From Desulfuromonadaceae bacterium (GTDB lineage Bacteria; Desulfobacterota; Desulfuromonadia; Geobacterales; Pseudopelobacteraceae), in contig JAQTQX010000021.1 in the NCBI GenBank assembly GCA_028712075.1, positions 1-64,000 on the forward strand: DNA of 64,000 bases, given 5' to 3'. Each line of letters starts with the position of its first letter. Position 1 is the first letter of the stretch. The translations under genes were made by a program, and so were the position numbers. Shown here piece after piece: positions 1 to 64,000 of the stretch. Under the pieces are notes generated by a model. The model searched no databases. It worked only from the letters and a program-made list of their open reading frames with translations, and was not told the origin of the DNA.

Positions 1-73
1 CGGACAGCACACATAGTGAGAAACCGGCGAGCAACAGAATTTGTACTCTCTTCAGCATACTGCGTGTGTTCAT
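1..73 (-). CDS. Partial secreted protein (N-terminus only)
   Basis: Reading leftwards from position 73, an ATG opens a frame that runs off the window edge after about 24 codons. The peptide starts MNTRSMLKRV and continues into a hydrophobic stretch (ILLLAGFSLCVLS), which looks like a signal peptide or lipoprotein leader. A strong Shine-Dalgarno sequence (AAGGAGG) lies about 8 bases upstream. The gene is divergent from the glycosyltransferase at 320. The function cannot be judged from this fragment. Confidence 0.6.
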   Translation of the reverse strand, partial: MNTRSMLKRVQILLLAGFSLCVLS

Positions 74-319
74 AGGTGAGGCCTCCTTGGTATGGGTGTA
101 TTAAATGCGGTCGCAGTTTTCGTACACAAAAACGGCGCAAGTATTGCACGGATAACGGTGACAGTCAACATATTGAGAAATAGACATATTATCGAAATTG
201 CCCAGTTATATGCTCTCCGCCCTGAAAAAAATCGGGTATTTTCCGCCTAAGAATGCTATATAGCGGCTTATTGTGGCTATCTGTACACAAACAGGTCATA
301 TAATGGCGAGTGTATTTGA

Positions 320-1084
320 ATGATAAACGGGAAAAAAATTGTTGTCGTACTTCCCGCCTACAATGCGGAAAAAACGTTGGAACTGACTTGGCGTGAATTA
401 CCTCCCGAAGTAGATGAAATGGTATTGGTTGATGACTGCAGCCGTGATGATACTGCTGAATTATCTAAGAAACTGGGAATCATTACAATTGTCCATAAAA
501 CCAATACCGGTTACGGCGGTAATCAGAAGACCTGCTACCGCACCGCGCTGGACATGGACGCGGACATAGTCGTTATGGTCCACCCCGACTACCAGTACAC
601 CCCGCGCCTGGTCACTGCAATGGCTGCCATGATCGCGTACGGTGAGTTCGACGCCGTGCTTGCCTCCCGTATCCTGGGAACCGGAGCACGTAAAGGAGGG
701 ATGCCTCTGTACAAATACATTGCCAACCGTTTTCTGACCTTGGTGGAAAACATCCTGCTCGGGCAAAAATTATCTGAATACCACACCGGCTACCGGGCGT
801 TCTCACGTGAAGTGCTGGAAAAGTTACCGCTGGACGCCAATTCGAATGATTTTGTTTTCGACAACCAGATGATCGCTCAGATGGTCTGGTTCGGCTTCCG
901 GATCGGTGAACTCTCCTGCCCCACCAAATACTTTAAGGAGGCATCCTCCATCAATTTTCGACGAAGTGTGATTTATGGCATAGGTGTCCTTGGTACAGCA
1001 TTGCTGTTCAGGCTTAATAAGTGGGGGCTGTCATCATCACCCAGATACCGGATGAGGGATGAGCAAACATCTGATGAGAGATGA
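320..1084 (+). CDS. Family 2 glycosyltransferase (DPM-like)
   Basis: A 254-residue cytoplasmic GT-A enzyme expected to transfer a sugar from a nucleotide sugar to a lipid or glycan acceptor. The nucleotide-binding start ([13 protein letters not shown], about residues 8-20), the [10 protein letters not shown] motif (about 37-46) and the conserved [10 protein letters not shown] segment (about 156) are visible. The metal-binding DxD position reads VHPDYQY, a variant I know from the DPM1-like branch. No transmembrane tail is present. The start follows a weak ribosome site. The last residues ([11 protein letters not shown]) and the stop codon are encoded by the heptad repeat array that begins at 1051, so the native C-terminus was probably shorter or different. 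The donor and acceptor sugars are unknown. Confidence 0.85.
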
Positions 1085-1162
1085 GAGATGAGGTTGAAGG
1101 TTTTTCTCATCCCTCATCAGACACTGACTCATCGTTTCTAACTCATCTCTCATCGTTTTTTT
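1051..1162. repeat. Heptad inverted array 1
   Basis: A left arm of GATGAGG/GATGAGA units (1051-1092) is followed by a loop and a right arm of CTCATCC/CTCATCT units (1106-1155) ending in a run of T. The segment around 1071-1085 can pair with 1106-1120. It encodes the tail and stop of the upstream glycosyltransferase. Confidence 0.9.
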
Positions 1163-1180
1163 CAAGAATCAGGGGTTAAT

Positions 1181-2137
1181 TTGAAACTTATCATCCAGAT
1201 ACCCTGCTTCAATGAAGCAGAGTCGCTCCCCATAACGCTGAAGGAGTTACCGCGTGCCGTGCCGGGATTTGATCAAGTAGAATGGCTTGTCATCAATGAC
1301 GGCAGCACCGATGACACTGATATGATTGCACGGACTCACGGAGTTGACCATGTTGTCAGTTTTACCAAAAACCAGGGACTTGCACGGGGATTTCTGGCCG
1401 GTCTTGATGCCTGTATCAAGCGAGGGGCGGATGTTATCGTCAATACCGATGCCGACAACCAGTATATGGCTGCTGACATTACTGCTCTGACGGCACCTAT
1501 TCTTGCCGGAGGTGCGGATGTAGTGGTCGGCGCCCGGCCGATAAACGATATTGACTCCTTTTCACCGGCAAAGAAACTTCTGCAGAAGCTCGGTAGTGCC
1601 GTTGTCCGGTTTGTCAGCAGGACAAATATTCCGGATGCACCAAGCGGCTTCCGGGCCATGACGCGGGAAGCCGCACTTCAGCTCAACGTTTTCAACGATT
1701 ACACCTACACACTGGAAACCATTATCCAGGCGGGGCAGAAAGGAATGGCCGTTGTTTCTGTCCCGATACGGGTTAACAGGGAGTTACGGCCATCCCGGCT
1801 GGTAAAAAGCATCAATTCGTACATCAGAAAGTCTCTGGTTACCATTGTTCGAATTTTTGTCGTGTACAAAGCGTTCCGCTTCTTCATGACAATTGGCGTA
1901 ACAGAACTAGTGCTCGGTCTGTTGGTTGGACTCAGATATCTGTACTACTACCTGAATGGTGACGGCAGCGGACATGTGCAGTCGCTGATTCTGGCATCGA
2001 TACTGCTCGGTATCGGCTTCCAAACCATCCTGACCGCTTTTCTGGCCGACCTTCTGGCGGTAAATCGACGGCTGATGGAGGATGTTCAGTACAGGGTTAA
2101 GAAACTGGAGCATGCGGGGATGAGGGATGAGGGATGA
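1181..2137 (+). CDS. Family 2 glycosyltransferase with C-terminal membrane anchor
   Basis: A 318-residue polyprenyl-phosphate-type GT2. Visible motifs are IIQIPCFNEAESLP (about 3-16), VINDGSTDDT (about 37-46) and the DxD motif in VNTDADNQY (about 90). Two hydrophobic segments near residues 230-255 and 265-290 should anchor it to the inner membrane. The start is TTG, preceded by AGGGG, and lies just after heptad array 1. The ORF ends MRDEG, with tail and stop provided by heptad array 2. It is probably co-transcribed with the preceding glycosyltransferase; the shared theme is transfer of sugars to lipid carriers. Confidence 0.85.
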   Translation: MKLIIQIPCFNEAESLPITLKELPRAVPGFDQVEWLVINDGSTDDTDMIARTHGVDHVVSFTKNQGLARGFLAGLDACIKRGADVIVNTDADNQYMAADITALTAPILAGGADVVVGARPINDIDSFSPAKKLLQKLGSAVVRFVSRTNIPDAPSGFRAMTREAALQLNVFNDYTYTLETIIQAGQKGMAVVSVPIRVNRELRPSRLVKSINSYIRKSLVTIVRIFVVYKAFRFFMTIGVTELVLGLLVGLRYLYYYLNGDGSGHVQSLILASILLGIGFQTILTAFLADLLAVNRRLMEDVQYRVKKLEHAGMRDEG

Positions 2138-2161
2138 AGGTTGAAGGTTGAAGGTTGAAGG
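2119..2161. repeat. Heptad array 2 (one arm)
   Basis: GATGAGG units grade into GTTGAAG units. Only the G-rich arm is present. The array supplies the last codons and the TGA stop of the glycosyltransferase ending at 2137. Confidence 0.85.
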
Positions 2162-2209
2162 GGAAAATCAATTTCACATAAAAAAAACAGAAATCAGGAG
2201 GAACCACGT

Positions 2210-2632
2210 ATGAAATTTTTCAAGCTCTGTATCGTAATGGCAATTGTTTTTGCAGTTTCAACAGCGTCCTATGCTCTTGACAATGCAGCGCTGGTGGGAA
2301 AGTGGCAGTTAGTCGAAGTTGCCAGGGACAGCGCCGGAAAAGAGTGCCCCTTCGTCGGCAAACAGATTCAATTTACTGCCGATGGCAAAATGATTTCCGG
2401 CAACATGCCGATGCCGTTCAAATACAAAGTAAATCCTACCCCGGCAGAGGCCGCAACTGCCATAGCCAGAAACCCCGAGTTGAAAGGAATGGAAATCATG
2501 CTCGCCATGATGGGCAACTCCCCGGCTGACTGGTCGAAAGCTCCAATTGTGTACGGGGTAAAACTGAAGGACAAGCAATTCATCATGAAAGTTTCCGGCT
2601 ATACGCCGGCTCGCTATAAAAAAATGAAGTAG
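2210..2632 (+). CDS. Small secreted lipocalin-like hypothetical protein
   Basis: A 140-residue protein with a signal peptide (MKFFKLCIVMAIVFAVSTAS, cleavage after YA around residue 22). The mature part begins with an LVGKWQLVEV segment that resembles the opening strand of lipocalin-like domains, followed by short beta-prone stretches and a basic C-terminus. A strong ribosome site (AGGAGG) fixes the start. It is convergent with the methyltransferase at 2710. I do not recognise a specific family; a periplasmic or exported location is inferred from the signal peptide. Confidence 0.65.
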   Translation: MKFFKLCIVMAIVFAVSTASYALDNAALVGKWQLVEVARDSAGKECPFVGKQIQFTADGKMISGNMPMPFKYKVNPTPAEAATAIARNPELKGMEIMLAMMGNSPADWSKAPIVYGVKLKDKQFIMKVSGYTPARYKKMK

Positions 2633-2709
2633 CAATGTGACGACATCGGCGGCTCTAATAAGCGGGGCTAAGTTACTGCCGCAGGGTTTATCGTGCTTCT
2701 AAAATGCTT

Positions 2710-3756
2710 TCAGTGAATTTTCTGCATATAAAATGAGCCGGGTACGCAGTCGCGCGTCAAGTATGGGCATTTTGCCCACAGGTTCTCAAAATAATTGTGG
2801 TGCAGATAGCTCAAAGCTCCAAGAACTTTCCAGTCCCGGTTGCATGTAAGAAAAGCCTCCAACAGATACTGTTCGTTCCAAAGCCGAACTTCATTCGTGA
2901 CCCATTCCTTCGGATAATCCCATGGAGAAAAAATGTCGTGGATATGTACGATTACACCAATGTTGAGTGAAGGCAGCAGTTCCAGATATTCAAACAGGAC
3001 ATCTCCTTGCGGCCTAATGATATGAGATGAGTCAATAAATAATATGTCATTCTCTTCCAATTCAGAAAAGAATCTCTTGTCGACATTCTCAACCTGCTGC
3101 CGGACAACGGTGACTCCCGTCTTTTCTAGCCAAGGTTTTTCGTAAGGCTCGATACAAATATGCCTGCAACGGTATTCAAAGTTTTCCTCTCTATTTCTCT
3201 CAATTGCTTTTATCACCATGAGAGTTGAGTTGCCACTTCCAATTTCAAAAACTCTGGCCGGTTTTTTGAAACGAATCAGGTTATACAGAAACTCTGCATC
3301 GCCGCTTTCAAAAGATACATTATTGAAATGGAAGGCCAGTTTGTCCGTCTTAGTAAGTGGTATTCCTTTTAGCTCGTCATTAAAACAAAAACATTCCAAT
3401 AAATTGAGTTGCCCTTCTACATTCCAGTCAATGCCGGGCAAGTTGCGAATTTGCTCCAACGGATACTTCAACACTCGGCTGTCAAATAACGGTTCAAAGT
3501 AATGGTTACGAATAGGAAAAACCCCTACCTGCATCAGGACGTGCCTGCATATCGGCAGCCTCTGAACACCGGCAATTCTGATCAGCTTAAATAATAACGC
3601 CACAGGGTAAAGTATTGGCGACAGAAAGAGGTCGACAAATGGCAAGATAAGTTTGGCAATAATCTTAAAGTAGTTACTAATTTTTAAAAAGATGTCTATA
3701 ACATCAGCCGAAACCCTCTGCCAACTCGCCCCATCAACTGCATCAAATGTATGCAT
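2710..3756 (-). CDS. Class I SAM-dependent methyltransferase (Methyltransf_24-like)
   Basis: About 348 residues from the preferred ATG at 3756 (preceded by AGGA). The frame is open back to an ATG at 3894, but that upstream stretch has poor coding character and no ribosome site. The N-terminal 60-80 residues are hydrophobic and may sit in the membrane. The SAM-binding motif I is FEIGSGNSTL, with an acidic loop later (CIEPYE) and the catalytic-domain strand ILFIDSSH followed by VHIHDIF. This layout is typical of methyltransferases in polysaccharide clusters. The substrate is unknown, probably a sugar or glycan. The gene is transcribed against its neighbours. Confidence 0.75.
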   Translation of the reverse strand: MHTFDAVDGASWQRVSADVIDIFLKISNYFKIIAKLILPFVDLFLSPILYPVALLFKLIRIAGVQRLPICRHVLMQVGVFPIRNHYFEPLFDSRVLKYPLEQIRNLPGIDWNVEGQLNLLECFCFNDELKGIPLTKTDKLAFHFNNVSFESGDAEFLYNLIRFKKPARVFEIGSGNSTLMVIKAIERNREENFEYRCRHICIEPYEKPWLEKTGVTVVRQQVENVDKRFFSELEENDILFIDSSHIIRPQGDVLFEYLELLPSLNIGVIVHIHDIFSPWDYPKEWVTNEVRLWNEQYLLEAFLTCNRDWKVLGALSYLHHNYFENLWAKCPYLTRDCVPGSFYMQKIH

Positions 3757-4111
3757 TTTCCTGCCACCGCTATTCCCTTTGGCAAAAATCGGCAAAACAG
3801 GGTCAATGTGTTGAACCGGAGCAATTTGGCTTACACCTGAAACGAGATGTTGAGACGCCTTCGCTTGACCCGGATGGCACGTTTCCTTTAGCATGACTTT
3901 ACGGATTACATGAAAAATTCGTGTCGGTATAGCAGAAGAATGCCATATTTATCGTAGGATATATGGGAGCAATGATGGAATAATTCCTACATTCATTTAG
4001 GCTATTTTATGATAGATTCAAGCAATCATCGTCACAATGGTCACCTTTCTTCAGAGACTTCGGCACAGATCTTCACGAGTCAACTATTCAATATTATTAA
4101 ACGGAATATAA

Positions 4112-5260
4112 ATGCATCTCTGGATTAAGTGGCTGATATCAAAAACTTCTCGGGATACAACATCAGGGCAGTTTATCGCTGAGGTTGATGGGTTACGGTT
4201 CATTGCAATCTTTTCGGTGATTCTATTTCATCTGAATTGGTTCATTACCTCAAAAACCAGAAGACCCGAAGGGGCTGACTTTTTGACAGAGTTCCTCTCC
4301 AATGGGCACATAGGAGTTCAACTTTTCTTCGTCATCAGCGGCTTTGTAATTGCTCTGCCTTTTGCCAAGGGACACTTGTTAAACGGCAGGCTCCCAAAAC
4401 TGCAGCAGTTTTTTTTGCGCCGGATGACCCGTCTAGAACCACCCTATATAGTCAATCTCCTATTCCGTTTTGCCTTTCTTCCCCTTGCTACCGCAGAAAC
4501 GCTTGGAGAACTGTTCCCCCACCTGTTAACCAGCATGGTATATCTGCACAACATAATCTATGGGAGTATGAGCGAAATCAACTTTGTCGCTTGGTCACTT
4601 GAAATAGAGTTGCAGTTTTATCTTCTGGCTCCGTTCGTAACATTGGTATTCATGATCCGATCAAAGATCGGTCGCAGACTGCTAATTGCCTCACTCATAA
4701 TCATCTTCTCAATAATAGCATATACCTTGAGCGGATTCCCGAGGGGGAATCTCTCCATTCTTTCTGCCGCGCAATACTTTCTTACCGGTTTCCTGCTTGT
4801 GGACATCTACTTAATCGATTGGGAGCAGAATCCCACCAAATCCTGGCGCTGGGACATGGTATCCATCCTCGCATGGCCCTCCATCATTGCACTGCTCTAT
4901 CAAAATGGAGGAGAGTTCTTCATCGTTATCCCGACGTTCTTTGCATATGTTGCCGCCTTCAAAGGGGTTCTGAGCAACCGGTTCTTCTGCCAACCCGGAA
5001 TCTACATCATCGGCGGTATGTGTTACACACTCTACCTGTACCATTACTCAGTTATTTCCGGCATCGGCCGACTGCTAATAAAGGTCGAGTTCCTCCATCA
5101 TCTACCGGCCTGGCTTGAAATTATCGTGGCGGGCCTGGTGATCGTGCCAGCAGTCCTGCTGTCCGGCACTATTATGTTTGTCATGATTGAAAAACCCTGC
5201 ATGAAGAAGGATTGGCACATCCGCCTGGTGGAACGGTTCAAGCTGGGCATGACGACTTGA
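4112..5260 (+). CDS. Acyltransferase 3 family O-acyltransferase (OafA/YrhL-like)
   Basis: A 382-residue polytopic membrane protein with about ten hydrophobic segments. The family start EVDGLRFIAIFSVILFHL contains the conserved Arg and the His proposed to be catalytic. GVQLFFVISGFVIALPF and RRMTRLEPPYIV follow, as in other acyltransferase 3 proteins. These enzymes move acetyl or other acyl groups from the cytoplasmic acyl-CoA pool onto periplasmic glycans. No SGNH domain is fused. The position among glycosyltransferases fits O-acylation of a surface polysaccharide. Confidence 0.9.
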   Translation: MHLWIKWLISKTSRDTTSGQFIAEVDGLRFIAIFSVILFHLNWFITSKTRRPEGADFLTEFLSNGHIGVQLFFVISGFVIALPFAKGHLLNGRLPKLQQFFLRRMTRLEPPYIVNLLFRFAFLPLATAETLGELFPHLLTSMVYLHNIIYGSMSEINFVAWSLEIELQFYLLAPFVTLVFMIRSKIGRRLLIASLIIIFSIIAYTLSGFPRGNLSILSAAQYFLTGFLLVDIYLIDWEQNPTKSWRWDMVSILAWPSIIALLYQNGGEFFIVIPTFFAYVAAFKGVLSNRFFCQPGIYIIGGMCYTLYLYHYSVISGIGRLLIKVEFLHHLPAWLEIIVAGLVIVPAVLLSGTIMFVMIEKPCMKKDWHIRLVERFKLGMTT

Positions 5261-5361
5261 GCGAGACACGGTTACTCTAGACTTGGAGCACGTATTATAT
5301 TATATACTTCGATGTATGATGGATGCGTCGTAGCCGATCACGGCTTTTATAGAGGTGCGTT

Positions 5362-6414
5362 ATTAGAGTTGGAGTCATTACCTATGATTTTTTTCCGCTG
5401 ATCGGTGGTATCGGGCGGCACACATTTCAACTGTTCTCATGTATGAAAGATAAGGACCTGCTGTTCTTCTCTCCGGCAATAAACTCTTTATCCCGTCATA
5501 TTCCAATCGTTTTCCTGCCGGTGCGTGTAGTCAAACAGGTGGGCGTATCTCTCTGGTTCCATTTAAATGCATTAAAAATAATTTCCGAAAACCATCTTGA
5601 CATGGTCAACATCCATTCCGGACCCGGCGGTGTACTCTGCGTAAGACGCCTTCCGGTGCCGGTCATTGTCACCTGCCACCACACCTACCAGCAGCAATTA
5701 CACTACATACGATCCCAGTTCTGGAAAATCGTGTTCCTCCCCTTTGAAAAGCGAACGTACCAGCTTGCCAGACAGATTATCGCCGTATCGGAAGCAACAA
5801 AAAATGTTCTGATGAGACATTATAATATTCCCGAGCACAAAATTGCCGTTATTCACAACTCTGTAGACACAAGCAAATTCTATCCACTTGAAATAGCTAA
5901 AAATCCCCGCTCATTGTTGTATGTTGGTCGAATAGACAAACGCAAGGGGATCGAATATCTGATCAGAAGTATGCCTCTTGTTCGCAAGCAGATTCAAGAT
6001 GTACAACTCATGATTGGTGGGAAAGGAAGGTATTTACAAAAAATGAAAGATCTTGTCACCCGACTAGATCTTGAGAGGAATGTCACGTTTCTCGGTTTTG
6101 TACCGGACAGTCAGCTTAACGAACTTTATAATCGGGCACAGTGCGTTGTTGTTCCCTCCATTTTTGAAGGGTTCGGCATTACTGTTATTGAGGCGCTTGC
6201 TGCCGGAACCAGGGTAGTCGGGACTGATTCTGACGGCATCCGCGAAATACTGAAGAGCGGTGAATATGGCAAACTGGTACCCTACGGGAATTATGCTGCC
6301 CTTGCGGATGCCATCATCACCGAACTGAATGAACCAAAGAGAGCCGGAGTATTACGAGCGGAATTTTTTACCGAACAATTCAGGAACCGCTATCAGGACA
6401 TTCTCGGTTTGTAA
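5362..6414 (+). CDS. Family 4 glycosyltransferase (probable ATT start)
   Basis: A GT-B fold glycosyltransferase of about 350 residues. The first ATG (5443) would cut off the family-typical N-terminus. The frame is open upstream and reads VGVITYDFFPLIGGIGRH, the glycine-rich acceptor-side loop of GT4 enzymes. The best start for that form is ATT at 5362 with AGAGGTG upstream; no ATG, GTG or TTG lies in frame between the TAG at 5350 and this motif. The C-terminal nucleotide-sugar domain is intact: LLYVGRIDKRKGIEYLI, then VPSIFEGFGITVIEALAAG with the conserved Glu pair. Either a rare ATT start is used or a start mutation has damaged the gene. Confidence 0.8.
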   Translation: MRVGVITYDFFPLIGGIGRHTFQLFSCMKDKDLLFFSPAINSLSRHIPIVFLPVRVVKQVGVSLWFHLNALKIISENHLDMVNIHSGPGGVLCVRRLPVPVIVTCHHTYQQQLHYIRSQFWKIVFLPFEKRTYQLARQIIAVSEATKNVLMRHYNIPEHKIAVIHNSVDTSKFYPLEIAKNPRSLLYVGRIDKRKGIEYLIRSMPLVRKQIQDVQLMIGGKGRYLQKMKDLVTRLDLERNVTFLGFVPDSQLNELYNRAQCVVVPSIFEGFGITVIEALAAGTRVVGTDSDGIREILKSGEYGKLVPYGNYAALADAIITELNEPKRAGVLRAEFFTEQFRNRYQDILGL

Positions 6415-6684
6415 CCCCACCTTTACTGGTACAGGAAAAGCACTATTTACACAATTCTTCCAGCATTATTAAATTTTCCACGATAATCAGCGGAAACAAT
6501 GTTGAACTGATGTTAGTCAAGAGAGAGTCATGATAGGCATCTCAAATCTGTTTTCCAAATTGTTTTCGGACATGCATCAATATAGTTCCAAAGCTGTTCA
6601 GTTTCTCCCGCCTCTATGATATTCTGTATCGCCTCACCAGATCAGACAGTCAAGTAATACCAATTTAAAGAGTACTCACGAAAG

Positions 6685-8082
6685 ATGATGATGAATTCAA
6701 GCTTTGCCATAAAAATTGGATTACTGTTTTCTTCAGTCCTTCTCTCTTTAATATTATTTTTTTCCCACTCTTTCTTTACCCATTATTCCAACCAGGATAA
6801 GGAAGAGAACCGTGTTTTCAGTTTGATCGTAACCCTGGATGAACTCTTGAAATCCATTAGAGACGTGAGAACGGCACAACGGGAATACATTCACTCGAAT
6901 GAAGCACGATATCTGGATGCGTACCGCGCCGCTGTGCATCGAGTAGATTTGAAGCTGGTCACTCTTCAGGCTATGACCCGTCACCGTACAAAGTATCAGG
7001 AAAAACTTGCTGAAATTTCCTTACTGATCCAGCAAAGGCAGAAAACACTTGATGAAGACATTGAAAACGGTATGAGCAATAACCCCATAAGGGGACAGTT
7101 GATCAATGAGATCATGGAAAACGTTTCCGACTTGAAAAGGCAGACAATCCATGATCTTCAGGAGTCCTCCGCAAACCAGCAGCAGAATCTGAAAATAATC
7201 TGGTATTTGCTTATGGCCAACGGGTTTATTGTCATCATTCTATTCATCACTATTTTTCTGCTGCTACGGAGAGAAATTGCGCGCCGAACACAGGAAGGGC
7301 TTGAGCTGAGCAGGAACAGAGACCTATTGGATATGCTGGTGGCACAGCGGACTGAAGAGTTGTTGACAGCTAATCAAAATTTGAAAAATGAAATGCATAT
7401 ACGCAAAGCTACTGAAGACTCCTTGCATAAGCTGAATTGCCACATGGAAACGATACGGGAAGAAGAGCGTGTGGCTATCTCCCGTGATATTCACGATGAA
7501 ATAGGTCAATCCTTGACAGCTTTAAAACTTGACCTAGCCTGGATGGAACACAAGTTTCTTCCCGGAAATTCCGAGTTCATTGAACGCCTGGATATGATGC
7601 GTTCAACGCTTAGCCGCCTTATTGGTAAAGCTCAAGTCATAATTACCAACCTCCGCCCCCCCCTTCTGGATAACCTTGGCCTTGCTGAAGCTATGGGTTG
7701 GCAAGTCAGTGAGTTCAGGCGTAGAAGCGGCATTGAATGTCATCTAAATATGGACAAAAACATTGAGGTACTAGATGAAAAGGTCGCTACAGCTGTAATT
7801 CGCATAGCAATTGAGGCATTGACAAACATATCTCGTCATGCAGAGGCGACAACAGTCCTTATTTCTCTATCAAATGTAGCAGAAACCCTTATACTTGAAA
7901 TAATCGATAATGGTTGCGGCATATCTTCGCAAACAATCATCTCTCCAACATCATACGGCCTTATGGGCATGCAGGAACGCGCACGGCTTTGCCTGGGGAC
8001 ACTGAGCATCAAGGGAGTACCAGGAACAGGCACAACCGTACGCCTGTCTATCCCGGCGAAATCATTGCAGGAGCAATTATGA
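6685..8082 (+). CDS. Sensor histidine kinase, CHASE3-like, NarX/DegS type
   Basis: A 465-residue membrane kinase. TM1 is near residues 7-28 and TM2 near 170-192. The extracytoplasmic part between them is helical with a CHASE3-like pattern (VRTAQREYIHSN). A short coiled coil leads to a HisKA_3 dimerisation domain (EEERVAISRDIHDEIGQS) with the phospho-accepting His near residue 270. The ATPase domain has IEALTNISRHA, DNGCGI and GLMGMQERA boxes. Its last four bases overlap the start of the response regulator (ATGA), so the two are translationally coupled. The signal is unknown; the context suggests control of envelope or glycan genes. Confidence 0.9.
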   Translation: MMMNSSFAIKIGLLFSSVLLSLILFFSHSFFTHYSNQDKEENRVFSLIVTLDELLKSIRDVRTAQREYIHSNEARYLDAYRAAVHRVDLKLVTLQAMTRHRTKYQEKLAEISLLIQQRQKTLDEDIENGMSNNPIRGQLINEIMENVSDLKRQTIHDLQESSANQQQNLKIIWYLLMANGFIVIILFITIFLLLRREIARRTQEGLELSRNRDLLDMLVAQRTEELLTANQNLKNEMHIRKATEDSLHKLNCHMETIREEERVAISRDIHDEIGQSLTALKLDLAWMEHKFLPGNSEFIERLDMMRSTLSRLIGKAQVIITNLRPPLLDNLGLAEAMGWQVSEFRRRSGIECHLNMDKNIEVLDEKVATAVIRIAIEALTNISRHAEATTVLISLSNVAETLILEIIDNGCGISSQTIISPTSYGLMGMQERARLCLGTLSIKGVPGTGTTVRLSIPAKSLQEQL

Positions 8083-8717
8083 ATCGGATACTGGTAGTTG
8101 ATGACCATGTTATTGTGAGACAGGGATTGATTCAGCTTTTATCGATAATGCTGGAACCTGCCATGATGTTTGATGAGGCATCAACCGGTCAGGAGGGTAT
8201 CGACAAATTTAACGAAAACGACTATTGTCTTGCACTGGTCGATATATCCCTGCCGGGACGCAATGGACTTGATGTGCTAAGGCTGATGCGCAAGTTGAAA
8301 CCAAAAGTTCCAATCCTTGTACTAAGTATGCACCCTGATGAACAATATGCCGTTCGAGCTTTGCGGGCAGGGGCTTCGGGATACGTGGCAAAGGCGAGTG
8401 CTTCTGAGGAGTTGAAAGGCGCCATTTCAAAAGCACTGCGAGGAGAAAAATATGTAACTCCGTTTCAGGCAACTCTTCTTGCCGATGCAGTCAGTGAGGA
8501 TCATGACGTAGCCGGGTTACACAATCTCCTGTCTGACAGAGAATATCAGTTTGCCTGTATGCTGACATCAGGGAAAACTCCGACCCAAATTGCTCAGGAG
8601 CTTAATCTGAGCGTAAAAACAATCAGCTCTTATCGCACCCGTGTTCTGGAAAAATTGCACCTAAAGAACAATGCAGAAATCATCAATTACTGTATTACAA
8701 ACGGTATAGTACAGTAG
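8079..8717 (+). CDS. NarL/FixJ-type response regulator
   Basis: 212 residues. The receiver domain opens with ILVVDDH, has the phosphorylation Asp near residue 55 (LVDISLPG) and the conserved Lys in YVAKAS. A LuxR-type helix-turn-helix follows (LSDREYQFACMLTSGKTPTQ, then VKTISSYRTRVLEKL). The ATG at 8079 overlaps the kinase stop by four bases and gives the expected receiver N-terminus; the longer upstream frame is the kinase gene read in another phase. It should be phosphorylated by the kinase encoded just upstream and act as a DNA-binding regulator. The targets are not evident. Confidence 0.93.
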   Translation: MNRILVVDDHVIVRQGLIQLLSIMLEPAMMFDEASTGQEGIDKFNENDYCLALVDISLPGRNGLDVLRLMRKLKPKVPILVLSMHPDEQYAVRALRAGASGYVAKASASEELKGAISKALRGEKYVTPFQATLLADAVSEDHDVAGLHNLLSDREYQFACMLTSGKTPTQIAQELNLSVKTISSYRTRVLEKLHLKNNAEIINYCITNGIVQ

Positions 8718-9120
8718 ATGAAGCCAGGATGCTCCATTTTAATCCATCCTCAATCCCGGAGATAACAGACTATAGACTAATTAAGTAGAGATAAAAGAGG
8801 ATTATCTCTGGGCATATTTCCATATGTACTGTTTTAATGTTTCTGAATAGCTAATGAACACAAATCAAACCAATAATAGCGAAGTTATGAATGACAACTG
8901 TTTTCCGCTTTGAAAACCTGGCAATACAATACTGCCTCGGCACCCTCATGAACAACTGTATGCCACACCAAGAGTTGCAGTGTTTGTTTGCGCGGCAACC
9001 AGACAAGAATTACCTGGAATCACATATATCTCTTCAATCATCTCTTAACTGTCAACTGACTTCAGCCCATCCCTTATTACTGAATTCATGGTTTGAGATA
9101 ACGTCGGTTTTATCTGCCCC
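8718..9120. other. Non-coding gap before the flippase gene
   Basis: About 400 bases without a convincing gene. A small hairpin with 8-bp arms (AGAGATAA / TTATCTCT, 8787-8809) follows the regulator gene and could be a weak terminator or operator. A 77-codon frame (8891-9124) overlaps the next start by four bases (ATGA) but has no recognisable features. It may matter only because the flippase start itself lacks a visible Shine-Dalgarno sequence and could rely on coupling. Confidence 0.4.
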
Positions 9121-10455
9121 ATGAACGCTTCCTGGACAAAATACCTGCCAGCCTTTATCAGACAGAAACTCGAAGGTCGACATTCTTTACAAAATATCAT
9201 TGGCAATTCAGGGTGGCTTTTTGCAGATCGGTTGTTTCGCTCAGGAGCCGGATTTTTTGTCAATATCTGGATAACTCGCTATCTCGGCCCGGAACAGTTC
9301 GGCATGCTCAGTTATGCCATGGCTTTTGCCGCCCTCTTTTCTCCTCTCGTATCCCTCGGATTGAACGACATCATTGTTCGGGATATTGTCCATGATCCGT
9401 CATGTACAGACGAAACTTTGGGATCTGCGCTCGCTATAACTATGACAGGTGGAGTACTTTCATTTGCCGCAGCTATTGGTTCCGCGACCATTCTGCTCAA
9501 GTCGGATAGCCAGATTAACTGGCTCGTAGGTATCATTGCTGCCGGGGCCTTTTTCCAGCCTTTTAACGTAATAGAGTGTTGGTTTAACTCTCAGGTACAG
9601 GGCAGGTACATTGTATTTGCGAAAAATATCGCTTTCATAGTCAGTTCAGCTATAAAAATTGCCTTGATTTTAAATGGGGCAACAATGATCACCTTTGCCT
9701 GGGTAGCGACGATCGAGGTTGCGCTCTGCGCATTTGGTATGATCGTAGTATTTCAGTCAAAGGGCCGTCCCATTTCAAGTTTGCGCGTGACGCTCAAACG
9801 CTCGACAAGTCTGCTTAAAGACAGCTGGCCGTTGGCGTTATCGCTGCTCGGTACAATAATATATCAGAGAATTGATCAGGTTATGCTTGGTGACATGGTC
9901 GGGAATAGGGAAGTTGGCATATATTCCGTGGCAGTGCGCCTGTCAGAAGTATGGGTGTTTATCCCCAGCGTTGTTTACTGGTCGGTTTTTCCCAGCATTA
10001 TTAAGGCACGGCAGATCAGTGATGAGCTTTTTTATGAACGTCTTCAGAAATACTACAACCTTGTTGCTCTTCTGGCATACGCGATCGCAATTCCAATAAC
10101 TATCTGTTCGCAATGGCTTGTCGATTCCCTGTTTGGTGAAGCATATTCAAGGGCAGGCAGCATGGTCGCCTGGCTGATCTGGGGCCACCTCTTCATGAGT
10201 CTCGAAATGGCCAGCTGTGCCTTTCTAGCAGCCATGAAATGGTACAAAATATACTTTATATCTTTTATTTCAGGGTGTATTGTCAACGTCGGTCTTTGCT
10301 ATATACTTTTACCCCGATATGGGGGGATGGGTGCAGTTATCGCTTCCCTTGCTGCCTACTGGGTTGCAGGTCATGGCTACTGTTTCTTGTTCAGGCCCAC
10401 TTTTAAAACCGGCCACATGATAACCAAGGCGATGATTTATCCAAAGATCTGGTAA
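9121..10455 (+). CDS. Wzx-type polysaccharide flippase, copy 1
   Basis: A 444-residue inner-membrane protein with about 12-14 hydrophobic segments, of the PST/MOP flippase family. It should flip lipid-linked glycan repeat units to the periplasmic face. Family-typical segments include ITRYLGPEQFGMLSYAMAFA near residues 50-70 and the central RIDQVMLGDM near 257. No Shine-Dalgarno sequence is visible before the ATG. A close paralog of identical length lies at 22342-23676; the two share the start TKYLPAFIR and the end IYPKIW. The first roughly 40 coding bases are nearly identical between the copies, pointing to duplication or gene conversion. Confidence 0.9.
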   Translation: MNASWTKYLPAFIRQKLEGRHSLQNIIGNSGWLFADRLFRSGAGFFVNIWITRYLGPEQFGMLSYAMAFAALFSPLVSLGLNDIIVRDIVHDPSCTDETLGSALAITMTGGVLSFAAAIGSATILLKSDSQINWLVGIIAAGAFFQPFNVIECWFNSQVQGRYIVFAKNIAFIVSSAIKIALILNGATMITFAWVATIEVALCAFGMIVVFQSKGRPISSLRVTLKRSTSLLKDSWPLALSLLGTIIYQRIDQVMLGDMVGNREVGIYSVAVRLSEVWVFIPSVVYWSVFPSIIKARQISDELFYERLQKYYNLVALLAYAIAIPITICSQWLVDSLFGEAYSRAGSMVAWLIWGHLFMSLEMASCAFLAAMKWYKIYFISFISGCIVNVGLCYILLPRYGGMGAVIASLAAYWVAGHGYCFLFRPTFKTGHMITKAMIYPKIW

Positions 10456-10655
10456 TGGCAAAGGCGCGGCTCCATACAAAATCCCTTCAGCGGTCTGTGT
10501 CCACAGTATATATCGTCGAATCCACTGAATTTAACCCCAAAATGGCAATTGAATCACATTATCCATGTCTACACTTTTACCCCAATATTGAGCACTTGGA
10601 GATGGTAGGATCTGGATCACAATTCAATATTTCGCCTGTATTTTTTTGGACTTGA
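10455..10655 (+). CDS. Doubtful 66-residue ORF
   Basis: The frame starts one base inside the flippase stop (TAATG) and ends three bases before the next gene. The sequence has no known motif, no signal peptide and no membrane segment. It may be spurious or a translational-coupling spacer, since the following radical SAM gene has only a weak ribosome site. Confidence 0.2.
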   Translation: MAKARLHTKSLQRSVSTVYIVESTEFNPKMAIESHYPCLHFYPNIEHLEMVGSGSQFNISPVFFWT

Positions 10656-10658
10656 ACA

Positions 10659-11714
10659 ATGAACCTTCTCGAAGCGATTATTGACAACATATTGACATCA
10701 AGACGTTTGCCGTACCCAAAAAATGTCGTAGTTGAATCAGTGGGAAATTTATGTCAGCTCAAATGTCCGCTCTGCCCGGTCGGTACGCAATTATTAACAC
10801 AAAACAGCACCATTATGTCTTTGAAAACCTTCAAGGCGATCATTGACAAGTTACCATTCATTGACTCTATGGAACTTTATCGTTCTGGTGAGGCGTTTTT
10901 AAATCCGGATCTTCCGGAAATGATCAGAATTGCAAAAAAGCGAAATATCGCAGTAATCATCAGCACCAATTTCAGTTTTTCAAAACCCGATCATTTTTTT
11001 GACGATGTCGTCGCATCCGGCTTGGATACTCTCGTCGTATCACTTGACGGAACGAGCCAATCATCTTACGGCCGGTACAGAATCGGTGGTGACTACAATC
11101 TGGTCATATCCAATATTAAAAAACTGATCGCCTCCAAAGACAGAATTCGTAGCAAAACGCCGAAAATCATCTGGCAATTTCTCGTCAACAAATATAATGA
11201 ACACGAGATTGTCTCAGCACGGCAAATTGCAGATTCACTCAATGTTACTCTGGATCTACGGCCGATCAGCCTCGCTGATAATGAACCCGACGTTCCGCAT
11301 GAATCAATGGATATCGAGGAAAACAAGGCTCAGTGGCTTCCCATCAATGAGGCATATATCAGCGACTGTTATAAGGGTGAATACCGATACCCTTTGTCAC
11401 AGGGGATATGTACAGAGCTGTTTACCAGAGTTGTCGTACAGGCCGATGGCAAGATATTGCCATGCTGCTACACGTGGAGCGATGAGAGTTCCTTTGGCGA
11501 CCTGTTGTCAGAGACTTTTGACGATATCTGGTACAACCGGAAATACCTTGATGCCCGCTCACGTTTTTTGAATATGAAAGTCATCCCTCGAGAACGATCA
11601 ATTTGCTTCAAATGTAACAATTTCAGCACGACGCCTTCCATGAAGGACAAGTTCCGCCTGTTGATTATGGTTTACAGGAAGGCCCTCCGCCACGTAGTGA
11701 ACACGTTTTTGTAA
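10659..11714 (+). CDS. Radical SAM/SPASM protein 1
   Basis: 351 residues. The radical SAM cluster motif CxxxCxxC is seen as CQLKCPLC (about residues 32-39), followed by a TIM-barrel-like region with SGEAFLNPDL and LDTLVVSLDG. The C-terminal part carries a SPASM-like cysteine set (GKILPCCYTW and CFKCNNF), expected to bind auxiliary Fe-S clusters. Such proteins modify peptides, sugars or other small substrates by radical chemistry; the substrate cannot be read from the sequence. It is the first of three radical SAM genes in a row inside the glycan cluster, upstream of two DegT aminotransferases. Confidence 0.88.
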   Translation: MNLLEAIIDNILTSRRLPYPKNVVVESVGNLCQLKCPLCPVGTQLLTQNSTIMSLKTFKAIIDKLPFIDSMELYRSGEAFLNPDLPEMIRIAKKRNIAVIISTNFSFSKPDHFFDDVVASGLDTLVVSLDGTSQSSYGRYRIGGDYNLVISNIKKLIASKDRIRSKTPKIIWQFLVNKYNEHEIVSARQIADSLNVTLDLRPISLADNEPDVPHESMDIEENKAQWLPINEAYISDCYKGEYRYPLSQGICTELFTRVVVQADGKILPCCYTWSDESSFGDLLSETFDDIWYNRKYLDARSRFLNMKVIPRERSICFKCNNFSTTPSMKDKFRLLIMVYRKALRHVVNTFL

Positions 11715-11744
11715 AACAATAGTGCCATTGGACAATAGGTAATC

Positions 11745-12881
11745 GTGAATAAATTTCTTTTTGATATTGATGTCGTCGGCTCCTGCAACCTTAAGTGCCC
11801 TTCCTGCCCCCAGGGAAACATCAAGGACTATCATCTGACAAAAGGCCAGATGGATCCGGAGCTTCTGAGACGTATTGTTACAAAGGCCGCGGCAGAGTGC
11901 CAGGTTGCAGGCATAAGTCTGTTCAGTTGGGGTGAGCCGCTACTCCATCCCAGAATTCATGAACTGGTCCGTATTGTACAAGCGGAAAATATCAACTGTT
12001 ATCTGAGTTCCAACCTGAATATTCTTCCGAACGCAGACGCAATTATGGCAGCGAATCCAACAAGTTTCAGGATATCGGCTTCCGGGTTTACCCAAGAGGT
12101 TTACGGCTTCTACCACCGGGGTGGGGATATCGAAAAAGTTAAGATGAATATGGTAAAGCTGGCAGAAGCGAAGAGGCGAAACAAAGCAGAAACCCATATT
12201 TATGTCTGCTATCATCGATACAAATACAACCTGAGAGAAGAAGAGATGATGAGGGATTTTGCCTCATCCCTTGACATTGATCTCCAGCCGGAATGGGCCC
12301 TCATGTTCCCACTGGAGAAGATTCTCGGTTTTGTCGATGAGGGCGTTTCGGTTCATGATATTACCGAGGAAGATAAGCAGCTTTTCAACCACCTGGTGGT
12401 TCCCCTTGGCGATGCCCTCATCACCGTTCGAGGCAACAGTGCCCTGCCGTGCAATTTACGGGATGAGACCATCAGCATGGATTTTCTGGGTAATGTACAA
12501 CTCTGCTGCGGGATCTTCAACGCCGGTAAATACACGGTAGGAAATTATCTGGATATTTCGATTGATGAGATACAGCAGCGAAGAAAGAATCACCGTCTGT
12601 GCGAACTATGCATGAGGCACGGTGCACATTTATACCTGACCTATCGCACCCCCGGGATAGAGGAAATAATCCTGGGAAACATTCCCGAAAAAGACGCTGA
12701 ATTACTTGATGTGAGGCGTGAGTTTGCTTTAAAACGTCGGCAGCGTTTGTTGCAGTTAATTTATCAAGCCTGTTTTTCAAGATTTTTCACCAAAAAACAG
12801 AAAACCTTGCTTAAAATTCAGGTTGACCGACTGCTTCATTTAGCAGACCGAACCAAAAGCATATTTACCGGGAGAGGCTAA
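11745..12881 (+). CDS. Radical SAM/SPASM-like protein 2
   Basis: 378 residues from a GTG start at 11745 (AGGT upstream). The cluster motif is CNLKCPSC near residues 14-21, followed by the GEP-type motif in LFSWGEPLLHP. A C-terminal cysteine group (NVQLCCGIF, then CELCMRHG) resembles SPASM/twitch auxiliary cluster ligands. Both C-terminal flanks are basic. It follows radical SAM 1 by about 30 bases, so the two are probably co-transcribed. The substrate is unknown. Confidence 0.87.
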   Translation: MNKFLFDIDVVGSCNLKCPSCPQGNIKDYHLTKGQMDPELLRRIVTKAAAECQVAGISLFSWGEPLLHPRIHELVRIVQAENINCYLSSNLNILPNADAIMAANPTSFRISASGFTQEVYGFYHRGGDIEKVKMNMVKLAEAKRRNKAETHIYVCYHRYKYNLREEEMMRDFASSLDIDLQPEWALMFPLEKILGFVDEGVSVHDITEEDKQLFNHLVVPLGDALITVRGNSALPCNLRDETISMDFLGNVQLCCGIFNAGKYTVGNYLDISIDEIQQRRKNHRLCELCMRHGAHLYLTYRTPGIEEIILGNIPEKDAELLDVRREFALKRRQRLLQLIYQACFSRFFTKKQKTLLKIQVDRLLHLADRTKSIFTGRG

Positions 12882-12938
12882 TCATAGATCCCATTTCCCG
12901 CGACAACTAAATTGCTACTTCAAATATAAGAGGTTTTT

Positions 12939-14348
12939 ATGTCAATCAGTGCACCGTCCCGTAAAAAAACAGCTCTCATCTGCTTCGGTAATGAAGAAAA
13001 TTATGGGCTCCTTTTTGTTGGTGGAGAGCTATTACTTTTCAATCAGGATATTAAATATTTTGATGCCGAGAACGATACTGTCGTTGAAGACGCAATAATG
13101 TGGCAACCTGATTTTATCTTTTTTTCCCCATTAACCCGTTTTTTCCCACCTGCATTGGCAGTACTACGAGGAATAAAAAACATGCTGCCGAGCGTTATAT
13201 CCGCCTTTGGCGGGCATCATGCCTGCGCCATGCCGGACATCATAGATATATGTGAGATCGATGTGGTTGTAGTTGGCCCGGTACGTGGATCTATTGAGAA
13301 GATTCTTTCCGGCGAAAAAGGTGTCATCAGAACGCTTCTGACCAATCCGGATGACATGCCGATGCCTGCGAGAAAGGAATACTACCGGGATATTCCAAGG
13401 ATGGCAAACCGTTACCGAAAGTTCATGCTATCAATGCTTGGCTGCCCATGGAATTGTGCGTACTGCAGCTCCTCATCAGATCATTTGAAAGATATGTACG
13501 GAAAAGACGCTCATAAGCGCTACTTTCTTGCAAGAAGGCCAATGCAGGTAATCATCGAAGAAGCCAAGCAGATATTATCGTTAGGAAACACCGAAGAGAT
13601 CGAGTGGGTGGACGATGATATTTTCAGCGGTGTTGATATTGAAACATGGTTGCCGGAATTTGTGGATATCTGGGAAAAGGAGATAGGCAGACCACTCTAT
13701 GTTTCCTCAACTTCAACCTTGTCGCTTAAGGTTTCCGATAACGCTCTTGCGACCTTAAAGAGAATTGTCAATTGCATTGGCATAGGTGTACAGGCAATCC
13801 GTCCGGAATCACTCAAACTGCTTAATAGGGGATGGGACAATGAAGAGAAAATGAAAATGGCGTATGACAGATTAACTTCTTTTGGTTATGCCGTTAATTT
13901 GCAAGCGATCGTTGGATTGCCCGTTATTGATCCGGTTGAGGATGCTCTGGAAACAGTAAAGGGGCTGCAGCGTATCGGGCCTGGTAGTATCTGTTCCGTG
14001 TACCCTCTGCAAGTCTATCCGGGGACCATGTTGGAAAAACATTGCAAAGATAATCAATTGGCACTTAACGATCTCAGTAACGGAGATACCAATTCAGGTA
14101 TCCCGAGTATTGTCTTTCCTGACTCTGCAACAAAGAAATTAAGAAACATATGTAAACTCGGGACATTTTTTGTTAAATACAATATCGATGAGCTCTGGAT
14201 GAGAATTCTGATAAATGTTGATTTTTCAGATGAGACCTCGCAAGCGATATCAATGGGAAAATATTATGAATGCGTTGTTGATCGCTTGGGTGACAAAGGC
14301 AAGGATATATTTGCCGACATTCAGCGTGGTATGAAGCTGGTATTTTAG
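12939..14348 (+). CDS. B12-binding-type radical SAM protein
   Basis: 469 residues. The N-terminal 130 residues look like the Rossmann-type cobalamin-binding domain of this class (SAFGGHHACAMPD near residues 87-99, where other members have GGxHxT). The radical SAM motif is CPWNCAYC near residue 169. A GLP segment (QAIVGLPVIDP) and long helical C-terminus follow. Members of this class do methylations, ring contractions or other rearrangements on unactivated carbons. The ribosome site AAGAGG precedes the ATG. It directly precedes the DegT gene pair, so a role in building an unusual sugar or its substituent is plausible but inferred. Confidence 0.85.
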   Translation: MSISAPSRKKTALICFGNEENYGLLFVGGELLLFNQDIKYFDAENDTVVEDAIMWQPDFIFFSPLTRFFPPALAVLRGIKNMLPSVISAFGGHHACAMPDIIDICEIDVVVVGPVRGSIEKILSGEKGVIRTLLTNPDDMPMPARKEYYRDIPRMANRYRKFMLSMLGCPWNCAYCSSSSDHLKDMYGKDAHKRYFLARRPMQVIIEEAKQILSLGNTEEIEWVDDDIFSGVDIETWLPEFVDIWEKEIGRPLYVSSTSTLSLKVSDNALATLKRIVNCIGIGVQAIRPESLKLLNRGWDNEEKMKMAYDRLTSFGYAVNLQAIVGLPVIDPVEDALETVKGLQRIGPGSICSVYPLQVYPGTMLEKHCKDNQLALNDLSNGDTNSGIPSIVFPDSATKKLRNICKLGTFFVKYNIDELWMRILINVDFSDETSQAISMGKYYECVVDRLGDKGKDIFADIQRGMKLVF

Positions 14349-14393
14349 CGCAGACCTTATGACACTTATTCCGTTACATGCACCGGAGACTCT

Positions 14394-15488
14394 ATGAACA
14401 GAATTAAACTATTTAACGTACACAAAGTTCCACATACTAAATATCTTGATGAAACGTTACAGAGCGGATTTTATGCTGAGGGGCCAAAAGTAGCAGAATT
14501 CGAGAAAAAGCTGGCTGACGTTGTCGACAATACATACACGGTTACGGTCAACTCGGGAACTTCGGCGTTATATCTTGCGCTCTACATGGCAGGGGTTAAA
14601 CCGGGGAAAGCGGTAATTTCAACCCCTATCACCTCCCCGGCCTCCAACATTTCAATACCACGGCTGGGCGGGAAAATACTCTGGGCAGATGTAGATCCGG
14701 ATTCGGGGAATATCTGCCCAAAAAGTGTCGAACGGTTACTGGATCGGTACGGGGATACCGTCGCTGCCGTGGTTGGTGTGGACTGGGGCGGGATGCCCTG
14801 TGATTTTGATGAACTGAGGAAGGTAATTCGGGGCAGAGCATATCTGATTGAAGATGCGGCACATGCCATATGTGCTGAGTATAAAGGTAATCGGACAGGA
14901 TCTTATGCAGATTTTACCTGTTTTTCCTTCCAGGCGATCAAGCATATTACCACCGGAGATGGCGGGTTACTCACCTGCTTAAACAAAAACCACTTGCAGC
15001 GCGCTCGCAGGCTGCGCTGGTTTGGCATTGATCGGGCCAGGCCCGGAAGAGCTTTTGATGACGATGTAACGGAAGCCGGATTCAAATTTCATATGAATGA
15101 CATTGCTGCATCACTCGGGCTTGCGCAACTTGACGACCTGCCGGAAATTATACGGCGTCGCCGGGAAATCGGCCATTACTATGAAGCAGAACTGAACGAA
15201 TATTCTTTTCAAAAAACCGCGTACGGTGCCGAATCGGCATACTGGTTGTTCACGCTTAAGACTGATCAGCGGCAGGAACTCATTGCAGCTCTTGATAAGT
15301 CCGGTGTTGACGCCTCTCCGGTTCATTGCCGCAACGATACATACACGGCATTCGAGAACTGTACGCTAGCAAGAGATGTACTTGTAAATACCGCCGTTAT
15401 GGATCAACAGATGCTGTGCATTCCGGTGGGAGAATGGCTGACCGACGAAGACGTTGAACAGGTTGTCGGCTGCCTGAAAAAAGGATAA
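14394..15488 (+). CDS. DegT/DnrJ/EryC1/StrS aminotransferase, copy 1
   Basis: A 364-residue PLP-dependent sugar aminotransferase. Family marks: NSGTSALYLALY (about 53-64), the PLP-interacting EDAAHA (about 152-157), and SFQAIKHITTGDGG with the Schiff-base Lys near residue 183. Members transaminate keto-sugars of nucleotide sugars, usually with glutamate as donor. A paralog follows after 5 bases. Its place between a B12 radical SAM gene and an RmlC-like cupin supports an amino-deoxysugar pathway. Confidence 0.92.
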   Translation: MNRIKLFNVHKVPHTKYLDETLQSGFYAEGPKVAEFEKKLADVVDNTYTVTVNSGTSALYLALYMAGVKPGKAVISTPITSPASNISIPRLGGKILWADVDPDSGNICPKSVERLLDRYGDTVAAVVGVDWGGMPCDFDELRKVIRGRAYLIEDAAHAICAEYKGNRTGSYADFTCFSFQAIKHITTGDGGLLTCLNKNHLQRARRLRWFGIDRARPGRAFDDDVTEAGFKFHMNDIAASLGLAQLDDLPEIIRRRREIGHYYEAELNEYSFQKTAYGAESAYWLFTLKTDQRQELIAALDKSGVDASPVHCRNDTYTAFENCTLARDVLVNTAVMDQQMLCIPVGEWLTDEDVEQVVGCLKKG

Positions 15489-15493
15489 TTCAC

Positions 15494-16603
15494 ATGACCC
15501 CCTCGCCGATACCACTTTTAAAAGTACATATGCCCGAAAACGCGCCGAAAGATGTCGGTGAAGTGTTATCATCCGGCTTTGTCAGCACGGGTACAAAAAC
15601 AGATGAATTCGAGCAGGAAATTGGCACGTTGATAGGTAACCCGCATGTGGTTGCCACCAACTGCTGCAGTTCAGCCATTATGCTGGCACTTTATATGGCT
15701 GGGATCAGGCAGGGGGATGATGTCATCAGTACTCCGTTGACATGTTTATCGGTGAACGAGTCGTTGCTGCACACAGGGGCAAATATTGTATGGGCGGATA
15801 TTGACCCGGAGACAGGCAACATTTCCCCTGAAAGTATTCAGGACAGGATAACCGGAAAAACAAAGGCCATCGTATATTCTCACTGGGTTGGACGGCTTGC
15901 TGATATCGGTGCAATTAACCAGATTGCACATACGCATAATCTTAAAACTATTGAAGATGCTGCAAGTGCTTTAGGCGGTGAGTATGACGGGAAACCTGTC
16001 GGCACCCATTCGGACTATGTCGCCTTCTCATTTCAGGCCGTTAAGCATATTACCACCGGTGATGGTGGATTACTTGCGGTTAGAACACAGGATGAGCGCG
16101 AACGGGCTCTGTTGCTGAGAAACCACGGAAACGACCGGCACGCAAAAAGAAGCCCCCTGACATTAGGCTTTGATGTATATGAAGCAGGCTGGAAATACCA
16201 GATGAACGATATTGCAGCAGTATTAGGTTTGAGCCAGCTCAAGGCGCTTCCCGAAATCAGAAAAATCAGCCGAAGAAACCTTGAGATATACAAATCAAGG
16301 CTGGCAAACGTTCCCGGACTGACCATCCTGAAAGAGTACGATAATGCAAAATCAAATCCATGGGTTAATACCGTGCTCGTGGAAAACCGGTCAGATTTTA
16401 TCAATAAGCTACAGGAGCATAAAATAGGTTGTTCGATCGTTCATATGCGAAACGATCAATTTTCGGTTTTTAGTCAATTCCAGAAAGATGACTTACCTGC
16501 TCTGGATTGCTTTTACGAACAGATGATCAACATTCCTGTTGGTTGGTGGATGAGCGAAGAGATGGTTCATAATGTGTGCGATGTTATTACGAGTGGTTGG
16601 TAA
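15494..16603 (+). CDS. DegT/DnrJ/EryC1/StrS aminotransferase, copy 2
   Basis: 369 residues, a tandem paralog of the preceding gene, with the same key motifs: ATNCCSSAIMLALYMAG, IEDAASALGGEYDGK, and FQAVKHITTGDGGLL carrying the PLP lysine. Divergence in the N-terminal half and in the substrate-facing C-terminal part suggests a different keto-sugar or a heteromeric partner rather than plain redundancy. The ribosome site lies in the end of the upstream gene (AAAGGATAATTCAC). A diamino or two-step amino sugar is one possible outcome. Confidence 0.92.
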   Translation: MTPSPIPLLKVHMPENAPKDVGEVLSSGFVSTGTKTDEFEQEIGTLIGNPHVVATNCCSSAIMLALYMAGIRQGDDVISTPLTCLSVNESLLHTGANIVWADIDPETGNISPESIQDRITGKTKAIVYSHWVGRLADIGAINQIAHTHNLKTIEDAASALGGEYDGKPVGTHSDYVAFSFQAVKHITTGDGGLLAVRTQDERERALLLRNHGNDRHAKRSPLTLGFDVYEAGWKYQMNDIAAVLGLSQLKALPEIRKISRRNLEIYKSRLANVPGLTILKEYDNAKSNPWVNTVLVENRSDFINKLQEHKIGCSIVHMRNDQFSVFSQFQKDDLPALDCFYEQMINIPVGWWMSEEMVHNVCDVITSGW

Positions 16604-16617
16604 TATCAGGGGGAATC

Positions 16618-17076
16618 ATGAAGATAGAAGTATATGATCTGGAATCAATAAAAACGAAAGATGTGAGACATGGACATCAGAATGGCATTTTTATCCCCGT
16701 ATGGAGAGACTGGGATAATAAATATGAAAAAGAGCCGAAGATGGCTTATATCGCCACATGCTTCCCGGGAGAATTAAAGGGCCCGCATTTACACAAAATG
16801 CGCTGGAGTTACCTGACCGTTTTGAAGGGGAAGGTTGCATTTATCATTAATATCAATGATGAATTCCAGGAATTCATCATCAGCGATGAAAAACCGCAAA
16901 CTATTGTCATCCCTGCCGGGATTCCTCAGGCTCATATAAACATTGGCACAGGGGATGCGATTGTCATGAACCTCTGCAATCCCGCCTGGCATCCGGACAA
17001 TCAGGACAACTATACTGCTGATTACGGTGACTATGATTTTGCCAAATGGGGATATCGCCCTGAAAATATGGGATGA
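16618..17076 (+). CDS. RmlC-like cupin / sugar epimerase-like protein
   Basis: 152 residues from the ATG at 16618, chosen because AGGGGG lies just upstream; the frame is open back to 16576 inside the previous gene. A single cupin barrel with GPHLHKMRW and IPAGIPQAHINIG, the two halves expected to hold the histidines, and an aromatic-rich C-terminus. It resembles dTDP-4-dehydrorhamnose 3,5-epimerase and FdtA/WxcM-type sugar isomerases. The exact reaction (epimerisation or ketoisomerisation) cannot be assigned. It follows the DegT pair and precedes an SDR gene, which fits a nucleotide-sugar pathway. Confidence 0.75.
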   Translation: MKIEVYDLESIKTKDVRHGHQNGIFIPVWRDWDNKYEKEPKMAYIATCFPGELKGPHLHKMRWSYLTVLKGKVAFIININDEFQEFIISDEKPQTIVIPAGIPQAHINIGTGDAIVMNLCNPAWHPDNQDNYTADYGDYDFAKWGYRPENMG

Positions 17077-17095
17077 TGGATAAGAGGATCATATT

Positions 17096-18160
17096 ATGAA
17101 TGTATTGGTGACAGGGGGAGCTGGTTATATTGGTTCGGTATTAGTGCCGATGTTAATCCAGGACGGTCATAAAGTTACGGTAATTGATAAGTTGACTTTT
17201 GGTAACAACCTTAAAGAGTTGTCTGGCTTCACGTTGCATGAACAGGATGTCCTCGACATTAAACCGGATTGGCTGGATGGCATAGATGCCGTGATTCATC
17301 TGGCGGGATTATCAAATGACCCGATGGCCAACTTCAGGCCGCGCGACAATTATATCAACAATTCTGCCTTGACGGGCCTCCTGGTATATTTTTGCAAACA
17401 GAAGGGCATCAAACGTTTTATCTTTGGCAGTACCTGCTCCATTTACGGCTGCTCGTCTGAAAAAATGGTCGATGAACAGACCGCAGTATCTCCGATATTT
17501 CCTTATGGCCTCTCGAAAGTTCAAGCCGAATTTGCGATTGATTGTTCAGCTGATGAGAACTTTAAACCGATTATTTTCAGACAGGCAACGGTGTATGGGT
17601 GGGCTCCCCGGATGCGTTTTGATTTGGTTGTAAACACCATGACCAAGTACGGCGTATGCAATAAAAAAATCACCGTACATAATCCCAAGCTCTGGAGGCC
17701 TTTGGTTCATGTTCGTGACCTTGCCAATGCTTATCGTCTGGCATTAAATGCACCTGAAGATGTCACAGGCACTTTTAATATCGTCTCCGATAATTATACC
17801 ATTTTGGAAATTGGCCGGGAAGTGCGGGAAACACTTGTAAATAATGGCATTGACTGCGATCTAGAGATATTAAATCAGGAAGATCCCAGAAGTTACCGGG
17901 TAAACAGTGATCTGGCACGATCGGTTCTTGGCTATACACCAAAAGTTACGATAGCCGGCGGCGTTGAAGAGATCCTTCAGAAAATGGGTGATTCACTCCA
18001 GCCTCAATGGAACAATCCGTGGTTTATTAATGCCGAGGTTTACAGGAAAAAAATCATTGCCGAAGAAAAAACCTTTGAAATGTGGAAGAATTTCCTCGTT
18101 AATTTCCAGAGCGAATTCGATCATTTAAATGTCAAAGAATGGTATCAGGAAGGGCCATGA
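17096..18160 (+). CDS. NAD-dependent epimerase/dehydratase (extended SDR)
   Basis: A 354-residue nucleotide-sugar-modifying enzyme. The Rossmann motif GGAGYIGS is at residues 7-14, the catalytic Ser/Thr lies in GSTCSIYG (about 112), and the YxxxK pair in YGLSKVQAE (about 141). The substrate domain has the usual RPLVHVRDLANAY. The ribosome site is AAGAGG, with 19 bases between the genes. Likely roles are 4-epimerase, 4,6-dehydratase or 4-reductase on an NDP-sugar; the sequence alone does not separate these. Confidence 0.9.
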   Translation: MNVLVTGGAGYIGSVLVPMLIQDGHKVTVIDKLTFGNNLKELSGFTLHEQDVLDIKPDWLDGIDAVIHLAGLSNDPMANFRPRDNYINNSALTGLLVYFCKQKGIKRFIFGSTCSIYGCSSEKMVDEQTAVSPIFPYGLSKVQAEFAIDCSADENFKPIIFRQATVYGWAPRMRFDLVVNTMTKYGVCNKKITVHNPKLWRPLVHVRDLANAYRLALNAPEDVTGTFNIVSDNYTILEIGREVRETLVNNGIDCDLEILNQEDPRSYRVNSDLARSVLGYTPKVTIAGGVEEILQKMGDSLQPQWNNPWFINAEVYRKKIIAEEKTFEMWKNFLVNFQSEFDHLNVKEWYQEGP

Positions 18161-18206
18161 ACTGAGTAATACTGCTAGATGAGTAACGCTATTTGATGAG
18201 GAATTT

Positions 18207-18302
18207 ATGCTGCAGCGCATTCGAATTCGTGTTCCGACAAGCATGCGTCAAAAACATCAGAGAGCAGAAGTAGAGGCACACACGGAGGGGGACCGTACTT
18301 GA
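18207..18302 (+). CDS. Candidate 31-residue coupling ORF
   Basis: ATG at 18207 with GAGGAA directly upstream opens a 31-codon, strongly basic frame (MLQRIRIRVPTSMRQKHQRA at its start). It ends in TGA at 18300-18302, overlapping the TTG start of the next gene by four bases (TTGA). This is a classic translational-coupling layout. It could be a leader peptide that controls entry into the glycosyltransferase gene, or chance. Confidence 0.35.
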   Translation: MLQRIRIRVPTSMRQKHQRAEVEAHTEGDRT

Positions 18303-19357
18303 TAGAACCGGAACAGGGAGAACAACCTTTTTTTACCATCGGGGTACCAACATTCAAACGGCACGAGCTCTTGAAGGAAACCCTCAATTCAGTCATTGCT
18401 CAGGGTTTTTCAAACTTCGAAGTTATTGTAGGAAACGATTACACTGCTGAAATTATGACCGGCGACATGATCGGGATATCCGATCCCCGTATCCGCTTCG
18501 TGAACCATTCCGTCAACCTCAAGGAAGTGGGGAACATGAATGCCCTTCTTGAGATGGCCACGGGACGCTACTTTACCTGGCTGTTTGACGATGATCTTTA
18601 TGAACCCGATTTCCTGCAGACCGCCCGCAATTGCTTGGAGGAATCCAGGTTCCCCCCGGTCCTGTTCCCTGCGTTCAAAATATTGAAGTACGATGAAGAA
18701 TTCCGGCCCGGTAAGGTCCGCCATACTTCTACTATTGAATTTACGGGCCGCGAGTTCCTTTGCTGGTATTCGGCCCGCAATCCGCAACTGGTCTCGACCG
18801 CCGGCCTGTTTGACACCACTGTACTAAGAAGCACCGTGGGGGGCTTCGAAGAGTTAAGCCCTTCGACCATTGGACTCTACAGCGAGTTTCACTTTCTGGT
18901 AAAATGTGCGATGCTCCACAGGATAGTCTACATTGACTCACCTTTCTACGTCTTCCGACGCCACGAAGGTTCCTGGACCGAGACCAACGTCGACATGGAA
19001 AATCACCTAATAGCCGCCCAGGCACTGGTGAAGAAATCCGCAGAGATACTGCGTCATCCATCGTTAGTCGAGGACTTCGCAGCAAATCTTTTCAAGATCT
19101 GCTGCACGCATATTCTCTTTTTCGCCTACAAGGCAGGACGTCTTGAGTACGCTCGCAAGGAATTCGGCATTGGAGCTGTTTCACGTGCCCTAATTATCCT
19201 CTGGAAAGAATCCCTGCATACCAGGGATTTGTACATAACTCTGTGCGGTGACAAGAGCTTCTGCACCTTTCTTGCGTTTCTCAATGAAATTTTTTATTGC
19301 AGTTACTTAATCATTCGCCATTTTGCCCACTATTTCTTCAAAAGTCTCAAGGAATAG
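18299..19357 (+). CDS. Family 2 glycosyltransferase
   Basis: 352 residues from a TTG start with GGAGGGGG upstream. The GT-A domain opens with FTIGVPTFKRHELLKETL and has GNDYTAE in place of the usual VDDGSTD. The metal motif is LFDDDLYEPDF near residue 97, and the WTETNVDMENH region follows. The C-terminal third is helical and may associate with the membrane. It begins the second half of the glycan cluster, followed by a methyltransferase and a deacetylase. Confidence 0.85.
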   Translation: MIEPEQGEQPFFTIGVPTFKRHELLKETLNSVIAQGFSNFEVIVGNDYTAEIMTGDMIGISDPRIRFVNHSVNLKEVGNMNALLEMATGRYFTWLFDDDLYEPDFLQTARNCLEESRFPPVLFPAFKILKYDEEFRPGKVRHTSTIEFTGREFLCWYSARNPQLVSTAGLFDTTVLRSTVGGFEELSPSTIGLYSEFHFLVKCAMLHRIVYIDSPFYVFRRHEGSWTETNVDMENHLIAAQALVKKSAEILRHPSLVEDFAANLFKICCTHILFFAYKAGRLEYARKEFGIGAVSRALIILWKESLHTRDLYITLCGDKSFCTFLAFLNEIFYCSYLIIRHFAHYFFKSLKE

Positions 19358-19421
19358 TTGACGAGCATCATGGCAATGCCCCGGTCGACTTTACGGGCGC
19401 TTCAGATCGGGAGTACCGGAT

Positions 19422-20114
19422 ATGTTCCCTCTAATCCATGAGATTGTTCACTATCTGACGCGAAAAAGGGTGTCAGTTCAATTTAACGACCTTTCGGTTG
19501 TGAAACCGGTAAGCTCTCTTATGGGCTGCGACCGGGGCACTCCCATTGACCGCTACTATATTGAAAATTTCCTTGAAAGCAAAGCTCAGCTGATACAGGG
19601 ACATGTTCTCGAAATTGAGACCAATTTGTACAGCCGCAAGTTCGGTGGGGATCGTGTTGAAAAATGCGAGGTTTTGCATGCAACCCCCGGCTATCGGCAT
19701 GCGACCATAACCGGCGACCTTACCGACCCTTCGACTTTGCCAGCAAATGCCTTCGACTGCTTCATTTGCACCCAAACCTTCAACTTTATCTTTGATCTCC
19801 AAAAAGCGGTTGCCTGCGGTTATCAACTACTGAAACCGGGGGGCGTGCTGTTAGCAACCGTTTCAGGGATAAGCCAGATCAGCAGATACGATATGGACAG
19901 GTGGGGTGATTACTGGCGTTTTACAACAGCATCTCTGGAAAAGCTTTTCAAACCTGTTTTCACAGGTGACCTGGAAATCAAATCCTTTGGCAATGTTCTT
20001 GCCGCAACGGCATTCCTGCAAGGCATCGTAGTTGAGGATCTGCCTGACCCGACCCTCCTTGACCAGACTGACCACGATTACCAGTTATTGATAACAATAG
20101 TCGCGCGAAAGTGA
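19422..20114 (+). CDS. Class I methyltransferase-like protein with divergent motif I
   Basis: 230 residues. The fold signs are present: GHVLEIETNLYSRKFGG where motif I is expected (about 62-78), a GDLTD strand near 105, FDCFICTQTFNFIFDL, and LLKPGGVLLATVSG. Motif I lacks the usual GxGxG and instead has an E-I-E-x3-Y-x3-FGG form. A related EIGDxxYxxxFG variant is known among methyltransferase-like proteins next to glycosyltransferases, so it may still bind SAM. It overlaps the next gene by four bases (GTGA). Confidence 0.75.
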   Translation: MFPLIHEIVHYLTRKRVSVQFNDLSVVKPVSSLMGCDRGTPIDRYYIENFLESKAQLIQGHVLEIETNLYSRKFGGDRVEKCEVLHATPGYRHATITGDLTDPSTLPANAFDCFICTQTFNFIFDLQKAVACGYQLLKPGGVLLATVSGISQISRYDMDRWGDYWRFTTASLEKLFKPVFTGDLEIKSFGNVLAATAFLQGIVVEDLPDPTLLDQTDHDYQLLITIVARK

Positions 20115-21094
20115 AGATGATGGCAGACTATTTGGGATCAGCCCGTAAATCGGTGCTATCTCCCCTGAAATACTTACTTAACTTGATCGATCCTCCAGTG
20201 ATCGTTCTTGTATATCATCGGGTTACTGAACTGAAATCCGACCCGGAAATGCTTGCCGTGACACCGGACAATTTCCGCAAACAGATGCGCTACCTGAAAG
20301 AGTCAGTTCCCCTGGTCAGGTTCGAAGAGGATTGGACAAAGGCACCAAAACCAGCCATAGCCATAACGTTCGATGACGGTTATGCCGATAATGTACTTGA
20401 GGCGCTGCCGATCCTTGAAGAAGTGGGAGTGCCTGCGACATTTTTTATCAGCACCGGGACAATCGGCACCTCTAACGAATTCTGGTGGCATGAGTTAGAG
20501 CGCATAATTCTGGAGCCGGAAAATCTGCCCGTCAGCTTCACCCTTTATGACAACCACTTCGGAAAAACCTGGTCAATTACCTCTGACAGAGAACGACAGG
20601 AACTTTACAACGGGATCGTACGCCTGATGAACGAGGTTGATGCCGTTCGCCGGGCTGACTGGTTAATACAACTGCACAGCTGGGCAGGCATTGAAAGCGC
20701 GTCTGCCACTCTCCACCGATCCATGACGATCGAAGAATTGCGGTTGCTGGCCGAAAACAGTCTGGTAACCATCGGCGCCCATACGGTGACGCATACCCGT
20801 CTTGCCAGCCTTTCAACAGAGGTACAGCGGGAGGAAATAGCCGCATCAAAACAAAAACTGGAAACATGGCTGGGACGTGAAGTCATGGTTTTCTCCTACC
20901 CCTTCGGCCGCCGCTGCGAATATACGAAGGAAAGTGTTGCCTTGTGCCGGGAAGCCGGTTTCGTAAAAGCCGCCGCCAACTTCCCCGGTCAGGTGCACCG
21001 CTGGACTGATCCCTATCAAATCCCTCGCCATCTGGTGCGTAACTGGCCGGTAGAGGTGTTCGCCGAAAAACTTCGGGGGTTCTGGACACGATGA
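20111..21094 (+). CDS. Polysaccharide deacetylase (NodB family)
   Basis: 327 residues from a GTG overlapping the previous stop; in-frame ATGs at 20117 and 20120 are alternatives. The NodB signatures are VYHRV (about 35), AITFDDGYADN with the metal/catalytic Asp pair (about 91-98), GAHTVTHTRL with the zinc histidines (about 222-229), and FSYPFGRR near 266. It should remove N- or O-acyl groups from a glycan. No signal peptide is seen, so it may act on a lipid-linked precursor in the cytoplasm. Four-base overlaps on both sides place it firmly in an operon. Confidence 0.9.
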   Translation: MKMMADYLGSARKSVLSPLKYLLNLIDPPVIVLVYHRVTELKSDPEMLAVTPDNFRKQMRYLKESVPLVRFEEDWTKAPKPAIAITFDDGYADNVLEALPILEEVGVPATFFISTGTIGTSNEFWWHELERIILEPENLPVSFTLYDNHFGKTWSITSDRERQELYNGIVRLMNEVDAVRRADWLIQLHSWAGIESASATLHRSMTIEELRLLAENSLVTIGAHTVTHTRLASLSTEVQREEIAASKQKLETWLGREVMVFSYPFGRRCEYTKESVALCREAGFVKAAANFPGQVHRWTDPYQIPRHLVRNWPVEVFAEKLRGFWTR

Positions 21095-22332
21095 AGGTCC
21101 TCTATCTGAATGGTGCCGATATCGAAGGGGGGGCCGCCAGAGCCGCAACCCGTCTGCTCACCGGTGTCCATGCATTGGGAGTCGACGCCCGTCTCTCCGT
21201 GCAGCGAAAATCCGGTGATAACCCACAGATTGACGGACCACCTTCACTAATCGGAAAGGCGTTCGGGCGGGCCCGCCCGACCATCGAGCAAATCATCTGC
21301 GGTATCACCCCGGGGAAAGTGAGTGGCCCTTTTTGCGCCGCCTATCTACCTGACAGGCTCTCAGAACTGGTGGCCGACACTACTCCCGATATCGTCCATC
21401 TCCACTGGGTGGCGCGGATGATGCGTCTGGAAACACTGCAGAACTTTAAATTACCGATAGTCTGGACAATGCACGATTCCTGGCCCTTTACCGGCGGCTG
21501 CTATCTGCCCGGTGATTGCACGCGTTACCGGGAATCGTGTGGAAAATGTCCACTGCTAAACTCTTCCAAAGAAGACGACCTCTCACGCCGAATTTGGCAA
21601 CGAAAGATGAAGGCTTGGCACGGTCTGAACTTGACATTTGTGGCGCCAAGTCATTGGATGGCCATGTGCGCCCGGTCAAGTTCGTTATTGCGCAATGCCC
21701 GCGTCGAGTTGATTCCCAATGCCATTGACGTGGCCTGTTTCCACCCCCAGGACAAACTGGCGGCGCGTGAGGCCCTGTCCCTCCCCACGGACAAGCGACT
21801 GGTCCTCTTCGGCGCCAAAAATTTCATAAAGGATCGCAACAAGGGTTTCCATCTGCTAGCTGAGGCAATGACCCAACAGGCCAACAGCAACTGGCGCAAC
21901 AGGATTGAGTTGGTCACCTTCGGCTCGACGGTCCCCTCTCCTCCACAAGCGATCGAGTTAAAAGTCCACAACCTTGGCTACCAGGGTGACGAAAAAATGC
22001 TTGCCCGGCTCTACTCAGCGGCTGATGTTTTCGCTTTGCCCTCGCTCAACGAAAGCCTCGGTTACACGGTTATGGAAGCAATGGCCTGCGGTACTCCGGC
22101 AGTGGCCTTTAACCAAGGAGGCGTGCCCGACCTGATCGACCATCGGCACAACGGCTATCTTGCCCGGCCGTATGAGACAGCTGATTTGGCGCGGGGAATT
22201 ATCTGGGTACTGGAAAATGAAGACCGCCGGCAAGAGCTCTCCAGCAAGGCGAGACAAAAAGTGGAACGTGAATTTGCCACAGATAGGGTTGCCGAACAAC
22301 ATACGGCGCTATACCGGAAAATATTGACATAA
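21091..22332 (+). CDS. Family 4 glycosyltransferase
   Basis: 413 residues, starting in a four-base overlap (ATGA) with the deacetylase. The N-terminal domain has ADIEGGAARAATRL, the glycine-rich acceptor loop, and DIVHLHWVARMM. The C-terminal GT-B domain has PNAIDVACFHP, LVLFGAKN, and the ALPSLNESLGYTVMEAMACG block with its Glu pair. A central cysteine-rich insert (CYLPGDCTRYRESCGKCPLL) is typical of the subset in which four cysteines could bind a metal. Confidence 0.9.
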   Translation: MKVLYLNGADIEGGAARAATRLLTGVHALGVDARLSVQRKSGDNPQIDGPPSLIGKAFGRARPTIEQIICGITPGKVSGPFCAAYLPDRLSELVADTTPDIVHLHWVARMMRLETLQNFKLPIVWTMHDSWPFTGGCYLPGDCTRYRESCGKCPLLNSSKEDDLSRRIWQRKMKAWHGLNLTFVAPSHWMAMCARSSSLLRNARVELIPNAIDVACFHPQDKLAAREALSLPTDKRLVLFGAKNFIKDRNKGFHLLAEAMTQQANSNWRNRIELVTFGSTVPSPPQAIELKVHNLGYQGDEKMLARLYSAADVFALPSLNESLGYTVMEAMACGTPAVAFNQGGVPDLIDHRHNGYLARPYETADLARGIIWVLENEDRRQELSSKARQKVEREFATDRVAEQHTALYRKILT

Positions 22333-22341
22333 GGTAGGACA

Positions 22342-23676
22342 ATGCTCTCACCCTGGACCAAATACCTTCCAGCCTTTATCAGACGCAAGCTCGAAGATGA
22401 CGTCCATTTGAAGGATGTCGTCAAAAATACCGGCTGGATGATGGGCGACAAGGTCGTGCGCATGGGCATCGGTCTCCTGGTTGGGGTCTGGCTGGCCCGC
22501 TACCTTGGGCCAGCCTTGTATGGCGAATTCAGCTACGCCCTGGCCTTTGCCCTGCTTTTTTCCCCCGTAGCCATGCTCGGCATGGACGAGATCGTCATCC
22601 GTAAACTGGTGCATGACACCACTAAAAGCGAAGAAATACTCGGCACCGTTTTCTTTCTCATGCTGATGGGGGGAGTTGCCGTCTTCATCCTGGCGGTCGG
22701 AGCCATTTTTCTGGTCCGTCCGGACGACACGCTGATGCACTGGCTGGTGGCGATTATAATGGCCGGCACAGTTCTGCAGGCGTTTCTGGCTATCGAATTC
22801 TGGTTCGAATCGCAACTCCAATGGAAATTCACCGTCTACGCCAAGCTCACGGCCTTCCTTTTCATCAACATCATCAAGATAATCCTGATTCTGACTAAAG
22901 CGTCGCTATTGGCCTTCGCCTGGGCCGGCTTGTCCGAAATCTTTCTTGCCTGTGTCGGACTGATCATCACCTACCGGGCCAAAGGATACTCCCTCGCAAG
23001 GTGGAGTATCAGCGGGTCTCTTGCCAGGGAGCTGTTAACGGATAGCTGGCCGGTAATTTTTTCCGTATTTCTTACCTCCGTCTATCTGAAAATCGATCAG
23101 GTAATGATCGGCAACATGACCGGCAATGTAGGGCTAGGCCTTTATTCCGCTGCGGTACGCCTTACCGAGGCATGGAATTTCATCCCGATGGCGATCTGTT
23201 CTTCTGTCTTCCCGGCCATAGTCGCCGCGGCTAAAAAGGATGAGCTGCTTTTTTTGGATCGGATGCAGAAACTTTACAACCTGATGGTCTTAATCGCCTA
23301 TGTCATCTCTATTCCGGTAACCTTGTTTGCAGACAAAATTGTGAATTTTCTATTCAGCAGTTCATATAAAGGCTCTGGGTCACTCCTGGCAGTACTCATC
23401 TGGTCACTGACCTTTACGAATCTTACGGCGGCCCGGAACATTCTGGTCCTCACCAAAAGCTGGCTCCGTATCAACCTTGTTTCCACCCTGCTTGGCTGCC
23501 TTCTTAATATTGCCTTGAACTATGCTTTGATTCCGACATATGGGGCCATGGGGGCGACTGTTGCGTCTCTGATCTCCTACTGGTTTGCCGTTCATGGGAC
23601 CTGCTTCATATTCAAACCTCTCCGAAACGCAGGATGGATGATAACCAAAGCGCTGATATACCCAAAAATCTGGTAA
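22342..23676 (+). CDS. Wzx-type polysaccharide flippase, copy 2
   Basis: 444 residues, the paralog of the flippase at 9121 with the same length and the same N- and C-terminal signatures (TKYLPAFIRRKLE; IYPKIW). Twelve to fourteen membrane segments are visible, with the conserved KIDQVMIGNM segment in the middle. Unlike copy 1 it has a good ribosome site (AAGGTAGG). Having two flippases at the ends of one glycan region suggests two different repeat units or a duplicated cluster. Confidence 0.9.
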   Translation: MLSPWTKYLPAFIRRKLEDDVHLKDVVKNTGWMMGDKVVRMGIGLLVGVWLARYLGPALYGEFSYALAFALLFSPVAMLGMDEIVIRKLVHDTTKSEEILGTVFFLMLMGGVAVFILAVGAIFLVRPDDTLMHWLVAIIMAGTVLQAFLAIEFWFESQLQWKFTVYAKLTAFLFINIIKIILILTKASLLAFAWAGLSEIFLACVGLIITYRAKGYSLARWSISGSLARELLTDSWPVIFSVFLTSVYLKIDQVMIGNMTGNVGLGLYSAAVRLTEAWNFIPMAICSSVFPAIVAAAKKDELLFLDRMQKLYNLMVLIAYVISIPVTLFADKIVNFLFSSSYKGSGSLLAVLIWSLTFTNLTAARNILVLTKSWLRINLVSTLLGCLLNIALNYALIPTYGAMGATVASLISYWFAVHGTCFIFKPLRNAGWMITKALIYPKIW

Positions 23677-23776
23677 ACTTTCATGTTTTCAGGTAAAAGC
23701 AGTCAGGCTGGGTGCAGGACGAAACAGCATGATTGATCGATTCAACGAAGCCTTATAATTCAGGGATTACCACTAA

Positions 23777-24499
23777 ATGACAGAATTGTTCATCGCGGAA
23801 GAGCACAGCCAGCTCTACGAGTTATGGCTCGAAAGAGGTTACCGTGGCCTGGCGGTCTGTCATATAGACTTTCATTGTGACATGCGCGGTCTGTTAATAG
23901 ATCGCCGCTTGGGCAAAGCCTGCTTTGTTGATCAGCATATTCCCTATGTTCATCTCCTCGATTCCGGTAGCTATCTCTCCCATGCCATAATGAATGGTAC
24001 CGTCACGAGCTTGCGCTGGGTTCATGACGAATTCGGGGGACGCAAACACGATTATCGACACTGTGTAAAATTCGAAACTGATTTCAGTGCTCTCCCTTAT
24101 CGCCTATTCGGCAATAATAAATGCGTACCGGTAAACTTCACTGAACAATCATTCGACGATTGGGGCGGACCTCAACCTGGCGAATTTCTCGATATAGATT
24201 GGGACGGCATCGCGTTTGCTGGATATGATGAACAGCACATCCGCCGATTGATGGCGGAGGTATTAGCTCGCGATTTTGCCCCTAGCTGTATATTTCTGGC
24301 CCGTTCTCCCGATTATTGCCACCACGATCGACAACTTTATGAGGAGTTTATCGGTGGATTGGAAGCTAAATTCAATATACGTGCTACTCGCTTGCCATCG
24401 GTTGAAACAATTGCCCCAGTGAGGTCTACGTTTTGGAAACTGTACGGAATAGTTGATCAGTTTGTACTGAAACGTTTGCACCGGCTCAATCTCTTTTGA
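23777..24499 (+). CDS. UPF0489-like protein
   Basis: 240 residues. The motif VCHIDFHCDMRG near residue 30 and the later FLDIDWDGI near residue 137 match the HxDxHxD / DxDxD pattern of UPF0489-type proteins, which I understand to be related in fold to arginase-like metal hydrolases. The pattern suggests a metal-binding hydrolase, but no substrate can be stated. The following YkgJ-type gene lies immediately downstream. The ribosome site before this ATG is weak. Confidence 0.6.
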   Translation: MTELFIAEEHSQLYELWLERGYRGLAVCHIDFHCDMRGLLIDRRLGKACFVDQHIPYVHLLDSGSYLSHAIMNGTVTSLRWVHDEFGGRKHDYRHCVKFETDFSALPYRLFGNNKCVPVNFTEQSFDDWGGPQPGEFLDIDWDGIAFAGYDEQHIRRLMAEVLARDFAPSCIFLARSPDYCHHDRQLYEEFIGGLEAKFNIRATRLPSVETIAPVRSTFWKLYGIVDQFVLKRLHRLNLF

Positions 24500-24516
24500 G
24501 CGGAAAAAGGATCAAC

Positions 24517-25014
24517 ATGAACGAATTCAGTAATAACCCGTGCGGCAACTGTACCACCAATTATGGTTGCTGTAGTCTCAAGGGAGCGTGCGGTCTGATG
24601 CTGACCAAAGAGGAATACGGGAAACACTTTAAAGGACACGCAGAAAAACTGGTAATCAGGGCATCAAGAAACTTCGTCATCGTTTCATCAAGGGACGGCC
24701 ACTTTTGCCCCCATCTGGACGCAAACGGCTGTGAAATTTATCATGACAGACCGATAGATTGTCGATTATTTCCATATATGATGAATCATGTATTCGAAAA
24801 TAAGTGGCAGGTGCGCATCGTTTTTCACGACAAATCCGATTGCCCAAAAAAAAATCAACTGATCCAGCCATCTGGCGAAGCAAAGGCCTTGGCGCGGGAA
24901 TTTGCCCAGGCCGTGTTCGGCAAGGACCGGCCAATAACAGTAACCTTCGAGAGAAGGAAAACGCTGGTTTCCCGTGCACGTAACCTTGTCGATAAAATGT
25001 TGGCAAGACTATAA
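24517..25014 (+). CDS. YkgJ-family cysteine cluster protein
   Basis: 165 residues from the ATG at 24517 (AAGG upstream); a TTG at 24496 would add seven residues. The N-terminus is dense in cysteine (CGNCTTNYGCCSLKGACG), followed by HFCPHLDANGCEIYHDRPIDC and RLFPYM, the pattern of the YkgJ (CxxCxxCC) family. Family members are thought to bind zinc or an Fe-S cluster; the function is unclear. The end overlaps the open frame of the next gene. Confidence 0.8.
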   Translation: MNEFSNNPCGNCTTNYGCCSLKGACGLMLTKEEYGKHFKGHAEKLVIRASRNFVIVSSRDGHFCPHLDANGCEIYHDRPIDCRLFPYMMNHVFENKWQVRIVFHDKSDCPKKNQLIQPSGEAKALAREFAQAVFGKDRPITVTFERRKTLVSRARNLVDKMLARL

Positions 25015-25051
25015 TGCCTTTCTTGTCCTGCGCAGAGGAAACTTCCTGACC

Positions 25052-25690
25052 ATGGTGTTCTCTGATACCATTACAAATGCCTTGGCTCTATTATTTAAGG
25101 GTGAATGGCGGGAATTCATCTTTAGGCTACGGGTTCGTCTGCAAAAAATAGATCTGTATAACAGCTGTCTAGACGAGCTGAACCTTCCAGAAGAAAATTG
25201 TCATGAATATGCCAACTCCGGCGGACTCAATCTCGAAAAAGTGCTCCGAACCCTTGAGATTAAACCGCAGGACTGCATCGTGGATTTCGGGTCAGGTAAG
25301 GGGGGCGCACTCATTACCTTCTCCCGCTTTCCCTTTGCCAAAATCACCGGCGTTGAGATAGCCCCTGAACTGGCGGCCATTGCACGAAGCAATTTTGACA
25401 AACTGAAGATCGAAAATGTTGATCTGACTGTTGGTGATGCTGCCCTTTTTACCGAATTGGATGATTACAATTATTTCTATTTTTTCAGTCCATTTCCCTT
25501 TTCGGTTATGCGCACTGTTGTTAAGAATATCAATGCCTCGTTGGCTAAAAGGCCAAGAAAAGCGATTATTCTTTATTTCAACCCGGAATATCACGATGCC
25601 GTTGTAGCAGAACCCTCTTTTGTCAAGATAAGAGATTTCGATCATCACGAACTCAGCTTTTATGTCTATTCCAACTATCCTGACCATTAA
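25052..25690 (+). CDS. Class I SAM-dependent methyltransferase
   Basis: About 212 residues from the ATG at 25052, preceded by GAGGAAA; the frame is open back to 24974 but that part overlaps the YkgJ gene. The SAM site is VDFGSGKGGALITFSRF, followed by ITGVEIAPELAAIARSNF and VGDAALF. The sequence FFSPFPFSVM takes the place of the motif IV region. The pattern resembles methyltransferases with a DOT1-like SAM loop. It closes the plus-strand cluster; a glycan or protein substrate is possible. Confidence 0.8.
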   Translation: MVFSDTITNALALLFKGEWREFIFRLRVRLQKIDLYNSCLDELNLPEENCHEYANSGGLNLEKVLRTLEIKPQDCIVDFGSGKGGALITFSRFPFAKITGVEIAPELAAIARSNFDKLKIENVDLTVGDAALFTELDDYNYFYFFSPFPFSVMRTVVKNINASLAKRPRKAIILYFNPEYHDAVVAEPSFVKIRDFDHHELSFYVYSNYPDH

Positions 25691-25842
25691 CCTCGGCCAC
25701 AAAAGTTATCGGCACGAATATTCGAACAGACTGCCGCCCTTTCAAGTGCCCCCGCTTGACAGGAGCGCCTGCAAACCTGTAAAACGCTTAAATATTTGGT
25801 TGTCGGCAGTATCTCGGCGTCTATAGAGAAATTAGGAGCAAA

Positions 25843-27798
25843 ATGAGAAAAAGGTTGATCCGACGTCTGTACTCTTTCCCGTTGCGGACGCACCTGCTGG
25901 CGATGGCATTCCTGCTGGCGCTGCCGGCCATTATGCTCATCATCCAGTCAGGTATAAACCAACGAAATGAGGCCATGCGAAAAGGCTTTGTTTCAGCTCG
26001 GAGGTTGACCAACGCCATCGCCCGAGAACAGCACAACCTGACCAGCAATGTTGAACAGCTACTGGCTGCGCTGGAACAAGTCCCCGAAATACAGAAACAT
26101 GACACAACAGTTACTAATGCCATTTTGGCAGCCATTCTCAAAAAAAACCCACAGTACATAAACATTATCATTGCCGACCGATTAGGGGATATCTGGGCCT
26201 CCGGCCTGCCGATGAAGTCAACTTTCTCCATCAAGAACAGATTCTCATTTCAACAGGCGGTCAAGACCAAACGGTTTTCTTCCGGGGATTTCGCTATCGG
26301 GAAATTATCCGGAGAACCGTCCATCGGGTTCAGTTACCCGATAATCGATGCCAAAGGTAACTTGCAGGGTGTCATAGCGGCAAGCTTCGATTTAGAACGG
26401 TTCAAAGACTTACTTCCCATCAACGGTCTACCTGAAGGATCATCTTTCAACATCATTGACAGGAATGGCATAATAGTTGTCAGGAACCTGAATCCTGAAA
26501 AATATGTCGGTACCAAACTAAGCGACGACAAATTCCTGCGCATGAAAAACGGTCCAGACAGGGCAACCTTTATGGCCGGAGATCTTACTGATGACCAGAG
26601 GATCGTCTCCTATTACAAAGAGAGGTTACAGGGAGAATCATCTCCCTATCTTTACATACGCACTGCTTTTCCACTTCAAGAAGTAGTGGCCAGTGCTCGT
26701 AAAGCTCTACTCATCAATATTGCCATCCTCTCTTCATTTCTATTGATCGCAGTGCTGACCGTTATATTCCTGGGCAATATTTTCTTCGTCAAACGGATCA
26801 AGCGATTACAGCTTGCGGCGCAACAGCTTGCCGAAGGAGATCTTCAGGTTCGTGCCAGCAATGACGGCGAAGGGGGGGAAATCGGGCGATTGGCTGAAGT
26901 CTTCGACGATATGGCACAGAAACTTTCCATACGCCAGGCAACCCTGATCAAGAGCGAACATGACCTCTACGAACTGAATCAGGAACTTACCAGTCGGGTG
27001 GATGAGGAAGCAGAACGTCGGATTACCCATGAGCGGTTACTGGCGCGGCATGCCCGTCTCGTAGCCATGGGTGAAATGATCGGAGCCATTGCCCACCAGT
27101 GGCGTCAACCGCTGGCCACACTTGGAGCTACGATCCAGAGTATCAGGATGGCCGGGGAACATAAATGCCTGGATGATGCCTTTCTGCAGAAAGCAGAAGA
27201 GGATGCACAAAAACAGCTTTACTACATGTCCGAAACCATCGAGGACTTTCGGAACTTTTTCACCCCCGAAAAAATAGCCGAGAAATTCGACGTTCGGGAC
27301 AAGGTCGAGGAGGTCATCACCCTGGTTTCGCCCCAGTTTGTCAATTCCGGAGTCAGTTTGCTGACCATCGACAATACCAAGGGGCGCGATCTGCAAATCG
27401 AAGGATACCAGAACGAATTCAAACAATCCCTTCTTAACCTGGTCAGCAACGCCTTCGACGCCATCATCGACAAGGCAGACCAAGGCGGTATCGCCCCGGT
27501 AGCGTCTGAAGTCAAAGGCACGGTGACCATCGTAACCGATGCCACGAAAGACGCTCTGGTCATCGAAGTAAGTGACAACGGCTGCGGCATACCTCCGGAG
27601 TACGCTGACATGGTATTCGACCCTTACTTTACCACCAAGTCCGGCAGCAAGGGGACGGGGATCGGGCTCTACATGACCAAGCTCATTATCGAGGAAAGTA
27701 TGGAGGGGCGCCTCAGTTTTACCAGCAGTGCAGCTGGAACCAGATTCAGAATCGAACTGGCTCGCAAAGATACCGGGGAAGAGGTAGTCAATGGCTGA
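25843..27798 (+). CDS. Cache-HAMP sensor histidine kinase
   Basis: 651 residues. TM1 is near residues 18-38, then a large periplasmic double-Cache-like domain (IADRLGDIWASG, GFSYPIIDAKGNLQGVIAA) to about 285, TM2 near 290-312, and a HAMP linker (RLQLAAQQLAEGDLQVRA). The phospho-accepting His is in GAIAHQWRQPLATLG near residue 417. The ATPase boxes N (NLVSNAFDAI), G1 (DNGCGIP) and G2 (GSKGTGIGLYM) are intact. A good ribosome site (TTAGGAGC) precedes it. It overlaps the NtrC-type regulator by eight bases, so they form a pair. It may sense a small organic ligand outside the cytoplasm. Confidence 0.93.
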   Translation: MRKRLIRRLYSFPLRTHLLAMAFLLALPAIMLIIQSGINQRNEAMRKGFVSARRLTNAIAREQHNLTSNVEQLLAALEQVPEIQKHDTTVTNAILAAILKKNPQYINIIIADRLGDIWASGLPMKSTFSIKNRFSFQQAVKTKRFSSGDFAIGKLSGEPSIGFSYPIIDAKGNLQGVIAASFDLERFKDLLPINGLPEGSSFNIIDRNGIIVVRNLNPEKYVGTKLSDDKFLRMKNGPDRATFMAGDLTDDQRIVSYYKERLQGESSPYLYIRTAFPLQEVVASARKALLINIAILSSFLLIAVLTVIFLGNIFFVKRIKRLQLAAQQLAEGDLQVRASNDGEGGEIGRLAEVFDDMAQKLSIRQATLIKSEHDLYELNQELTSRVDEEAERRITHERLLARHARLVAMGEMIGAIAHQWRQPLATLGATIQSIRMAGEHKCLDDAFLQKAEEDAQKQLYYMSETIEDFRNFFTPEKIAEKFDVRDKVEEVITLVSPQFVNSGVSLLTIDNTKGRDLQIEGYQNEFKQSLLNLVSNAFDAIIDKADQGGIAPVASEVKGTVTIVTDATKDALVIEVSDNGCGIPPEYADMVFDPYFTTKSGSKGTGIGLYMTKLIIEESMEGRLSFTSSAAGTRFRIELARKDTGEEVVNG

Positions 27799-29140
27799 AA
27801 AAACAGACTTGAAAATCCTCTATGTTGAGGATGAAGCGGACCTGCGCGAAAGAATCGCTATCGTGCTGAAGATGCATTTCGCAACCGTGCTGACTGCGGC
27901 CAACGGCAGGGAGGGGCTGGAGATTTTCCTGCGAGAGCGTCCGGACATCGTCGTGACCGATGTCCGGATGCCGCTCATGGATGGACTGGAAATGACACAG
28001 GCGCTCGGCGAGTACGCACCGGGTACACCAGTAATTCTTTGTACCGCATTCACCGAAACAACCTACCTGTTAGAGGCTATTGAACTCGGTGTCGCCGCTT
28101 ATGTCCGCAAGCCGCTCGACTGCCGGGAACTGATTAGCGTAATCTCCCGTGCAGCTCTACCAATTCTGCAGCAAAAGGAGCTGACTCTTTCCCGTCAGGG
28201 CGAGCAGGCATCACTGGAACTGCTCTTGGGTGGAAGCTCGGCAATCCAGGAGTCTATCAGGCAGGCCCAGCTAATCGCCCAGTCCGACTTCTCCCTTCTT
28301 ATTCAAGGTGAAACCGGGGTCGGCAAGTCACACCTTGCCTCGATCATACACGGGTTGAGCAGGCGCCGACAGGCCCAGTTCATTACCGTAACCCTCAGTG
28401 CGCTCCCCGAAACCCTGGCAGAAAGCCAGCTCTTCGGCCATCTCAAAGGCTCATTCACCGGCGCGCTGGCGACGACCCGGGGGCTGTTCGAGGAGGCAAA
28501 CGGCGGCACCCTGTTCCTGGACGACGTGGACTGCGCCTCGCCCGTCATCCAGGCCAAGCTGCTGCATGCCGTAGAAAGCAAGCAATTCTATCCGGTGGGC
28601 GGAGTGCAACCGGTGTCGGTGGACACACGCATCATATCCGCCAGCAACCGCGACCTGCTCCAGGAGGTACAGAAAGGGCGTTTCCGGGAAGACCTTTTCT
28701 ACCGTCTCGGAGAGACGGTAATCACCCTCCCTCCTCTCAGGCATCGAGGAGAAGACATTCTGCTGCTGGCCCGGAGATTCCTGGGGGATATTTCACGGGA
28801 ACTCGACCGGATTCCTCCCCGAATCACTTCCGAGGCGGCACTGCTGCTCAATCAGCATCCCTGGCACGGCAACGTGCGCGAACTGAAAAGTACCATGAAA
28901 CGAGCCGCCCTTTTTGCCGGTGAGAGCATTTCCGCCAAAGAACTGGCAGGTATTATGACCGTGATCGACCGGGAAGGGGAAAAGGAGTCTGCCTCCGCTG
29001 TTCAGTCTCTGGAAGAACTGAAGCGGGACGCCGTTAAGCAGGCCTTAGCGGCTACCGGCGGCAAAAAAATGGAAGCCGCCCGGATACTCGATGTAGATTA
29101 CAGCAGTTTCAAACGGATGCTCGACCGATACGGCATTTAG
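27791..29140 (+). CDS. NtrC-type sigma-54 response regulator
   Basis: 449 residues. Receiver (YVEDEADLRE; phospho-Asp near 57 in VTDVRMP; Lys in VRKPLD), AAA+ domain with Walker A GETGVGKSH, the sigma-54 contact loop GSFTGA, and a Fis-type HTH at the C-terminus (KKMEAARILDVDYSSFKRML). The Walker B segment reads LFLDDVD, with Asp where nearly all family members have the catalytic Glu (LFLDEIG). This could weaken or alter ATP hydrolysis. It acts with the kinase just upstream. The sigma-54 promoter of the cytochrome genes at the far end of the window is one possible kind of target, but no link is shown. Confidence 0.92.
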   Translation: MAEKTDLKILYVEDEADLRERIAIVLKMHFATVLTAANGREGLEIFLRERPDIVVTDVRMPLMDGLEMTQALGEYAPGTPVILCTAFTETTYLLEAIELGVAAYVRKPLDCRELISVISRAALPILQQKELTLSRQGEQASLELLLGGSSAIQESIRQAQLIAQSDFSLLIQGETGVGKSHLASIIHGLSRRRQAQFITVTLSALPETLAESQLFGHLKGSFTGALATTRGLFEEANGGTLFLDDVDCASPVIQAKLLHAVESKQFYPVGGVQPVSVDTRIISASNRDLLQEVQKGRFREDLFYRLGETVITLPPLRHRGEDILLLARRFLGDISRELDRIPPRITSEAALLLNQHPWHGNVRELKSTMKRAALFAGESISAKELAGIMTVIDREGEKESASAVQSLEELKRDAVKQALAATGGKKMEAARILDVDYSSFKRMLDRYGI

Positions 29141-29669
29141 ACCGCATTACCATATCAATAAAATCATCGGCAAACCCGTTGTTCGCGGATAATGGTGATG
29201 CCCATCGCCAACAATAGCCATAAAGTGTATGATGCGGAAAACCGTTTCCGCTTATATGAAGCTTTTCTGCTTATAAAATTCTCCCCCTTGCAGTGTCCCA
29301 TAAGGCCTTAGTCATAGCCTCCGACCACATTATAAAGCAATAGACGACTCTTCACTTTGCCCACCCACAACAACCCCAACTCTTCACTTTGCCCACCCAG
29401 CCATGACGTATTTTCTAATTTTTCAAACATATTCAGCCAGTTATCTATCCGGCACCATCCTTGCTACTTTCTTCATGAGAAGGGAAGTGCCAGCACCGAC
29501 TGATACATTTAAGTGGCAGCAATAATTAACAAAGCCCTCTCCGACTGCTTTGCTTGCTGAAGCCAATTACCTTCCAAAACATTGTTCAAACGAAATTTCT
29601 CCGAGTAGCACTGATTAAATACGCCTTACGTGCCAGTCCAGCAAGTTTTATTTAGCCAAAACAGGAAGA
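29141..29669. other. 530-bp gap with a 21-bp direct repeat
   Basis: No gene is supported. A 21-bp sequence beginning ACTCTTCACTTTGCCCACC occurs at 29347-29367 and again at 29379-29399, a period of 32 bases. In reverse this reads GGTGGGCAAAGTGAAGAGT. Repeated ends of this style occur in some insertion sequences, so this may be the scar of one, but no transposase remains nearby. Confidence 0.5.
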
Positions 29670-31058
29670 TTGGCTGACAGTCGGGACAATAACCGGCCGC
29701 CAGACCAGGAGTCAGCCAACCCCCTAATTACAGGAAGTGACCCTTTGATCGAACCGATGGTGAGCAGACTGAAAAGTGCAGCAGCCCCGACCAGACGAAC
29801 CGGGCTTCTGAGAGTAACCCGCATCCGTCGTGAACAGGAGCTGAAATTCCATATCGATGCCTGGCGTACTCTGGCCGTCGCCGTCCCGATGCGATCCCCG
29901 GAATGGCTGCTGGAATGGTGGCGCTTCTATAAAAAAGAGGGCGACGAGCTGTGCGTGGTACTTTTCTCTGACCCGACCGGAATTCTGACCGGCTTGGCGC
30001 CCCTCTACATCGAGAAGACGGAAAAACAGCGTACGGTACGGTTGCTCGGTTCCGGCGAAGCCAGCACCAACCATACCACTTGGCTTTGCTCTCCTGGAAA
30101 TGAGATTCGAATCGGTCGCGCGGTTGCCGACTTTCTTCTTGAAGTACGTTCTGAATGGGATCAAATTCTACTGGAATCAGTAGATACCGATGATCTAGCC
30201 ATCGGTACCACGGTGGAACATCTGGCGAAGTCAGAACAACTGGTGCACAAGACGCCGCTGCAGAACTGCTGGAAGATTGCGCTACCCACATGTTGGGACG
30301 ACTACCTGGCAATGCTCTCCAAGGCGCAACGTAAGCACTGCCGCAGGATGCAGCGGCAATACTTCGATTCAGGACTGGTGAAACTGCACATGGTGACGAA
30401 AGCGGAGAATTTCCCCCGAGGCTTCGAGGTCTTGCTCAAGCTCCACGGTGCCCGCTGGGGCGAACCAGACCGTCCGCTAGGCTGTTTTAGCGACCAACGG
30501 TTCCGCGAGTTTCATCAGGCCGTTGCTCTGAAATTTCTGCGCCGGCAACAATTGTTGCTTGCCTGGGTGGAACTGGATGGTGAACCGATCGCCGTAGAGT
30601 ACCAGCTCGCCGACCGCAGCACTGTCTATTCTTACCTGGCGGGGATGGATCCGGTGCGTGGAGAACTTGCACCGGGCAACCTTTCCGTCATGGCAGCGAT
30701 CCGCCTTGCCATCGAATCTGGTCGCCAATGGTTTGACTTCTCACGCGGCGACCAACCCTACAAGTCCGCTTGGCGGGCTACCCCCACCTCCTGCCACGAT
30801 ATCCGCATCTGGCCGGACCGGATCGCGGGGCGCCTGGAACACGGCATATGGGGCATGCGGATCGGAACCGAGCAGTTGCGGCTCAGAACGATTCGCTGGA
30901 TCAAGGCGAGAGTTTCGACCGGTCTTATTGAACTTGGGCGGGACCTGATACGGCAACTTGGAGGGAGACGCATGGGTCCCGTAAAAACAATGTCGTCGAG
31001 AACGTACTCTCAACCCCAAAAGCTGCAGCACCGCCTCCTCCAGCGGGGGGGGATTTAA
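29670..31058 (+). CDS. CelD/BcsL-like GNAT acetyltransferase
   Basis: 462 residues from a TTG start; an ATG at 29757 is an alternative that would drop 29 weakly conserved residues. The acetyltransferase fold shows FHIDAWRTLA, a central KAQRKHCRRMQRQ basic segment, YSYLAGMDPVRGELAPGNL, and FDFSRGDQPYKSAWRA, typical of the GNAT_6 (CelD) family involved in cellulose and other exopolysaccharide production. The C-terminus is basic. It probably modifies a glycan or its lipid precursor. It stands alone between an IS-like repeat and an IS200 remnant. Confidence 0.8.
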   Translation: MADSRDNNRPPDQESANPLITGSDPLIEPMVSRLKSAAAPTRRTGLLRVTRIRREQELKFHIDAWRTLAVAVPMRSPEWLLEWWRFYKKEGDELCVVLFSDPTGILTGLAPLYIEKTEKQRTVRLLGSGEASTNHTTWLCSPGNEIRIGRAVADFLLEVRSEWDQILLESVDTDDLAIGTTVEHLAKSEQLVHKTPLQNCWKIALPTCWDDYLAMLSKAQRKHCRRMQRQYFDSGLVKLHMVTKAENFPRGFEVLLKLHGARWGEPDRPLGCFSDQRFREFHQAVALKFLRRQQLLLAWVELDGEPIAVEYQLADRSTVYSYLAGMDPVRGELAPGNLSVMAAIRLAIESGRQWFDFSRGDQPYKSAWRATPTSCHDIRIWPDRIAGRLEHGIWGMRIGTEQLRLRTIRWIKARVSTGLIELGRDLIRQLGGRRMGPVKTMSSRTYSQPQKLQHRLLQRGGI

Positions 31059-31325
31059 CGAAAATCTCTCCTTTGGCTCAGGGCAGGTAAACACTTCCCC
31101 TGCCGTTACCTTCCACGCCACTATCAAAATGCCAGCTTAATGAATCATCAAAAATCATTTGGAAAAACACTCTATGAAAACAGCAAAGAAGCGCTCCGGC
31201 TGGCGATGAAGCATTTCAACTGAGCCACTGACGCGCGTCTACAATTGATGCTGTTCATATTGCCGGGCACGGATGCCGTTCCCTCCAGGTATGCTCCAGC
31301 CAAAATGTGCCTATCATAGTCATGA

Positions 31326-31640
31326 CCACCCGCAGAGCCAGTGGCTTGAGGAAAACCCCTAAAAGGGGCTAGTTCTATAAGTTCCACTTCCTTCTGGCGA
31401 CACAACTGACGGATAACTTTACCGGCATAAGACCTCGAATGCTACCAAACAGAGCCTTCTTACAGTACTTCGGGACTATCACCACATGATATTTGCACTT
31501 CCATTTTACATAGGCTAAACTTTGCCATTCTCGCATGACATTTCCTCCTGTTGATTACCCTTGAGGGCTTTCCTCATGATGAAGTGTCGCCAGCCTTTTC
31601 AATTCTCACCGGCAGAGCCGGTGGTTTACTGAAAGGCTCC
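31326..31640 (-). mobile_element. Internally deleted IS200/IS605-type element
   Basis: Both ends carry similar imperfect palindromes with the loop core GGCTCTGC: CACCGGCAGAGCCGGTG at 31607-31623 and CCACCCGCAGAGCCAGTGG at 31326-31344. A second small hairpin (CCCCTAAAAGGGG) follows at about 31356. Between them lies only the first third of a tnpA-like gene, read on the minus strand. This size and layout (about 315 bp) fit a shrunken, non-autonomous copy that could still be moved by a full-length relative elsewhere in the genome. Confidence 0.7.
31378..31536 (-). pseudogene. tnpA: IS200-family transposase (TnpA) fragment, frameshifted
   Basis: Reading left from the ATG at 31536 (CAGGAGGAAATGTC upstream) gives MREWQSLAYVKWKCKYHVV and IVPKYCKKALFGSIRG, the conserved TnpA start. 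A frameshift near 31428 moves the rest into another frame (KVIRQLCRQKEVELIE), which then ends abruptly at the element's hairpin. The catalytic HUH and tyrosine regions are missing. Confidence 0.75.
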
Positions 31641-31672
31641 TATTAATCCCTCGGAGACAGTAACCGATATTC

Positions 31673-33508
31673 ATGCTCATACTTTCCCTACTAATTGCAA
31701 TTTCAGGGGCCTGTGGATTCTTAATCGGTAGCCCTTTCATAACACGTCTTGCGCCTGCGGACTGCTTTAGCAGACCAGCTGATCAGGCTATTATAGCCAC
31801 TTGGTTGGGACTCCTGATTCTGGCAAACACGTTCTTTTCAGCCGCTTTGTTCTCTCCGCTCACTCCCACCGTTGTCATTGTCATCACACTAATCCTGATG
31901 ATTCCGGCTATTCTGTCGCAGATCAACAGCAAATGGTTCAAGGAGTTTGTCAATAATTTCTCGGCCGGACCCATTTTCGCTGTCACTGCTCTCACGCTTG
32001 GGGCCTCTGCCTACTGTTCCCAGGTAATCGTCTGGTATGATACTCGGCTGTATCATATGCAGGTCATCAAATGGCTCTCAGAATATGGGCTGGTGCCCGG
32101 ACTGGGCTTGATTCATAGCCGTTTTGGTTATCCATCATCATGGTTTACCCTCACCGCTTCCGTAAATCATGGCCTGCTGCAGGGGAGAACCGGTTCCTTT
32201 ACCGGAGGAATTTGTCTGCTGCTGCTGGCTGTCCATTTTCTCATTGCGCTCCTACGAATCATTACCGGTCGGGGGAAAAGTCCCGACCTCTTTATTGCCA
32301 TGGCATCCTTCCTGACACTGATCATAATCATGGTTTATGGAATACCCAATTCTCCCGCACCCGATTTGCCGGTCATCATTCTGGTCATTGAAACAGCCTG
32401 GAGCATCGTGATCATCTCGGAATTTCAGCCGGATAGACACCACCGTTTTGATACGGCTCTGAATGCCAGACTGATTCCCTTGCTGCTGGCTGCCGGGACA
32501 GTATCCATTAAATTGAGTGCCCTGCCACTTTTGGCCGTAGCTGGATGCTATTATCTCTTCAAGGGAAGATTCAAATCCGGAAAACTGCTGGTTGCCGGCA
32601 GCGTACTGACCTTTTTTCTAGCTCCGCTTGCTGCTGCAGGTTACATTACTACCGGTTGCGCCTTCTATCCATCGTCCACATTTTGTGTCAATGTGCCATG
32701 GTCGCTTGGTGCTGCTCAAGCCAACGCTGAATCGGCATTGATCAGGGAGTGGGCGCGATGGGGAGGACGGCCAACTCCTGACGGGGCAACGGCCTGGAAC
32801 TGGGTTGTCCCCTGGTTTGCGGAGGAAAAGGTCTGCTCGCTATTTCTTGTTATGTCCGTCCTCTCTGTTCTTGTCATTATAATTCGCCATGCCGGGGAAA
32901 AACATATCTACTGGAATAGCTCTGTTGCTGCTCTGGCAATATCAGGGATTGCCCTCATGTTGTATGCCGCCCCAAACTGGCGCTTCGGCCTCGGTTATCT
33001 CGTTATTTTACCGGCACTCACGGCTGAAAACCTTTTGCCGTGGCTCACACGGCAAACCTGGAAACAGCAGGGGGTAATATCATCCGCCAAATGGGCCTGG
33101 CTTGGTGGAATTACCGCGTTGGTGATCGCAACTCATATCTATGTCGTTCCCCGACCAACATTCAAACCACTCGGAGAAGTTGCGGACATTACATCAATGG
33201 CAGGCAATGACAATCCTCATTTCAACCTTATACGTCCTCCCCGGATCTGGAATGTTCAATTTGCTCTTGACGAAGCTTCCGGTAAAAAAACCGCCTCGGT
33301 TGATGCCCCGGTCAGTATTGACAGAGTAGGTGATTTCACCTATTACCGGCCAGCCAATATGGATGACTCTGAGCTGTGTACTGTTGCACCTGTTCCCTGC
33401 GCTCCCGGTAGACTGAACGGCTTGAGATTGCGTGATTCCGGAAAAGGTATTGCCGGTGGTTTTGTCAAAGCGGTAACTAACAACATTAGTCAGGAGAAAT
33501 TCCCTTGA
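31673..33508 (+). CDS. Large polytopic membrane protein (LIC_10190-like)
   Basis: 611 residues with about 12 hydrophobic segments and a soluble C-terminal tail of about 110 residues. The segment [19 protein letters not shown] followed by [14 protein letters not shown] resembles the LIC_10190-type membrane proteins, which look like GT-C glycosyltransferases or polymerases. The first periplasmic loop has acidic residues but no clear DxD. It overlaps a GT2 gene by four bases (TTGA), suggesting that the two act together: the GT2 makes a lipid-linked sugar and this protein uses it. Confidence 0.65.
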
Positions 33509-34188
33509 AATTGTCCGTAGTCATACCCGTGTATAACGAGAAGGAAACCATCCGGCAAATTTACGATGCTGTCATAGCGGTTAACCTGGAAAAGGAAATC
33601 ATTTTGGTGGATGACTTCTCCACCGATGGCACTCGCGATATCCTGCTGAGTTTGGCAGACAAAACAGTCCGAGTCATTTACCATGATCGCAATTTGGGCA
33701 AAGGAGCCGCGCTTCGAACAGGATTTGCACATGTAACAGGTGATATTGTTCTCGTCCAGGATGCTGACCTGGAATACGACCCGCAGCAGTATCCGAAACT
33801 CATCCAACCGATTCTGGACGGCAAGGCAGATGTGGTTTACGGTTCCCGCTTTGTCACCGGCGACTATCGGCGGGTCCTTTATTTCTGGCATATGCTGGGG
33901 AACACATTCTTGACACTGCTTTCCAACATGCTCACGAACTTGAATCTGACCGATATGGAGACTGGCTATAAAGTGTTCAGGAAAGACGTACTGAAAAGCA
34001 TCACCATTGAAGAAAACCGCTTTGGTGTTGAGCCGGAGATTACCGCCAAAATTGCCAAACTGGATGCAAGAATTTATGAAGTCGGTATTTCCTATTCTGG
34101 ACGGACTTACGTGGAGGGAAAGAAAATCGGTTGGAAGGATGGCCTGTCAGCCATCAGATGCATACTGAAGTACAATCTTCTTCGATAA
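33505..34188 (+). CDS. Family 2 glycosyltransferase (DPM/Dpg type)
   Basis: 227 residues from a TTG start (CAGGAGAAA upstream) overlapping the membrane protein stop. Motifs: [25 protein letters not shown] (about 34-44), the DxD in [12 protein letters not shown] (about 88), and [13 protein letters not shown]. It lacks C-terminal membrane segments. Likely reaction: transfer of a hexose or aminosugar to polyprenyl phosphate, supplying the GT-C-like partner encoded upstream. Confidence 0.9.
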
Positions 34189-34201
34189 TTGAGACAGGTC
34201 G

Positions 34202-34290
34202 TCAATAGTAGCTTTCCATTGGGGCGTTGTCGCAGCAATTCCCCTTGCGGCTCATTGATGGTATGATCCCAAATCACTTCTGTCCAGTCT
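34202..34290 (-). pseudogene. IS3-family transposase (OrfB) scar
   Basis: On the minus strand, 34255-34205 reads MSRKGNCCDNAPMESYY before a stop. This matches the GNCWDNAPMESFF block near the integrase catalytic Glu of IS3-family OrfB proteins. A short upstream piece (RSDLGS) resembles the HSDRGSQY block, with the normal 20-residue spacer missing. Nothing else of the element is left; it is a deep remnant next to the toxin-antitoxin genes. Confidence 0.7.
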
Positions 34291-34454
34291 CATCGTTCGG
34301 AAATAATTGCAGCAATTGACCGATTACTGGTGTAGGGGCTGGTGCTACGATGAATAGCGTAGATGATTAGCGATTGGATGAAAATTTTAATTGACGGGCA
34401 TGGTTCCCGCAGCTATTGTGTGATTACTTTGTAGGTCCGTAAAGGAGTTTGAAT

Positions 34455-34700
34455 ATGCTTACTCATCTTGTTTCCATAGGAAATTCAAAAGGCGTCCGTA
34501 TACCTGCAACATTGTTACGACAGTACAATATCAAGGAAGAAGTGGAACTCCTGCCGGGAATTGACGAGATTGTACTACGCCCAGTATCGCGAAAACCACG
34601 TGAGGGATGGGACATGGCCTTCGCAATGTTGCATGAGCGGGGTGAGGACCGCCTGATCCTTGATGACTCGCTCGACCTTGAGGAATGGGAATGGAGCTGA
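34455..34700 (+). CDS. mazE: AbrB/MazE-type antitoxin
   Basis: 81 residues from the ATG at 34455; AAAGGAG lies seven bases upstream, which excludes the in-frame TTG at 34449. The swapped-hairpin SpoVT/AbrB domain is clear (SIGNSKGVRIPATLLRQYN, then VELLPGIDEIVLRPV). The acidic C-terminal tail (LILDDSLDLEEWEWS) should wrap the toxin. It overlaps the toxin gene and probably represses the shared promoter. Confidence 0.88.
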   Translation: MLTHLVSIGNSKGVRIPATLLRQYNIKEEVELLPGIDEIVLRPVSRKPREGWDMAFAMLHERGEDRLILDDSLDLEEWEWS

Positions 34701-35014
34701 AACAATATTGCATTTATCTCGTAAACCTTGATCCAACCATTGGTCATGAAATCAAGAAAGTTCGACCCTGTCTCGTTATCTCACCAAATGAAATGAACCG
34801 TCACCTGCAAACCGTCTTGATCGCCCCGATGACAACAAAATCTCACAGATATCCAACCCGGGTCGAGTTGCGCTTTGAGGGAAAGCAGGCCTGGATCGTT
34901 CTTGACCAGATTCGTGCGGTAGATCACATGCGCCTGGTCAAGGAATTAGGGAAACTGGATACCCGGCATGCCCAGAATGTCAGGAACATACTAAAGGAAA
35001 TGCTTGTAGACTGA
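34691..35014 (+). CDS. mazF: PemK/MazF-type endoribonuclease toxin
   Basis: About 107 residues from the ATG at 34691 (GAGG seven bases upstream); ATG at 34685 is an alternative. The fold marks are YLVNLDPTIGHEIKKVRPCL near the N-terminus, LIAPMTTKSHRYPTR, and WIVLDQIRAVDHMRL. MazF-type proteins cut mRNA at short motifs and are neutralised by the AbrB-type partner encoded just upstream, here overlapping by ten bases. Confidence 0.9.
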   Translation: MELKQYCIYLVNLDPTIGHEIKKVRPCLVISPNEMNRHLQTVLIAPMTTKSHRYPTRVELRFEGKQAWIVLDQIRAVDHMRLVKELGKLDTRHAQNVRNILKEMLVD

Positions 35015-35061
35015 ACGACAACAAATATCTGAAAACATAAAACGTCATACAATTCATAATA

Positions 35062-35109
35062 ACCTTGTATTTTTAATTTTGTAACTATAAAATTACCTTG
35101 TATTTTTAA
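35062..35109 (+). promoter_or_regulatory. Direct repeats ahead of the AAA ATPase gene
   Basis: ACCTTGTATTTTTAA occurs twice, at 35062-35076 and 35095-35109, 33 bases apart (about three helical turns) in an AT-rich stretch just upstream of the ATPase gene. The spacing suits a paired operator or promoter region. Confidence 0.45.
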
Positions 35110-35134
35110 ACATGACCATACTGCAAGGTGAGCT

Positions 35135-36448
35135 ATGCGCAGATTTATTGACGATCAACTCCAGCAATGGCAGGACAGCACAAGGCGAAAACCGCTGATT
35201 TTGAGGGGCGCCCGGCAGGTTGGCAAAACCTGGTCGCTGAAAGAGTTTGGCAAAAACTGCTTTGAATCAGTTGCGTTGGTCGATCTGGAGCGCAATCCTT
35301 CCCTGCGTAAAATGTTCGATGGTGACCTTAACGCAGCGCGAATCTGTGCCGACCTTGAAGTGCTGTTGCGACAAAGGATCACACCCGGCAAAACCCTGCT
35401 CTTTTTTGATGAGATCCAGGCGTGCCCCCGCGCCATAACCGCCCTGCGCTACTTTTATGAGGAGATGCCGGAGCTGCACGTTGTTGCCGCCGGATCACTT
35501 TTGGAATTTGCGATTAAAGACGCCTCCTTTCCTGTCGGCAGGGTTCAGTTTCTCAATCTCTATCCCCTCTGTTTCGCCGAATATCTGGAGGCAATCGGTA
35601 ACGCTCCGGCTGCTGCGGCTGTTTTAGGCAATCCTGCTGACATATCACCCGTTGTGCATGAACTTCTTCGTGACGAGCTAAAACGTTATTTTTTCACCGG
35701 TGGAATGCCGGCGGCTGTCAATGCATTCAAAGAAAACGGTTCGCTACGGGATGCCTTCGAGGTACAGGGAGAAATTGCAGAATCATATCGAATGGATTTT
35801 GCAAAATACACTCCCCACGTTGACCGTTACTGCCTGGATTCTGTCTTTACGTCACTCGCGCAAAGTGTCGGGCAACAGATCAAATACGCACGATTGGGCG
35901 AGGGGTATGGCAACCCGACGCTGAAGAAGGCTTTTGAAGCTCTCTGTCTGGCACAGGTTGCCCGCAAGGTTACTTCGGCTAATCCGACCGGCCTGCCATT
36001 GGGGGCAAGTGCTTCGGTCAAGGTATTCAAGGCGTTGATGCTGGATCTGGGCCTGATGCGCTATCTGTCAGGTATGCCGGACGATATTGAATATGCCAGG
36101 AGGGATCTGCTTGCCATATATCGCGGTGCCATGGCAGAACAGTTTGTGGGACAGGAGATACTGGTATCACAGCAGGGAAGCCTCTATTACTGGGATCGGC
36201 AGGCTAAAAGCAGTTCTGCAGAAGTCGATTATCTGGCAGTCATGAACGGAATAATTCATCCGGTGGAGGTTAAAAGCGGCGCTACTGGAAGCTTGAGAAG
36301 TCTGCATCTTTTTCTGGCTTCATACCCGGAGTGCGGCAAGGCACTTGTTTTTTCAGATCAGCCATATTCCGACCTTCCGGAGCAAAAAATCACCTTTTTG
36401 CCGTTGTATAGTGTTTTTGCCGCAACAAAGCCATCGGAGAAACAATGA
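35135..36448 (+). CDS. AAA ATPase with DUF4143 domain
   Basis: 437 residues. P-loop RGARQVGKTW (about 23-32), Walker B LLFFDEIQACP (about 87-97), sensor VVAAGSLLEFA, then the C-terminal DUF4143 nuclease-like domain with YYWDRQ, SAEVDYL and HPVEVKSG (the E-x-D...E-x-K pattern). Such proteins are widespread in accessory regions, and their role is not established. It sits next to the MazEF-like pair and an IS3 scar, which fits an acquired patch. A tiny ORF overlaps its stop. Confidence 0.88.
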   Translation: MRRFIDDQLQQWQDSTRRKPLILRGARQVGKTWSLKEFGKNCFESVALVDLERNPSLRKMFDGDLNAARICADLEVLLRQRITPGKTLLFFDEIQACPRAITALRYFYEEMPELHVVAAGSLLEFAIKDASFPVGRVQFLNLYPLCFAEYLEAIGNAPAAAAVLGNPADISPVVHELLRDELKRYFFTGGMPAAVNAFKENGSLRDAFEVQGEIAESYRMDFAKYTPHVDRYCLDSVFTSLAQSVGQQIKYARLGEGYGNPTLKKAFEALCLAQVARKVTSANPTGLPLGASASVKVFKALMLDLGLMRYLSGMPDDIEYARRDLLAIYRGAMAEQFVGQEILVSQQGSLYYWDRQAKSSSAEVDYLAVMNGIIHPVEVKSGATGSLRSLHLFLASYPECGKALVFSDQPYSDLPEQKITFLPLYSVFAATKPSEKQ

Positions 36449-36519
36449 CCGAAGTGATTGTCATTGCAAAACGCGACCATAATCTGGTCTACGTATCTGC
36501 GAAGGAACGCCTGCCGTGA
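36445..36519 (+). CDS. Candidate 24-residue coupling ORF
   Basis: ATG at 36445 overlaps the ATPase stop (ATGA), and the frame MTEVIVIAKRDHNLVYVSAK with four more residues ends at TGA 36517-36519, overlapping the GTG start of the next glycosyltransferase (GTGA). It is coupled on both sides. It may act as a bridge that carries ribosomes from one gene to the next; the peptide itself has no known motif. Confidence 0.4.
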   Translation: MTEVIVIAKRDHNLVYVSAKERLP

Positions 36520-37484
36520 AGAATGGCCATATCGTCATCTCCATCATCACCCCCTCTTACAACCAAGGGGCCTTTCTCGCGGAAACCATTGAAAGCGTCA
36601 TCAGCCAGGCCGGCGAATTCTTCATTGACTACATTATCATGGACGGTAGTTCGACAGATAACTCGGCAGACATCATCAAACGCTATGACTTACTGCTGAA
36701 AACGGGGCAATGGCCGATCAAGTGCGGGGGGATTACCTGTCGTTGGATAAGTGAACGGGACAAGGGACAGACCGATGCCCTCATGAAAGGATTCGGCATG
36801 GCGACCGGAAGCATCTTCGCCTGGCTCAACTCCGACGACACCTATCTGCCGGGAGCGCTACAGACAGCGGCTGATTTCTTCCGGGACCATCCGGAAACGG
36901 GGCTGATGTTTGGCGACGCCCATTACATTGATCCGGCGGGAGCCGTTATCAGCAGGTATCGTACTGAAGTGTTCGATCTCACCCGGCTGGCTTCAGCCAA
37001 TATCATCTGCCAACCGGCAGCGTTCTTCCAGAGAGAAGCATTCGAGGCGGTCGGCGGACTGGATGCAACTCTCGATTTTGTGATGGATTACGACCTCTGG
37101 ATCAGGATCGGCAGGCGCTTTCCCGGTTGCTATCATGCCATCCTGCTTGCAACCTACCGGCTCCACGAAACATCAAAAACCATCTGCAATGCGTCGCTTG
37201 GCAAAAACAGCGAGGAGGCTTTGGCTGTAACCATGCGGCATTTCCATTGGGCGCCATTGACCAGGGTTTATACCGCATGCCACATCCTCTGTGCTACCCG
37301 GCTGCCGAACAGATTCGTCAGCAGCCGCCTGTTCATGACTGCAGCAACAGTAGTGTGCGCGCTGTTCCGTTACCTGTACCTGAACCGGGGTGTTAACCGC
37401 AACGACTTGCAATTGCTGAATCGGGATAATTTCCGCAAACTCACCAAAAGCAGACTCGAAATCATGACCGGTGGAAAGCCATGA
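36516..37484 (+). CDS. Family 2 glycosyltransferase
   Basis: 322 residues from a GTG start with GAAGGAA upstream. GT-A motifs: SIITPSYNQGAFLAETIESV, DYIIMDGSSTDNS, WISERDKGQTDAL and the metal motif AWLNSDDTYLPG near residue 110. The segment FVMDYDLWIRIG is the usual acceptor-side block. The C-terminus is helical. It overlaps the next GT4 gene by four bases (ATGA). Confidence 0.92.
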   Translation: MKNGHIVISIITPSYNQGAFLAETIESVISQAGEFFIDYIIMDGSSTDNSADIIKRYDLLLKTGQWPIKCGGITCRWISERDKGQTDALMKGFGMATGSIFAWLNSDDTYLPGALQTAADFFRDHPETGLMFGDAHYIDPAGAVISRYRTEVFDLTRLASANIICQPAAFFQREAFEAVGGLDATLDFVMDYDLWIRIGRRFPGCYHAILLATYRLHETSKTICNASLGKNSEEALAVTMRHFHWAPLTRVYTACHILCATRLPNRFVSSRLFMTAATVVCALFRYLYLNRGVNRNDLQLLNRDNFRKLTKSRLEIMTGGKP

Positions 37485-38638
37485 AAATGTGCCTGATTGC
37501 GCCGATTCCCCCGTTCAGAGGCGGGATCGCCAAATATTGTTATTCTCTTGCACAGGAACTGGAGAAACGGCATGACCTGCTCCTTTTAAGCTACCGACGC
37601 CAGTACCCTGAACTGCTGTACGGCAGGAAGAGCCAGATTGACCCGGAAGTGGACAAGGCGCGGATACAGAGAGAATTTTGCAACCTCTCCTACGACATTG
37701 ACTCGATGAGCATCTTTTCCTGGGTTGCCACGGCAACGCGCATTGTCTCCTTTGCCCCTGATCTGGTGATATTCCCCTGGTGGGTTACCTACTGGGCTCC
37801 GATGTACGCTTATCTACTGGCAATACTGCATAAGAAGGAGATCAAGGTCGTTTTTCTCTGCATTAACATTTTCGAACACGAAGATAATGCTCTCAAAAAA
37901 ATGGCGACACGATTCATCCTCAGAAGAGCCAATACCATCATTGTTCATTCGGAACTGGAAAAAGAGACCGCCCGGGAAATAAACCCTGCAGCTACCGTGA
38001 TTAAACATCTGCTGCCGTTGTTCGTGTACGACACGTGTGACACATACACTGTACGCCCTGACAATAAGGGGCTCCGGCTGTTGTTTTTCGGATTTGTCCG
38101 ACCGTACAAGGGGCTTGACGTCCTGCTGAAGGCTGTCGCTTTGCTGAAGGATCAGGATATTTCTCTAAAGATTGCAGGGGAGTTCTGGAACGAAACGGAT
38201 GAATACAACGCCATAATCACCGAAGGCGGTATTTCTGACAAGGTTGAAATCATCAACCGGTTTGTTCCGGATCAGGAGATGAGTTCCTGTTTTGCCTCGG
38301 CAGATCTGGTTGTCCTGCCATACCGGAAATCGATCACCTCCGGTATAATTGCGACCGCCTACGGATTCAAAAAGCCTGTTCTCGCAACACATGTGGGGGG
38401 ATTTCATGAGGTCATACAGGATGGCCTCACCGGAAAGCTTGTTCCGCCGGATGATCCTGAAGCTTTTGCCGAAGGAATTTTATGGTTTATGGCCCATCAG
38501 GAGATAGATTTTGCGGAAAACATTGCATCATTTACGGCACGGGAAATGTCATGGAACTCTCTGGCAGGTACATTGGAAGGCACGATGAGAGATGAGTTAG
38601 AATCGATGAGCGATAAACCGATGAGGGATGAGGGATGA
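37481..38638 (+). CDS. Family 4 glycosyltransferase
   Basis: 385 residues. The N-terminal glycine-rich loop is PIPPFRGGIAKYC and the GT-B donor domain has LFFGFVRPYKGLDVLL and VLPYRKSITSGIIATAYGF. The last block holds Ser/Gly where the first conserved Glu usually sits, a known variant of this family. The final residues (MRDELESMSDKPMRDEG) and the stop come from heptad array 3, so about 17 residues have been added to, or have replaced, the native tail. Confidence 0.9.
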   Translation: MKMCLIAPIPPFRGGIAKYCYSLAQELEKRHDLLLLSYRRQYPELLYGRKSQIDPEVDKARIQREFCNLSYDIDSMSIFSWVATATRIVSFAPDLVIFPWWVTYWAPMYAYLLAILHKKEIKVVFLCINIFEHEDNALKKMATRFILRRANTIIVHSELEKETAREINPAATVIKHLLPLFVYDTCDTYTVRPDNKGLRLLFFGFVRPYKGLDVLLKAVALLKDQDISLKIAGEFWNETDEYNAIITEGGISDKVEIINRFVPDQEMSSCFASADLVVLPYRKSITSGIIATAYGFKKPVLATHVGGFHEVIQDGLTGKLVPPDDPEAFAEGILWFMAHQEIDFAENIASFTAREMSWNSLAGTLEGTMRDELESMSDKPMRDEG

Positions 38639-38714
38639 GGGATGAGGGATGAGGGATGAGGAAAGGCCAGCTTCTCACTCATCTCTCATCGGTTTCGCTC
38701 ATCTCTCATCGGTT
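38583..38714. repeat. Heptad inverted array 3
   Basis: A left arm of GATGAG units, including about six perfect tandem GATGAGG copies (to about 38660), a short spacer, and a right arm of CTCATC units. The arms are complementary over much of their length. It lies between convergent genes and encodes the tail of the GT4 at 37481. Confidence 0.92.
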
Positions 38715-38717
38715 TGC

Positions 38718-39200
38718 TCAGATATTCCCCAGCTTGTACTTTGAAACAAACAGATACTCTCTCTCCATCATGGGTGATTTTGGTGCGATCTCTTTCCATG
38801 ACTTGTCCAACTCTTTCCCCATATCCTTGTCAGTGCAGACCAATCCATTTGCCTTGTTGTAATTTCTTCTGGCAACCACTCTGAATTTTCCCTCTTTGAT
38901 CTCGAAATCCATTTTGTGGTAGGTCACATTACCGTCCTTCTCGATGCTCTTGCGGCATGCCGGGTATTGAGAAAGATGTTTTGAATATTTTTTTTCGCCA
39001 AAACTTGTCAGAGCATACTTCTCTGTCCAGGATATTGTCTTGTTGTGTCCTTTGACACTTTTGGTATCGTAGTAGTTAGCCTCGAGATTTTGGTTTGGAA
39101 TGTCAAACTCCATTTTCACCCACTCTTCTGCATGACCTTCAAAAGCACCCGCCAGCAATACAAGTCCAAAAACAGTTGCTGCACACACATTCCTTTTCAT
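38718..39200 (-). CDS. Secreted surface-adhesin-E-like hypothetical protein
   Basis: 160 residues from the ATG at 39200 (AAGGAGTGG upstream); the frame is open further up, but the signal peptide starts here (MKRNVCAATVFGLVLLAGAF, cleaved after HAEE-type region). The mature part has ANYYDTKSV and ISWTEKYAL segments like small surface-adhesin E proteins: an aromatic strand, then an Asp-containing hairpin, then a Trp strand. Three cysteines are present. The gene at 57869 has the same general plan. Its role is not known. Confidence 0.65.
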   Translation of the reverse strand: MKRNVCAATVFGLVLLAGAFEGHAEEWVKMEFDIPNQNLEANYYDTKSVKGHNKTISWTEKYALTSFGEKKYSKHLSQYPACRKSIEKDGNVTYHKMDFEIKEGKFRVVARRNYNKANGLVCTDKDMGKELDKSWKEIAPKSPMMEREYLFVSKYKLGNI

Positions 39201-39392
39201 TGTCCACTCCTTACGCTGTTGTATAAATAAAGACCTACGTGACCGCCAGTATGCCACGTCTTTTCCTAATAATAAAGTCATTACTTTTCGTTACGACTCC
39301 CTGTCAAATTGACTATTTTGCCCCGAAATGCTAGTCTTCCGACAGCGTTGCACCGTAACACATGATCCTGAACAGATGCCAAAAGGGGCACC

Positions 39393-40928
39393 ATGACCAC
39401 CCTCGATGAGCAATCGGAAGACAGAAAGCAGCGTTGCGTTGCAACAACCCAAGACGGAACGGCGGAAGAACAGGGACGTTTCATATCTGTGACGGCTTTT
39501 AAGTGGCTGACGGGAGCCCTTCTGGCTTATTTTGGCATACGACTGCTGTATTTTGCGCTGAATATTTCCGCATTTGTGCCGCCTGATGAAGTTACCCACG
39601 CAGGAATATCCAAAGTTTTTGCACAAACGTTACTTTTCCCTGACAACTCACCGGCAACATACGAATTCGGTCTGGTTACCAATATCCCCTGGTTATATTA
39701 CTGGACAATGGGCAAACTGCTCCATCTGAATTTTTTTGGAATGTCCGATCTGGTCTTTCTCCGCCTTCTCAACATTCCACTGGCATTTGGTACACTTTAT
39801 TTTGTCCGGCAGACCCTGCTCCTGCTAACCCGGGATCGGCTTACGCAACTCCTGTTGATCGTTGCCGTGACTAATACCGCCATGTTTTCGCTACTGTCGG
39901 CCTCCGTTTCGTACGACAACCTGACAAATCTTTTCGCAGCGATGGCTGTCTATTATCTGGCGGCGTTTATTATCCATCGCTCCGGAACTCTGTTTGCGGC
40001 AGCAATGCTGGCACAACTGGCAGGCTGCCTGACAAAGGTGACGTTTCTGCCCCTGGTGCTGGTACTGGACCTGCTGCTGATCGTCCATGAGTTCAAAAAT
40101 TTTCGCGTTCTTCCCGGCGCCGTAAAAATCTTCTTCCGTACACTGACACTCCGTGGCTGGCTGCTTGTACTTTCGATCCTTATTTGCTTCGGCCTGAATC
40201 TCAAACTTTACGGTGGAAATTATCTCCGCCACGGGACGTTGCTCCCTTCAATGTCAATAATCCTCTCCCCTGCAGCTGCGATGAACTATCGTCTTGATGC
40301 CCGCGGAACGATCTTTAACGACTACAAGGACGGCAAGATTTCCTACATGGACGCCTTGATTTTGACGGGAAGGATCACGCATCCCGGCGACAAGGCCGAC
40401 ACATTCTATCTGTTGATGAATTACAACAAAATGAAAAGCAACCCTCAACTCTGGATGGGGCCGTTTGAGTACGTCGGAGTGTGGTTTGAAAACATGACCG
40501 CCTCTATTTTCGGGATCAAGGGGCACCTTGTCATGATCAAGGATTCGCGCAACATCATCCCGTTATACGCGCTGATGGCTCTTGCGGGCGTCGGTTTTCT
40601 GGCACGCTGGCGCCCACGCAAATCAGACTGGCTACCACTGTTCTTTATCGTAATTGCCTGCTTTTACGCCGGGTATTTCCTGTATAACATCAACTATGAA
40701 GCCTATCTCAATTATGGCGCACCGGGACTCACCCTCTATGGACGGTATCTTTTTCCCATCATGGCCCCTGTCGCTGTTCTTATGTGTCATTACCTGCTCC
40801 AGCTTTTCCGCCCGGAAAAAACCAGGCTGGCGCTGGCGCTGGTGGCTGCCCTGCTTTTTATCGCATACGATTTCCCCTGGTTCCTGATGCACGTTACTCC
40901 GGAATGGTATCAGTGGCTGCCACGGTAG
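39393..40928 (+). CDS. GT-C-like membrane protein (DUF2142-like)
   Basis: 511 residues with 10-12 membrane segments. The first large loop starts with FVPPDEVTHAGISKVF, an acidic D-E pair with a nearby His like the catalytic loop of GT-C/DUF2142 proteins, and SYDNLTNLFAAMAVYYLAAF follows. The loop near residues 290-360 is soluble. Such proteins transfer sugars from polyprenyl-phosphate donors to periplasmic acceptors. A ribosome site (AAAAGGGG) precedes the ATG. Heptad array 4 follows its stop. Confidence 0.7.
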   Translation: MTTLDEQSEDRKQRCVATTQDGTAEEQGRFISVTAFKWLTGALLAYFGIRLLYFALNISAFVPPDEVTHAGISKVFAQTLLFPDNSPATYEFGLVTNIPWLYYWTMGKLLHLNFFGMSDLVFLRLLNIPLAFGTLYFVRQTLLLLTRDRLTQLLLIVAVTNTAMFSLLSASVSYDNLTNLFAAMAVYYLAAFIIHRSGTLFAAAMLAQLAGCLTKVTFLPLVLVLDLLLIVHEFKNFRVLPGAVKIFFRTLTLRGWLLVLSILICFGLNLKLYGGNYLRHGTLLPSMSIILSPAAAMNYRLDARGTIFNDYKDGKISYMDALILTGRITHPGDKADTFYLLMNYNKMKSNPQLWMGPFEYVGVWFENMTASIFGIKGHLVMIKDSRNIIPLYALMALAGVGFLARWRPRKSDWLPLFFIVIACFYAGYFLYNINYEAYLNYGAPGLTLYGRYLFPIMAPVAVLMCHYLLQLFRPEKTRLALALVAALLFIAYDFPWFLMHVTPEWYQWLPR

Positions 40929-40938
40929 ACATGTTGGG

Positions 40939-40980
40939 GGATGAGCAACATCCGATGAGAGATGAGAGATGAGAGATGAA
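40939..40980. repeat. Heptad array 4 (one arm)
   Basis: GATGAG and GATGAGA units only. The following gene starts inside the array: the ATG at 40969 is part of a GATGAGA unit, and the GAGAG of the array may serve as the ribosome site. Confidence 0.88.
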
Positions 40981-42612
40981 AAAATTATGACAAGTATTTG
41001 TGACAGTGCACCATCGAAGTGGCGCCTGCCGCTCGCCCTTCTGTTGATTGCGGGCATTACTGTCGCCGTGTACTGGACGGTTCTGCATAACGGCTTTATC
41101 GACTTTGATGACGAGGATTATGTAACCCTCAACATGGTCGTCCGCCAGGGAATCACGCTGAAGGGCTTCATATGGTCCTTCACTTCCTTTCACGCGGCAA
41201 ACTGGCATCCGCTTACCTGGCTTTCCCATATGCTTGATGTCGAATTATTCGGCTTGAACCCGATGGGACACCATGCCACCAGCTTGCTGCTCCATACGGT
41301 GAATGCCGCACTTCTCTGTGCCCTTCTGTACCGCCTGACCGGCTACCTCGGCAGAAGTGTGGTAGTTGCCCTGCTGTTTGCTGTCCACCCGCTACACGTT
41401 GAGTCGGTTGCCTGGGTTGCCGAACGGAAGGACGTTCTCTCTACCCTGTTCTGGTTTTTGACAATCTGGGCGTATGGTTGGTACACTCGCTGCCCATCCC
41501 TGAAGCGCTATCTTTCTGTTGTCCTGTTATTTGTGCTGGGGTTGATGGCAAAGCAGATGCTGGTGACGCTGCCCATTGTCATGCTGCTGCTCGACTACTG
41601 GCCGCTCAGCCGCCTTTTTGCCGGCCAGACAGAATCTCAGGCAAAGCACGGCAGCAGCACACGACTACTGATTGAAAAAGTCCCGTTTTTCCTCATCTCG
41701 GCCGCAGCAGCCCTCATAACAATTCGCGCCCAGGAATCCGGCGGCGCGGTCGCTCATGGTGACGGACAATCACTGCTGCTCTCCGCCGGAAACGCGTTTA
41801 TCTCCTACGGCACCTATATCCGGAACATGCTCTGGCCGACAGATCTCGCCCTGTTCTACCCGTTTGAGCCTTCGGCAGTGACTGTCGTCAAGGTAGCAGC
41901 GTCAATGATTATACTTGCACTGCTTACCGGACTGACGGCAACACAATGGAAAAAACGCCCCTATCTGTTGTTCGGCTGGTCCTGGTATCTGGTAACCCTG
42001 CTGCCGGTTATCGGCTTCATTCGGGTTGGTGGACAGGCACTTGCGGACCGCTATACGTATATTCCGTTGATCGGGTTGTTTGTGATGATTGTTTGGGGGG
42101 TGGCGGAAACAGCCTCTTCGTGGAGCAAGGGAATACCGACTGCTGCAGGTATTGCAACGGTGGTGCTGGTGGTTTTATCTCTGTTGACGGTTTCGCAGAT
42201 CCGCTACTGGCAGAACAGTTACGATCTGTTTTCCCATGCCCTGGCAGTCGTAGATCGGAACTGGCTGGCTCATAACAACATGGGAATCCTCCTCTCCCAG
42301 CATAACCGTAACGATGAAGCGCTGCTTCACTTCCAGGAGTCGGTGCGCCTCAACCCCAACGGCGTCGAGGGCTTCAGAAACCTCGGCAACTCCCTGCAGA
42401 TGGCCGGCCGCTCCGCTGAAGCGGTCGAGGCATACCGTCAGGCGCTCCGGATCAATCCGGGTGATGTCGAGGCACATATGCGCCTCGGCTATGCCTACCT
42501 GCTTGGCGGAAACAGCGAATCGGCCTATCAGGAATATCTCCAGCTCCAGCATCTGGATGAAGCGCGTGCGCATGCACTGCTTGATTCCATCAGGTCGTTC
42601 GGTAAGCGCTGA
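40969..42612 (+). CDS. TMTC-like membrane protein with TPR repeats
   Basis: 547 residues. Ten or so membrane segments form a GT-C-like core: the first loop has GFIDFDDEDYV (acidic cluster), then HPLTWLSHMLD, HPLHVESVAWVAERKDVLS and MLLLDYWPLSR, the bacterial counterpart of TMTC mannosyltransferases. About three TPR units follow (residues 425-530). An O-mannosyltransferase-like function is inferred from the family. Translation may start at 40969 within the heptad array or at the ATG at 40987. The C-terminus faces array 5. Confidence 0.8.
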   Translation: MRDEKIMTSICDSAPSKWRLPLALLLIAGITVAVYWTVLHNGFIDFDDEDYVTLNMVVRQGITLKGFIWSFTSFHAANWHPLTWLSHMLDVELFGLNPMGHHATSLLLHTVNAALLCALLYRLTGYLGRSVVVALLFAVHPLHVESVAWVAERKDVLSTLFWFLTIWAYGWYTRCPSLKRYLSVVLLFVLGLMAKQMLVTLPIVMLLLDYWPLSRLFAGQTESQAKHGSSTRLLIEKVPFFLISAAAALITIRAQESGGAVAHGDGQSLLLSAGNAFISYGTYIRNMLWPTDLALFYPFEPSAVTVVKVAASMIILALLTGLTATQWKKRPYLLFGWSWYLVTLLPVIGFIRVGGQALADRYTYIPLIGLFVMIVWGVAETASSWSKGIPTAAGIATVVLVVLSLLTVSQIRYWQNSYDLFSHALAVVDRNWLAHNNMGILLSQHNRNDEALLHFQESVRLNPNGVEGFRNLGNSLQMAGRSAEAVEAYRQALRINPGDVEAHMRLGYAYLLGGNSESAYQEYLQLQHLDEARAHALLDSIRSFGKR

Positions 42613-42628
42613 CAAGACTTGAAAAAAC

Positions 42629-42771
42629 TGATGAGGGATGAGGGATGAGGGATGAAAGAGGTTTTCTCATCCCTCATCGGTTCTCCCTCATCGGTTCTCA
42701 CTCATCGGTTCTCACTCATCGGTTCTCACTCATCGGTTCTCGCTCATCGGTTCTCACTCATCCCTCATCGT
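42629..42771. repeat. Heptad inverted array 5 with 14-bp repeats
   Basis: Left arm: about four GATGAGG units. Right arm: CTCATCC units grade into a 14-bp compound unit (CTCATCGGTTCTCA) repeated about six times. It sits between convergent genes. Confidence 0.9.
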
Positions 42772-42774
42772 TAT

Positions 42775-44241
42775 TCAGTAGCTTTTGAAATCATCCGTCG
42801 TGAAATGCATCGGCATGCCCGAGCTGGAGAAGTCAAAATGCTCGCCATGATCTTTCATCATCAGCTTGAATGCACTGAGCATATAGCGCCTCTTGAATCC
42901 ATCTTCCAGTGCCACGATTTCCTGTACTTTTTCACTGTAAAATTTCATATAGCAGGTGCCGAGTGCCTGTGTAATTTCGTCCATGGTCATCTCAAGCGGT
43001 TCCACAATCGGTGTTACCAGATTGTATTTTGAATAGTCCCACACCCGGATACGATCTTTCATGTCCGCGTGAATCGGCGTAAACGGCATCGGCGTCACCA
43101 CCGGAAACACGGCAATATCAGGGTTGAGATACTTGGCTGATTCGATGGTGCTCTCAATGGAATCCCAGGTTTCGTTGGGGAAGCCGATCATGAACGACGC
43201 TTCCGTAATGATGCCGTTCTCGCGGCAGAGATCAAGCGCCTGCTTGTTCTGCTCGAAACTGGTGCCTTTGTTGAGGCTGTTCAGGGTGTCCTTGTCGGCA
43301 CTCTCCGCCCCGATGTAAATATGGATGATACCGGCATCCCGGTATTTATGCAGGATATCGGCATCCCTGATGATATCCTCAACTCGCGTCTCGATAAGGA
43401 GATATACCCCGAAGTTCTTTTCTATCATAAGATCAAGGAACAGCTCCCACCGGTCCCGATGCTTGGTCGGATAGGCATCAATCAGCGTAAAGAAGTTAAT
43501 ACCGTAGGTCTTGATCAGGTCCTCCATCTCGACAATGACATTTTCCGGCTTGCGGCAGCGCCAGTCTTCACGCCAGAACATCCTCTGGCTGCAGAATGCA
43601 CAGGCCATATCACAGCCGCGTGAAGTCAGAATGGACGCCATTCTGCCGCCGGGTGCAACGCGGTACTGGTAGTCATCCCAGTCCAGCAGATGCCACGCCG
43701 GTTTCAGTGAGTCCAGTTCGGAAATATGGGGTTGCTTGTCATTTGCGACAACCTTCGCGCCATCCCGATAGACGACCCCTTTGACGCTTTTACCGTTACC
43801 TTCGGGAATCGCAGTCAGAAGCTGTTTCAGAGTCTGCTCCGGCTCCCCCATCAAAATATAATCGACATGGTTTTTGTCGTCTTCAAGGATTTCGTTATAC
43901 ATGAAGGTAGGGTGCGGCCCACCCAGCAAGGTGATGATGGCCGGGTTCACCTCTTTCGTCACATCCAGTATCTTCAGCGCATCGGGTACCGTGGCGGTGC
44001 TGATAGCACCGGTGACGGGAAGATAATCCAGGGTCATGACATAATCAGGCTGGTAGCGTTCAATCTCCTTCCTGATATCATCAAAATTGAGGTCTTTGTT
44101 CATGGCATCAAAAATTCTGGCTTCATGTCCCGCTTCAAGAGCAGCTCCGGCAAGATAGGCCAGGTGAAGAGGAGGCCATTTTCCGACAACCTGTACTCCC
44201 CAGCAGTGGTATGGTGCGGTTACAAAAAGAATCTTGCTCAT
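42775..44241 (-). CDS. B12-binding radical SAM protein (BchE-like)
   Basis: 488 residues. The N-terminal cobalamin-binding domain has LAYLAGAALEAGHEARIFD and LLGGPHPTFM (about 104-113). The radical SAM motif is SRGCDMACAFCSQ near residue 210, followed by the IDAYPTKHRDR region, IYIGAESADKDTLNSLNKG and FMIGFPNETWDS. A clear ribosome site (CAGGAGACACCG) precedes the ATG. The class includes anaerobic cyclases and methylases. Its place at the end of the cytochrome-maturation block could mean a role in haem or lipid modification, but this is inference. Confidence 0.88.
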   Translation of the reverse strand: MSKILFVTAPYHCWGVQVVGKWPPLHLAYLAGAALEAGHEARIFDAMNKDLNFDDIRKEIERYQPDYVMTLDYLPVTGAISTATVPDALKILDVTKEVNPAIITLLGGPHPTFMYNEILEDDKNHVDYILMGEPEQTLKQLLTAIPEGNGKSVKGVVYRDGAKVVANDKQPHISELDSLKPAWHLLDWDDYQYRVAPGGRMASILTSRGCDMACAFCSQRMFWREDWRCRKPENVIVEMEDLIKTYGINFFTLIDAYPTKHRDRWELFLDLMIEKNFGVYLLIETRVEDIIRDADILHKYRDAGIIHIYIGAESADKDTLNSLNKGTSFEQNKQALDLCRENGIITEASFMIGFPNETWDSIESTIESAKYLNPDIAVFPVVTPMPFTPIHADMKDRIRVWDYSKYNLVTPIVEPLEMTMDEITQALGTCYMKFYSEKVQEIVALEDGFKRRYMLSAFKLMMKDHGEHFDFSSSGMPMHFTTDDFKSY

Positions 44242-44263
44242 CGGTGTCTCCTGTTAATAAAAA

Positions 44264-44340
44264 AGGTTGAAGGTTGAGGGTTGAGGGTTGAAAGCTGGGG
44301 GATTTTCTCATCTCTCATCGTTTCTCACTCATCACTCAAC
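44264..44340. repeat. Heptad inverted array 6
   Basis: Left arm GTTGAAG/GTTGAGG units, right arm CTCATCT/CTCATCG units. It lies just upstream of the B12 radical SAM gene. A further short C-rich piece (CCCTCAACCCTCAACC) is at 44417-44432, next to the stop of the following gene. Confidence 0.85.
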
Positions 44341-44441
44341 AGCTTTCATGCTGCCACACTAGCAGAGAAAGGTAAGGTTGGAATAATGATTATGTAAAGA
44401 TTTGGTAAAGAAACACCCTCAACCCTCAACCTTCTCCACAG

Positions 44442-44717
44442 CTATTCTTCAGCCGGTTTCTCAGGTGGTGCTGCCGGAGTGGGTTTAGTTTCGGCATCAT
44501 CACATCTCTGAATACAATCTATGCTCTCTTTTTTACACGCGGCAATCATATCTTCCTCTTCCTGTATATTGCCGGCAGAAATCTTCACCTGGTCAATACA
44601 GGGCACCACACCGTTTCTGCAGGCAGCCTTACAGTCGTCATACTCGTCAGCAACGGCAGCTGCGCTTTGTCCAAAAATGGTCAATCCCAGTGCAATCATC
44701 AGCAGAGATTTTGTCAT
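44442..44717 (-). CDS. Small exported six-cysteine protein
   Basis: 91 residues from the ATG at 44717, which overlaps the upstream stop (ATGA). A signal peptide (MTKSLLMIALGLTIFG, cleavage near residue 24) is followed by six cysteines in a mirror pattern: C-x3-C-x6-C, a 19-residue charged linker, and C-x6-C-x3-C. The C-terminus is a proline-rich acidic tail (PTPAAPPEKPAEE). The even, symmetric spacing suggests either two helices joined by disulfides or a metal or haem-handling site. It is co-transcribed with the ResB-like gene. Confidence 0.7.
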   Translation of the reverse strand: MTKSLLMIALGLTIFGQSAAAVADEYDDCKAACRNGVVPCIDQVKISAGNIQEEEDMIAACKKESIDCIQRCDDAETKPTPAAPPEKPAEE

Positions 44718-45982
44718 TGGCAATCATCCTTTCCACCTTTATTTTTTGCATCAACAAAATCAAGCAGTTCGTGAAATACCCCCGCATGTTTCCTCATTCC
44801 CCCCTCCGCAAGAGAACAGGCAACAGCACCGGTATCATCAGAGCGAAACACCATCAACCGACGTGGCAGAAACAGTCGTACCGGCAGCCAGATGCATACT
44901 GCAACGGCAAACAGGAGGGCCGACCACCAGATAAAAAGGACCCCGTAATCACTAATGAAATCGGTGACCACAAGACGTCTGATGTCCGGGAGCGAGAGGC
45001 GGTAGCCATCGCGCACAAACTCACCACCGCGCGGAGCAGTGCCGGTAAAAAGCACATCTTTCCCCTTAAGGAGCTTGAACTGCAGGGTAACAGTGTCCGT
45101 CAGGTACGATACGTAGAGCTCTTCGCCCACATCCGGCACGGGTACGCTGAAAACGATACGATACGGTGAATCCGGAATGGCCACGCTATCCTCCTTGCCG
45201 GGAGGATATGCATTCAGAGAATACGAGGTCTCATATTCCGTTGGCAGGTCAGGCGCACTGAAACGGAAATGGAGCGTCAGGCCGAGGTAGCGCGGATAGA
45301 CAAATGCTCCGTCATACAGACCCGGAGGATAGAGTCCGAAGGTTTTTTTCCCGGTTCCGTAATCGCTTGCGGCGACCTCCATGGTCAAAGTTCTTTTCAG
45401 GAACAAACCGGTTGACTGTGCCAGGATAATTCGCTCTACAATTCCGCCTACCCCGTTCGGCGTGGGGAACGGCTCTCCCTCGGTCACCATCTGCCGCTGT
45501 GCACTTTTGGTGGTGGTGCTTACCAGAATCCCGGTAAAGAGGCAGAACGTTCCGGCAAGGAACAACAGCCGTGCCGGAAAAAGCCCGACGCCACGCCATG
45601 CAGAAACGGTACTGCCAATACGGCGCGTGTTATATCCCACAGCCGCGAGACGCCCCTCAATATCGGGAATCCGGCAGGGGGGCAACTCAACCACGTCGTC
45701 ACACAGTTCGGCCATGCCGCTCAGCGTTTTTCCCGAGAATATTCGGCTCACATCACGCTGCCTGATGGTCTCACTCACCAGACGGAACAGGCTGTTCAGT
45801 GGGATTAACGCAAGAATTGCAGCCAGTATAACGCTGCGGCGGGTAAAAGCCATCAGTGTGATCAAAGTTTCATCGGTAAAAAAAGCAACCCCGATATAGA
45901 AGACAAAAAACAGGCCAATAACAACGGGTGGCACGGCTCGTGATGATCCGACAGCCAGCATAATACGGAGTAGCCGCTTCAT
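44714..45982 (-). CDS. ResB-like membrane protein 1
   Basis: 422 residues. Membrane segments lie near 16-33, 47-62, 134-152 and 345-370, with a large periplasmic domain between the third and fourth. This is the layout of ResB/Ccs1-like proteins, though the sequence match is only general. It overlaps the DUF2318 gene by four bases, with a strong GGAGGGGGG ribosome site. It may work with the DUF2318 protein in metal or haem transfer across the membrane. It has little in common with the true ResB at 53078 apart from layout. Confidence 0.55.
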   Translation of the reverse strand: MKRLLRIMLAVGSSRAVPPVVIGLFFVFYIGVAFFTDETLITLMAFTRRSVILAAILALIPLNSLFRLVSETIRQRDVSRIFSGKTLSGMAELCDDVVELPPCRIPDIEGRLAAVGYNTRRIGSTVSAWRGVGLFPARLLFLAGTFCLFTGILVSTTTKSAQRQMVTEGEPFPTPNGVGGIVERIILAQSTGLFLKRTLTMEVAASDYGTGKKTFGLYPPGLYDGAFVYPRYLGLTLHFRFSAPDLPTEYETSYSLNAYPPGKEDSVAIPDSPYRIVFSVPVPDVGEELYVSYLTDTVTLQFKLLKGKDVLFTGTAPRGGEFVRDGYRLSLPDIRRLVVTDFISDYGVLFIWWSALLFAVAVCIWLPVRLFLPRRLMVFRSDDTGAVACSLAEGGMRKHAGVFHELLDFVDAKNKGGKDDCQ

Positions 45983-47322
45983 TTGCCCCCCTCCGTTACC
46001 CGTGTCGTTGCCTGGACGGTTGAAACCCAGCTGTTGATCAGTGTTATCCCGTCAATAGCCACTCCATCACCCTTTTCAATGAACGATATCGGGACAGGAT
46101 TGCATCCACCCGGTTTACCGACCGTTTCCAGTGGAATAAGAGTCTTGCAGTAGTAGCAGAGTACCGCACCGTCGGCCTGACCATAGCCATCCGGCTTGCA
46201 GATGGCACAAGCATCAAGGTCAACGGTCAGCTGCCCATCAGGGCCCAATAGTATGAAGAAGCGAGCTTCCCGGGTACCCTGCTTGAACAGGTATTTATGC
46301 AGTTTACCATCCTCGAGATTAATCTCCCCTGTTTTTGGAATAAATATCTCTCCAGCCTGATTTGCCGTAACTGCAACCGGTGTGGGGTCCCAATACTCCA
46401 CGCTCGGAAAGCTGCTCTGATAGGCAGCACCGGCAAAAATCACTATCGAAAAAAAGGGGATGACTAACTGCAGACGTTGTTCCCTGATAGCAGCGGCCAG
46501 CAGCTTGCGCCGCTGTGCCCCCTGCCGGATATGTGCCACCGACGGCAAACGGGCAGAACCGATAGCCAGGGCAATTAACAGCACGGGAGTAAACCAGATG
46601 ATTATCCCTCCCCAGAATCCGACCTCCTTACCGAACAGAAGTCCGATATACTTCCAGACAATCGGTTTGACGAAGAGATGATCCGGTATCAGGATGGATT
46701 CCATGAACTGATGCACGAAATCATGAACACCTTTCATAACCTTCATGCTCAATGGGGAAAACAGATCAAGACGGGGAAGCGATGAGGAACTGAACAGGAG
46801 CAGCGCCACCACTGCAGCAAAAGCACCAAGTGGAGCTGCCTTGAAAGAAACAGAGATCCGTTTTTCAATACACAGGGAAGCGTATGCGAGAGAAATAGCT
46901 GCCAGAACAGGCACGGCATAGGTCAGTGCACCGCTGTCAACGACAGGAATCCGGCACGCGCAGATCGCTCCTGACACTATGGCAATGAAAGCGGAAATCA
47001 CACCTGCACTGAACGATGAATCAAACCATCTCGCCCGCGATGAGACGGTTGTGCTCCGTTCGCCGCTACGATAGACGGCGACAACGGCAATGGTCCAGAA
47101 GAGAAAGAAACTCGCCCCCAATGCCGACTTAATAACCGCATAGGAAGTTGATGCAGAGAAAAAACGGAACAAGACTGCGGAATCAGCTACGCCACAGATA
47201 AACCCCGAGATTCCTGCTATCATTATCACAGACCGCCGTACGGAAAAGCATCGCAACAGTACCAACACGATACAAAACCAGGAGAGCAGGTGAGGAATTA
47301 ATTTATAGACAATAGCTATCAA
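45979..47322 (-). CDS. DUF2318-type Fe-S membrane protein
   Basis: 447 residues from a TTG start at 47322 (AAAGGAT upstream). Seven or eight membrane segments are followed by a C-terminal domain with CAICKPDGYGQADGAVLCYY-C (two CxxC pairs, about residues 375-398) and GKPGGCNPVPI, the hallmark of DUF2318. Known relatives lie beside iron-uptake systems, e.g. Campylobacter Cj1660 with its ABC genes Cj1661-Cj1663. Here the ABC ATPase and two permeases lie just upstream in the same order, which supports a shared role in iron or copper handling at the membrane. Confidence 0.85.
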   Translation of the reverse strand: MIAIVYKLIPHLLSWFCIVLVLLRCFSVRRSVIMIAGISGFICGVADSAVLFRFFSASTSYAVIKSALGASFFLFWTIAVVAVYRSGERSTTVSSRARWFDSSFSAGVISAFIAIVSGAICACRIPVVDSGALTYAVPVLAAISLAYASLCIEKRISVSFKAAPLGAFAAVVALLLFSSSSLPRLDLFSPLSMKVMKGVHDFVHQFMESILIPDHLFVKPIVWKYIGLLFGKEVGFWGGIIIWFTPVLLIALAIGSARLPSVAHIRQGAQRRKLLAAAIREQRLQLVIPFFSIVIFAGAAYQSSFPSVEYWDPTPVAVTANQAGEIFIPKTGEINLEDGKLHKYLFKQGTREARFFILLGPDGQLTVDLDACAICKPDGYGQADGAVLCYYCKTLIPLETVGKPGGCNPVPISFIEKGDGVAIDGITLINSWVSTVQATTRVTEGGK

Positions 47323-47343
47323 AGGTAAATCCTTTTTAAAATA

Positions 47344-47483
47344 CGATGAGCGTTGAGCTGGACCCGATGAGAGTTGAGCTGGAACCGATGAGAGTTGAGC
47401 TGGAACCGATGAGAGTTGAGAGAAAAACCTTGGTGAGAAAAGATTTTTTCATCCCTCACCCCTCATCCCTCATCCCTCATCAG
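47344..47483. repeat. Heptad inverted array 7 with 21-bp repeats
   Basis: The left arm is built from a 21-bp compound unit (GAACCGATGAGAGTTGAGCTG) repeated three times. The right arm has CTCATCC units. The array encodes the end (KTDEG) and stop of the ABC ATPase gene on the minus strand and precedes the TTTAAAAAGGAT start region of the DUF2318 gene. Confidence 0.9.
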
Positions 47484-48156
47484 TTTTTACAAGCCGTTCT
47501 TCCCTCACCAGAATTCCATCGTCAAGATAGATGGTACGATCTCCCCAGGCTGCCACCTCCTGGTTATGTGTTACCATGATAACGGTAAAGTTCTCTTCAG
47601 CTCGCAGTTCCTTGAGTAGTTCCATAACCATAATGGTGCTCTTATGATCGAGGTTTCCGGTCGGTTCATCACCCAGCAGAAGTTTTGGACTATTGATAAT
47701 GGCCCGGGCGATACAGACCCGCTGCTGCTCACCGCCTGACAGCTCTCCCGGCCGGTTTTTCAACCGGTGGCCAAGCCCGACCCGCTCCAGGGCAAATCTG
47801 GCTTCCGCCTCATCAGGAACACTGTGAAAATATTGAGCCATCATGACATTCTCAACGGCAGTCAGATAAGGCACCAGATGATGTTGCTGAAAAATTATTC
47901 CGACAAATTCACGACGGAACCGTGCCAACCCGTCCTCACTGAGTGCCAACAGGTTTTCACCCCCAACCTGCAAGGAACCGGAGGTCGGCCGGTCAAGCCC
48001 CCCCACCAGATTCATGAAGGTACTCTTGCCGGAACCGGAATGCCCCATCACCGAAAGCCACTCCCCCTCGGGAACCAGCAGGTCAAGAGGTTTCAGGGCA
48101 CAAATATCGCCGTAGCTTCGGGTGAGACCGGTTGTTTCAATTATTGATGCCGCCAT
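47470..48156 (-). CDS. ABC transporter ATPase (LolD/MacB type)
   Basis: 228 residues. Walker [10 protein letters not shown] (about 38-46), Q-loop [10 protein letters not shown], signature LSGGEQQR, Walker [13 protein letters not shown] and H-loop VTHN are intact. It should energise the two FtsX-like permeases encoded upstream; such complexes usually drive periplasmic or outer-envelope processes rather than classical import. The final TDEG and stop come from array 7. The ATG is preceded by AAGAGG next to the TTTAAAA junction of array 8. Confidence 0.92.
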
Positions 48157-48179
48157 TATTAATAACCTCTTTTAAATAC

Positions 48180-48252
48180 GATGAGGGATGAGGGATGAAA
48201 AAATCTATCCAACTCATCTCTCATCGGATTTATCTCATCTCTCATCAGATTT
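48180..48252. repeat. Heptad inverted array 8
   Basis: GATGAGG units, a short spacer, then CTCATCT/CTCATCG units. It lies between the permease gene and the ATPase gene. Confidence 0.9.
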
Positions 48253-48254
48253 CG

Positions 48255-49415
48255 TTATTCTCCCCGCAGACTTCTCACCGGATCGAGCTTGAACACCGAA
48301 ATCATCGGCCCAAAGCTTCCCAACAGCGCAAGAAAAAGACTCACACCCAGCGAGACACATGCAATCCACGGGATAATGTCGGCCGATGCCGAGAAAACTG
48401 TGCGGGTGATGAACTGGGCGATTATCGTGCCGCACAGGTACCCGGCTATCCCGCCCAGTACTCCGAGCATCGCAGCTTCCCCGCAAAAGATCAGCATAAC
48501 CTCGACTCGGGTGCCCCCCATCGCCTTCATGAGTCCGATCTCTTTGCCCCTCTCCAGCACTGTCGTACTCATGGTTCCGGCCACACTGCTTCCGGCTGAA
48601 ACGAGCACAACGGCAGTCACCATCAGCATCAACAGCTTGACTTTCGCCAACAGGCCTTCAGAGGTTCTCGCTGTCTGGCGTACTTCACTCACTTTGGCTC
48701 CGGGCATCAGCTGCTGAAGTGACACAGCGCTCTTTTTCAGACTGTCGCCCCCTGCGGTCACCATGAGCCGAACCAGCGTTATCTGCCCTTCAAGTTCGAG
48801 CGCTTTCTGCAGTTCCGGCAACGCCACAAACAACAGTCCGTCTTCTTCACCACCCGACGTAACGATGCCGGATACACGAAGTTTCACCGTTTGACCCTTC
48901 CCGCCACATTCCATCATATCGCCAGGCTTCAGCTTCATACTGGCCGCCAGGTCATTGCCGACAACAATCTCTCCGGCTGTAGGCCAGGTACCTTTTAGCT
49001 GCCACCAGGGGAACAAACGACGGATATCGGCAAAGTCAACCCCTTCCACCATCAGGTCGGAATCTTTCCAGTGCAACGCACCGCGCAGATGGAACGACCG
49101 TTCCGCTTTTATTCCGCTCCGTGCCAGGGCACCCTCCACCAGGCTCTGCTGCAGATAGGTCGGTTCGCTGACAACGCCAAAATCGAGTCCGCCACTTCCG
49201 ATTTCAAGCCGGGCGGTTTCAGGAATAACGATGAGATTTGCCCCATATTTGCGCACCTCTTCCGCCACCCGCCGCTCCATGGATGATGAAACTATACCGA
49301 GAGCCGTGGCAAGACTCGAAGCCATGGCAAGAACGGCCAGTAGCAGGATCGTACGCCCTTTGCGATGACCAAGGGCACGTAGGACAAGATGTATGAGCCA
49401 GCGACGTCGCGTCAT
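48255..49415 (-). CDS. FtsX/MacB-type ABC permease 1
   Basis: 386 residues from the ATG at 49415; the frame is open further upstream, but that part is array sequence. The N-terminal TM is near 18-38, then a large periplasmic domain (FPWWQLKGTWPTAGEIVVGN), then three C-terminal TMs in the FtsX fold with ERGKEIGLMKAMGGTR. No Shine-Dalgarno sequence is visible at the start, possibly because the array has replaced it. It forms an ABC complex with the other permease and the ATPase, as in Campylobacter Cj1661-Cj1663. Confidence 0.88.
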   Translation of the reverse strand: MTRRRWLIHLVLRALGHRKGRTILLLAVLAMASSLATALGIVSSSMERRVAEEVRKYGANLIVIPETARLEIGSGGLDFGVVSEPTYLQQSLVEGALARSGIKAERSFHLRGALHWKDSDLMVEGVDFADIRRLFPWWQLKGTWPTAGEIVVGNDLAASMKLKPGDMMECGGKGQTVKLRVSGIVTSGGEEDGLLFVALPELQKALELEGQITLVRLMVTAGGDSLKKSAVSLQQLMPGAKVSEVRQTARTSEGLLAKVKLLMLMVTAVVLVSAGSSVAGTMSTTVLERGKEIGLMKAMGGTRVEVMLIFCGEAAMLGVLGGIAGYLCGTIIAQFITRTVFSASADIIPWIACVSLGVSLFLALLGSFGPMISVFKLDPVRSLRGE

Positions 49416-49427
49416 AAGGAAAAACCG

Positions 49428-49597
49428 GTGAGGGTTGAGGGTTGAGGGATGAGAAAACCTCTCAGAAACCAATGGGGGATAAGCGCTGAGAGACCAAAAA
49501 CCCTCACAGTATTTATTTTTTCATCTCTCATCTCTCAACTCTCAACATGTTTTTTTCATCTCTCAACTCTCATCATTTTTTTATCCTTCATCATCCT
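49428..49597. repeat. Heptad inverted array 9
   Basis: Left arm GTTGAGG/GATGAG units (49428-49453). A longer spacer is followed by a right arm of CTCATCT and CTCAACT units with T-rich breaks (49520-49597), which touches the end of the second permease gene. Confidence 0.85.
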
Positions 49598-50820
49598 TTA
49601 AGCACCTTCACCGGTTCAACCAGCAGCGCCCTGCGTAATGGGGCAATACTCCCGGCTATCGCAACAACAAAAGCTGAAATGATGGCCGTCGGAAACAGCC
49701 AGAGTGGTGAAGCTATCGTCGAGTTAAATACCGTACGGCTGATGACTTCAGCAAGCTGGTCCCCGATGAAGTAGCCGACAATGCCGCCGACTACAGAGAT
49801 AATCAGAGTTTCACCAATAAAAATGGAACTTATCTGAAATCGATCAGCGCCAACCGCCTTCATCAAGGCTATCTCTTTACTACGCTCCGCCATGGAGGCC
49901 ATCAGGCTGGTTGATACGGACGTTGCCGAAGCACCGAGCGCCAGCACGGTAAGGAGAAGCATAACGCTGTTCAGCTTGTTGAGCAGCGCACCCTCGGCAC
50001 TGGCGATCTGCCAGACCGGTTTCGCCCGACTCCCCGCCATCACCTCTTCTACATTCTTCGCTACGGACGTTACGTAGGCTGTGCAGTACCACTTTTCATA
50101 TTCGTCCTTGCTCATGGTGGACGGATCCTTCTTGCCGAAGTCGTCCATCGGCACAGTAAGGGCACTCACCTGCACCCGGGATACCTTCCCCGTCTGCAGC
50201 AGCAACGTCTGCACCGTAACAAGAGGCGCAAAAAGCTGCTCTTCCTCGTAACCACCGGTCGTCACGATGCCGACTATCCGAAACAGCTGCCTCCGTCCCT
50301 TGACCAGAGCTGTCACTTCTCCCCCGGAAGCAACATTCAGACGTTTTGCCAGAGCTGCACCGATAATCGCTTCATCAGCGTCTTCCGGCCAGCGCCCCTG
50401 TACTTCCCACCAGGGAGCGATTCCTTTGACTCCCTGCGTGGACACGTCCTCCCCGGGCACCTCCAGCTGTTTGGCAAACCAGGTTCCGGAAACAACCCCG
50501 CGTTCCCTCTTGCCGCCCGAGGAAAATTCCGCAATGCCGAACAGATAGGGGGCAAATCCGGTGATATTATATTTCCAGAAAACCGTCTTGATTTTCGGCA
50601 GATCTTCCTCGCGCAAAAAACCACCCCCCTCGGCGGCGGACGGCTCAATCAGAATGTTTGCGCCATAGCTGCGCAATTCAAGCGCCATCTTGTGCGACAC
50701 TTCTCCGGCAATGCCCAGAAAAGCGGTCGCAACGGCCGCACCCATGGTAATCGACAGGAAAATCAGGAACACCGCTTTCGGGCGTTTGAGGAAGGAGTTT
50801 TTGAGGATACGGAAGAGCAT
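49591..50820 (-). CDS. FtsX/MacB-type ABC permease 2
   Basis: 409 residues, homologous to the other permease. TM1 near 18-38, periplasmic domain with APWWEVQGRWPEDADEAIIG and an inserted KKDPSTMSKDEYEKWY segment, then three C-terminal TMs with ERSKEIALMKAVGADR. The PWW...GRWP motif is shared by both permeases and is characteristic of this subfamily. The ribosome site is weak (TTTTAGGC) next to array 10. It should pair with permease 1. Confidence 0.88.
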   Translation of the reverse strand: MLFRILKNSFLKRPKAVFLIFLSITMGAAVATAFLGIAGEVSHKMALELRSYGANILIEPSAAEGGGFLREEDLPKIKTVFWKYNITGFAPYLFGIAEFSSGGKRERGVVSGTWFAKQLEVPGEDVSTQGVKGIAPWWEVQGRWPEDADEAIIGAALAKRLNVASGGEVTALVKGRRQLFRIVGIVTTGGYEEEQLFAPLVTVQTLLLQTGKVSRVQVSALTVPMDDFGKKDPSTMSKDEYEKWYCTAYVTSVAKNVEEVMAGSRAKPVWQIASAEGALLNKLNSVMLLLTVLALGASATSVSTSLMASMAERSKEIALMKAVGADRFQISSIFIGETLIISVVGGIVGYFIGDQLAEVISRTVFNSTIASPLWLFPTAIISAFVVAIAGSIAPLRRALLVEPVKVLKG

Positions 50821-50829
50821 GCCTAAAAC

Positions 50830-50893
50830 CGATGAGAGATGAGAGAGGAGAGATGAGCAAACATCAGATGAACGATGAAAGTTGAGCGATAAG
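50830..50893. repeat. Heptad array 10 (left arm of S23 unit 1)
   Basis: GATGAGA and related units on the plus strand. Together with array 11 (51285-51311, CTCATCC units) it brackets the first S23 gene as inverted arms. Confidence 0.88.
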
Positions 50894-50914
50894 GGAACGA
50901 AAATCTAAATTTCA

Positions 50915-51289
50915 TCATCTCGGCTCCGCCTTTGTTTGAGCTGAACGAAATGCAGACAGCTTACCTGACAGGGTGTCAATTTTACGCGCTATTTGCAAAT
51001 ATTCATTTTCATCCATAAACCCAAGGTCACATGCAATTTCTATTTGACACGCAACTTCCATCAGTGAACCGTATGCCAACTGGGTAAAATGAGCCTGATC
51101 TTTACGACTGGTTCTGCCGCTACCTTCAGCAATGTTCGACGCAACCGAAACGGCAGCGCGATTAAGTTGGGAAACCAATCCAAACTTTTCCTCAACAGGA
51201 AAACATCCGGTAATTCTGTACACTTCAATAACGAGGTCTTTCGCCAAATACCAAACCTGTAATTTGTGATAGGTAAAGGATATTTTCAT
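50915..51289 (-). CDS. S23-type four-helix-bundle protein 1
   Basis: 124 residues: YHKLQVWYLAKDLVIEVY, EKFGLVSQLNRAAVSVASNI, AEGSGRTSRKDQAHFTQLAY and GSLMEVACQIEIA, the full signature of the 23S rRNA intervening-sequence protein family. Relatives form small helical oligomers, are found in rRNA insertions and scattered loci, and include the Avd proteins of diversity-generating retroelements. The ATG lies inside a heptad unit (GGGATGAAAA). It interrupts a cytochrome/metal operon, and a close paralog at 55425 does the same. The role is unknown; nucleic-acid binding is likely by family. Confidence 0.9.
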   Translation of the reverse strand: MKISFTYHKLQVWYLAKDLVIEVYRITGCFPVEEKFGLVSQLNRAAVSVASNIAEGSGRTSRKDQAHFTQLAYGSLMEVACQIEIACDLGFMDENEYLQIARKIDTLSGKLSAFRSAQTKAEPR

Positions 51290-51311
51290 CCCTCATCCCT
51301 CATCCCTCGTC
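51285..51311. repeat. Heptad array 11 (right arm of S23 unit 1)
   Basis: Three to four CTCATCC units. It provides the start codon of the S23 gene on the minus strand and the last codons and stop (TRDEG) of the 4-TM protein gene. Confidence 0.9.
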
Positions 51312-51730
51312 AGCTCTTCACGCATTTCCACCGGCAGTGATTCCTTGAGCAGCTCAACTTTTTTCTGCATATTCCGCCACGCATATACACCCCAGACCAC
51401 CGCCGCAAACATCATGACATGCTTCACAGCCAGAGCCGGCACCTGCAGCTTGTCGGCGGCATTGGCCCATTCGAAGCTGGTATAGAAGATGGTGCGCGGC
51501 ACGCCGCCAAGGACAACCCACCAGAGGGCGAACTTGAACAGCTTCTTCATTTTGCTGTTTGTTTTCAGGAAGAAGAGCGTTGCCTCCGGGCTGTTCATGG
51601 ATGCCTGTATGCGGATGATCGCATGCAGGGCAAAACCGCTGCCGACCAGCAGTCCGGTGGCCATGTCGTGGAAATAGTTGTTCATCATAATTACAACCCC
51701 GAGTCCGGGGCTTATGTCAAAAGTCGGCAT
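51293..51730 (-). CDS. Four-TM membrane protein, possible haem-binding
   Basis: 145 residues with three or four membrane segments. Histidines sit at membrane positions (NNYFHDMATGLLVG, GFALHAI, VKHVMMFAAVVWG), a pattern compatible with b-type haem or metal binding, though I do not recognise the family. A good ribosome site (AAAAAAGGAT) precedes the ATG. The end (ELTRDEG) comes from array 11. It lies between the WG-repeat lipoprotein and the ABC permeases in gene order. Confidence 0.6.
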   Translation of the reverse strand: MPTFDISPGLGVVIMMNNYFHDMATGLLVGSGFALHAIIRIQASMNSPEATLFFLKTNSKMKKLFKFALWWVVLGGVPRTIFYTSFEWANAADKLQVPALAVKHVMMFAAVVWGVYAWRNMQKKVELLKESLPVEMREELTRDEG

Positions 51731-51753
51731 GTTACATATCCTTTTTTAAAACT

Positions 51754-51838
51754 TGATGAGGGATGAGCTGGAACCGATGAAGGATGAGAAAATCTCTCAC
51801 ACCTCTCATCGCTTCTAACTCATCGCTTCTGACTCACC
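51754..51838. repeat. Heptad inverted array 12
   Basis: GATGAGG and GATGAG units, an AAAATCT spacer, then CTCATCG-type units. It lies between the WG lipoprotein gene and the 4-TM gene, next to a TTTTAAAAAAGGAT ribosome-site block. Confidence 0.88.
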
Positions 51839-51842
51839 GCCA

Positions 51843-52916
51843 CTACTGCTTATTTGCCACAAAATGCGTATTGAAGTGAGTGTACTGATCAATTGAACGC
51901 TGGTCCCACTCAAAACGGGCCTCAATAACCATTTTCCCGGTCTTGTCGATGAGGCCGCACTTTTCTCCGACCTTTACCGGTGCGAGGCCGTTGACAAAAA
52001 TGGAACCGGCATCGAATTGCGGCTTGATAACCATGTTACCCTGTTTGTCCATATAACCGACCTTACCCTTTACCATTATCGGAGCTAGTCCTTCGGTGAA
52101 GATGGTCGGAGAACCGAATTCCTGATTAATGATCGGATTTCCGGTCCGGTCGATCAATTGCCAGGTATCTTTTTTTCTGACAGCTGCAACTCCGTCGTTA
52201 AAATTGGTCCCCTCACTGTACTGGGCGGGTACTACCATGGTGCCGCTCTTGTCGATATAACCAACCATACCGAATTTGCCGTTAATTTTTACCATTGCAA
52301 GCCCATCACGAAACAGGGCTGCCTGGAAGAACTGCTCCGGAACAACCATTTTGCCGCTCTTGTCAATATAGCCAAACTTGGTGCCGATTTTAACGGGAGC
52401 AAGCCCTTCAGAAAACTGGGAGGCATCATCAAACTGCGGCTTGATGACAAATTTACCCTTATTATCAATAAATCCGGCCTTGAAGGTGCTGCCCTGGGAT
52501 ACAACAACCGCAGCCAGACCGTCCATGAAGGCAAATGTGGCAAGATAGTCAGCATCAATAACCTGCTTTCCTGTCTGGTCAATGTACCCCCACTTGTCCC
52601 CTTTCCGTACCGGTGCCCTGCCATTCAGGAAAATGGATGCACTATCAAAACTGGCAGGAATGACCATTTTCCCTTCCGCATCTATATAGCCATCCTTGCC
52701 GTTGACTCGCACCGGCGCAAGCCCCTCGGAAAAGATTGAAGCATAATCAAACTGTGGCGGGATAACCGTCGTACCACCTCGATCGCAATAGCCGTACTTG
52801 CCGTTAAACTTCACCAGGAATCGATCTGCGGTGTCACGCACGACCTTTTTTTCTTCCTTCTGACAGGCGGTGCAGACCGTAAGGGCTGCCAGTAATAGAA
52901 TCAGTAAGCGTCTCAT
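51843..52916 (-). CDS. WG-repeat lipoprotein
   Basis: About 357 residues from the ATG at 52916 (GGGGG upstream); an ATG at 52928 is less likely. A lipoprotein signal with lipobox LTVCTAC gives an acylated Cys near residue 18. Nine repeats of about 30-40 residues follow, each with the core GYIDKSGKMVVP or a variant (WG-repeat family), and a short unique tail. These repeats build beta structures used for binding in the envelope. It lies next to ResB and may help present or protect a partner there. Confidence 0.88.
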   Translation of the reverse strand: MRRLLILLLAALTVCTACQKEEKKVVRDTADRFLVKFNGKYGYCDRGGTTVIPPQFDYASIFSEGLAPVRVNGKDGYIDAEGKMVIPASFDSASIFLNGRAPVRKGDKWGYIDQTGKQVIDADYLATFAFMDGLAAVVVSQGSTFKAGFIDNKGKFVIKPQFDDASQFSEGLAPVKIGTKFGYIDKSGKMVVPEQFFQAALFRDGLAMVKINGKFGMVGYIDKSGTMVVPAQYSEGTNFNDGVAAVRKKDTWQLIDRTGNPIINQEFGSPTIFTEGLAPIMVKGKVGYMDKQGNMVIKPQFDAGSIFVNGLAPVKVGEKCGLIDKTGKMVIEARFEWDQRSIDQYTHFNTHFVANKQ

Positions 52917-52934
52917 TTTAACCCCCATAAATTC

Positions 52935-54436
<1,502 letters not shown>

Positions 54437-54449
54437 ATATGTATAGAAC

Positions 54450-54521
54450 CGTTGAGGGCTGAGTGATGAGAGTTGAGTGATCAGAGAGATTTTCTCAACC
54501 CTCATCTCTCAACTCTCAACT
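54450..54521. repeat. Heptad inverted array 14
   Basis: GTTGAGG and GATGAG-type units, then CTCAACC/CTCATCT/CTCAACT units. It lies between the CcsA and ResB genes. Confidence 0.88.
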
Positions 54522-54528
54522 GTTTTGT

Positions 54529-55365
54529 TTATCTCACCTGAAACACATGCAGGCTGGTATTGACGACAAGATTGACGCCGAAGAAGCAGATTATAACACT
54601 GCTCAGAGCACAGATTGCCATCCAGGCCAGACGCTTCTCACGCCAGCCGAAAGTCACCCGCAGGTGAATGGTGATCCCGTATATGAGCCAGGAGATAAGA
54701 GACCAGGTTTCGACCGGGTCCCAGGCCCAGTAACTCCCCCAGAGATCTTTCGCCCAGATTGCTCCGGCCGAGATCATAATGGTGTCGGTAATGAAGCCAA
54801 AGACGACATAGCGGAAGATTAATTCATCAAGACGGCCGATCGAAGGGAAACGCTCATACGCCGGGTTCGGTTCGGCGCTCGCTTCACTCTTCTGTTTCAG
54901 CAGGAACAGCACCCCCGCCGCCATGGCAAGGGAATATGCACCGAAGGAAAGCCAGGCAAAATAGACATGGATATACAGCCAGACCGTCTTGAGACTGGCC
55001 GCCATAGGGGTCAGACCCGGATTCTGCATATACCCGTAACCGAGCATGACGAGCACCAGGGGAACGGTACCGACGGCCAACCCCTGCAGCTGTTTGTTCT
55101 GCCAGCCGACAAACAGGGTACCGATAATTATAAACCAGCCCCCCATCAAGGCATATTCATAATGCCCCGACCAGGGGAGATGGCCAGTGGCATTGAATCG
55201 GGCAACGATAGCCGCAGTTTGGGCGACAAACCCGAAGGCAACCATAAGCGTCACCTTCGAAACAATCCGGGGGTTTTTAAAAACAAACGAGTAGATAAAG
55301 CCGACCGCGGCAAGTGCGTACGCTACCAATGATATAAGATAAAAAACTGTTTCCCAGTAAGCCAT
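54529..55365 (-). CDS. ccsA: Cytochrome c assembly protein CcsA
   Basis: 278 residues with about eight membrane segments. The haem-handling WWD-type motif is clear: LWGSYWAWDPVETWSLISWL near residues 206-225. Conserved histidines flank it (GHYEYALM, IHVYFAWL, IHLRVTFGW). It should present haem at the outer face of the membrane to apocytochromes with ResB. The ribosome site GAGAGG lies within the end of array 15. Confidence 0.94.
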   Translation of the reverse strand: MAYWETVFYLISLVAYALAAVGFIYSFVFKNPRIVSKVTLMVAFGFVAQTAAIVARFNATGHLPWSGHYEYALMGGWFIIIGTLFVGWQNKQLQGLAVGTVPLVLVMLGYGYMQNPGLTPMAASLKTVWLYIHVYFAWLSFGAYSLAMAAGVLFLLKQKSEASAEPNPAYERFPSIGRLDELIFRYVVFGFITDTIMISAGAIWAKDLWGSYWAWDPVETWSLISWLIYGITIHLRVTFGWREKRLAWMAICALSSVIICFFGVNLVVNTSLHVFQVR

Positions 55366-55376
55366 TCTAACCTCTC

Positions 55377-55426
55377 GTTGAGGGATGAGCTAAAAACGAT
55401 GAGGGATGAGAAACCCATCTCGCATC
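55377..55426. repeat. Heptad array 15 (left arm of S23 unit 2)
   Basis: GATGAGG-type units on the plus strand, then a short degenerate CTCGCATC. It forms the left arm around the second S23 gene. Confidence 0.85.
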
Positions 55427-55811
55427 ATTCTATTTCATTTCTCGCTATCATTTTTAATTGAGAACTGCGTAATGCGGACAATTTTTCAGCAAGTGAGTTT
55501 ACTTTTATATATGTTTCATTCAAGTCACTATCGGTAACAAAACCAAGATCAGAGGCAATTTCTAACTGACAAGCAACTTCCATGAGGGAGCCATACGCAA
55601 GCTGCGTGAAATGGGCCTGATCTTTACGGCTAGTCCTGCCAGCTCCTTCGGCAATATTTGATGCTACTGAAACTGCCGCTCGGGTAATCTGAGAAACCAA
55701 CCCGAACTTTTCTTCTGCAGGAAACTTTTTCGTAACACCATATACATCTATAACAATGTCCTTTGCTAAATGCCAGACCTGCAACTTATGATAAACAAAA
55801 GCCCCTCTCAT
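55425..55811 (-). CDS. S23-type four-helix-bundle protein 2
   Basis: 128 residues, closely similar to the protein encoded at 50915: YHKLQVWHLAKDIVIDVY, AAVSVASNIAEGAGRTSRKD and QAHFTQLAYGSLMEVACQ are nearly identical, and the C-terminal 35 residues have diverged. The ATG is again part of a heptad unit (GGGATGAGAGG). It separates the CcsA gene from the ResB-like gene on the same strand, so it looks inserted into a working operon. Confidence 0.9.
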   Translation of the reverse strand: MRGAFVYHKLQVWHLAKDIVIDVYGVTKKFPAEEKFGLVSQITRAAVSVASNIAEGAGRTSRKDQAHFTQLAYGSLMEVACQLEIASDLGFVTDSDLNETYIKVNSLAEKLSALRSSQLKMIARNEIE

Positions 55812-55834
55812 CCCTCATCCCTCATCCCTCATCA
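55804..55834. repeat. Heptad array 16 (right arm of S23 unit 2)
   Basis: Four CTCATCC units. They are bounded by AGCCCCT and AGGGGCT (55800-55806 and 55843-55849), a small outer inverted repeat. The array provides the start of S23 gene 2. Confidence 0.9.
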
Positions 55835-56992
55835 GTCCCTAAAGGGGCTCTTTCCAACCGCCCGCACCATGCATCCTTCATCCGCCACTTCCAGCCAGAC
55901 CCGTTGCGGACGAATTGCAACCCTCAGCAGCAGCCCGATAAGTGCAGCCGCTCCGCCAAAGATCAACAACCCTTTGTGCCTTTTGCGTACCACATGGATT
56001 TCGGACCATTGCCCCATCTTTGCGCAGGAGAGGATATAATCGCCCTGCTCAACCTGCTGGTCAACCTGGAATGTCATATCGGCAACCGTCTTGTTATCAC
56101 CGCGGCTGATTACAACCATCAGAGTGCTTTTTTCCGGTTGGTAATAGACGCCACCACCAACAAGTGCCCCCTGAAACAGTCCATAAAAACTGAACTGGCC
56201 TCGTTTCTGCACCAGCGGATCGAGCTTGACAATAGAGTCGAATACGGTAGCCCCTGAAGCAGCGGCCTTGATGACTATCTGCGGTTCAAAGACAAGTTTC
56301 GCCATAGACAGGTCATACGCGCCGACGCTGACCGGCTCCCGAGGTTTTAAAAACAACTTCCTCGGTACACCCTCCATAGAAATAAGAGATAGTTCCGTTG
56401 CTCCCATCGGATAGTCCCCATCCGGCAGGTATTGTCTGGTTATTTGCATTTTCGGCAGAGAGGAGGGAATGGAGGCCAAAGGCCCTTTGCTGATATGGCG
56501 ATATGATTCTTCCCTGTTCAGGTTGGTTGCCGGCCCCATACCATCAAGCAGCGCCCCGGAGAACTGCTGCAGATTATCCCGGATACCGACGGCCAGAAGG
56601 ACAAGCAACCCCGCGTACATAAGCGTTGTGCCGAGGTAGCCGCGCTCCTTTTTCTCAGCATAGCCACCATCAGAATCACACACAAACCCGGCCGCACTCA
56701 ACTGCGCCTCTGCCTCGGCAATCGGAACAGCGAGCATAACGCCCTGCTCAGGCTTACAGCAAGCGGCTCCATACCTGACAGACTTTCTCATTCCGGCAAG
56801 ATACCGAAGCAGGCGGCAGGCAACCAGCAGCATAAGACCGATATTGTTGACCAGCATCAGATCGGGGCCAACCAACGGTAGCTGGACATGCAGCGTTACG
56901 CTCAGGACAACAAGAACAGGAATGATAAGGAATGCAAGGAGTAACCAGGGTGAAACCAGAAGCAGCCGAAATATCTTTGACGCAACATTCAT
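55832..56992 (-). CDS. ResB-like membrane protein 2
   Basis: 386 residues. TMs near 14-33, 43-60, 122-142 and 345-362, with a large periplasmic part containing GPLASIPSSLPKMQITRQYL and FSFYGLFQGALVGGGVYY. The layout and the Pro/Gly-rich periplasmic strands resemble ResB-type proteins; the sequence is divergent. It lies directly upstream of the S23 gene and CcsA, so it is probably a third component or regulator of the maturation complex. Confidence 0.6.
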   Translation of the reverse strand: MNVASKIFRLLLVSPWLLLAFLIIPVLVVLSVTLHVQLPLVGPDLMLVNNIGLMLLVACRLLRYLAGMRKSVRYGAACCKPEQGVMLAVPIAEAEAQLSAAGFVCDSDGGYAEKKERGYLGTTLMYAGLLVLLAVGIRDNLQQFSGALLDGMGPATNLNREESYRHISKGPLASIPSSLPKMQITRQYLPDGDYPMGATELSLISMEGVPRKLFLKPREPVSVGAYDLSMAKLVFEPQIVIKAAASGATVFDSIVKLDPLVQKRGQFSFYGLFQGALVGGGVYYQPEKSTLMVVISRGDNKTVADMTFQVDQQVEQGDYILSCAKMGQWSEIHVVRKRHKGLLIFGGAAALIGLLLRVAIRPQRVWLEVADEGCMVRAVGKSPFRD

Positions 56993-57094
56993 AAGGATGT
57001 CGATTTCCCTCTAATGCAAAAGTCAGTACCAGTGCGAAAAGCACACATTTTAATATCAGATTTGAGCTGAAATGGTAAGTAAATTCAGGTGAAG

Positions 57095-57123
57095 CTCATC
57101 CCTCATCCCTCATCTCTCATCCC
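57095..57123. repeat. Heptad array 17 (one arm)
   Basis: CTCATCC/CTCATCT units between the DUF4019-like lipoprotein gene and the ResB-like gene. Only the C-rich arm is present. Confidence 0.85.
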
Positions 57124-57126
57124 TTT

Positions 57127-57582
57127 TCATTTTTTCCTCAGCTCATCATGCTGATTCAGTCCGGCCAGTTCCATTTTTCCATTCTTGTCACGGGTAAACG
57201 TAAGACGTATTTCGGTCTTGTAATTCTCATTCTCCAGACTATAGACCAGAATATGACCTTTATCCGGTTTCGTTTCAAAACTGACTTCTTTCGGTGTTTT
57301 AAGTACTCCCACCCGCTTCATCGTTTGCTGGAACTTCGTAACGAACGCCTGTTCACTGCCAATTTTCTTAAAACCGGCTGAAGCTTCTTTATAGATTGCG
57401 GTAAAATCACCGGCTTCCAGTTGGGCAAGTACATGGGCGGCAGCGGAACGTGCGTCAGTCTGGTTTTGCTGGGGTGCTGCACCGTTATCTACAACCGGTT
57501 TATCCTGCTTTGCATTACAGCCAATAAAGGTAACCAGAACTACAAGCATAAAGACCGTTTTGATAAGACGTAGGTAATTCAT
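57127..57582 (-). CDS. Small lipoprotein, DUF4019-like
   Basis: 151 residues with a lipoprotein signal (lipobox FIGC, Cys near residue 22). After a Gln/Asn linker comes a domain with VLAQLEAGDFTAIYKEAS, FVTKFQQTMKRVGVLK and YKTEIRLTFTRDKNGKMELAG, as in DUF4019-type proteins (a small alpha/beta domain). It is the first gene of the minus-strand maturation cluster. Its function is not known. Confidence 0.65.
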   Translation of the reverse strand: MNYLRLIKTVFMLVVLVTFIGCNAKQDKPVVDNGAAPQQNQTDARSAAAHVLAQLEAGDFTAIYKEASAGFKKIGSEQAFVTKFQQTMKRVGVLKTPKEVSFETKPDKGHILVYSLENENYKTEIRLTFTRDKNGKMELAGLNQHDELRKK

Positions 57583-57637
57583 TTCTCACTCCATACTATC
57601 AGGGTAATGTTGGGTAGCATCAAGTACCGTGTAACAT

Positions 57638-57728
57638 CTAAATCTAACCCCCCTCAGTCCCCCCTTACTTAAGGGGGGAAGCCTTGAAGTCTCCCCTTAG
57701 GTAAGATTTAGAGGGGTTAGGGGTTAGC
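57638..57728. repeat. REP-like palindromic element
   Basis: A near-symmetric stretch with an inner perfect palindrome CCCCCCTTA-CT-TAAGGGGGG at 57659-57678 and related C-rich/G-rich outer arms (CTAACCCCCC / GGGGTTAGGGG). It resembles intergenic palindromes found in many bacteria and is unlike the heptad arrays. Confidence 0.7.
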
Positions 57729-57868
57729 CGGGAAAAATAAGCGTTACATGGCACTAGATTGCGGCAGTACCGGCAAAACAGCGGCACGCCTGTCAAAAAC
57801 AGCTGTGGATAGTATCGTTAATCTGTGGCTCAGTCAACGGTAATGTGGCTCTTCACCGGTAACAATAA

Positions 57869-58393
57869 TTACTTCGCCCCGCACACTATTTTTGCCAGGT
57901 TGCCCGCATTACTTTCCGGCGCTATCCGTTCCCAAGCGGTGATGCCAAAGCGCCCCTCACGTGAGCCATCTTTTTTATACGACGCACCGGATATCTTTCT
58001 CATTTTTTTCTCATTGCACATTATCTGGTACAGTATTTCCGTTTTAGTTTTGATGAAAGGCTCATTTGCCACCACTTCCACAATAGCAACGTTGGAGATT
58101 TTGGGATATAGGCTGGTTAATGGGGGGATATACCCGCCTGCTACTTTTTCATTCGCTTTTTTGGAGAGCGCCTCATTTTTCATAACTTCTTTGATGGTGC
58201 TGGAGAGAACCGTCTTGACCCAGAGCTTAAGAGAATTATTAGAGTTTAAAATACTCTCTGCATCATAAAACATGGCCTCCTCTACCCCAGGGCCTGAGGC
58301 AAATTCACCAAAAAATTTCCAGTCTGCACACAACGCAGTCCCTGCGAATGTCGATAATGCGACTGTTACCACAAGTGTCATTTTTCTAATCAT
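57869..58393 (-). CDS. Secreted surface-adhesin-E-like hypothetical protein 2
   Basis: 174 residues with a signal peptide (MIRKMTLVVTVALSTFAGTA, cleaved near CADW). The mature part has DWKFFGEF, AMFYDAESIL and LKLWVKTVL, then AWERIAPES near the end, a layout like small surface-adhesin E/CNP1 proteins and like the protein encoded at 38718. Two cysteines are present near the C-terminus. The role is unknown; an exported location is likely. Confidence 0.65.
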   Translation of the reverse strand: MIRKMTLVVTVALSTFAGTALCADWKFFGEFASGPGVEEAMFYDAESILNSNNSLKLWVKTVLSSTIKEVMKNEALSKKANEKVAGGYIPPLTSLYPKISNVAIVEVVANEPFIKTKTEILYQIMCNEKKMRKISGASYKKDGSREGRFGITAWERIAPESNAGNLAKIVCGAK

Positions 58394-58425
58394 ACTGCTC
58401 CCGAAAGAAGTTTATTTTGCTAACA

Positions 58426-58525
58426 GAAAAAAGCCGGTGCCCTGTGGCAGATTCCGGTTAATGTCATTGTTTCATGCAGAAAAAGGGCAAAACCCCTCTC
58501 CGTAATTTAAGGTGATTAACAGGTC
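58426..58525 (-). repeat. Second copy of the cytochrome 3' terminator module
   Basis: This segment matches, with changes, the region following the decahaem gene (59776-59870): a GCCGGTGCCCTGTGGCAG block after an A run, CATGCxG, a GGGCAAxxCCCCTCTCC block, and GGTGATTA. No cytochrome coding sequence remains beside it. The palindrome is weaker than in the other copy. It may be the leftover 3' end of a lost cytochrome gene. Confidence 0.6.
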
Positions 58526-58690
58526 AACAGGCGGAGGATGGCTCGACTGAGCAAGATATCAAATAGTAATGAGGAGACAATAGCAAACGTCCGGAACAAA
58601 GTCAAACTCACAGAAATTCAACAGAAGCGTCAATTCAATTAAATTCAAAATCGGCATTTGTCCCTCATCAACCTGTCTTTGACATAACGC

Positions 58691-58719
58691 TTGACGTTAA
58701 GCACGAATGACACTATTTT
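58691..58719 (+). promoter_or_regulatory. Probable sigma-70 promoter of higBA
   Basis: TTGACG at 58691-58696 and TATTTT at 58714-58719 are 17 bases apart, with the toxin ATG at 58726, so the transcript would have a very short leader. A small palindrome (GCTTGACGTTAAGC) overlaps the -35 box and could bind the antitoxin. Confidence 0.5.
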
Positions 58720-58725
58720 ACTATC

Positions 58726-59007
58726 ATGATACGCAGCTTCTCATCTAAAGAAACAGCAGCTATTTTCACTGGACTTGCTGTGCGTCGCCTGCCGCTTGAA
58801 ATCCAGCAGACTGCACGGCGCAAGTTAATGCAGTTGGATGCAGTGCGAATGATTGATGAATTGCGCATACCTCCAGGGAATCGATTAGAAACATTAAAAG
58901 GAAAACGTCAAGGACAATGGAGCATCAGGATAAATGATCAGTGGCGCATTTGCTTTCGTTGGGAAGATGGGTCTGCCGAAGATGTTGAAATTATTGATTA
59001 CCACTAA
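58726..59007 (+). CDS. higB: HigB/RelE-type toxin
   Basis: 93 residues: SFSSKETAAIFTG, ARRKLMQLDAV, LRIPPGNRLETLKGKRQGQW and SIRINDQWRICFRWEDG, the signature of HigB-type mRNA interferases (ribosome-dependent). The toxin gene comes first and the antitoxin follows after 12 bases, the usual order for higBA. The conserved basic/aromatic residues for RNA cutting are present. Confidence 0.93.
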   Translation: MIRSFSSKETAAIFTGLAVRRLPLEIQQTARRKLMQLDAVRMIDELRIPPGNRLETLKGKRQGQWSIRINDQWRICFRWEDGSAEDVEIIDYH

Positions 59008-59019
59008 GGGGCTATAAAC

Positions 59020-59397
59020 ATGAAAATTATTCGTAATGAGATAGAAAAAATGGACTTTACAGATGTATCGGATGGCACAAAGCTTGCCGCTGTTCATCCT
59101 GGAGAAGTGTTACTGCGAGACTTCATGGAACCGTTAGAAGTGACTCAGCACAGACTTGCGATAACGATCAGAGTACCTCCTCGCAGGATTAACGAGATCG
59201 TTCATCACAAACGCAGCATAACAACCGATACCGCATTGAGATTGGCGACGTTTTTCGGGACATCACCGGATTTCTGGACGTCTTTACAAGCATCATACGA
59301 CACAGAGCATGTCCGTAATCGTATTATAGAAGTGCTTAAAGCCATACCTCGCTATGAACCTAAATTAAAGCACGGACAACGTAGAATGGCGGCGTAA
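59020..59397 (+). CDS. higA: HigA-type antitoxin
   Basis: 125 residues; the ATG at 59050 would be a shorter alternative. The HTH (XRE-type) domain has HPGEVLLRDFMEPLEVTQHR, INEIVHHKRSITTDTALRLA and FFGTSPDFWTSLQASYD, typical of the HigA (VapI) family, which binds the toxin and represses the shared promoter. The N-terminal 15 residues are not typical and may be extra. Confidence 0.93.
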   Translation: MKIIRNEIEKMDFTDVSDGTKLAAVHPGEVLLRDFMEPLEVTQHRLAITIRVPPRRINEIVHHKRSITTDTALRLATFFGTSPDFWTSLQASYDTEHVRNRIIEVLKAIPRYEPKLKHGQRRMAA

Positions 59398-59450
59398 ATT
59401 TACGTACCTTCTTTCAACCAAATGGCTCCGTATTATCCCCCCAACTGTGC

Positions 59451-59472
59451 TAACCGCTGGTCCCAGCGGTTA
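59451..59472. terminator. Perfect 10-bp hairpin after higA
   Basis: TAACCGCTGG-TC-CCAGCGGTTA. It lies between the higA stop and a small minus-strand ORF and could end transcription from either side, but no clear T run follows. Confidence 0.5.
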
Positions 59473-59481
59473 AACTTCCGT

Positions 59482-59616
59482 TTACAGGATACATCCTACT
59501 CCATTCAGAATCCAACATTCAAATTGCTTCAAAGCTTCTTCAAACCGTCCACTACAGAGTTTAACTCGCGTTCGTGCAGCAAGCATTTCTCCGAAAGATA
59601 GCCAAGCAACGTCCAT
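59482..59616 (-). CDS. Candidate 44-residue ORF
   Basis: ATG at 59616 with a strong ribosome site (GAGGAGAAACAAA). The peptide starts MDVAWLSFGEMLAARTRVKL and contains CSGRFEEALKQFECW with three cysteines in all, ending before the hairpin at 59451. No family is recognised. It could be a small gene or the remains of a longer one. Confidence 0.4.
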   Translation of the reverse strand: MDVAWLSFGEMLAARTRVKLCSGRFEEALKQFECWILNGVGCIL

Positions 59617-59688
59617 TTTGTTTCTCCTCACACAAGTTTCCATAATAAATACGGGAAGTCCTTAATTCCCAAATATTTATAGCCTGAT

Positions 59689-59741
59689 GTAGGGGCGCTG
59701 CTTGCCGCGCCCCAATTGGGCGGAGCAAGCGTCGTCCCTAC
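59689..59741. repeat. GTAGGGGCG-type palindromic repeat
   Basis: Inverted arms GTAGGGGCGCTGCTTGC and GCAAGCGTCGTCCCTAC around a central GCCC-AATT-GGGC core. It looks like a small dispersed intergenic palindrome unrelated to the heptad arrays. Confidence 0.65.
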
Positions 59742-59775
59742 GATTTGTATATGTAATCACCGGAACAATACGATA

Positions 59776-59811
59776 CAAAAAAAACCGGCACCCTGTGACA
59801 GGTACCGGTTC
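59776..59811 (-). terminator. Terminator of the cytochrome operon
   Basis: On the minus strand, a stem (AACCGG/CCGGTT with ACCTG/CAGG inside) is followed by eight T, about 55 bases after the decahaem stop. It is a standard intrinsic terminator. A related copy of the whole 3' module lies at 58426. Confidence 0.85.
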
Positions 59812-59866
59812 GATTGAAGTGGTCATGCGGGAGAGGGGCAATGCCCCCCTCCACGGTGAGAGGTGA

Positions 59867-62815
59867 TTAGTACGTTACTGGACGGATGATCTGCTTGTTA
59901 GCTCCTGTGCCTTTAGCTGGAGTTGCAGCGTGGTCGTAGCAACCACCCCATGTTCCAACTGCATCAGGAGTTGTCAAGCCGCCATCAACTGACTGGCCTT
60001 TGATATGTGCAGCAGACTGCTCTGGTTTTAATGATGGTGGTACTGCATTTGTGTAAGGTTTCTGAACAGTACCATCGATTTCTACGAAGTTGCCGAGGGT
60101 GTAGCAACCAGCGCCAGGATTTGTTGCCGGGCTTGCTGCCTGCTGTTCCCAGTTGGTATCGTTGCTGACACCACCGGTCTGGTATGTCTGACCTGTACTG
60201 CCGTTAACGAACGCTGCTGATGCACCAGTGAAGCCACCCTGTGTACCCGGTACGTACATTACGTTACCAAGACCTGGCATGAAGCGCTCGTGCTTGGTGG
60301 TGTTGCCCATACCGTCTGTGTAGGTGTTGACTGCGGAACCGTGGATACCACCGTAGCCGTTGTCAAGACCGGAGTTGTGGCAGTTTGCACACTGGATGCC
60401 GAATACTGCGGCCATATCAGGTGCGTTTTCGCCAGTTGCCAATACTGATGGCTCGCCTTCGAGACGGTTGATGAACTTGTTAACGCCTGGCACGTATGAG
60501 GAAGTTTCTGTACCAGTTGTGTAGCCATTGAACGACAGGGTGTTACCGGAGCCGTTGCAACGTCCACCTGTTGCATATTCACCAGCGTGTGACCCATTTA
60601 CGCCAGTCTGCTGGTATGCGCTGCCATATTTCTGGAAGGCGTGGCAGTTGAAGCAGACGAGCAGGTTGTCAGTTGAGTTGATGTTGGTAACAACTTTTGC
60701 TGAACTGATTGTGTAAGTGTTCTGTGTGTGGCGTGCATCTGTACCACTGGTGTTACGCAGCATGTACTCGTTCTCTGAACCATGAGCACCGATTACGGCT
60801 GTTGTTGCAGAACCGTCAGCATTTGTTGCGGAGCCGACTTTAAACTGACCGACAGTGTGGCAGTCGCCGCAGTGGAGGGTTGAATCGTCGCCGAGTGGCA
60901 GTGAACCGGTACGGCCATTCAGAGACTGAGCTACGTTCACTTCGCCAACAGCATTCTCAAGCGGTACGTACAGCTGGTTGAATGCGACACCTTGTGGAAG
61001 ATCTTTTACACCATTATTAAAAATTGTGTTTCTTGTACCAGTGATCGGGTTAACGTTGTCATAAATAGTGGAACGTGTGCCTGGAAGATCTGTAGAAACG
61101 TTGCCCTGCAGACCGGCCACGTCCGCAATCTGACGATCACCAGCTTCTACAGTACGGCCTGTGTATCTCTTGCCTTTTACAGCGTGGTGTGATGGATTGG
61201 TTGTGTCGAACTGGCTGCTAACATTAACAACTGCCGGACGCTGCATCTTGTCGTAGCGGTTGGAGATGGTGTCACCGAACGGGTTGGTTGCGGAAGCTGT
61301 TTTGCCTGTGTTGTAAGCTCCTGCAGCAGTATTGATGAGGGCCTGAATTGCTACGCTACCTGCGGAAGTTGCGCCGTTAGCGTCATGGCAGGACATACAG
61401 AAGGTATCCATGATTGAGTGGTCAGGGCTGGCCGGTGTCCATTGTCTGTCGCTATCATTATCAGCGTCACGCAGATGGGTTGAAGAATCAGCCATATGAA
61501 TATTTGTGTCTATTACGACTGCATTGCCAACCACTTTACCTTCAAGGTGGCAAGCTGCACAGTGAGCGTCGTTAAGATCTACACCGGTTACGTGGTGTGA
61601 CCATTTGGCAAATTCAGTGGTGATGGCACGTACACCGTTGTTGTCAGCTACTTTATTAGGATGAGCCGGCAGAGCAACGTTGTGGCATTCGATACATTTT
61701 TTGGTGACCAGAGCCTGATTGTTTGGTTTAACGCTGTGAACACTGGATTTAGTGTGGCACTGAGCGCAATTCAGAGTTGCATCTCTGAGCATCGGGCGTG
61801 ACAGACCTGCGAAATCGGTATGGCAGGTAGTACAGACAGTTTCGACTTCTGCGAGCGGTTTATAAGCGTGGCTCAAATCATTGTTCGGATTGTGGCAGCC
61901 AGCACATCCTGCTCCTGCGACGTCATGAGCTGATCCTGTGAAACTAGTTTTGCTCGGTCCGCCAGAACCGTCGTGGCAACCGAGGCACGAAAATGCACCA
62001 AGAAATTCGGGTGTAATTGTTGAAGAAGTAGTGGCGGTCATGCCATCAGCAACAGCCTGAAGAGTTACGGTACAAGCGGCTTCACCTGTAGCAGGAGCGG
62101 TTACAACTCTTTTTGAGGAATCAGCACCGGCAACCTGGGCACAGGTACCACCCCAGGTATAAACTGCGTTGGTGTAACCTGGAACTGTATTGGCGATGAG
62201 GTTCAGTGTTGAACCAGGGGCTGCAGAAAGTGCGGCAGGAATGCCGATACTTGCCTGCAGAGCTTTAACTGCAGTAAATACTGGTTGAATGGTGCTGTTA
62301 GCAGTTACAGGACCAACGGTAACGGAACCGTCAACATCGCCTGTAGATACGCCGTTTACCAGAACATCAGTAAGAGTATGACCGGCGTTTGCTACAACGG
62401 TGAACGTTGCACTGTTGCCACTCCCTACTGACTGCGACCTGGAAATCCAGCCACCAGCAGCAGCAATTGATTTGACGGAAAATGTTGAGGCGGTAATCGG
62501 GGCATAATATGCCACGATGACCTGGGTCGAGTTCGGAACGCCCTGTGATACTGTGTATGGGCTGGCAGCTACTACACCATTGATTTTTACATAGGACAGC
62601 GTGTAGCCGCCCGGTGCAGTTGCAACGGTAAACACCGCCTCTGTTACGCTATCTGCAAGGCGTGTTGCTTTTCCGGTTGTCACGCCTGCAGCAGTTGCCG
62701 GGGCAGCGACGGTTAAATTGGCTGGTTGCGTGGATGCGTTGATCGACCAATCCGCAAGTGCGAATGTCGGAACAGCAGCCAAGGCCAGCATCATTACTAA
62801 AGCTTTCTTAAACAT
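59867..62815 (-). CDS. Decahaem c-type cytochrome with N-terminal beta domains
   Basis: 982 residues with a signal peptide (MFKKALVMMLALAAVPTFAL). The first 250 residues are Thr/Ser/Gly-rich repeats (VKINGVVAASPYT, DVLVNGVSTGDVDGSV), probably bacterial repeat or Ig-like domains. Ten CxxCH haem sites follow between residues about 277 and 810: CLGCH, CAGCH, CTTCH, CAQCH, CIECH, CAACH, CMSCH, CGDCH, CFNCH, CANCH. The last 170 residues contain no CxxCH. Many extra His can be distal ligands. The ribosome site is AAGGAGAG. It is probably an exported or outer-surface electron carrier, co-transcribed with the tetrahaem gene upstream. Confidence 0.93.
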   Translation of the reverse strand: MFKKALVMMLALAAVPTFALADWSINASTQPANLTVAAPATAAGVTTGKATRLADSVTEAVFTVATAPGGYTLSYVKINGVVAASPYTVSQGVPNSTQVIVAYYAPITASTFSVKSIAAAGGWISRSQSVGSGNSATFTVVANAGHTLTDVLVNGVSTGDVDGSVTVGPVTANSTIQPVFTAVKALQASIGIPAALSAAPGSTLNLIANTVPGYTNAVYTWGGTCAQVAGADSSKRVVTAPATGEAACTVTLQAVADGMTATTSSTITPEFLGAFSCLGCHDGSGGPSKTSFTGSAHDVAGAGCAGCHNPNNDLSHAYKPLAEVETVCTTCHTDFAGLSRPMLRDATLNCAQCHTKSSVHSVKPNNQALVTKKCIECHNVALPAHPNKVADNNGVRAITTEFAKWSHHVTGVDLNDAHCAACHLEGKVVGNAVVIDTNIHMADSSTHLRDADNDSDRQWTPASPDHSIMDTFCMSCHDANGATSAGSVAIQALINTAAGAYNTGKTASATNPFGDTISNRYDKMQRPAVVNVSSQFDTTNPSHHAVKGKRYTGRTVEAGDRQIADVAGLQGNVSTDLPGTRSTIYDNVNPITGTRNTIFNNGVKDLPQGVAFNQLYVPLENAVGEVNVAQSLNGRTGSLPLGDDSTLHCGDCHTVGQFKVGSATNADGSATTAVIGAHGSENEYMLRNTSGTDARHTQNTYTISSAKVVTNINSTDNLLVCFNCHAFQKYGSAYQQTGVNGSHAGEYATGGRCNGSGNTLSFNGYTTGTETSSYVPGVNKFINRLEGEPSVLATGENAPDMAAVFGIQCANCHNSGLDNGYGGIHGSAVNTYTDGMGNTTKHERFMPGLGNVMYVPGTQGGFTGASAAFVNGSTGQTYQTGGVSNDTNWEQQAASPATNPGAGCYTLGNFVEIDGTVQKPYTNAVPPSLKPEQSAAHIKGQSVDGGLTTPDAVGTWGGCYDHAATPAKGTGANKQIIRPVTY

Positions 62816-62854
62816 ATGCTCTCCTTAATAGATTTAGTGTTAGATTTGTTCTCC

Positions 62855-62892
62855 GTATAACCTGTCCACACGTATCCGTGGACAGGTTATAC
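62855..62892. other. Perfect 15-bp hairpin between the cytochrome genes
   Basis: Arms GTATAACCTGTCCAC / GTGGACAGGTTATAC around an 8-base loop, in the leader of the decahaem gene. No T run follows in the direction of transcription, so it is not a standard terminator. Processing, mRNA stabilisation or partial attenuation between the two genes is possible. Confidence 0.75.
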
Positions 62893-62915
62893 GCAACACG
62901 GTCTCTTGCTGTTCC

Positions 62916-63734
62916 TTATTTGTTGTGGCAGCTGAGGCAGAGCTGTGAACCAGCCTGCGGTGCATAGACAAAGTAGTTCAGTTTCAGTGTATCGGTGTGT
63001 GTGCCTTCAGGACCAGTGTAATCAACGTTGACAGCGTTATCCTTGTTGTGAACGTCGTGGCAGGATGCGCAGGTCATGTATTGTGTGCCGGATGGAGCTG
63101 TGTACATGCCCTGGCCGATTGTTCTTGCGGCAGCATTGGTGTTGCCTTTCCAGGTTGCGGTCAGAAGACCGGGGGTCAGGCCGTTAGAACCGGTAGCAGA
63201 ACCGTTTTGTCCTAAACCGTCCTGGGCAATTGCCATATCAATATCAAAGCCGATTGGGTGGTCGTTGCCGAAGTTGCCGCCGAGGCCGACTGCGATGTTT
63301 TTAGCGCCGGTGTAGTTGAATTCATCAGAAGCGAAACGGCCGCCGGTGGTGAAGTTTGCGCTGCCGTAGTGCTGGTCAGGTGCGATAGCGCCATCGTGGC
63401 AGCTCATGCAGAGACGGCTTGGTCCGATCAGCGGATCAACAACTGGTGCGCCGGTTGCGTTGGCAGCATCAAAAGTAGGTGATTCATAGGCAGTTACGTT
63501 GCTCAGGTTGGTCGGTGTGTGTGACCAGAGCGGGTTGTACTGACCGGCCAGATCAACTGCGTGGTGAGGTGTATGGCAGAATGCGCATACACGGCCCTGA
63601 TTATCAGCCTGGAGTCCGGTAACTACGTTCATGTCGTGTGGTGAGCCCAATACGCCGGTACCTGGGTTGGAGCCTGCATACGCTGCGGTTGCTGCAAGTG
63701 CGGTCAGAGCTACTGCGGTTAAAATCTTTTTCAT
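62916..63734 (-). CDS. Tetrahaem c-type cytochrome
   Basis: 272 residues with a signal peptide (MKKILTAVALTALAATAAYA). Four CxxCH sites: CAFCH (about 50), CMSCH (about 110), CASCH (about 222) and CLSCH at the very C-terminus (SCHNK end). Further His-containing motifs are SPHDMN near the N-terminus, CHTPHHAV, NDHPIGFD and SCHDVHN. Four haems, small size and bis-His-type motifs are compatible with the extracellular tetrahaem cytochromes (OmcE-like) of Geobacter, but I have not proved this. The ribosome site is AAAGGAG. Confidence 0.93.
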   Translation of the reverse strand: MKKILTAVALTALAATAAYAGSNPGTGVLGSPHDMNVVTGLQADNQGRVCAFCHTPHHAVDLAGQYNPLWSHTPTNLSNVTAYESPTFDAANATGAPVVDPLIGPSRLCMSCHDGAIAPDQHYGSANFTTGGRFASDEFNYTGAKNIAVGLGGNFGNDHPIGFDIDMAIAQDGLGQNGSATGSNGLTPGLLTATWKGNTNAAARTIGQGMYTAPSGTQYMTCASCHDVHNKDNAVNVDYTGPEGTHTDTLKLNYFVYAPQAGSQLCLSCHNK

Positions 63735-63957
63735 TTTGTTCTCCTTTTTCGTGGTGTGCTGCTTCTTGGTTGGATTTAACTGCCTGGATTACATGTTTTC
63801 TTCTTCAATAAAAGCGTGCTTCGGAACCTTCTCTTATCGCTGTCTTTCTATCCTCCTTTCATTGTAATCATTGCTGCATCCGAATTCGACTGTACGATTT
63901 AGCCAGTTACTCCGAGACATGTTCAATAATTTTATCCATACACAGTTGCGTTCACGT
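63735..63957 (-). other. Leader region of the cytochrome operon
   Basis: About 220 bases between the sigma-54 site and the tetrahaem ATG. It contains an internal AAAGGAGG with a five-codon frame (ATG AAA GGA GGA TAG) and no long ORF. I looked for the c-di-GMP riboswitch (GEMM) core that precedes some Geobacter cytochrome genes and did not see it. Confidence 0.5.
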
Positions 63958-63968
63958 TTTAATGTTGA

Positions 63969-63983
63969 GCAACAGACGTGCCA
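63969..63983 (-). promoter_or_regulatory. Sigma-54 (-24/-12) promoter for the cytochrome operon
   Basis: On the minus strand the sequence reads TGGCACGTCTGTTGC: the -24 element TGGCAC and the -12 element TTGC, with GG and GC ten bases apart as required for RpoN. It points towards the tetrahaem and decahaem genes. Transcription should start near 63957 and need an NtrC-type activator. Confidence 0.85.
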
Positions 63984-64000
63984 ACTTTTAATGAATATCC

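What the first reader, a model, noticed from the sequence alone, without database searches (positions are those of the whole stretch)
50830..55834. S23 four-helix-bundle genes carried inside the same heptad inverted arms: candidate mobile unit
Two S23-family genes (50915-51289 and 55425-55811) are each bracketed by a GATGAG arm on the left and a CTCATC arm on the right, the same geometry as the empty hairpins. Both are on the minus strand, begin within a heptad unit, and interrupt one operon. The proteins are nearly identical in the core. I infer that the S23 gene plus arms is an autonomous element and the empty hairpins are its derivatives, comparable to a transposon and its MITEs. S23 proteins are known from rRNA intervening sequences and, as Avd, from diversity-generating retroelements, so RNA or repeat binding is plausible.
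Basis: partly seen in the sequence, partly recalled or inferred. Interest (0 to 1): 0.87.

Follow-up and report, generated by a model that had tools for sequence, protein, structure and literature searches.

The report
Jumping S23 gene inside repeat arms
Two small genes of unknown function, long known only as passengers in ribosomal RNA genes, sit inside matching arms of a repeated 7-letter DNA word; comparisons with near-identical plasmids show that such gene-plus-arms units insert as whole pieces at the ends of genes, which links two old puzzles, the S23 protein and the scattered heptamer repeats of many bacteria.

Summary
Two S23 (PF05635) genes each lie between inverted arms of a GATGAGN heptad in a minus-strand operon. 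The habit is widespread: S23 genes across bacterial phyla are flanked by inverted 7-mer (sometimes 8-mer) arms in 64-73% of loci, against 9% of control ORFs. The unit sequence differs between S23 clades and is mostly shared by S23s at least 60% identical, even at unrelated sites. The unit is mobile: in cyanobacterial plasmids with 94-98% identical flanks, S23+arms is present or cleanly absent, with a 5-bp target duplication (GTAAT, TTCTA) at the upstream gene's stop codon. In the window's operon, junctions that are clean in relatives hold S23 elements or S23-less hairpins; relatives carry hairpins of other units at the same junctions. The hairpins cluster round the S23 genes. The closest known kind is the S23-encoding 23S rRNA intervening sequence; the Coxiella one also has heptamers before its S23 gene. 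Not shown: which enzyme moves it, that S23 binds the repeats, and that every empty hairpin descends from an S23 element (some genomes have many hairpins and no cognate S23). Best reading: an IVS-like S23 mobile element with MITE-like derivatives.

The parts
50831..50890 (.). distal (3') heptad arm of S23 element 1 (GATGAGA GATGAGA ... on + strand)
50915..51289 (-). S23 (four-helix-bundle) gene 1, 124 aa; its ATG lies inside a heptad
51286..51310 (.). proximal (5') heptad arm of S23 element 1 (CTCATCC)n; also supplies the stop codon of the upstream gene 51293-51730
55377..55410 (.). distal (3') heptad arm of S23 element 2
55425..55811 (-). S23 (four-helix-bundle) gene 2, 128 aa
55806..55834 (.). 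proximal (5') heptad arm of S23 element 2 (CTCATCC)n; supplies the stop codon of the ResB-like gene 55832-56992
1051..1154 (.). S23-less GATGAG hairpin
38584..38710 (.). S23-less GATGAG hairpin
42630..42769 (.). S23-less GATGAG hairpin
44237..44430 (.). S23-less heptad hairpin, degenerate
47345..47481 (.). S23-less hairpin at ABC ATPase / next-gene junction (clean overlap in several relatives; CTGAAGG hairpin in G030)
48180..48246 (.). S23-less hairpin at permease 2 / ABC ATPase junction
49434..49574 (.). S23-less hairpin at permease 1 / permease 2 junction (a few bp between stop and start in most relatives)
51755..51824 (.). S23-less hairpin at WG-repeat gene / hypothetical gene junction (clean in several relatives)
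52935..53089 (.). S23-less hairpin with long (CTCAACT)n array at ResB / WG-repeat gene junction
54451..54520 (.). S23-less hairpin at CcsB / ResB junction (CTGAAGG hairpin at the same junction in G011)
57095..57147 (.). one-sided heptad array (half hairpin)

Best explanation
The two genes are copies of a mobile element of about 460-480 bp. It consists of one S23 (four-helix-bundle) gene between inverted arms of a tandem heptad. It inserts as a unit at the end of a gene, usually on the stop codon or stop/start junction of an operon, so the neighbouring proteins survive. In the plasmid copies insertion duplicates 5 bp of target, which implies a staggered cut. Shown: the anatomy, presence/absence as a unit with 5-bp duplications (in plasmid relatives), and unit sequence tied to S23 clade. 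Inferred: the S23 protein, a homologue of a structure deposited with five chains, recognises its own repeat unit and brings the element, and S23-less hairpins that keep the arms, to an unidentified cutting and joining activity. In mRNA the arms pair and are probably cut by RNase III, as in the 23S rRNA intervening sequences (IVS) that carry the same gene. S23-less hairpins are MITE-like derivatives that have spread locally through this operon. Arms grow and shrink by whole heptads, probably by slippage.
For: 1) Exact alleles: Scytonema AP018264 and Trichormus NC_007412 carry a 409/423-bp S23 element absent from Aulosira, Tolypothrix and Nostoc linckia plasmids (flank identity 98%/94%). The empty site AAAAAGTAATTAACAAAT becomes AAAAAGTAAT|element|GTAATTAACAAAT, a 5-bp duplication holding the stop codon. 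The two occupied copies differ by two heptads. Nostoc pNsp_a: duplication TTCTA at an unrelated site, with an S23 78.5% identical and the same unit. Nostoc pNsp_c: third case, ATG. 2) Arms travel with the gene: the TCAGNAN array exists on the two occupied plasmids only in the S23 arms and on the two empty ones nowhere. 3) Arms flank 22/30 order-level and 44/69 wider S23 genes versus 14/158 control ORFs; flank autocorrelation peaks at 7, 14, 21. 4) Unit follows S23 clade: Mantel p 0.0035 with shared-flank pairs removed; 60% of pairs at 60-80% identity share at least 6/7 of the unit versus under 2% below 40% identity. Genome G041 has four S23 clades with four units. 5) Strand polarity: unit G-rich on the coding strand upstream, 62 of 67. 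6) Window sites are empty in relatives and sometimes filled by other units; G011 has a different, broken S23 with CTGAAGG arms at site 2. 7) RNA arms pair, z -2.7 and -3.0.
Against: The target duplications come from plasmid relatives; at the window's own sites the closest held relatives are too diverged to fix the ends. The third plasmid case shows only 3 bp (4 of 5 if TAATG/TTATG), and a fourth plasmid site (Calothrix) is too diverged to read. S23 has no recognisable catalytic domain, and no partner gene is conserved. About 27-36% of S23 genes fail the arm test, some at contig ends or decayed. Hairpins are abundant in genomes without a cognate S23 (G040 72 CTGAAGG hits, G051 15; G030, G033 for GATGAG), and some S23 carriers have few hairpins. 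The two window copies are 75% identical in DNA, so the insertions are old. Binding and RNase III cleavage are untested here.
Confidence: 0.78

Rival explanations
1. The heptad hairpins are host intergenic repeats that arise by slippage or serve as regulatory or processing sites. S23 is a passenger that inserts into them or binds them as a regulator, with no element as such.
For: Hairpins without S23 are common, also in genomes with no cognate S23. They sit at gene junctions. Heptad repeats have been described as putative regulator sites in Geobacter (PMC2700814).
Against: Empty plasmid sites have no heptads at all, and the arms appear only with the S23 gene. Target duplication lies outside the arms. 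Unit follows the S23 clade rather than the genome. Orthologous junctions are clean in relatives.
Confidence: 0.1
2. S23 elements are non-autonomous: they are moved in trans by a transposase or integrase encoded elsewhere, and the S23 protein does something else (element silencing, RNA chaperone, stability).
For: S23 is about 120 aa with no known nuclease or recombinase domain. A 5-bp duplication with inverted ends is typical of DDE-type integration in general (own knowledge). S23-less hairpins also occupy junctions.
Against: S23 is the only gene kept in these elements across phyla, with unit-clade linkage and low dN/dS in the few pairs where it can be estimated (0.05-0.25), so it is probably needed by the element. 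No common terminal sequence beyond the clade-specific heptads was seen.
Confidence: 0.35
3. The hairpins and S23 elements spread by an RNA route: the RNase III-cut or transcribed stem-loop is copied back into DNA at another junction of the same operon, as for mobile introns.
For: Local clustering in one transcription unit; S23 is a distant homologue of the retroelement protein Avd (weak NCBIfam match E 1.6e-4); rRNA IVS are excised as RNA (PMC4990558); the element folds as a stem-loop.
Against: No reverse transcriptase is linked to the elements. The plasmid copies lie in unrelated transcripts. Clustering is also explained by local hopping.
Confidence: 0.15
4. Ordinary vertical inheritance: the two S23 genes are old members of this operon and have simply been lost elsewhere.
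For: S23 of the same clade at site 1 in G034 and G020, and a relic in another family (G041).
Against: Site 2 is clean in 13 relatives and holds an unrelated S23 with other arms in G011; elsewhere exact presence/absence with target duplication is shown. It may still be true of site 1 alone.
Confidence: 0.12

Closest known systems
S23-encoding intervening sequences (IVS) of 23S rRNA (Coxiella burnetii, Leptospira)
   Same: One S23 ORF inside inverted ends that fold into a stem, sporadic distribution, called a selfish element; the Coxiella IVS has 2-3 tandem heptamers (GACAGAT) just before the S23 start, varying in number between strains (PMC4990558).
   Different: Here the target is a protein-gene junction, not rRNA helix 9/25/45. 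The arms are the heptads themselves, in many clade-specific versions, with target duplications and S23-less relatives. None of the S23 loci checked carried 23S rRNA words.
REP sequences / REPINs with RAYT transposases
   Same: Short inverted-repeat units scattered between genes, with one protein gene flanked by the same units (own knowledge).
   Different: RAYTs are HUH tyrosine transposases; S23 is a four-helix bundle with no such domain. REPs are not tandem heptads.
Insertion sequences and MITEs
   Same: Inverted ends, target duplication, internally deleted derivatives.
   Different: No transposase gene; ends are tandem 7-mers of variable number and variable sequence.
Cyanobacterial STRR heptamers, Xanthomonas/Nostoc GGGNATC and GGGGATT repeats, Geobacter heptamer/octamer sites, Beggiatoa TAACTGA
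   Same: Tandem, often inverted 7-mers (Geobacter also 8-mers) between genes (PMC4692102, PMC2700814, PMC4679880).
   Different: S23 is not mentioned in the Xanthomonas/Nostoc, Geobacter or Beggiatoa papers searched; in cyanobacterial plasmids such heptads form the arms of S23 elements.
Diversity-generating retroelement protein Avd
   Same: Distant sequence relative of S23.
   Different: No reverse transcriptase or variable repeat was found in these elements.

Membership tests
S23 / 23S_rRNA_IVP protein family (PF05635, TIGR02436) | profile match over the whole domain above curated cut-off | tested here: met
   117 and 120 bits against a cut-off of 33.8; TIGR02436 110 and 113 bits against 24; 2gsc_A E 3.7e-23
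23S rRNA intervening sequence (IVS) | S23 ORF within inverted ends forming a stem | tested here: met
23S rRNA intervening sequence (IVS) | located inside a 23S rRNA gene | tested here: not met
   window flanks are ccs/ABC operon genes; no Rfam rRNA match; no 23S words in S23 loci
23S rRNA intervening sequence (IVS) | excised from the transcript by RNase III | not testable with these tools
   only folding was computed
Transposable element (general) | occupied and empty alleles of one site with target duplication | tested here: met
   two exact 5-bp cases and one partial, in plasmid relatives; not resolvable at the two window sites
Insertion sequence (IS) | encodes a transposase of a known class | tested here: not met
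   only an S23 ORF between the arms
MITE-like derivative (for the empty hairpins) | internally deleted copies of the full element keeping its ends | tested here: inconclusive
   two relics with internal deletions (G041 site 1; L340) and an S23-less allele of a GGGAACA site; most hairpins carry no S23 remnant
REPIN/RAYT | associated HUH tyrosine transposase | tested here: not met
Diversity-generating retroelement | Avd above cut-off with reverse transcriptase and template/variable repeats | tested here: not met
   Avd model 22 bits against a cut-off of 80; neighbouring genes are ABC/ccs genes

The most novel reading that the evidence does not exclude
A new class of transposable element whose only protein is the S23 four-helix bundle. 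Each clade of S23 reads its own heptamer and directs insertion at gene ends with 5-bp duplications. Many of the dispersed heptamer repeats of bacteria (STRR of cyanobacteria, GGGNATC of Xanthomonas, Geobacter hairpins) are its non-autonomous progeny, and 23S rRNA IVS are one branch that landed in rRNA.
Probability: 0.42. Interest if true: 0.95.

Novelty: new variant of a known kind. Interest (0 to 1): 0.84.

Why it matters
It gives the S23/IVS protein, unexplained since the 1990s, a setting in which its role can be tested. It ties that protein to the tandem heptamer repeats seen in many bacteria, which have been read as regulatory sites or slippage products. It also makes a sharp prediction: S23 protein and heptamer are a matched pair. 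If S23 recognises short repeats by clade, it is a small, simple repeat-reading module attached to insertion at gene ends. It may also explain the reported CRISPR linkage of 23S rRNA IVP, since one such element lies between cas6 and cas4 in Anabaena.

Tried and rejected
Rfam found nothing in the operon. Exact doubled GATGAGGATGAG without spacer is at chance level: the true unit is a 7-mer. De novo hairpin scans of 400 kb in each of four relatives and of other contigs of this genome gave few true hairpins above shuffles, so this window is a hot spot, not typical of the genome. A tight genome-level link between cognate S23 and number of empty hairpins was looked for and not found. Target duplications at the window's own sites could not be fixed for lack of close relatives. 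dN/dS is mostly saturated. No S23 locus tested lay in 23S rRNA. No S23 in phage records. Paper searches found no report joining S23 to heptamer arms outside the Coxiella IVS; subscription papers are not held. XCC0516 with the Xanthomonas GGGNATC repeat would be a good test, but I could not fetch that genome.
Full report
What is there. The window holds two S23 (PF05635, TIGR02436) genes at 50915-51289 and 55425-55811, both minus strand, inside an operon of ABC-transporter and cytochrome-c-biogenesis genes on the same strand. Each lies between GATGAG-type heptads on the left and CTCATC-type heptads on the right; the start codon of each S23 gene and the stop codon of the gene before it are made of heptad bases. 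The proteins are 69% identical (54 of 59 in the core), their DNA 75%, so they are not a recent duplication. Around them nearly every non-overlapping gene junction from 42.6 to 57.1 kb carries an S23-less hairpin of the same heptad. Folded RNA z-scores run from -2.0 to -6.3 for the hairpins and are -2.7 and -3.0 for the two S23 elements, whose arms pair.

More than chance, and local. GATGAGNGATGAG occurs 128 times in the 4.15-Mb genome, the reversed-pattern control 0 times. Merged by distance (using), there are 34 clusters, 12 of them on this 75-kb contig, where 0.62 are expected (P 3e-12). In relative G034 all ten GATGAG triples lie on the 18-kb contig that carries its S23. In 400 kb sampled from other contigs of the same genome a de novo scan finds no more hairpins than in shuffled sequence.

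A general habit of S23 genes. S23 is present over the family cut-off in 42 of 58 relatives. With exact 6-mers counted at least twice upstream and, reverse-complemented, at least twice downstream within 200 bp, 22 of 30 S23 genes in the order and 44 of 69 from many phyla have arms, against 14 of 158 other ORFs in the wider loci and 0 of 3 in the order loci (P 3e-17 for the wider set). Flank autocorrelation peaks at 7, 14 and 21 with a smaller signal at 8 and 24. Against shuffled flanks, 39 of 49 and 36 of 83 loci pass at about p 0.05 each. The unit sequence differs (GATGAGG, GGGGACT, GTGAACA, GTGAGGA, CTGAAGG, TTCNAGG, GTTTAGA and others), but on the S23 coding strand the upstream unit is G-rich in 62 of 67 cases. 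The third S23 of this genome (contig C17) has 8-mer arms.

The unit follows the S23 clade. With pairs that share flanking sequence removed, protein identity and unit similarity correlate (Mantel p 0.0035). S23 pairs 60-80% identical share at least 6 of 7 unit letters in 60% of cases, against under 2% below 40% identity. One genome (G041) carries four S23 clades with four different units. So arms and gene travel together, and the unit changes faster than the protein.

Empty sites next to the window. Site 1 (hypothetical gene / FtsX permease) holds an S23 of the same clade in G034 and G020 and an internally deleted S23 relic in G041 of another family; G017, G030, G048 and others have no GATGAG heptads there. 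Site 2 (ResB-like / CcsB) is clean in 13 relatives, has partial arms in G006, and in G011 holds an unrelated, frame-broken S23 with CTGAAGG arms; G011's hairpins at the next junctions are of the CTGAAGG type too. Junctions that hold GATGAG hairpins here are overlapping or nearly so in most relatives (permease 1/2, ABC ATPase/next gene, WG/hypothetical), while G030 has a CTGAAGG hairpin and G020 a CGCAAAG-type hairpin at two of the same junctions. Repeated independent insertion at gene ends is the simplest reading.

Direct evidence of mobility. S23 genes on cyanobacterial plasmids give natural experiments. In Scytonema AP018264 and Trichormus NC_007412 a 409/423-bp element runs from AAATCAGAATTCAG to CTGACTCCTGAGTTCTTCTTT with only an S23 gene inside. 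Aulosira AP018310, Tolypothrix CP064880 and Nostoc linckia AP018224 have the bare site AAAAAGTAATTAACAAAT; the occupied site reads AAAAAGTAAT-element-GTAATTAACAAAT, a 5-bp duplication that includes the upstream stop codon. Flank identity between an occupied and an empty plasmid is 98% and 94%. The two occupied copies differ by exactly two heptads in one arm, and a Nostoc C052 plasmid has an internally deleted copy. The heptad array is absent from the empty plasmids and present in the occupied ones only as the S23 arms. In Nostoc pNsp_a an S23 78.5% identical to that one, with the same unit, sits at an unrelated site with duplication TTCTA; in pNsp_c an S23 with GGGAAAA-type arms splits a TAATG stop/start with ATG repeated. 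At a fourth site Nostoc C052 and N. edaphicum have S23 with GGGAACA arms, ATCC 53789 has an S23-less GGGAACA hairpin, and three other plasmids have neither.

What it is most likely. A mobile element built like the S23-carrying intervening sequences of 23S rRNA, but living at protein-gene junctions. The Coxiella IVS is described as a selfish element with a 28-bp stem cut by RNase III and two to three tandem heptamers (GACAGAT) before the S23 start, varying among strains (PMC4990558). That paper was found only after the heptad arms had been measured here, and its heptamers support one family. The shown steps are anatomy, unit-clade linkage, and presence/absence as a unit with target duplication. 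The inferred steps are recognition of the heptad by S23, recruitment of an unknown cutting activity, RNase III processing of the transcript, and descent of the empty hairpins from S23 elements.

Limits. The duplications were found in plasmid relatives, not at the two window sites. The enzyme is unknown. Hairpins can be numerous without a cognate S23 (G040: 72 CTGAAGG hits), so they either outlive the S23 that made them or have another source. The broad survey kept the 80 best tblastn hits to a mixed alignment and is not a random sample. The three-gene control for the order is small; the wider control has 158 ORFs.

Noticed in passing
58726-59397 (+): Adjacent plus-strand pair of small genes that looks like a RelE/HigB-type toxin and HigA-type antitoxin, judged from the ORF translations only.
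   Followed up: no
59867-62815 (-): Large protein of 982 aa with many CxxCH motifs, a probable multihaem c-type cytochrome, judged from the ORF translation only.
   Followed up: no
contig G000:C43 64191-64392, just beyond the window: GATGAG pairs repeat every 21 bp about ten times, an array of three-heptad units on one strand.
   Followed up: no
L317 (G030), L318 (G018), L314 (G020) operon junctions: A different hairpin family with CGCAAAG units occupies some of the same operon junctions; no S23 with such arms was seen.
   Followed up: partly
L335 (Anabaena sp. 90 plasmid NC_019429): An S23 gene sits between cas6 and cas4 of a type I-D CRISPR locus; this may explain the CRISPR association reported for 23S rRNA IVP in PMC10910872.
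   Followed up: partly
L192-L196: A divergent S23 clade (MKxNLIQQKSYDFALKII) whose flanks carry ATTTTGA/TTGGATT-type repeats; may deserve its own family.
   Followed up: partly
L354, L357 (Nostoc plasmids): An S23-less heptad hairpin appears to carry a second heptad hairpin inserted in its loop, a nested insertion.
   Followed up: partly
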